A DNA stretch of 24,265 nucleotides from Candidatus Rokuibacteriota bacterium (GTDB taxonomy: Bacteria > Methylomirabilota > Methylomirabilia > Rokubacteriales > JACPHL01): assembly GCA_016188625.1 (NCBI GenBank), contig JACPHL010000142.1, forward strand, positions 1-24,265. Direction: 5' to 3'. Positions 1 to 24,265 of this stretch are shown here, one piece after another. Numbering within the stretch: position 1 is the stretch's first letter; each line of letters starts with the position of its first letter. The position numbers and the translations under genes were made by a program. The notes beneath the pieces are model-generated. The model was not told the DNA's origin. It saw only the letters and a list, made by a program, of their open reading frames with translations, and did no database searches.

Positions 1-271
1 CCAACTCCGAGACCATCTCCCGCCTGACCGAGTAGTACACGTACCGCTCCTCCTTGCGGCTCTGGATCAGCCCGGCGCGGCGGAGCAGGTCCAGGTGGTG
101 GGAGAGCGTGGGCCCCGGCACCTCCAGGGCCTCCTGGATCTCTCCCGCGGGTACCTCGCGCTTTGCGCGAACCAGGAGGAAGAACGCCTGGAGGCGGGTC
201 AGGTGGGCGAGGGCCCGAAACGCCTCCACGTGGGGGGGGCTGGCCTCCAGCGTGGCCGCTTGTAATTCCAT
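1..271 (-). CDS. ArsR-family HTH transcriptional regulator (partial, runs off the left edge)
   Basis: The minus strand reads an open frame from ATG at 271 to the window edge, giving about 90 N-terminal residues. It contains a complete winged-helix core: a helix with HLTRLQAFFLL, a helix-turn-helix around VPAGEIQEALEVPGPTLSHH, then LDLLRRAGLIQSRKEERYVYYSV, which is the recognition helix plus beta-wing typical of ArsR/SmtB proteins. The classic metal-binding ELCVCDL cysteines in the DNA-binding helix are absent and no cysteine is seen in the visible part, so a metal ligand set of that type is unlikely. The signal it senses cannot be told. It is divergent from the atp operon and has its own promoter immediately upstream. 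The family call is firm; the C-terminus is outside the window. Confidence 0.9.
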   Translation of the reverse strand, partial: MELQAATLEASPPHVEAFRALAHLTRLQAFFLLVRAKREVPAGEIQEALEVPGPTLSHHLDLLRRAGLIQSRKEERYVYYSVRREMVSEL

Positions 272-280
272 GGTTCGAAA

Positions 281-307
281 ACTATCAAATCAAGAGCGTT
301 CTGTCAA
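281..307 (-). promoter_or_regulatory. Candidate sigma70 promoter for the ArsR gene
   Basis: On the minus strand a perfect TTGACA (307-302) is followed, after 15 nt, by GATAGT (286-281), or after 17 nt by the weaker TAGTTT. Either places transcription start within about ten bases of the ATG at 271, so the mRNA would be nearly leaderless. The AT-rich patch at 275-300 stands out in this GC-rich DNA. Motif match only. Confidence 0.5.
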
Positions 308-431
308 GCGGAATCTCGAGCGGACCCGGGGGTGGTTGACGGGGTGGCTGTCGTGACGGGGCTGACGCTTCACGGGACGATTGTCCTTCGGGCAGGGCCG
401 AGCCCGCGGGGCCTTTGCCGGATCGTCGGGA

Positions 432-460
432 TTGTCTTTTCCGGGGGCGTGTGCTAGTGT
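432..460 (+). promoter_or_regulatory. Candidate sigma70 promoter of the atp-rex operon
   Basis: TTGTCT at 432-437 and TAGTGT at 455-460 are separated by 17 nt. This would start transcription near 467, just upstream of the preferred atpZ start at 494. The -10 element is weak (3 of 6), so the call rests on spacing, location at the head of the operon and overlap with the Rex-like site described next. Confidence 0.4.
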
Positions 461-472
461 TTGTCTTCACAA
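455..472 (+). promoter_or_regulatory. Candidate Rex operator
   Basis: The 18-mer TAGTGTTTGTCTTCACAA matches the published Rex consensus TTGTGAA-N4-TTCACAA at 11 of 14 specified positions. The right half-site is perfect (466-472) and the GTG/CAC core (457-459 and 468-470) has the correct 8-nt spacing. It covers the presumed -10 element and start region of the operon that itself encodes Rex, a position expected for repression by steric occlusion. Binding is inferred. Confidence 0.5.
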
Positions 473-493
473 GGGACGGGCGGCCGGTTTACT

Positions 494-742
494 GTGGAGC
501 CGAAATCCCCCTGGCGCGCCCTCGGGAGCCTCGGGACGGTCGGGCTGACCTTCGTCGTGGCGACGGTCCTGGGGGCGCTGGTTGGCTACTATCTGGACCG
601 TCTCTTCGGGACCTCGCCGTGGCTCTTCCTCCTCTGCCTCCTCTTCGGGATCGCCGCGGGGTTCCGGGAGTTCTTCCGGGTGATCGCCGCCCTGGACCGC
701 GAAGAGAAGGACGATGGACCTTCGACTCCTGCGAACGGTTGA
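494..742 (+). CDS. atpZ: AtpZ/AtpI family protein (first gene of F0 operon)
   Basis: A small membrane protein of 82 residues with two hydrophobic helices (GLTFVVATVLGALVGYYLD and SPWLFLLCLLFGIAAGF) joined by a short RLFGT loop, ending in a charged tail. This is the pattern of the ATPase_gene1/AtpZ family, which precedes atpI and atpB in many ATP synthase operons. In some bacteria AtpZ and AtpI together form a Mg2+/Ca2+ channel or help assemble the c-ring. I chose GTG at 494 because a TTG in the same frame at 461 lies upstream of or at the predicted transcription start; the TTG would add 11 unremarkable residues. The end overlaps the next gene by 29 bases. Confidence 0.8.
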   Translation: MEPKSPWRALGSLGTVGLTFVVATVLGALVGYYLDRLFGTSPWLFLLCLLFGIAAGFREFFRVIAALDREEKDDGPSTPANG

Positions 743-1076
743 GCGGCTCGGCTGGACGCTGCTCCTGGGGATGAGCCTGCCCGCCGTCCCTCTGCTCGGG
801 GCCCCGGTGGGGCTGGGGTTCCTGGCGGGAGGCGCGCTCGCCCTGGCCAGCTACGCCTGCCTGGTCCGGGTCGGCCGCGGACTCCTCGCCGCGACGGGGT
901 CCGGCGCCCTGGCGTGGTGGTGGCTCGGCTCCGCCCTCCGGCATCTGGCCGCCTTCGCCGTGCTCGCCCTCCTGTTCTCGCGGGGAGGGGTCCACCCGCT
1001 CGCGGTGGCCGCGGGGCTCGGCGTCCTGCCCGTGGTGTTGATCGCCCTGGGCCTCCGGCCCAGCCCCGAGGGGTAG
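714..1076 (+). CDS. atpI: ATP synthase subunit I (AtpI-like membrane protein)
   Basis: A 120-residue protein with four predicted hydrophobic segments (about residues 13-29, 32-53, 65-88 and 92-114). Size, hydropathy and position between atpZ and atpB match ATP synthase protein I, proposed to act as a chaperone for c-ring assembly and cation supply. The family is poorly conserved in sequence, so the call leans on context. ATG at 714 has AGAAGG immediately upstream but close, and lies within the 3' end of atpZ, suggesting translational coupling. The frame runs cleanly to a stop five bases before the atpB start. Confidence 0.7.
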   Translation: MDLRLLRTVERLGWTLLLGMSLPAVPLLGAPVGLGFLAGGALALASYACLVRVGRGLLAATGSGALAWWWLGSALRHLAAFAVLALLFSRGGVHPLAVAAGLGVLPVVLIALGLRPSPEG

Positions 1077-1080
1077 CGCC

Positions 1081-1833
1081 GTGGAGGCGATCGAGCACCC
1101 TCCCATCCTGCAGCTCCCCGGGATCCCGGACCACGTCACCTACACCTGGCTGGTGATGCTGATCCTGCTCGGGCTCGCCTTCCTGGCGACCCGCTCGATC
1201 CAGCTCGTCCCGCGCGGGGTTCAGAACGCGATGGAGGTGGTCATCGAGCAGGTCCTGGGGCTGCTGGACGACGTGGTGGGGCACGAGGGGCGGCGCTACC
1301 TCCCCCTCATCGCCACCCTGGGGCTCTTCATCCTCGCCTCGAACCTCATGGGGCTGGTGCCCGGGATGGTCACCCCCACGGGGAACCTCAACACCACGGC
1401 CGCCTGCGCCCTCATCGTCTTCTTCACCTATCACTGGATCGGCATCCGGCGGCACGGGCTCCTCGGCTACGCCCGGCACTTCGCGGGGCCCGTCCCCTGG
1501 CTCGCCCCCCTCATGGTGCCCATCGAGTTCTTCAGCCACCTGGCCCGCCCCCTGTCCCTGTCCGTCCGGCTCTTCGGGAACATGACGGGAGGCCACATCC
1601 TCCTGGCCGTGATCTTCTTCCTCCTGGGGCTCGACGGGCTGATCGGCTGGGCCGGCGCGGGGTCGCTCTGGGGGCTCGTCATCGGGGGCCCGGCCAGCCT
1701 GATGATGGTCCTCTTCACGGTGGGGTTCCTCTTCCCCCTGAAGATGCTGGTCGCCCTGCTGCAGGCCTTCATCTTCGTGATGCTCTCCATGGTCTACATC
1801 GCGGGAGCGGTCGAGGAAGCCGAGCACCATTGA
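1081..1833 (+). CDS. atpB: F0F1 ATP synthase subunit a
   Basis: A 250-residue polytopic inner-membrane protein forming the proton half-channels next to the c-ring. The family signature [13 protein letters not shown] is present, with the essential stator arginine at residue 163, and a conserved glutamine at 228 in the last helix ([15 protein letters not shown]). Several further transmembrane helices cover residues about 20-36, 75-95, 107-119, 142-150 and 170-240. The start is GTG at 1081, preceded by GAGGGG at 1068-1073 with 7-nt spacing. It follows atpZ-atpI and precedes atpE, the usual F0 order. Subunits b, delta and all F1 subunits are absent here, so they must be encoded elsewhere. Length is normal. 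Confidence 0.96.
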
Positions 1834-1894
1834 GCGCCCGAGCGTCCGGGGACGATCCCCCCCGGCGGGAACGGAGGCGCGCGACGTAGGCAAG

Positions 1895-1903
1895 AAAGGA
1901 GGA
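1895..1903 (+). promoter_or_regulatory. Strong Shine-Dalgarno of atpE
   Basis: AAAGGAGGA ends 6 nt before the GTG at 1910 and is the best anti-SD match seen in the window. It decides the atpE start and fits the need for many c subunits per complex relative to subunit a. Confidence 0.8.
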
Positions 1904-1909
1904 GATCCC

Positions 1910-2251
1910 GTGCTGACACGATTGGTGGTGGGGCTGTTCGTGGCGGGGCTGGTGCTGGCAGGCTCGGGGGTGGTCTGGGCCGCCGAGGCGGCCGCCGAGG
2001 GGGCGAAGGGAGGCTGGATCGGCCCGTTCTCCGTCCTGGCGGCGGGGCTGGGGATGGCCCTGGCCTCGGGGCTGTGCGGCCTGGGGCAGGGGCGGGCGAC
2101 GGCGGCGGCGGTGGAGGCCATGGCGCGGCAGCCCGGGGCGGCCGGTCGGATCCAGATCGCGATGATCATCGGTCTCGCCCTGATCGAGTCGCTGGCCCTT
2201 TACGTCTTCGTGATCGTCGCCATCCTGCTCTTCGTCCAACCCCTCACCTGA
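1910..2251 (+). CDS. atpE: F0F1 ATP synthase subunit c with cleavable-looking N-terminal extension
   Basis: The last ~75 residues of 113 form the two-helix hairpin of the c-ring subunit: [19 protein letters not shown] holds the first-helix Gly motif and polar loop, and the second helix carries the ion-carrying glutamate E93 in [11 protein letters not shown]60, E93, S94 and Y98 line up with the ion site of characterised c subunits. The position that is Thr67 in the Na+-binding Ilyobacter ring is Leu95 here, as in proton-type rings, so proton coupling is the better guess. Residues 1-27 look like a signal peptide (hydrophobic [15 protein letters not shown] followed by WAAEA), an extension known in several phyla. 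It begins 76 nt after atpB. Confidence 0.95.
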
Positions 2252-2276
2252 GGGGCGCCTGCCGCCGAGGACCGGG

Positions 2277-2942
2277 ATGCCGCGACCGTCCTTCAAGATC
2301 CCGAAGGTGCCGGAGATGACCGTCCGGCGTCTCTCGATCTACACCCGCTGCCTCGCCCACCTGGAGGAGGACGGGGTCAAGACCGTCTCCTCCCAGGAGT
2401 TGGCCGAGCGCTTCGCCCTGAACTCCGCCCAGGTCCGGAAGGACCTGGCCTACTTCGGGGAGTTCGGGATCCGGGGGATCGGGTACTACGTCTCGAACCT
2501 CCGGGCGGAGCTCCAGCGCATCCTCGGGCTCGACCGGGAGTGGCAGGTCGCCCTGGTCGGCTACGGGAACCTGGGCTCGGCCCTCTTCCGCTACCGCGGC
2601 TTCGCCCAGCAAGGGTTCCGGATCGCGGCCATCTTCGACGAGGACCCGGCCAAGGTGGGCAAGGCCGTCGACGACCTCACCATCTTCCCCCTGCGGGACC
2701 TCCCCCGCGAGGTCCGCGCCAGGGGTCTGCAGCTCGCGATCGTGGCGGTCCCCGCCGAGTCCGCCCAGCTCGTCACCGACCGCCTGGTCGCGGCCGGCAT
2801 CAAGGCGATCCTGAACTTCGCCCCTACCCGGATCAAGGTCGCCAAGGACGTCAGGCTCAAGAACGTGGATCTGTCGATCGAGCTCGAGGGCCTGAGCTTC
2901 TACCTGGCCCAGGGGGTACGCCAATTGCCGTCGCCGCGCTGA
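2277..2942 (+). CDS. rex: Redox-sensing transcriptional repressor Rex
   Basis: A 221-residue cytoplasmic regulator. The N-terminal winged helix (about residues 12-80) has the hallmark VSSQELAERFALNSAQVRKD and DLAYFGEFGIRGIGY. A Rossmann domain follows with the dinucleotide motif GYGNLG near residue 96 and a C-terminal helix that swaps between protomers (NVDLSIELEGLSFYL). Rex dimers bind operators when NADH/NAD+ is low and release them when NADH rises, derepressing respiratory and fermentative genes. It is encoded 25 nt after atpE, in line with the F0 genes, and a Rex-like site lies at the operon head, suggesting autoregulation. ATG at 2277 gives the normal length. Confidence 0.96.
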   Translation: MPRPSFKIPKVPEMTVRRLSIYTRCLAHLEEDGVKTVSSQELAERFALNSAQVRKDLAYFGEFGIRGIGYYVSNLRAELQRILGLDREWQVALVGYGNLGSALFRYRGFAQQGFRIAAIFDEDPAKVGKAVDDLTIFPLRDLPREVRARGLQLAIVAVPAESAQLVTDRLVAAGIKAILNFAPTRIKVAKDVRLKNVDLSIELEGLSFYLAQGVRQLPSPR

Positions 2943-3001
2943 CGGCCCCCCGGGAGGGGCCTGGAGCCGGACCGGGGACGCCGAACCGTCCTGACGCCGC
3001 C

Positions 3002-6000
3002 GTGTCGTCTCGCCTCCTCACCCATCCACGCTTCCGCCTCGAGGCCTGGACCGCCCTCGGGGCGGCCCGCCGGGCCCTCGAGGCCGCGCCGCCCCGCCTG
3101 AGCCTGGAGGGGCTCTGGGGCTCGGCCAAGGCCCTGGCCCTGGCCGGACTCCTCCCCGAGAGGCCGAGCCTCGTCCTCGCCCGCTCCGCCGCCGAGATCA
3201 CCCGGCTGGCCGAGGACCTCCGCTTCTTCGCCGCCGCCCTCCGGGTCGCGGCCCCCGAGCGCGTGCTCGCCTTCCCGCCCGCCCACGCCGCCTTCTGGCG
3301 GGGCGGCCAGCACCGGGAGGAGGAGGCGGAGCGCGCAGCCCTCCTGGCCCGGCTCCTCCGCGGCGAGCCCTGCTGGGTGATCTCGAGCCCCGAGGGGCTC
3401 CGGGCCCGGCTCCCCGCCCCCGAGACCTTCCGCGCCCGGGCCTTCCCCCTCTCGACCGGGATGGCCATCGATCGCGAGGCCCTCGCCGAGCGGCTCGCCG
3501 CCGCCGGCTACGAGCGGGTGGAGATGGTGGCCGAGGTCGGGCAGTGGAGCGTGCGCGGCGGGATCGTGGACCTCTTCTCCCCGGCCCGCCCGACCCCGGT
3601 GCGCCTCGAGCTCTTCGGCGACGAGGTGGAGTCGCTCCGGGCCTTCGACGTCTCGACCCAGCGCTCCACGGGGGCCCTCGAGACCGTCACGGTCCTCCCC
3701 CTCCTCGAGGCGATGGACGGGGGGACGACCGTGTTGGAGTACCTCCCCGCCTCGGCGCCCGTCGCCTTCGAGGATCCGAGCGTCCTCGACCCCCGGGAGG
3801 GCGCGCTCGACCTCGCGCCCCTCCTGGCGGGCCGCACGCGGATCGAGCTTTCGCTCCTGACCGGGGGCGAGCCGGCCTACGGCCTCGACACCCGCTCGGT
3901 GGGCGGGCTCCGCGGCCAGTTCCGCCACCTCGCGGCCCAGATCGCGGCCTGGCGGGCCGAGGGGTTCAGGGTCCGGCTCGTGGCCCCGGAGCCGCAGCAG
4001 GTCGAGCGCCTGCGCCGGATCCTCCAGGACCACGACCTCGAGGCGGCCCCCACCGAGGAGCTGCTTGGGCCGGAGCCGCTCGCCCTCCTCCAGGGGGGCG
4101 CCAGCGCCGGCTTCGAGTGCCCGCCCCTCGGCCTGGTCGTCCTGACCGAGACCGAGCTCTTCGGGGGCCGCCGGCGCCCGGTCCGGCGCCCCGCCTACCA
4201 GCGCGGGAGCGGGGTCACCGCCTTCACCGATCTCGCCCCCGGCGACCTCATCGTCCACGCCGAGCACGGGATCGGCCGCTACGCCGGGCTCGCCACCCTG
4301 AGCGTGGACGGCCAGGAGGGGGATTACCTCCTCCTGGAGTACGCCGAGGGGGACAGGCTCTACCTGCCGGTCCAGCGCCTCGGGGCGATCTCGAAGTACG
4401 TCGGGACCGAGGGGGTGCCCCCGCGCCTGGATCGCCTGGGCGGGACGAGCTGGCAGCGGGTGAAGGAGTCGGTCCGGGCCTCCCTCCGGGAGATGGCCCA
4501 GGAGCTCGTCGCCCTCTACGCCCGCCGTCGGGTCGCCGAGGGGCACGCCGTCGGCGAGTTCGAGGCGGCCTTCCCCTTCGAGGAGACCCCGGACCAGGCC
4601 GAGGCGATCCGGGAGGTCAAGGCCGACATGGAGCGACCCCGCCCCATGGACCGCCTGGTCTGCGGGGACGTCGGGTACGGGAAGACCGAGGTCGCCCTCC
4701 GGGCGGCCTTCAAGGCGGTCATGGACGGCAAGCAGGCGGCCGTGCTGGCGCCGACGACGATCCTCGTCCAGCAGCACTGGGAGACCTTCAAGGAGCGCTT
4801 CGGGCCGTTCCCCGCGCGGGTGGAGATGCTCTCCCGCTTCCGGACCCCCCGCGAGCAGAAGGCCGTCCTGGAGGGGCTCCGGACCGGGACCGTGGACGTG
4901 GTGATCGGGACCCACCGCCTCCTCTCCCGGGATGTCGCCTTCAAGGACCTCGGCCTCCTGGTCATCGACGAGGAGCACCGGTTCGGGGTCGGCCACAAGG
5001 AGCGGCTCAAGCAGCTCCGGACCAGCGTGGACGTCCTGACCCTCACCGCGACCCCGATCCCCCGCACCCTGTCCATGGCCCTCTCCGGGATCCGGGACCT
5101 CTCCGTCATCGGGACCCCGCCGGCCGACCGGCTGGCCGTGGAGACCGTGGTCGCGCGCTTCGACCCGGCGGTGATCAAGGAGGCCATCGAGCGGGAGCTG
5201 GACCGGGGCGGCCAGGTCTTCTTCGTCCACAACCGGATCCAGTCCCTCCCCTCCCTCACCCGCTTCCTCCAGCGCCTGGTCCCCCGCGCCCGCATGGCCG
5301 TGGCCCACGGCCAGATGGGGGAGCGGGCCCTGGAGTCGGTGATGCTCCGCTTCGTCCGGGGCGAGTACGATCTCCTGGTCTCCACGGCCATCGTGGAGTC
5401 CGGCCTCGACATCCCGGCCTCCAACACCATCGTGGTCAACCGCGCCGACCGCTTCGGGCTGGCCCAGCTCTATCAGCTCCGGGGGCGCGTGGGCCGGGAT
5501 CGGCTCCAGGCCTACGCCTACTTCCTCATCCCCGCCGACGGGCGGGTGGACGAGACCGCGGCCAAGCGCCTCAAGGTGATCCAGGAGCTGACCGAGCTCG
5601 GCTCGGGGCTCAAGCTGGCCCTGCGGGACCTGGAGATCCGGGGGGCCGGGAACCTCCTCGGGGCCGAGCAGCACGGCCACATCGCCGCCGTGGGGTTTGA
5701 TCTCTACCTGAAGCTCCTGGAGCAAGCGGTGCGGGAGCTCCGCGGCGAGCCGGCCGAGGCCGAGGTGGATCCGGTGGTGACGGTGGAGGTCTCCGCCTAC
5801 CTGCCCGAGGGCTACGTGACGGAGCCGGCCCAACGCCTCGCGCTCTACCAGCGGCTGGCGACGGTCGGCGCCGGGGCGGAGCTCGAGGCGCTCCGGGCCG
5901 AGCTGGCCGACCGCTTCGGGCCGCTCCCGCGGGTGGCCCGCCAGCTCCTCGACGTGGTCGCCCTGCGCGTGCGCGCCAGGGCCCTGGCCCTCGAGAAGCT

Positions 6001-6199
6001 CGAGGCGCGGCGCGGCCTGGTTCGCCTCACCTTCGCCCCCACCACCCCGGTGAAGGTGGACCGGCTCCTCGCCCTGCTCAAGGCGCGGCCCGGGGAGTCC
6101 CGGCTGGTCCGGGAGTTCGTCCTCGAGGTCGCGATCCCGACCGGCCCGTGGCCCCAGGTCCACGCCGCCCTCCTGGACCTCCTGGCGGAGCTGGGATGA
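3002..6199 (+). CDS. mfd: Transcription-repair coupling factor Mfd
   Basis: A 1065-residue ATP-dependent DNA translocase that removes RNA polymerase stalled at lesions and recruits UvrA. Domains in order: UvrB-like N-terminal module (about 1-340, with RGGIVDLF); RNA polymerase interaction domain from F408 ([20 protein letters not shown]); translocase with Walker A GDVGYGKT (555-562), DEEH (656-659) and a second RecA lobe with [13 protein letters not shown]; the TRG motif around R875-G887 ([13 protein letters not shown]); and the C-terminal TRCF/D7 domain. GTG at 3002 is the first usable in-frame start after rex ends; no good Shine-Dalgarno precedes it. The protein is somewhat shorter than the 1148 residues of E. 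coli, mainly in the N-terminal half, but all motifs are intact. Confidence 0.95.
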
Positions 6200-7260
6200 G
6201 GCGCCTCGGGCTCGGCCTCCTCGCGACGCTCCTGGCCGGGTGCGGGCTCTTCGCCCGGACGCCTCCGCCCATGCCGCTGCCGCCGCCCCCCGAGTCCTCG
6301 GCCCGGCCCGCCCCCCGGACGGCGAGCCCCGCGCCGCCCGCCGACGCCGGCATCGTGGTGGACCGGGTCGTGGCCGTCGTCAACCAGGACGTCATCACCC
6401 TCTCGGAGCTTCAGGAGGCGATGGCCCTGTTCCTCCAGGAGCACCGCGAGAAGCCGCCCGCGCCCGGGGAGCGGCCCGGGTTCGAGCGGGAGGTGCTCGA
6501 GCGGCTGGTGACCCACCGGCTGCAGGTGCAGGAGGCCCGCCGGGAGAAGCTCGAGGTGGACGAGGAGGAGCTCCGGGAGGCGGTCCAGGAGTTCGTCGCC
6601 AGGAGCGGCATGGATCGGGTCCAGCTCGAGGCGCAGCTCCGACGCCAGGGGCTCTCCTGGGAGGCCCTCCGCCGGGAGGTCCGCGACCAGCTCCTGGTCC
6701 GCAAGGTGGTCCGCCGGCGGGTCGGCAGCCGGGTGTCGGTGACCGACGGGGAGGTGGAGGAGCACTTCCGGGAGAACCGGGAGAAGTTCGAGACCGGCCT
6801 CAAGTTCCGCGTCCGGCACCTCGCCGTCCTGGCGGCCCCTCCCGACTCCGACGCCGCCTGGGCGCGGGCCCGGGACGCGATCGAGGAGCTCGCCCGGGCG
6901 CTCGGCGAGGGGGCGGAGTTCGCCGAGCTGGCGCGCCGGCACTCCCAGGACCCCTCGGCCAGGGCGGGGGGCGACCTGGGGGAGCTGGCCCGGGGCGAGC
7001 TAAAGCCGCAGTTCGAGGAGGCGATCCTGAAGCTGGAGGTGGGCGAGGTGACCCCGCCCATCCGCTCGGCGTCCGGCTTGCACCTCTTCAAGCTCGAGGA
7101 CCGGGAGGAGCTCTCCGCCCAGGCCGAGGCCCAGATCCGGCAGCAGATCCGCGAGCTCCTCTACCGGCGGAAGTTCGAGGAGCGGCACGAGGCCTGGCTC
7201 CGGGAGATCCGGGGCCGCGCCCTCATCTCGCTCCGGCCCGAGGACGCAAAAAGGGATTGA
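6196..7260 (+). CDS. SurA-like peptidyl-prolyl isomerase lipoprotein
   Basis: A 354-residue envelope foldase. Residues 1-16 are a lipoprotein signal ending in the lipobox LAGC (C16), followed by a Pro-rich linker (about 20-50). The SurA N-terminal chaperone domain starts with [18 protein letters not shown] and continues through helices to about residue 195 ([17 protein letters not shown]). A parvulin/PpiC rotamase domain follows (about 205-310), with [20 protein letters not shown] and [19 protein letters not shown]. Only one parvulin domain is present, unlike the two in E. coli SurA. It likely escorts outer-membrane proteins in the periplasm. ATG at 6196 overlaps the mfd stop as ATGA, implying coupling. 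A lipid anchor would hold this SurA-type chaperone at a membrane, unlike soluble E. coli SurA. Confidence 0.88.
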
Positions 7261-7285
7261 CACGCCCGGCGGCGCATGGTAGAAG
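7257..7285 (+). promoter_or_regulatory. Near-consensus sigma70 promoter of rho
   Basis: A perfect TTGACA (7257-7262) overlaps the stop codon of the SurA-like gene. After 17 nt comes TAGAAG (7280-7285), 4 of 6 with the first two bases conserved. Transcription would start near 7292, leaving a C-rich leader of about 185 nt before rho. Confidence 0.7.
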
Positions 7286-7396
7286 TTTCCAGGTAAGTCT
7301 TGTCGTCCCCGTTGGATACTCACTCCCTGACGGATCCTCGCCGCAGACGCTTGCAACCAGAGGTGACGGTGTCCTCGGCCCGTACACCCCGTGCGC

Positions 7397-7428
7397 GTCC
7401 GGGAACCGTCTGATCCCCGATCCCGGAC
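7397..7428 (+). other. Hairpin in the rho leader
   Basis: GTCCGGG (7397-7403) and CCCGGAC (7422-7428) can form a perfect 7-bp stem with an 18-nt loop, 48 nt upstream of the rho start. In E. coli rho is controlled by Rho-dependent attenuation in its own leader; a similar role here is only a suggestion. No gene is seen in 7261-7475. Confidence 0.35.
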
Positions 7429-7475
7429 CGAGGGGCGGCACCCGGAGATCGCCCATGGCTAGAGGAGGGAAGCCC

Positions 7476-8683
<1,208 letters not shown>

Positions 8684-8693
8684 ATGCCTCGGA

Positions 8694-8869
8694 GGGGGGC
8701 GCTGCCCCCCAACCGATCACCCCACCGGGCCTGCGGCCCGGCGGGGACCCCGATCCAAGGGCCCTCCCGGCAAAGCCGGGCCGTTCGCCCTTCGGCGAAC
8801 GGCCCGGGCCCTACCTCCCCCCAGGGTGCGCGGGCCAAGCCCGCGCTCGGAGCGGACCACCCAGTCCGC
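8694..8869 (+). repeat. Array of five GC-rich hairpins in the rho-rpmE gene-free stretch
   Basis: The 332 nt between rho and rpmE hold no convincing gene but five inverted repeats in a row: 8694-8710 (GGGGGGC/GCCCCCC, loop GCT); 8720-8746 (CCCC-A-CCGGGCC pairing with GGCCCGG-C-GGGG, one mismatch); 8776-8807 (perfect 14-bp stem CCGGGCCGTTCGCC, loop CTTC); 8828-8846 (GCGCGGGC/GCCCGCGC, loop CAA); 8852-8869 (GCGGAC/GTCCGC, loop CACCCA). A sixth, 8766-8780 (CCCGGC AAA GCCGGG), shares bases with the 14-bp stem, so the two are mutually exclusive. None is followed by a T tract, so these are not classic intrinsic terminators. They could be extragenic palindromes, transcript-end stabilisers or a structured leader of rpmE. 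Confidence 0.75.
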
Positions 8870-8970
8870 GAGGCGAAGTCGAGCGCGCGAGCCGCACAGC
8901 GTCACTCGGCACGGACATTTCGGCCCGGCGGCCTCGCCCCGATTTTTCGGCTCCTCCCGGCGCCCTGGTG

Positions 8971-8979
8971 TGGTAAACT
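8971..8979 (+). promoter_or_regulatory. Extended -10 promoter candidate for rpmE
   Basis: TGGTAAACT (TGn plus TAAACT, 4 of 6) lies 36 nt before the rpmE start; no good -35 is found at the usual distance, which an extended -10 can tolerate. It follows the hairpin array, so rpmE and the genes beyond could be transcribed independently of rho. Confidence 0.4.
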
Positions 8980-9015
8980 GACTAGTCTCGATCCTTTGCC
9001 AGGAGGGATCCTCTC

Positions 9016-9145
9016 GTGAAGGCGGGCATTCATCCGGAGTACGTCGATACCGTCATCACCTGCGCCTGCGGGGAGGTCATCCACACCCGCTCGACCCGGC
9101 CCACCATCCGGGTGGAGATCTGCGTACCGGCGCAAGGGGGCGTAG
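9016..9145 (+). pseudogene. rpmE: Ribosomal protein L31, disrupted by an internal deletion and frameshift
   Basis: GTG at 9016 has a strong Shine-Dalgarno AGGAGGGA (9001-9008, 7-nt gap). The first 36 residues are a clear zinc-type L31: MKAGIHPEYVDTVITCACGE, then RSTRPTIRVEIC with C16, C18 and C36. The conserved remainder (CHPFFTGKQ to RVERF) is missing. After TGC at 9123 the next bases, in a shifted frame, read YRRKGA-stop (9125-9145), which looks like the usual basic C-terminal tail of L31. About 65-71 bp appear lost. Read without a shift, the frame instead runs on as unrelated sequence to 9327. The fourth zinc ligand is lost, so the product would not fold as L31. Confidence 0.8.
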
Positions 9146-9319
9146 TCGGCCCGAGCCGGACGTTGGCCGGTCCGGAGGACGAGACGGCTCAGCAGAAGGG
9201 CCTCCGCGGTGGGCTCCCCGGGGGGTGGCCCGCCGGTCTCCCAGCCATCCGGTCCCCTCGCGCATCCCGCCGCTCTCCCCTTCCGGTCCCCGGCCGCGGC
9301 ACCACCTCAGAGGTCGTCC

Positions 9320-10390
9320 GTGTTTGAGAAGCTCCGGCTGTTCGAGGCCCGCTACGAGGAGTTGGGCCGGCTCCTCGGGGATCCGGCGGTCATCGCCTCC
9401 AAGACCGAGTACGCCCGGCTGGCCAAGGCCCGGGCCGAGCTCGAGGAGGTGGTACAGGTCTTCGGAGAGTACAAGGTGGTCCTGGCCCGCATCCAGGAGG
9501 CCAAGCGCATCCTGGCCGAGGAGCCGGATGCCGAGCTCCACCAGCTGGCCGAGGAGGAGCTGGCCGACTTCCGGGAGCGGGAGGCGGCCCTGGAGCGGCG
9601 CCTCAAGCTCCTCCTCGTCCCCCGGGACCCCGCCGACGACAAGAACGTCTTCCTCGAGATCCGGGCCGGGGCGGGCGGGGAGGAGGCGGCCCTCTTCGCC
9701 GCCGACCTGGCCCGGGCCTACGCGAAGTACGCCGAGCGTCAGGGGTGGCGGGTGGAGATGATCGCCAGCCACCCCACCGGGGTGGGCGGGTTCAAGGAGG
9801 TCACCCTCTTCCTCCAGGGGAAGGGGGCGTGGAGCCGGCTCAAGTACGAGCGCGGGGTCCACCGCGTCCAGCGGGTCCCCGTCACCGAGTCCAGCGGGCG
9901 GATCCACACCTCGACGGTCACGGTGGCGGTCCTCCCGGAGGCCGAGGAGGTGGATGTCCGGATCGAGGAGAAGGACCTCAAGATCGACGTCTTCCGCGCC
10001 TCGGGGCCGGGTGGGCAGGGGGTCAATACCACCGACTCCGCCGTGCGGATCACCCATCTCCCGACCGGCCTGGTCGTCACCTGCCAGGACGAGCGCTCGC
10101 AAATCAAGAATCGGGCCAAGGCCCTGCGGGTCCTCCGGGCCCGCCTGCTCGAGCAGGCCCAGGAGGAGCAGCGGGCCCAGATCGCCGCCGACCGCCGGCG
10201 CCAGGTGGGGACCGGGGAGCGGAGCGAGCGGATCCGGACGTACAACGTCCCCCAGGGGCGGGTGACCGACCACCGGATCGGCCTGACCCTCCACCGCCTC
10301 CCGGAGGTCCTGGAAGGGGACTTCGCCGAGCTGGTGGATGCCCTCCAGGCCTCGGACCAGGCCGGGCGGCTTCAGGAGCTGACCCGATGA
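9320..10390 (+). CDS. prfA: Peptide chain release factor 1
   Basis: A 356-residue class I release factor reading UAA and UAG on the ribosome. The stop-codon recognition tripeptide PVT (187-189, RF1 type rather than the SPF of RF2) lies in [15 protein letters not shown], and the peptidyl-transferase GGQ is at 231-233 in [14 protein letters not shown]. The N-terminal coiled-coil domain (1-100) and the C-terminal [15 protein letters not shown] are intact. GTG at 9320 is chosen from the alignment to known N-termini; CAGAGG lies 6 nt upstream. The 174 nt before it (9146-9319) hold no recognisable gene; the DUF1385 gene found between rpmE and prfA in some related orders is absent. prmC, whose product methylates Q233, follows. 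Confidence 0.95.
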
Positions 10391-10491
10391 GCCACCCGCT
10401 TTTCCCTGTCGCCACCCACCCCTGGTCCCGGGCGGTGGGGGGGCTTGGGGGGGGAGCGACGCCGCTCCCCCCCAAGGTGGACCGGTGAGCG
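10381..10491 (+). repeat. Intergenic repeat module, copy A (prfA/prmC junction)
   Basis: About 111 bp that recur at 12598-12711 with about 11 substitutions and one 3-bp indel. It begins inside the last prfA codons (GACCCGATGAGCCACCCGC), includes the prfA stop and ends on the prmC GTG. The core hairpin is 10448-10473: an 11-bp stem GGGGGGGAGCG/CGCTCCCCCCC with loop ACGC, extendable by CTT/AAG past a bulged G. The AAGGTGG that serves as prmC Shine-Dalgarno (10474-10480) touches the base of the stem. An ATG overlapping the prfA stop opens a 33-codon frame (10387-10488) that ends on the prmC start as GTGA. Confidence 0.9.
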
Positions 10492-11360
10492 CCGTCGCGA
10501 CCTCTCGTCCCGGCCCGCTCCTCCGGACGGCGATCGGACGCCTCCGGCGGGCCGGGCTGGCCACGGCCCGCCAGGACGCCGAGCGCCTCCTGGCCGAGAG
10601 CCTCGGAACCACGCGGCTCGGCCTCTACCTCGAGCCCGACCGGGTGGTCCCCCCGGACGCCCTCGATGAGTTCCGGAGGCTCCTCGACCGCCGCGCCCGG
10701 CACGAGCCGCTCCAGTACCTCGTCGGGTGGGAGGAGTTCCGAGGGCTCCGGCTCCGGGTGGGGCCCGGCGTCTTCATCCCGCGTCCCGAGACCGAGCTCC
10801 TGGTGGAGCGCGCCCTGGCCCTCCTCCCGGATCGGCCCGCCCGGGCGGTCGATCTCGGCACCGGTTCCGGGGCGGTCGCCCTGGCCCTGGCCGTGGCCCG
10901 CCCGGCGGTGTCGGTCTGGGCGGTGGAGCGCTCGGCCGAGGCGCGCGCCTGGGCCCGGGCCAATATCGGCGGCCTCGGGATGGGGGAGCGGGTCCGGCTC
11001 CTCGCGGGAGACCTCTGGGGTTCGCTGGCGGGGCACGGCCTCGAGGGGACCGTGGACCTCGTGGTCTCGAACCCCCCTTACATCCCGGCCGAGCAGCTCG
11101 CGGAGCTCCCCGAAGAGGTGCGCGCCCACGAGCCGCTCGAGGCCCTGGACGGCGGCCCGGGCGGGCTCGCTTTCCACCGGCGGATCCTGGACGGCGCCCC
11201 GGCGTTCCTCCGGCCCGGGGGGTTCCTGCTCCTGGAGATCGGGGAGGGGCAGGCGGCGCCCCTCGGGGAGCTGGCGGAGGCGGGAAGGGCCTTCGAGGCG
11301 CCGGTCTTCCACCGCGACCTCCCGGGGATCGAGCGGGTCCTGGAGGCGAGGCGCCGATGA
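10485..11360 (+). CDS. prmC: Peptide chain release factor N5-glutamine methyltransferase PrmC
   Basis: A 291-residue SAM-dependent methyltransferase that modifies the GGQ glutamine of release factors, increasing termination efficiency. The N-terminal helical substrate-binding domain (1-80) includes [16 protein letters not shown], followed by [11 protein letters not shown] (98-108). The Rossmann methyltransferase has the SAM motif DLGTGSG (123-129) and the catalytic NPPY at 196-199 in VVSNPPYIP. The GTG start at 10485 lies at the end of repeat copy A and is preceded by AAGGTGG. It overlaps the following murA by ATGA. Length and motifs are normal. Confidence 0.95.
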
Positions 11361-12607
11361 CGTCGCTCGAGATCGAAGGCGGCGTCCCGCTCCGCGGCGA
11401 GGTGGCCGTCTCCGCGGCGAAGAACGCGGCCCTGCCGATCCTCGCCGCCTCGCTCCTCACCGAGGAGCCGATCCACATCGAGAACCTCCCCCGCCTGGCC
11501 GACGTCCGGACCATTTCCCGGCTGCTCCAGGGGCTCGGCACCGAGATCACCGAGGCCGACGGCGGCGCGGTGGTCCGGACCCCCCGCCTGACCGGCCACG
11601 AGGCCCCCTACGAGCTGGTCTCCACGATGCGCGCCTCCGTCCTGGTCCTGGGCCCCCTCCTGGCGCGCAGCGGCCGGGCCCGGGTCGCCCTGCCGGGGGG
11701 GTGCGCCATCGGGGTGCGCCCGATCGATCTCCACCTCAAGGGCCTCGAGCGCCTCGGCGCGGAGATCACGCTCCGGAACGGCTACGTGGAGGCCCGGGCG
11801 AGGCGCCTCGTCGGGACCCGGATCAGCTTCGACCTGGTGACCGTCACCGGGACCGAGAACCTCATGATGGCCGCGGCCCTGGCCGAGGGGACCACCCTCC
11901 TCGAGAACGCGGCCCGCGAGCCCGAGGTCGCCGACCTCGCCCACCTCCTGATCGCCATGGGCGCGAAGATCGAGGGGGCGGGGAGCGAGCGGGTCGAGAT
12001 CCAGGGGGTCTCCGGGCTCGGCGGGGCGCGCCACCGGATCATCCCGGACCGGATCGAGGCCGGGACCTTCCTGGTGGCGGGGGCGATCACCGGCGGGGAG
12101 GTGACCCTCCGCGGCGCGATCCCCGATCACCTCACCGCGGTCCTGGCGAAGCTCGAGGAGGCCGGGGCGGCCGTCCAGAGCGGGGAGGACCGGGTCCGGG
12201 TCCGGGGCCCGGAGCGGCCGCGGCCGGCCGATGTCATCACCAACCCCTACCCCGGGCTCGCCACGGACATGCAGGCCCAGTTCATGGCCCTCCTCGGGCT
12301 GGCCGATGGGACCAGCGTGATCACCGAGACGATCTTCGAGAACCGGTTCATGCACGCCGCCGAGCTCCGGCGCCTCGGGGCCTCCATCGAGACCGAGGGG
12401 AACCGGGCGGTGGTGCGCGGGGTCCGGGGCTACCAGGGGGCGCCGGTCATGGCCACCGACCTCCGCGCCTCGGCCTCCCTGGTCCTGGCCGGGCTGGCGG
12501 CGCGCGGGGTCACGACCGTGTCGCGGGTCTACCACCTCGATCGCGGCTACGAGGCGATGGAGGTCAAGCTCGCCGGGCTGGGGGCCCGGATCAGGCGGAC
12601 CCGATGA
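11357..12607 (+). CDS. murA: UDP-N-acetylglucosamine 1-carboxyvinyltransferase MurA
   Basis: A 416-residue cytoplasmic enzyme adding enolpyruvate from PEP to UDP-GlcNAc, the first committed step of peptidoglycan synthesis. Conserved K22 in SAAKNAALP and the catalytic cysteine C116 in [15 protein letters not shown] are present, so the enzyme should be of the fosfomycin-sensitive type. The two inside-out alpha/beta domains are complete, with the conserved [15 protein letters not shown] and [10 protein letters not shown] segments. ATG at 11357 overlaps the prmC stop (ATGA). The last codons and stop are the left end of repeat copy B. Confidence 0.96.
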
Positions 12608-12711
12608 GCCACCCGCCTCTTCCTGTCGCCCCCCGCCCGCGCCCCCGGGCGGTGGGGGGGCTTGGGGGAGGAGCGACGCCGCTCCCCCCCGAGAAGGTGG
12701 ACCCGTGAGCG
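12598..12711 (+). repeat. Intergenic repeat module, copy B (murA/hisG junction)
   Basis: The second copy of the module at 10381-10491. It starts in the last murA codons (GACCCGATGAGCCACCCGC) and ends at the hisG GTG. The hairpin is kept (GGGGGAGGAGCG-ACGC-CGCTCCCCCCC) with one G-to-A mismatch in the stem, and GAG is inserted before AAGGTGG, moving the Shine-Dalgarno off the stem. The frame that opens at the overlapping ATG 12604 stays open for 34 codons to a GTGA on the hisG start. Most substitutions between copies change amino acids, so a conserved peptide is not supported. Confidence 0.9.
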
Positions 12712-13352
12712 CGCGCCCCCGGATCACCCTGGCGCTCCCCAAGGGGCGCCTCCTCCGCCCGGCCTTGGAGTTGCTGCGGCGGATGGGGGTCCGCGACATC
12801 CCGGGGCCGGAGTCGCGCCGGCTCATCTGGGAGGACCCCGATCGGGGGCTCCGCGTCCTGATCCTCAAGCCCGCCGACATCCCCACCTATGTCGAGTACG
12901 GGGCCGCCGATCTCGGGATCGTGGGCAAGGACATCCTCCTCGAGCAGGCTCCCGACGTCTACGAGCCCCTTGACCTCGGCTTCGGCCTCTGCCGGCTGGT
13001 CGTCGCCGAGCCGCGCGAGCTCTGGGAGCGGGACGACCCCTCCAAGTGGGCGTGGGTGCGGGTGGCGACCAAGTACCCGACCCTGACGGAGCGCTACTTC
13101 TCCGAGCGCGGGGTCCAGGTGGAGGTCATCCGTCTCGACGGCTCCATCGAGCTGGCGCCCCTGGTCGGGCTGGCCGAGCGGATCGTGGACCTGGTCGCCT
13201 CCGGCGAGACCCTCCGGGAGAACGGGCTGGTCGAGGTGGCCGAGATCGTCCGCTCCACCGCCCGGCTCATCGTCAACCGGGCCGCGCTGAAGACCGCGCA
13301 CGGGGCCGTGAGCCGGCTCCTCGAGGAGATGAAGGCGGAGGTGCGAGGGTGA
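12705..13352 (+). CDS. hisG: ATP phosphoribosyltransferase, short form (HisG-S)
   Basis: A 215-residue catalytic subunit of the first step of histidine synthesis, condensing ATP and [19 protein letters not shown] at the N-terminus, [22 protein letters not shown] and the PRPP-binding [14 protein letters not shown] are family hallmarks. The length is that of the short form, which lacks the C-terminal regulatory ACT-like domain and normally needs the HisZ regulatory subunit; no hisZ is in this window. The start is GTG at 12705 in the repeat module, with GAAGGTGG upstream. It overlaps hisD by GTGA. Confidence 0.95.
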
Positions 13353-14656
13353 TCCGCCTGCTCGAGACCGCCACCGACGGGGCGGCGCGGATCCTCTCGG
13401 CCCTGACGCGGCGGCCGGACGAGGCGGGCGAGGAGGTCCTGGGCCAGGTCCGGGCGATCGTGGAGGAGGTCCGCCGGCGCGGGGATCAGGCGTTGCTCGA
13501 GTTCACCAAGCGCTTCGACGGGGTGGCCCTAGAGCCTCGGGAGCTGGCGGTCTCGGCCGAGGAGTGGGCGGGCGCGACCCGCGCCCTCGAGCCCGCCCTG
13601 GCCGAGGCGCTGGAGACGGCCGCCAGGCGGATCGAGGCCTTTCACCGCCACCAGCTCCCGCGCTCGTGGTGGGTCCGGGACGAGCACGGCTCGCTCCTGG
13701 GCCAGCAGGTGACCCCACTGGATCGGGTGGGGTGCTATATCCCCGGGGGGAGCGCCGCCTACCCCTCCACCGTCCTCATGAGCGTCATCCCGGCGCGCGT
13801 GGCCGGGGTCCGCGAGATCGTCCTGGCGACCCCACCGGGCCCGGACGGCCGGGCGAGCCCGGCGGTCCTCGCCGCGGCCCGCCTCGCCGGGGTCCAGGAG
13901 GCCTACAAGATGGGCGGGGCCCAGGCCATCGCCGCCCTGGCCTACGGGACCGAGAGCATCCGGCCTGTGGACAAGGTCGTCGGCCCAGGGAACCTCTACG
14001 TGGCCCTCGCCAAGCGCCTGGTCTTCGGCCGGGTGGGGATCGACCTGATCGCCGGGCCGAGCGAGGTCGTGGTGGTGGCCGACGAGAGCGCCGAGGCGGC
14101 CTGGGTCGCGGCGGACCTCCTCGCCCAGGCCGAGCACGACCCCCTCGCCCGGGCGGTCTGCCTCACGCCGAGCCGTGCCCTGGCCGAGGCGGTCCGGACG
14201 GAGGCGGCGCGCCAGCTCCCGGCCCTCCCCCGCCGGGCGATCGCGGCCCAGGCCCTCGCGGAGCACGGCGCGGTGGTCCTCACGCGCGACCTCGCCGAGG
14301 CGGTGGAGCTCGCCAACGGCCTCGCCCCCGAACATCTGGAGCTCCTCGTGGCCGACCCCTTCGCCTGGCTCGGGCGGGTCCGCCACGCGGGGGCCATCTT
14401 CCTGGGGCGGCACACCCCGGAGGTGGTGGGGGACTACGTGGCGGGGCCGAACCATGTCCTCCCCACTGCCGGCACGGCCCGGTTCGCCTCGGCGCTCTCC
14501 GTCGAGGAGTTCGTGAAGCGCTCGAGCGTCATCCACTACTCACCCGCCGGGCTCCGGACGGCCTGGCCGCATCTGGCCGTTCTCGCCGACGCGGAGGGGC
14601 TCCGGGCCCACCGCGAGGCGGCGCGGATCCGGCTCGACAGGGAGGCGAGGGACTGA
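13349..14656 (+). CDS. hisD: Histidinol dehydrogenase
   Basis: A 435-residue zinc enzyme catalysing the last two oxidations, L-histidinol to L-histidine with NAD+. By comparison with the Salmonella enzyme the zinc ligands are Q260, H263, D362 and H421, and the catalytic pair is E328-H329 (LAPEHLEL); all are present. Other hallmarks are [34 protein letters not shown] and [16 protein letters not shown]. The GTG start at 13349 overlaps the hisG stop. hisC, often the next gene, is missing; hisB follows after 2 nt. Confidence 0.96.
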
Positions 14657-14658
14657 CC

Positions 14659-15306
14659 ATGGCGCGACGACGCAGGCGGCGGGGGGGCGCGAGGCCGGGC
14701 AACGCGGGCGGCGCGGCCGTGGGCCGGCTGGCCCGGATCGAGCGGAAGACCCGGGAGACGGAGATCCTCCTCCAGCTCAACGTGGACGGGACCGGGGAGG
14801 CCTCGGTGGAGAGCACCATCCCCTTCCTCAACCACATGCTCGAGGCCGCCGCCCGGCACGGCCTCCTCGACCTCAAGGTGGACGCCCGGGGGGACACCGA
14901 GGTGGACCTCCACCACACCGTGGAGGACGTGGCCATCTGCCTCGGCAAGGCCTTCGCCGAGGCGCTCGGGGACAAGCGCGGGATCGTGCGGTTCGGGACC
15001 GCCTTCGTGCCCATGGACGAGACCCTGGCCTCCGTCTTCCTGGACGTCAGTAACCGCCCCTACCTCACCTTCAACGTCCCCCTGACCAAGACCAAGGTGG
15101 GCGACTTCGACCTCGACCTCTTGAAGGACTTCTTCCGGGCCTTCGCGATGAACGCCCAGGTCACGCTCCACGTCAACCTCCACTACGGGGAGAACCTCCA
15201 CCACATCGCGGAGGCGATCTTCAAGGCCTTCGGGCGGGCCCTGGCCGAGGCGACCCGGCTCAACCCCCGGATCGAGGGGGTCCTCTCCACCAAGGGGACG
15301 CTGTGA
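14659..15306 (+). CDS. hisB: Imidazoleglycerol-phosphate dehydratase with Arg-rich N-terminal extension
   Basis: A 215-residue enzyme of the sixth step of histidine synthesis, without the phosphatase domain fused in E. coli. The Mn2+-binding histidine motifs are intact: [27 protein letters not shown] and [15 protein letters not shown], plus [14 protein letters not shown]. From ATG 14659 the protein begins [20 protein letters not shown], about 20 residues longer than usual. GTG at 14719 ([16 protein letters not shown]) would give the conventional N-terminus, so the start is uncertain. It follows hisD by 2 nt, favouring the upstream ATG through coupling. Confidence 0.93.
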
Positions 15307-15319
15307 GCCGGAGGCGGCC

Positions 15320-15934
15320 GTGATCGCCGTCGTGGACTACGGGCGCGGGAACCTGGGGAGCGTGGTCAAGGCCCTCACGCGGGTCGGGGCCGACGCCGTC
15401 ATCACCCAGGACCCCGAGGTGGTGGCCCGGGCGGGCGCCCTCATCATCCCCGGGGACGGCGCCTTCGCCGACGCCATGGCCAGCCTCGACCGGCTCGGCC
15501 TCGTCGGCCCCCTCCGGGCCCACCTCCTGGCGGGGCGGCCGTTCCTGGGGATCTGCCTCGGGTATCAGCTCCTGTTCACGGAGAGCGAGGAGTTCGGGCT
15601 AGCCCGCGGCCTCGACGTCATCCCCGGCGCGGTCCGGCGCTTCCCCAAGGGGCTCAAGGTCCCCCACATGGGCTGGAACCGGGTCGAGCACGACGGCGGG
15701 ATCGCCATCCTCGAGGGGATCCCGAGCGGGGCGTACTTCTACTTCGTCCACTCCTACTATCCCGAGCCCCAGGACCCGAGCCTCGAGACGGCAACCTGCA
15801 CCTACGGGGTCCGCTTCCCGGCGGTCGTCGCCAAGGGCGGGCTCTTCGCCACCCAGTTCCATCCGGAGAAGAGCCAGGCCTGGGGGCTCCGCCTCCTGGC
15901 CAACTTCGCCGGGTACGTGGGGCGGGCGGCATGA
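15320..15934 (+). CDS. hisH: Imidazole glycerol phosphate synthase subunit HisH (glutaminase)
   Basis: A 204-residue class I glutamine amidotransferase that hydrolyses glutamine and channels ammonia to HisF. The catalytic triad is visible: C79 in FLGICLGYQLLF, and H181 and E183 in ATQFHPEKSQ. VVDYGRGNLGSV at the N-terminus and KVPHMGWN (about 113-120) are typical of the family. The start is GTG at 15320 with GGAGG at 15310-15314. The end overlaps hisA by ATGA. Confidence 0.95.
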   Translation: MIAVVDYGRGNLGSVVKALTRVGADAVITQDPEVVARAGALIIPGDGAFADAMASLDRLGLVGPLRAHLLAGRPFLGICLGYQLLFTESEEFGLARGLDVIPGAVRRFPKGLKVPHMGWNRVEHDGGIAILEGIPSGAYFYFVHSYYPEPQDPSLETATCTYGVRFPAVVAKGGLFATQFHPEKSQAWGLRLLANFAGYVGRAA

Positions 15935-16653
15935 TGGTCATCCCCGCCATCGACCTCCGGGGCGGCCGGTGCGTCCGGCTCGTCCAGGGGCGGCCTGAGG
16001 CCGAGACCGTCTTCGCCGAGGACCCGATCGCCGTCGCGCGCACCTTCATCGAGCGGGGGGCCGTGCGCCTCCACGTCGTGGACCTGGACGGCGCCTTCCA
16101 GGGGGCACCCAGGCACACCGGTCTCATCGCCGAGCTGGCGGCGGCGGTCCCGGCCCCGATCCAGGTCGGGGGCGGGCTCCGCGACCTCGGCGCCCTCGAG
16201 GCGGTCTTCGGCGCGGGGGCCCGCTGGGTGGTCCTCGGGACCCGCGCGGCGCTAGAGCCCTCCTTCCTCCAGGAGGCGTGTCGGCGCTACCCCGACCGGA
16301 TCCTCGTCGGCGTGGACGCCGTCGATGGCCGGGTCGCCGTGGACGGCTGGACCCGGGTCCTCGAGCTCGACGCCGAAACGCTCGCCCGCGCGGCGGCGGA
16401 GGCCGGGGCGGCGGCGGTGATCTACACCGACGTCCTGCGCGACGGGACGGGCGAGGGCCCGAACCTCGAGGCGACGGCCCGGCTGGCCCGGGCCAGCCGG
16501 CTCCCCGTCCTGGCCGCGGGCGGGATCGCCCGGCTCGACGACCTCCGGCGCCTGGCCGCGATCCCCGGGGTCGCCGGGGCCGTCGTCGGCCGCGCGCTCT
16601 ACACCGGCGCCATCGACCTCGAGGCCGCGCTGGCGTGCGCGCGGGGGGCGTGA
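15931..16653 (+). CDS. hisA: Phosphoribosylformimino-AICAR ribotide isomerase HisA
   Basis: A 240-residue (beta/alpha)8 barrel isomerising ProFAR to PRFAR, the substrate of HisF-HisH. The catalytic aspartates are in PAIDLRGG (D8) and [15 protein letters not shown], and phosphate-binding QVGGGLRD and [12 protein letters not shown] are present. The start is ATG at 15931 overlapping the hisH stop; ATG 15934 would shorten it by one residue. It ends as TGATG with hisF. Confidence 0.95.
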
Positions 16654-17417
16654 TGCTGGCGAAACGGATCATCCCCTGCCTGGACGTCAAGGACGGCCGG
16701 GTCGTCAAGGGGGTGCGGTTCCTCGACCTCCGGGACGCCGGCGATCCGGTCGGGGCCGCGTGCGCCTACGACGTCCAGGGGGCGGACGAGCTGGTCTTCC
16801 TGGACATCACCGCCTCGGCCGAGGGGCGGGCGATCATGCTGGAGGTCGTCCGCAGGACCGCGGAGGCGATCTACATGCCCCTGACCGTCGGGGGCGGGCT
16901 CCGGACGGTCGAGGACGTCCGGGCCCTGCTCCGCGCCGGGGCCGACAAGGTCTCGCTGAACACCGCCGTCCTCGCGCGCCCGGCCGTGATCCGCGAGGCG
17001 GCCGAGCGCTTCGGGAGCCAGTGCATCGTGGTCGCCATCGACGCCAGGCGGCGGGACGACGGCTTCGAGGTCTACTCCCACGGCGGCCGGCGGCCCACCG
17101 GTCGCGACGCCGTGACCTGGGCCCGGGAGGCCGAGGCCCTCGGGGCCGGGGAGATCCTCCTGACCAGCATGGATCGGGACGGCACGCAGCACGGCTACGA
17201 CCTCGAGCTGACCCGGGCCGTCGCCGAGGCGGTCTCCGTCCCGGTCATCGCCTCCGGCGGGGTCGGGCGGCTCGAGCACCTCTGGGAGGGGCTCGTCCTG
17301 GGCCAGGCGGACGCGGTCTTGGCGGCCTCCATCTTCCACTTCGGCCGGCACACCATCGGCGAGGCCAAGGCCTACCTCGCCGACCGGGGCGTGCCGATCC
17401 GGCTGGAGGGGGCGTGA
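16653..17417 (+). CDS. hisF: Imidazole glycerol phosphate synthase subunit HisF (cyclase)
   Basis: A 254-residue (beta/alpha)8 barrel that uses ammonia from HisH to close the imidazole ring, yielding imidazole glycerol phosphate and AICAR. The N-terminus [20 protein letters not shown] includes catalytic D11; the second catalytic aspartate is in [14 protein letters not shown]. Phosphate-binding [13 protein letters not shown] and [11 protein letters not shown] are intact. ATG at 16653 is preferred; GTG at 16650 would add one residue. The stop overlaps the next start as GTGA. Confidence 0.96.
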
Positions 17418-18058
17418 GGGAGCTCCGCTTCGGCCCCGACGGGCTGATCCCCGCGGTGGTCCAGGAGGCCGGGACCGGCGAGGTCCTCATGGTGGCCTGG
17501 ATGAACGCCGAGGCCCTCGCCGCCACCCTCGAGACCCGCTGGACCCACTTCTGGTCTCGCTCCCGCCAGGCCCTCTGGCAGAAGGGGGAGACCTCCGGCC
17601 ACCGCCAGCACGTGGAGGCGGTCTACGCCGACTGCGACCACGACACCCTCCTCCTCCTGGTCCACCAGGAGGGGGCGGCCTGTCACACCGGGAGCCGGAC
17701 GTGCTTCTTCACCCGCCTGGACGCCGCCGACGGCGCCCCGGGCGGCTGGGAAGGGGTCGGAGGGATCCTGGAGGTCCTCGAGCGCACCATCCAGTCCCGG
17801 AAGGCCGCCCCCCGTGAGGGCTCCTACGTCGCGGGGCTCCTCCGCCAGGGGGAGGCGGCGATCCTCAAGAAGCTCGGGGAGGAATCCGCCGAGGTCCTCC
17901 TGGCGTCTACCCGAGAGGGGGATGAGCGACTGGTCGCCGAGGTGGCGGACCTCTGGTTTCACACCCTGGTGCTGCTCGGCCACCGGGGCATCCCGCTCCG
18001 GCGGGTCTACCAAGAGCTCCTCAGCCGTCATCGACCGGATGCCGCGCAGGAGGGCTAG
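17414..18058 (+). CDS. hisIE: Bifunctional phosphoribosyl-AMP cyclohydrolase / phosphoribosyl-ATP pyrophosphatase
   Basis: A 214-residue fusion catalysing steps two and three of histidine synthesis. The HisI half (1-105) has [30 protein letters not shown] and the metal ligands in DCDHD (73-77), C90 and C97. The HisE half (about 118-205) is a MazG-like all-alpha domain with [10 protein letters not shown] (155-164) and EVADL (176-180) supplying the Mg2+ acidic residues. The start is GTG at 17414 overlapping the hisF stop. It ends the histidine block; its last 20 bases overlap the start of the lipoprotein gene in another frame. Confidence 0.95.
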
Positions 18059-18578
18059 TGGCCGCCTGGCGGGGCGCCCTCTCCGGGTGGCGATGGGCGT
18101 CCTCGGCCTCCTCGTGGCTGGATGCGCGGCGGGGGGCCGGATCGTCGATGGGGACTACGTGCATCCGGGCAAAGGGTATCGGGTGGGGCTCCCGGAGGGG
18201 TGGACCGCGGAGCCGGGGACCCCGGACCTGGCCCTCCGCCACCCCGCCCTGGGGGTGTCGGTGATGGTCCACGGGACCTGCGAGGGGCGTCCCCCCAGCC
18301 GGCCCCTCCCCCTGCTGGCTCGCCACCTCCGCTTCGGGCTGCGCGACGTGGAGGTCGAGCGCCAGGAGGAGACCCGGCTCGGGGGGTACCCTGCCCTCGA
18401 GACCCACTGGCGGGGTCGCCTGGACGGCCGCCCCGTCCAGGGGCGGGGGGTCGTCGTGAAGACCCGCGGCTGCGTCTACGATCTGGCGGTGGTGGCGCGT
18501 CCTGACGCCTTCGAGCAGGCCCAGGCGGCGTTCGACCGGCTGCTCCGGAGCTTTCACCTGATGGGGGGGACGCCATGA
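18039..18578 (+). CDS. Predicted lipoprotein, PsbP/DUF1795-like, in the mla cluster
   Basis: A 179-residue protein with a basic N-region ([16 protein letters not shown]), a hydrophobic stretch [11 protein letters not shown] and a lipobox cysteine at about residue 28 (LVAGC). The mature part begins [16 protein letters not shown] and includes [13 protein letters not shown] and [17 protein letters not shown], a pattern like PsbP/DUF1795 folds, in which a Gly-Tyr-x-Val-x-x-Pro-x-Gly-Trp strand opens the domain. Function is unknown. ATG 18039 is preferred because GTG 18087 would leave no positive N-region; neither has a clear Shine-Dalgarno. It overlaps mlaE by ATGA, so it may be a periplasmic partner of that transporter; this is inference from position. 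Confidence 0.7.
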
Positions 18579-19360
18579 GGGACAGCCAGGCTGCGGTCTG
18601 GGACCGTGGGCTCCGGCAGCTGGCCGGGTACTACGGAGGTCTCGGGCTCCTCGCCTGGGACGTCGGGCGGAACCTCGCCCTCCCCCGGGCCTATCTCCCC
18701 CTCGTCGTCCAGGAGCTCGACGTCATGGGCGTCCGCTCCCTCACCGTCGCCAACCTGGCCGCCATCTTCACGGGCATGGTTCTGGCGCTGCAGTCGGCCG
18801 TCCTGATGGCCCGGTTCGGCGCCGAGCTCTACATGGGCCCGGTGGTCGCCCTCTCCGTCCTCCGGGAGCTCGGGCCCGTCCTGACCTCGATCCTGGTGGG
18901 CGGGCGGGTCGCCTCGGGGATCACCGCCGAGATCGGCTCCATGAAGGAAACCGAGCAGATCGACGCCCTCAGGGTGATCGGGGTGAACTACGTCAAGCGG
19001 CTGATCGTCCCCCGGGTGCTGGCCGCCCTGATGGTCTTCCCCCTCCTGACCGTCCTGGCGGACTTCCTGGGGATCGTGGGGGGGATGTTCATCGCCGTCT
19101 TCGAGCGGGGTCTGGACTACGTGATGTACTGGCAGACCATCTTCCAGCTCGTGGTCCTCCGTGATCTCCTCGCGGGCCTGGGCAAGACCCCCATCTTCGC
19201 CGCCCTCATCACCCTGATCGGGTGTTACAACGGCCTGCGCGCCACGGGAGGGACGGTGGGGCTCGGGCGGGCGACCACGGCGACCGTGGTGCAGGTGACC
19301 CTCGCGGTGATCATCTCGGACTTCTTCCTCACCCGACTCTTCATGCTGGTCGGCGCCTAG
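18575..19360 (+). CDS. mlaE: MlaE-family lipid ABC transporter permease
   Basis: A 261-residue polytopic inner-membrane permease of the MCE/Mla phospholipid transporter that maintains outer-membrane asymmetry. The conserved VLRELGPVLTSILVGGRVASGITAEIGSM core (about residues 90-118, given here only as the marker RELGPVLTSILVGGR) and TEQIDALRVIGV (the coupling element contacting the ATPase) are unmistakable. Five or six hydrophobic helices are visible. The start is ATG at 18575, overlapping the lipoprotein stop. mlaF follows after 1 nt. Confidence 0.95.
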   Translation: MRDSQAAVWDRGLRQLAGYYGGLGLLAWDVGRNLALPRAYLPLVVQELDVMGVRSLTVANLAAIFTGMVLALQSAVLMARFGAELYMGPVVALSVLRELGPVLTSILVGGRVASGITAEIGSMKETEQIDALRVIGVNYVKRLIVPRVLAALMVFPLLTVLADFLGIVGGMFIAVFERGLDYVMYWQTIFQLVVLRDLLAGLGKTPIFAALITLIGCYNGLRATGGTVGLGRATTATVVQVTLAVIISDFFLTRLFMLVGA

Positions 19361-19361
19361 C

Positions 19362-20105
19362 ATGGATCCGGCGGTGCAGCTCGAAGGGGTGTGGAAGACC
19401 TTCGAGGGCCACCGGGTCCTCGAAGGGTTGGATCTGGTGCTCCCCCGGGGCGCGACCCTGTCGGTCATGGGGGGGAGCGGGACGGGGAAGACGGTGCTCC
19501 TCCGGCTGGTCGCGGGCCTCATCCAGCCCGACGCCGGGCGGATCCAGGCCCTGGGCGAGGAGATCGTGGGGCTCCGGGAGGAGGCCCTCCTCCCCCTCCG
19601 GCGGCGGATGGGCTTCGTCTTTCAGGGGGCGGCCCTGTTCGATTCCCTCTCGGTCTTCGAGAACGTCGCCTTCCCCCTCCGGGAGCACACCGCCCTCGGG
19701 GAGGCGGCGATCGCCGACCGGGTCCATCGGGCCCTCGAGATGGTCGGACTCGAGGGGGTGGACCGCCTCCCCCCCGCCGAGCTCTCGGGCGGCATGCGCA
19801 AGCGCGTGGGGATCGCGCGGGCCCTCATCCTGGACCCGGAGCTGGTCCTCTACGACGAGCCGACGGCCGGCCTCGACCCCGCCAACGCGCGGCTTATCGC
19901 CGAGCTGATCGGCGCCCTCAAGGCCCGCCGGGTCTCCGAGACCGCCATGGTCGTCACCCACGACTTCGAGTTCGCGGCGACGGTGTCGGACCAGGTCGCC
20001 CTCCTCCACCGGGGCCGCCTGGTCGAGGTCGCCGATCCCGAGGCCCTCCGCACCTCGGCGACCCCGGAGGTGCGGGCCTTCCTGGCCGGGGAGCTGGCCC
20101 GGTGA
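19362..20105 (+). CDS. mlaF: MlaF-family lipid ABC transporter ATPase
   Basis: A 247-residue ABC ATPase. Walker A is GGSGTGKT (37-44), the Q-loop glutamine is Q88 in FVFQGAALFDSLSVFENV, the signature is LSGGMRKRVGIARAL (from 141) and Walker B is LVLYDEP (D165-E166), with the switch histidine in VVTHDFEFA. The LSGGM variant and the phrase GAALFDSL are typical of MlaF rather than other importers. It would energise MlaE-MlaD. ATG at 19362 is used, immediately after mlaE; the stop overlaps mlaD as GTGA. Confidence 0.95.
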   Translation: MDPAVQLEGVWKTFEGHRVLEGLDLVLPRGATLSVMGGSGTGKTVLLRLVAGLIQPDAGRIQALGEEIVGLREEALLPLRRRMGFVFQGAALFDSLSVFENVAFPLREHTALGEAAIADRVHRALEMVGLEGVDRLPPAELSGGMRKRVGIARALILDPELVLYDEPTAGLDPANARLIAELIGALKARRVSETAMVVTHDFEFAATVSDQVALLHRGRLVEVADPEALRTSATPEVRAFLAGELAR

Positions 20106-21478
20106 GCGACGGCCGTCCCGCCCTCCAGCTCCGGGTCGGGGTCTTCATCCTGGTGGCCCTCGGGGTCTTCGTCGTCCTGGTCTACCTCTTCGGGACCCAG
20201 GCCGGGCTCTTCGAGCGGCAGTACCGGCTGGTGGCCGAGTTCTCCAACATCGGCGGGCTCCTGGATGGGGCCACGGTCCGGCTGGCCGGGGTCCCGGTCG
20301 GGCGGGTGAGCGAGATCCGCCTCCCGGAGACCGGGGCGGGGAGGGTCCAGGTGGAGCTGGCCGTGAGCCAGCGGGTCCGGGATCGCATCCGTCAGGATTC
20401 GGTGGCGCGGATCGAGACGCGGGGGCTCCTCGGGGACAAGCTCATCGAGATCGGCCTGGGGGGCCCCGAGGCGCAGCCCCTCCGGGAGGGGGAGCGAGTC
20501 CAGACCGAGGAGCCGCCGGATCCCCAGCAGCTCCTCGCGCAGGGGGCCGCCCTGCTCAAGAACCTCCACGGCGCTGCGGAGCAGCTCGGCCAGGCCCTCG
20601 GGACCTTCGCCGAGAGCGGGGCGATCGAGGAGGTCGCGCGGGCCGCCCGCTCCCTCCGGGCCCTGGCGACCGAGGTCGAGCGCGGCCAGGGGCTTCTCCA
20701 CCGGTTGATCTACGACGAGCAGGGAGGCCGGCTCCTGACCGAGGGGGAGGCCTTCCTCCGGGAGGCGCAGGCCGCGGCCAGCCGGCTCGGCCGGATCGCT
20801 CGGGAGATCGAGGAGGGGAAGGGTCCCCTCCACGCCCTGATCTACGGGGAAGGCGCCGCGCTCGCCCGGCTCGATCAGATCCTGGCCACGACCCAGCGGC
20901 TCCTCGGGCGCGTGGAGCGGGGGGAGGGGGCGCTCGGGCTCCTCCTCCAGAGCGAGGAGGCCGCCCGCTCGGTCCGGCGCCTGCTCGTCGCGGCCGAGGC
21001 CCTCGCCGCCGGCGTCGAGCGCGCCCAGGCGTCCGACGGGCTCCTCCAGGCGCTTCTCTTCGATCCCGAGGGGAAGCGTCTCCTCGCCGACCTCCGGACG
21101 ACGGCCCGGAACTTCCGGGAGGTCTCGGACCGGCTGGTCGGCGGGCAGGGGCTTCTCGGCGGCCTCCTCAGGGAGGGCGGGGAGGAGACCGCCCGCGAGC
21201 TGGCCCAGGGGATCGGGCGGCTCGGGCGGCTGGCCGAAGGGCTCGGGGGGGACGAGGGGCTCCAGGAGGCCCTGAGCGACTTCCGGATCGCCATGGGGAA
21301 TCTCCGGCGGCTCACCGAGCGGGTCGAGGCCGGCGAGGGGACCCTCGGGGGGCTGATCCAGGATCCGACCATCTACGAGAACCTCGCCGCCTTCCTCGAG
21401 GGGGCGCAGCGGAGCTGGCTGCTCCGGGCGGTCATCCGCTCGGCGATCACGGCCGGCGGGGCCGGGGAGGGGCGCTGA
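20102..21478 (+). CDS. mlaD: MlaD-like MCE protein with long repetitive helical C-terminus
   Basis: A 458-residue membrane-anchored substrate-binding protein. A single N-terminal transmembrane helix (about 11-30) is followed by one MCE domain (about 39-120; YRLVAEFSNIGGLLDGATVR, LAGVPVGRVSEI, RGLLGDKLIEI). The remaining ~320 residues are helical and carry about six copies of a V-E-x-G-x-G-x-L-x-x-L-I-x-D/S-E motif near 191, 235, 270, 304, 343 and 407. MCE rings bind lipid in a central pore, and long C-terminal helices in related proteins form a tunnel or bridge across the periplasm. E. coli MlaD is only ~183 residues, so this is the long form. GTG at 20102 overlaps mlaF; the stop overlaps radA as TGATG. 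mlaB and mlaC are not nearby. Confidence 0.92.
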   Translation: MSDGRPALQLRVGVFILVALGVFVVLVYLFGTQAGLFERQYRLVAEFSNIGGLLDGATVRLAGVPVGRVSEIRLPETGAGRVQVELAVSQRVRDRIRQDSVARIETRGLLGDKLIEIGLGGPEAQPLREGERVQTEEPPDPQQLLAQGAALLKNLHGAAEQLGQALGTFAESGAIEEVARAARSLRALATEVERGQGLLHRLIYDEQGGRLLTEGEAFLREAQAAASRLGRIAREIEEGKGPLHALIYGEGAALARLDQILATTQRLLGRVERGEGALGLLLQSEEAARSVRRLLVAAEALAAGVERAQASDGLLQALLFDPEGKRLLADLRTTARNFREVSDRLVGGQGLLGGLLREGGEETARELAQGIGRLGRLAEGLGGDEGLQEALSDFRIAMGNLRRLTERVEAGEGTLGGLIQDPTIYENLAAFLEGAQRSWLLRAVIRSAITAGGAGEGR

Positions 21479-22866
21479 TGCGGGAGACGACGGGCTTCCG
21501 CTGCCAGGCGTGCGGCTACGCGACGCCGAAGTGGCTCGGCCGCTGCCCCGACTGCGGGGAGTGGAACAGCCTGGTCGAGGAGCGGCGGGTCCCGGCCAAG
21601 CCCGGTGCGCGCCCCCGTCCCCCGGCCGCCCGGCCCGTGCTCCTCGCCGAGATCTCCGCGGACGGGGCCGAGCGGGTCCGGACCGGGATCGGGGAGTTGG
21701 ACCGGGTCCTCGGCGGCGGGGTGGTGGCCGGCTCGCTGGTCCTCATCGGCGGCGACCCGGGGATCGGCAAGTCCACCCTCCTCCTCCAGGCCTCGCGGGC
21801 CCTGGCCGAGCACGCCGGCCCCGTCCTGTACGTCTCGGGCGAGGAGTCGGCGGCCCAGGTCAAGCTCCGGGCCGAGCGGCTCGGGATCGGGGCGAAGGCC
21901 CTCTACCTCCTGGCCGAGACCGCGCTTGAGGAGATCGAGGCCCAGGTGGCGGCGCTGGCCCCCCGGTTCCTGGTCGTGGACTCGATCCAGGCCGTCTACC
22001 TCTCCGGTTTCGAGTCCGCGCCGGGGAGCGTGGGGCAGGTGCGCGAGTGCGGGGCGCGGCTCATGCTCCTGGCCAAGAGCCGGGGGGTCTCCACCTTCCT
22101 GGTGGGGCACGTGACCAAGGAGGGGGCCCTGGCCGGCCCGCGGGTCCTCGAGCACATGGTGGACACGGTCCTCTACTTCGAAGGGGAGCGGCACGCCAGC
22201 TACCGGATCCTCCGGGCGGTCAAGCACCGGTTCGGCTCGACCAACGAGATCGGGGTCTTCGAGATGACCGAGCGGGGCCTCGGGGAGGTGGCGAACCCCT
22301 CGGCCTTCTTCCTGGCGGCGCGCCCCCGGGGGGCCCCGGGCTCGGTGATCGTGGCCGGGCTCGAGGGGACGCGCCCGCTCCTCCTCGAGGTCCAGGCCCT
22401 GGTCGCCCCCGCCCACTTCGGGACCCCCCGGCGCACCGTCATCGGGGCCGACTACAACCGCGTCTGCCTGCTCCTCGCGGTGCTGGAGAAGCGGGCGGGC
22501 TTTCCCCTCCAGAACCAGGACGTCTTCGTCAACGTGGCGGGCGGCGGCCGGCTCAGCGAGCCGGCGGCCGATCTCGGGATCGTGGTCTCCTGCGCGGGGA
22601 GCTTCGCGGAGCGCGCCGTGGCGGCCGACGTCGTCGTGCTCGGCGAGGTCGGGCTGGCCGGGGAGATCCGGGCCGTCGGCGGCCTGGAGGCACGCCTCCG
22701 GGAGGCCGCCGCGCTCGGGTTCAAGACGGCCGTGGTCCCGCGGAACAATCTGGTGGGCCCCGGTGCCGCGCACCCGCTCGAGGTGCGCGGCGTGGCGACC
22801 CTGGAGGAGGCCCTGGGCCTCCTCATCGGTCGGGGGCATGATCCGGAATCCTCATCTCAACCATAA
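21478..22866 (+). CDS. radA: DNA repair protein RadA (Sms)
   Basis: A 462-residue RecA-related ATPase that drives branch migration of recombination intermediates. An N-terminal C4 zinc finger (C9, C12, C23, C26) leads to the Walker [11 protein letters not shown] (91-100), the RadA motif KHRFG at 249-253 (canonical KNRFG, with His for Asn) and a C-terminal Lon-protease-like domain (about 275-450, with [15 protein letters not shown] and [14 protein letters not shown]). ATG at 21478 overlaps the mlaD stop by one base. It precedes the YacL-like and ispD genes, a frequent neighbourhood in many bacteria. Confidence 0.96.
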
Positions 22867-22878
22867 GGGAAAGGCACC

Positions 22879-23756
22879 ATGGGCATCGTGATCGCACGCA
22901 TCGTCTTCCTGGCCCTCGCCGCCTTCGGGGGGTACGCCTTCGGGAGCGCGCTCGGGATCCCCTGGGGGTGGCCGCTCCTGGCGGCGGCAGGGGTGCTGGC
23001 CGGGCTCGTCGTCCTCGCGGTGGAGGAGGGGACCCGGCGCGTCCCCCTCCCCCGGCTCTTCGTGGGGACCCTGGGCGCGACCCTGGGGCTCCTCTTCGGT
23101 CAGCTCCTGGGGGCCGTCCTCCTCTTCTTCCTCCCCGCCTTCCCCCGCGCCATGGGGCGGGGGCTCCTGTCGCTCCTGCTCGGCTACCTCGGGGTGAGCC
23201 TGCTCCTCCGTCGCTCCTGATCCCCCAGTTCGTCCTGCGGGAGCTCCAGCAGATCGCCGACTCCTCGGACTCGCTCAAGCGCAACCGGGGCCGGCGGGGG
23301 CTCGACGTGCTCCAGAAGATCCAGCGGATGCCCAAGGTCAAGGTGGAGATCCACGAGCTGGACTTCCCCCAGATCCGGGAGGTGGACCGAAAGCTGATCG
23401 AGTGCGCCAAGGCGGTGGGCGGCAAGATCCTGACCAACGACTACAACCTCAACAAGGTGGCCGAGCTCCACGGGGTCCGCGTCCTCAACATCAACGAGCT
23501 GGCCAACGCCCTGAAGCCGGTCGTCCTCCCCGGCGAGGTCATGCACGTCCACGTCCTGAAGGAGGGGAAGGAGTCCGGTCAGGGGGTCGCCTACCTGGAC
23601 GACGGGACCATGGTGGTGGTGGATCACGGCAAGAAGCACCTCGGCCAGAGCGTGGACGTCATGGTCACCTCGGTCCTCCAGACCACGGCCGGCCGGATGA
23701 TCTTCACGCGCCTTCGGGAGGAGGAGTACGCGCCGCGGGGGGGCGATGACCGCTGA
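22879..23756 (+). pseudogene. YacL-like membrane PIN-TRAM protein, disrupted by an internal deletion and frameshift
   Basis: The 5' frame (22879-23220, 113 aa) is the N-terminal membrane part with four hydrophobic segments and the [20 protein letters not shown] loop. It stops at TGA 23218-23220. Across that point another frame continues as [52 protein letters not shown] and the TRAM domain ([14 protein letters not shown] to MIFTRL), ending at 23756. What is missing is the linker and the first strand of the PIN nuclease with its DTSVIIDGRI motif, including a catalytic Asp; from relatives such as B. subtilis YacL, roughly 45-60 residues are lost. Function in the family is unclear, with RNA binding or cleavage likely. 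It overlaps ispD by 11 bases. Confidence 0.85.
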
Positions 23757-24265
23757 GGGACGCGGCCGCGGCGCGACGGGCGGGCCGGTCTGGGCGGTGA
23801 TCCCCGCCGCCGGCCGGGGGGAGCGGATGGGGGCCAAGAAGCAGGACCTCCGCCTGGGCGGCCGCCCGCTCCTGGCCCTGACCCTCGGGGTCTTCGAGAC
23901 GACCCCGGCGGTCGCCGGGGTGGTCGTGGCGGTTCCGCGCGAGGACGTGGCCGTCTGGCGGCGACGGCTGGCCCGGCTCCGGAAGGTCCGGGCCGTGGTG
24001 GCCGGCGGCGCGGTCCGGCAGGCGTCGGTGGCCCGGGGGCTGGCGGCGCTCCCACCCGGGGCCGGATGGGTGGTCGTGCACGACGGGGTCCGCCCCTTCG
24101 TGACGCGCCGGCTCCTCGAGACGGTCATCGCCGAGGCCCGGGCCTGGGGGGCGGCCACCGCCGCCCTCCCCCTGGCGGAGACGGTCAAGCGCGGGGTGGA
24201 CGGCTGGGTGAAGGAGACGGTGGAGCGCGAGGGGCTCTGGACGGTCCAGACCCCCCAGGCCTTCC
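23746..24265 (+). CDS. ispD: 2-C-methyl-D-erythritol 4-phosphate cytidylyltransferase (partial, runs off the right edge)
   Basis: The first 173 residues of the third enzyme of the MEP isoprenoid pathway, which couples MEP with CTP. The nucleotide-binding motif [17 protein letters not shown] near the N-terminus, [10 protein letters not shown] (the metal-binding Asp) and the closing [10 protein letters not shown] are characteristic. ATG at 23746 lies 11 nt inside the end of the preceding gene; a ~14-residue Gly/Arg-rich lead precedes the conserved core. No stop occurs before the window end; about 55-60 residues should follow. ispF commonly follows but is not visible. Confidence 0.93.

Follow-up and report, generated by a model that had tools for sequence, protein, structure and literature searches.

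A short intergenic module that recurs at the prfA/prmC and murA/hisG junctions of a Candidatus Rokuibacteriota bacterium is very likely a non-autonomous mobile element of the Rokubacteriales, about 95-98 nt long here, which inserts at TGA and duplicates it. Both copies lie in the 24,265-nucleotide stretch of DNA that was analysed, hereafter called the window. This interpretation is based on what the comparison of sequences shows: copies are dispersed, sites are unoccupied in relatives, TGA flanks the element left and right, and a covarying structured core is present across the order.

In outline, most surviving copies occupy TGA stop codons and are flanked left and right by TGA or NTGA. The target in the window's own genome (G000) would be the ATGA overlap of two genes, of which the left TGA would still stop the upstream gene. 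At the right end of the element, which reads AAGGTGGACCAG, the last G together with the right TGA would form GTGA; the downstream gene, hisG included, would thus acquire a ribosome-binding site and begin with GTG. The old start codon would open a 33-codon mini-ORF that closes on the right TGA, since the inserted length is 2 modulo 3, and ribosomes could in principle pass from the upstream gene through the mini-ORF to the downstream gene by reinitiation. Transposition would presumably occur in trans by a separate enzyme, for which the core may serve as the recognition structure.

Copies in the window and in its own genome

The G000 assembly comprises 2.6 Mb in 344 contigs and is 84% complete. 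An initial annotation of the window had described two copies of about 111 bp (10381-10491 and 12598-12711) sharing about 90% identity; the two copies stand, while alignment now places them at 10387-10488 and 12604-12708, 2.2 kb apart, with 87-88% identity and one 3-nt insertion (Table 1). As that annotation proposed, each extends from the end of the upstream gene to the GTG of the downstream gene, and the hairpin adjoins the ribosome-binding site; the left boundary lies at an ATGA stop overlap. The few shared bases 5' of ATGA are probably host sequence, since the relative G003 has CGATGAGC at its unoccupied murA/hisG junction. For this reason a CGA or GGA codon before the TGA, considered as a contribution of the element, was dropped; native ATGA overlaps on the same contigs, which often read SGATGA, argue against it as well. 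The core pattern, GGTGGGGGGG-YYT-GGGGGAGGAGCG-loop-CGCTCCCCCCCA, occurs twice in the window and in none of 100 dinucleotide shuffles of it.

Table 1. Positions of the element copies and their parts within the window
Feature	Position	Strand	Comparative observation
ATGA: prfA stop (TGA 10388-10390) overlapping putative former start codon; left TGA copy	10387-10390	+	insert-free overlap in 29 relatives
Element copy 1, last base the G completing GTG	10391-10485	+	
Mini-ORF of copy 1, 33 codons	10387-10488	+	
5' flank bases, proposed pairing with hairpin loop 10461-10462	10432-10433	+	covariation across family
Conserved GGTGGGGGGG tract, copy 1	10434-10443	+	
Core hairpin, copy 1: 5' arm 10444-10458, loop 10459-10462, 3' arm 10463-10476	10444-10476	+	
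AAGGTGG, ribosome-binding-site-like, from element copy 1	10474-10480	+	
GTGA: prmC start codon overlapping right TGA copy	10485-10488	+	
ATGA: murA stop (TGA 12605-12607) overlapping putative former start; left TGA copy	12604-12607	+	insert-free CGATGAGC in G003
Element copy 2 (longer by 3 nt), last base the G completing GTG	12608-12705	+	
Mini-ORF of copy 2, 34 codons	12604-12708	+	
Conserved GGTGGGGGGG tract, copy 2	12651-12660	+	
Core hairpin, copy 2, loop 12676-12679	12661-12693	+	
AAGGTGG, ribosome-binding-site-like, copy 2	12694-12700	+	
GTGA: hisG start codon overlapping right TGA copy	12705-12708	+	

A search of the whole 2.6 Mb recovered 21 near-full copies and two partial remnants (L022 and L023), and several of these copies are closer to copy 1 than copy 2 is. 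All 21 lie in sense with both flanking genes. In 19 of them (the exceptions being L013 and L020), an upstream frame of 78 codons or more terminates at a TGA located at, or adjacent to, the left end; in 19 (all save L006 and L013), a frame of 140 codons or more begins with the start codon of the right end; and 19 carry AAGGTGG or a one-base variant. The initial annotation had raised the question of whether copies always span stop to start; in G000 they nearly do so at each end, but in some relatives copies lie antisense at stops. The host junctions are ordinary operon neighbours at different gene pairs, including prfA/prmC, murA/hisG, gatC/gatA, leuS/lptE, obgE/proB, dnaJ/prmA, hemC/hemD and tmk/holB; the names were read from sequence, with Pfam support for ten proteins, nine of them downstream of near-full copies. 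Following the copy at L004, a gene read as trpS-like starts GTGAGCCACCCGCC (L004:1599-1625); this sequence resembles the element's left end, as though the first codons of the gene derived from a second, partial copy.

The mini-ORF is intact in 18 of the 21 copies, counting L019 (GTG for ATG); it is broken by one extra homopolymer base in L006 and L014, and L013 is without the end. Its changes number 21 synonymous and 52 non-synonymous, with 19 and 54 expected without selection. The substitutions therefore look neutral, which makes it unlikely that the peptide matters, while translation through the mini-ORF might. Both remnants keep its frame. At L022 (1501-1535), the first 35 nt of the element run in frame into a luciferase-like monooxygenase gene, whose 316-residue product begins with the first codons of the mini-ORF; at L023 (1501-1530), the last 30 nt close a nuoG-like gene, which ends in the mini-ORF tail ...LPPKVDQ* and is followed by a nuoH-like gene (nuo names read from sequence). 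A relay of ribosomes through the mini-ORF to the downstream gene is plausible from these sequences.

Unoccupied sites and the TGA target

Comparison with relatives shows both the mobility of the element and its target. The prfA|prmC junction is without an insert in 29 relatives, in which the TGA either overlaps the start codon (GTGA, ATGA, TTGA) or touches it as TGATG. Among 24 relatives compared at murA|hisG, 21 have an overlapping or touching stop and start and three have a short spacer; no element was seen at this junction in the 24, the 118-nt spacer of L301 being seen in part. In G003, the nearest relative by protein identity, murA|hisG reads CGATGAGCG, a sequence that matches the occupied G000 site on its left side (CGATGAG) and, save G for A, also on its right side (GTGAGCG); hisG starts with ATG in G003 and with GTG in G000. 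These sites were compared with other families, G000 being the only member of its own family among the genomes searched. Within genus g22, the joined flanks of the G048 copies at glmU|glmS and carA|carB are contiguous in the congeners G035 and G045, at 82-86% identity, with a base-level gap at a single TGA, although at glmU|glmS the G045 alignment is less clean, with its gap placed differently.

The distance from TGA to TGA in G000 is 98 nt in 15 copies, 101 in L018 and 99 in L006 and L014, while L003 gives 101 by script, or 98 when counted from the TGA within its ATGAG; the distance is 97-98 nt in most G003 copies and 84 in G048. The base preceding TGA is the same on the left and the right (NTGA) in four of five G048/G004 copies. 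In G000, A precedes the left TGA of nearly all copies and G the right TGA, which limits the duplication to 3 bp at most, as against 4 in g22. Many copies in G035 are reversed and bounded on either side by TCA. A scan without a shifted control counted 31 of 51 copies of G035, G048 and G004 in which a minus-strand frame of 80 codons or more terminates just past the right end. On the simplest reading of these sequences, the element inserts at TGA, in either orientation, and the TGA is duplicated. Outside the element, the window contains TGA 164 and 236 times on its two strands, and ATGA 26 and 73 times; given such frequencies, placement at gene ends only would need strong selection or targeting.

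Distribution and structure of the core

By sequence search, the core was found in 44 of the 59 genomes of the relatives search, own genome included. A covariance model built from 59 sequences, whose E-values are rough, detected it in 51 of 60 genomes of Rokubacteriales, an order of soil bacteria, and in none of 35 genomes from other orders of the class. The order-wide search was strictly filtered, so that copy numbers are lower bounds; within genus g22 alone they are 49, 20 and 0. No Rfam family matched in nine loci up to E = 1, viral contigs held no exact match to the core pattern, and open-access PMC returned nothing on point for Rokubacteria with 'repetitive extragenic palindromic' or with wider terms.

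The core is a bulged hairpin in which outer stem pairs covary (UA to CG; CG to UA or AU). The three bases that precede GGTGG form pairs with the loop in several versions (AGC/GCT, ACC/GGT, CCT/AGG, GCT/AGC). Double-changed cells number 45, the shuffled mean being 13.4, and 96.1% of cells are paired, compared with 54-74% with partners slid; since the kinship of sequences can inflate such shuffles, this covariation is support for the pairing and not proof of it. By eye, a copy from a different family (G002), with stem CAGGGGGAGGAGT/ACTCCCCCCCTG, flank CAACCCA and loop GGTTGGG, fits the same scheme. Folded as single sequences, copy 1 is weak (z -1.6) and copy 2 better (z -3.1). For the GGTGGGGGGG tract, a G-quadruplex or G-rich triplex was considered as a further candidate structure.

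Several loci show composite arrangements. A second G+C-rich hairpin (for example GCGCCGGCTTTGCCGGCGC or GCGCGGGCTTCGCCCGCGC) stands some 30-60 nt 5' of the core at L202, L205, L208, L214, L217 and L222 (G004), at L054, L056 and L177, and at L260, L264, L272 and L279 (G011), suggesting a two-hairpin composite unit. Head-to-tail tandems, with one TGA/TCA common to the units, occur in g22 (L200, L204, L210, L198 and L224, spacing about 83-84 nt) and in g11 (L079, L097 and L125, spacing 87-95 nt). At L034:1451-1545 and at L038, in two species of one genus, a full core is preceded, about 51 nt upstream, by a second copy of its left half (to GGAGCG).

Alternative explanations and known repeat systems

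The similarity of the window copies and their proximity might suggest that they arose by local duplication, or by gene conversion from one junction to its neighbour, yet at least 19 other genomic places carry the element, several of them closer to copy 1 than copy 2 is, and this explanation is refuted, its probability being negligible. The initial annotation had offered insertion or gene conversion that keeps both frames: insertion with both genes readable is retained, a dispersed mobile family takes the place of gene conversion, and the many copies, their stop-to-start placement in G000 and the hairpin beside the ribosome-binding site bear out a general element in place of a single duplication. 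The hairpin may, as that annotation also suggested, gate translation or act as a 3' stabiliser. That a translated family of small proteins of 33-34 residues is the selected feature is most improbable; the mini-ORF is mostly intact and one indel is exactly 3 nt, but its substitution pattern is neutral and the TGA-to-TGA spacing of G048 gives another frame.

A vertically inherited cis-regulatory RNA, acting on the downstream gene as a translation gate or a riboswitch-like leader, would account for the covarying pairs of the core and for the downstream start often lying 22-29 nt past the searched motif in relatives. At one junction, moreover, L108 (G026) and L122 (G054) both keep the hairpin 46-47 nt after the stop while the linker has largely diverged, a hint of function at some sites. 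Against it, the downstream genes have no common pathway, orthologous junctions of relatives are without the element, many G035 copies lie antisense at gene ends and Rfam gave no match; we consider it quite unlikely. It is very unlikely that the element is a REP-type palindrome mobilised by a RAYT, a Y1 tyrosine transposase. Such an origin would fit short intergenic hairpins without terminal inverted repeats and the GTGG-like motif 5' of the stem, as REPs can begin GTAG or GTGG. However, Y1 transposase (PF01797) was found in three of eight carriers and in none of G000 (84% complete), G026, G030, G003 and G057, despite at least 20 element copies in each; the TGA flanks are duplicated, with a single TGA in unoccupied sites, whereas known IS200/IS605 elements make no larger target duplications; and head-to-tail tandems are a rare form in REPs. 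The REP tag (GTAG/GTGG) sits directly at one end of the hairpin; in the element, GGTGG is conserved some 8-10 nt 5' of the stem with a G run between, and may or may not correspond to that tag.

The preferred reading, a TGA-targeting mobile element, invites comparison with several known systems. The element resembles MITEs in being short and non-autonomous, and in having unoccupied sites and a target duplication, and inspection of copies revealed no terminal inverted repeats, such as MITEs share with a DDE transposon, at its ends. REP/BIME repeats with RAYTs (PMC2817692, PMC3733652) are likewise numerous short intergenic hairpins without terminal inverted repeats, thought to be non-autonomous and mobile, and some families (CGTC repeats) are without an identified transposase (PMC2817692, PMC3733652). 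The element differs from them in several respects: its units are about 84-98 nt long and flanked left and right by TGA, its tandems run head to tail, a conserved 10-nt G tract separates the flank from the stem, the loop pairs with the flank, and most carriers are without Y1. Correia/NEMIS, ERIC, RUP, YPAL and RPE (PMC2229807) are similarly dispersed repeats of about 100-200 bp whose transcripts are highly structured and whose targets are duplicated, and some contain ORFs that continue in frame into neighbouring genes; most of these MITE-like repeats have terminal inverted repeats and TA ends and are A+T-rich, whereas the element is G+C-rich, shows no terminal inverted repeats, and has TGA as its target. 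The CIR repeats of Caulobacter (PMC2229807) share the intergenic location, separate stem-loops and absence of terminal inverted repeats, but carry GANTC motifs and stops in all frames, whereas the element lies at TGA and, in G000, is traversed by an ORF. Non-autonomous elements derived from IS200/IS605 (PMC2817692) also combine an absence of terminal inverted repeats with subterminal hairpins and a short fixed target beside the end; their target is not known to be duplicated, whereas the left and right flanks of the element vary together (NTGA, TCA), and most carriers have no Y1.

Reverse transcriptase (PF00078) is absent from G000, G035, G054, G011 and G048, and the IS110/IS1111 DEDD transposase (PF01548) from G000, G035, G054 and G026; as candidate mobilisers, neither these nor the Y1 transposase follow copy number. 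Among these three types of gene, no enzyme that moves the element was found, nor was a long element with the same ends. An integron attC cassette, which is likewise a structured hairpin, is not suggested by the TGA flanks. More tentatively, and on balance improbably, this could be a new kind of element, recognised as a folded pseudoknot in the form of RNA or single-stranded DNA and mobilised by an enzyme new to small repeats, with a bias for TGA stops that is enzymatic and not just a matter of selection, and with a G000 version that has become transparent to translation by evolution.

These junctions provide resolved unoccupied sites for a mobile element whose position coincides exactly with 4-bp overlaps between genes of essential operons. 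The rebuilt start codon and ribosome-binding site would offer a testable case of a repeat invading tight operons with translation unbroken, and the comparison defines a structured element family restricted, within the class searched, to one little-studied order.
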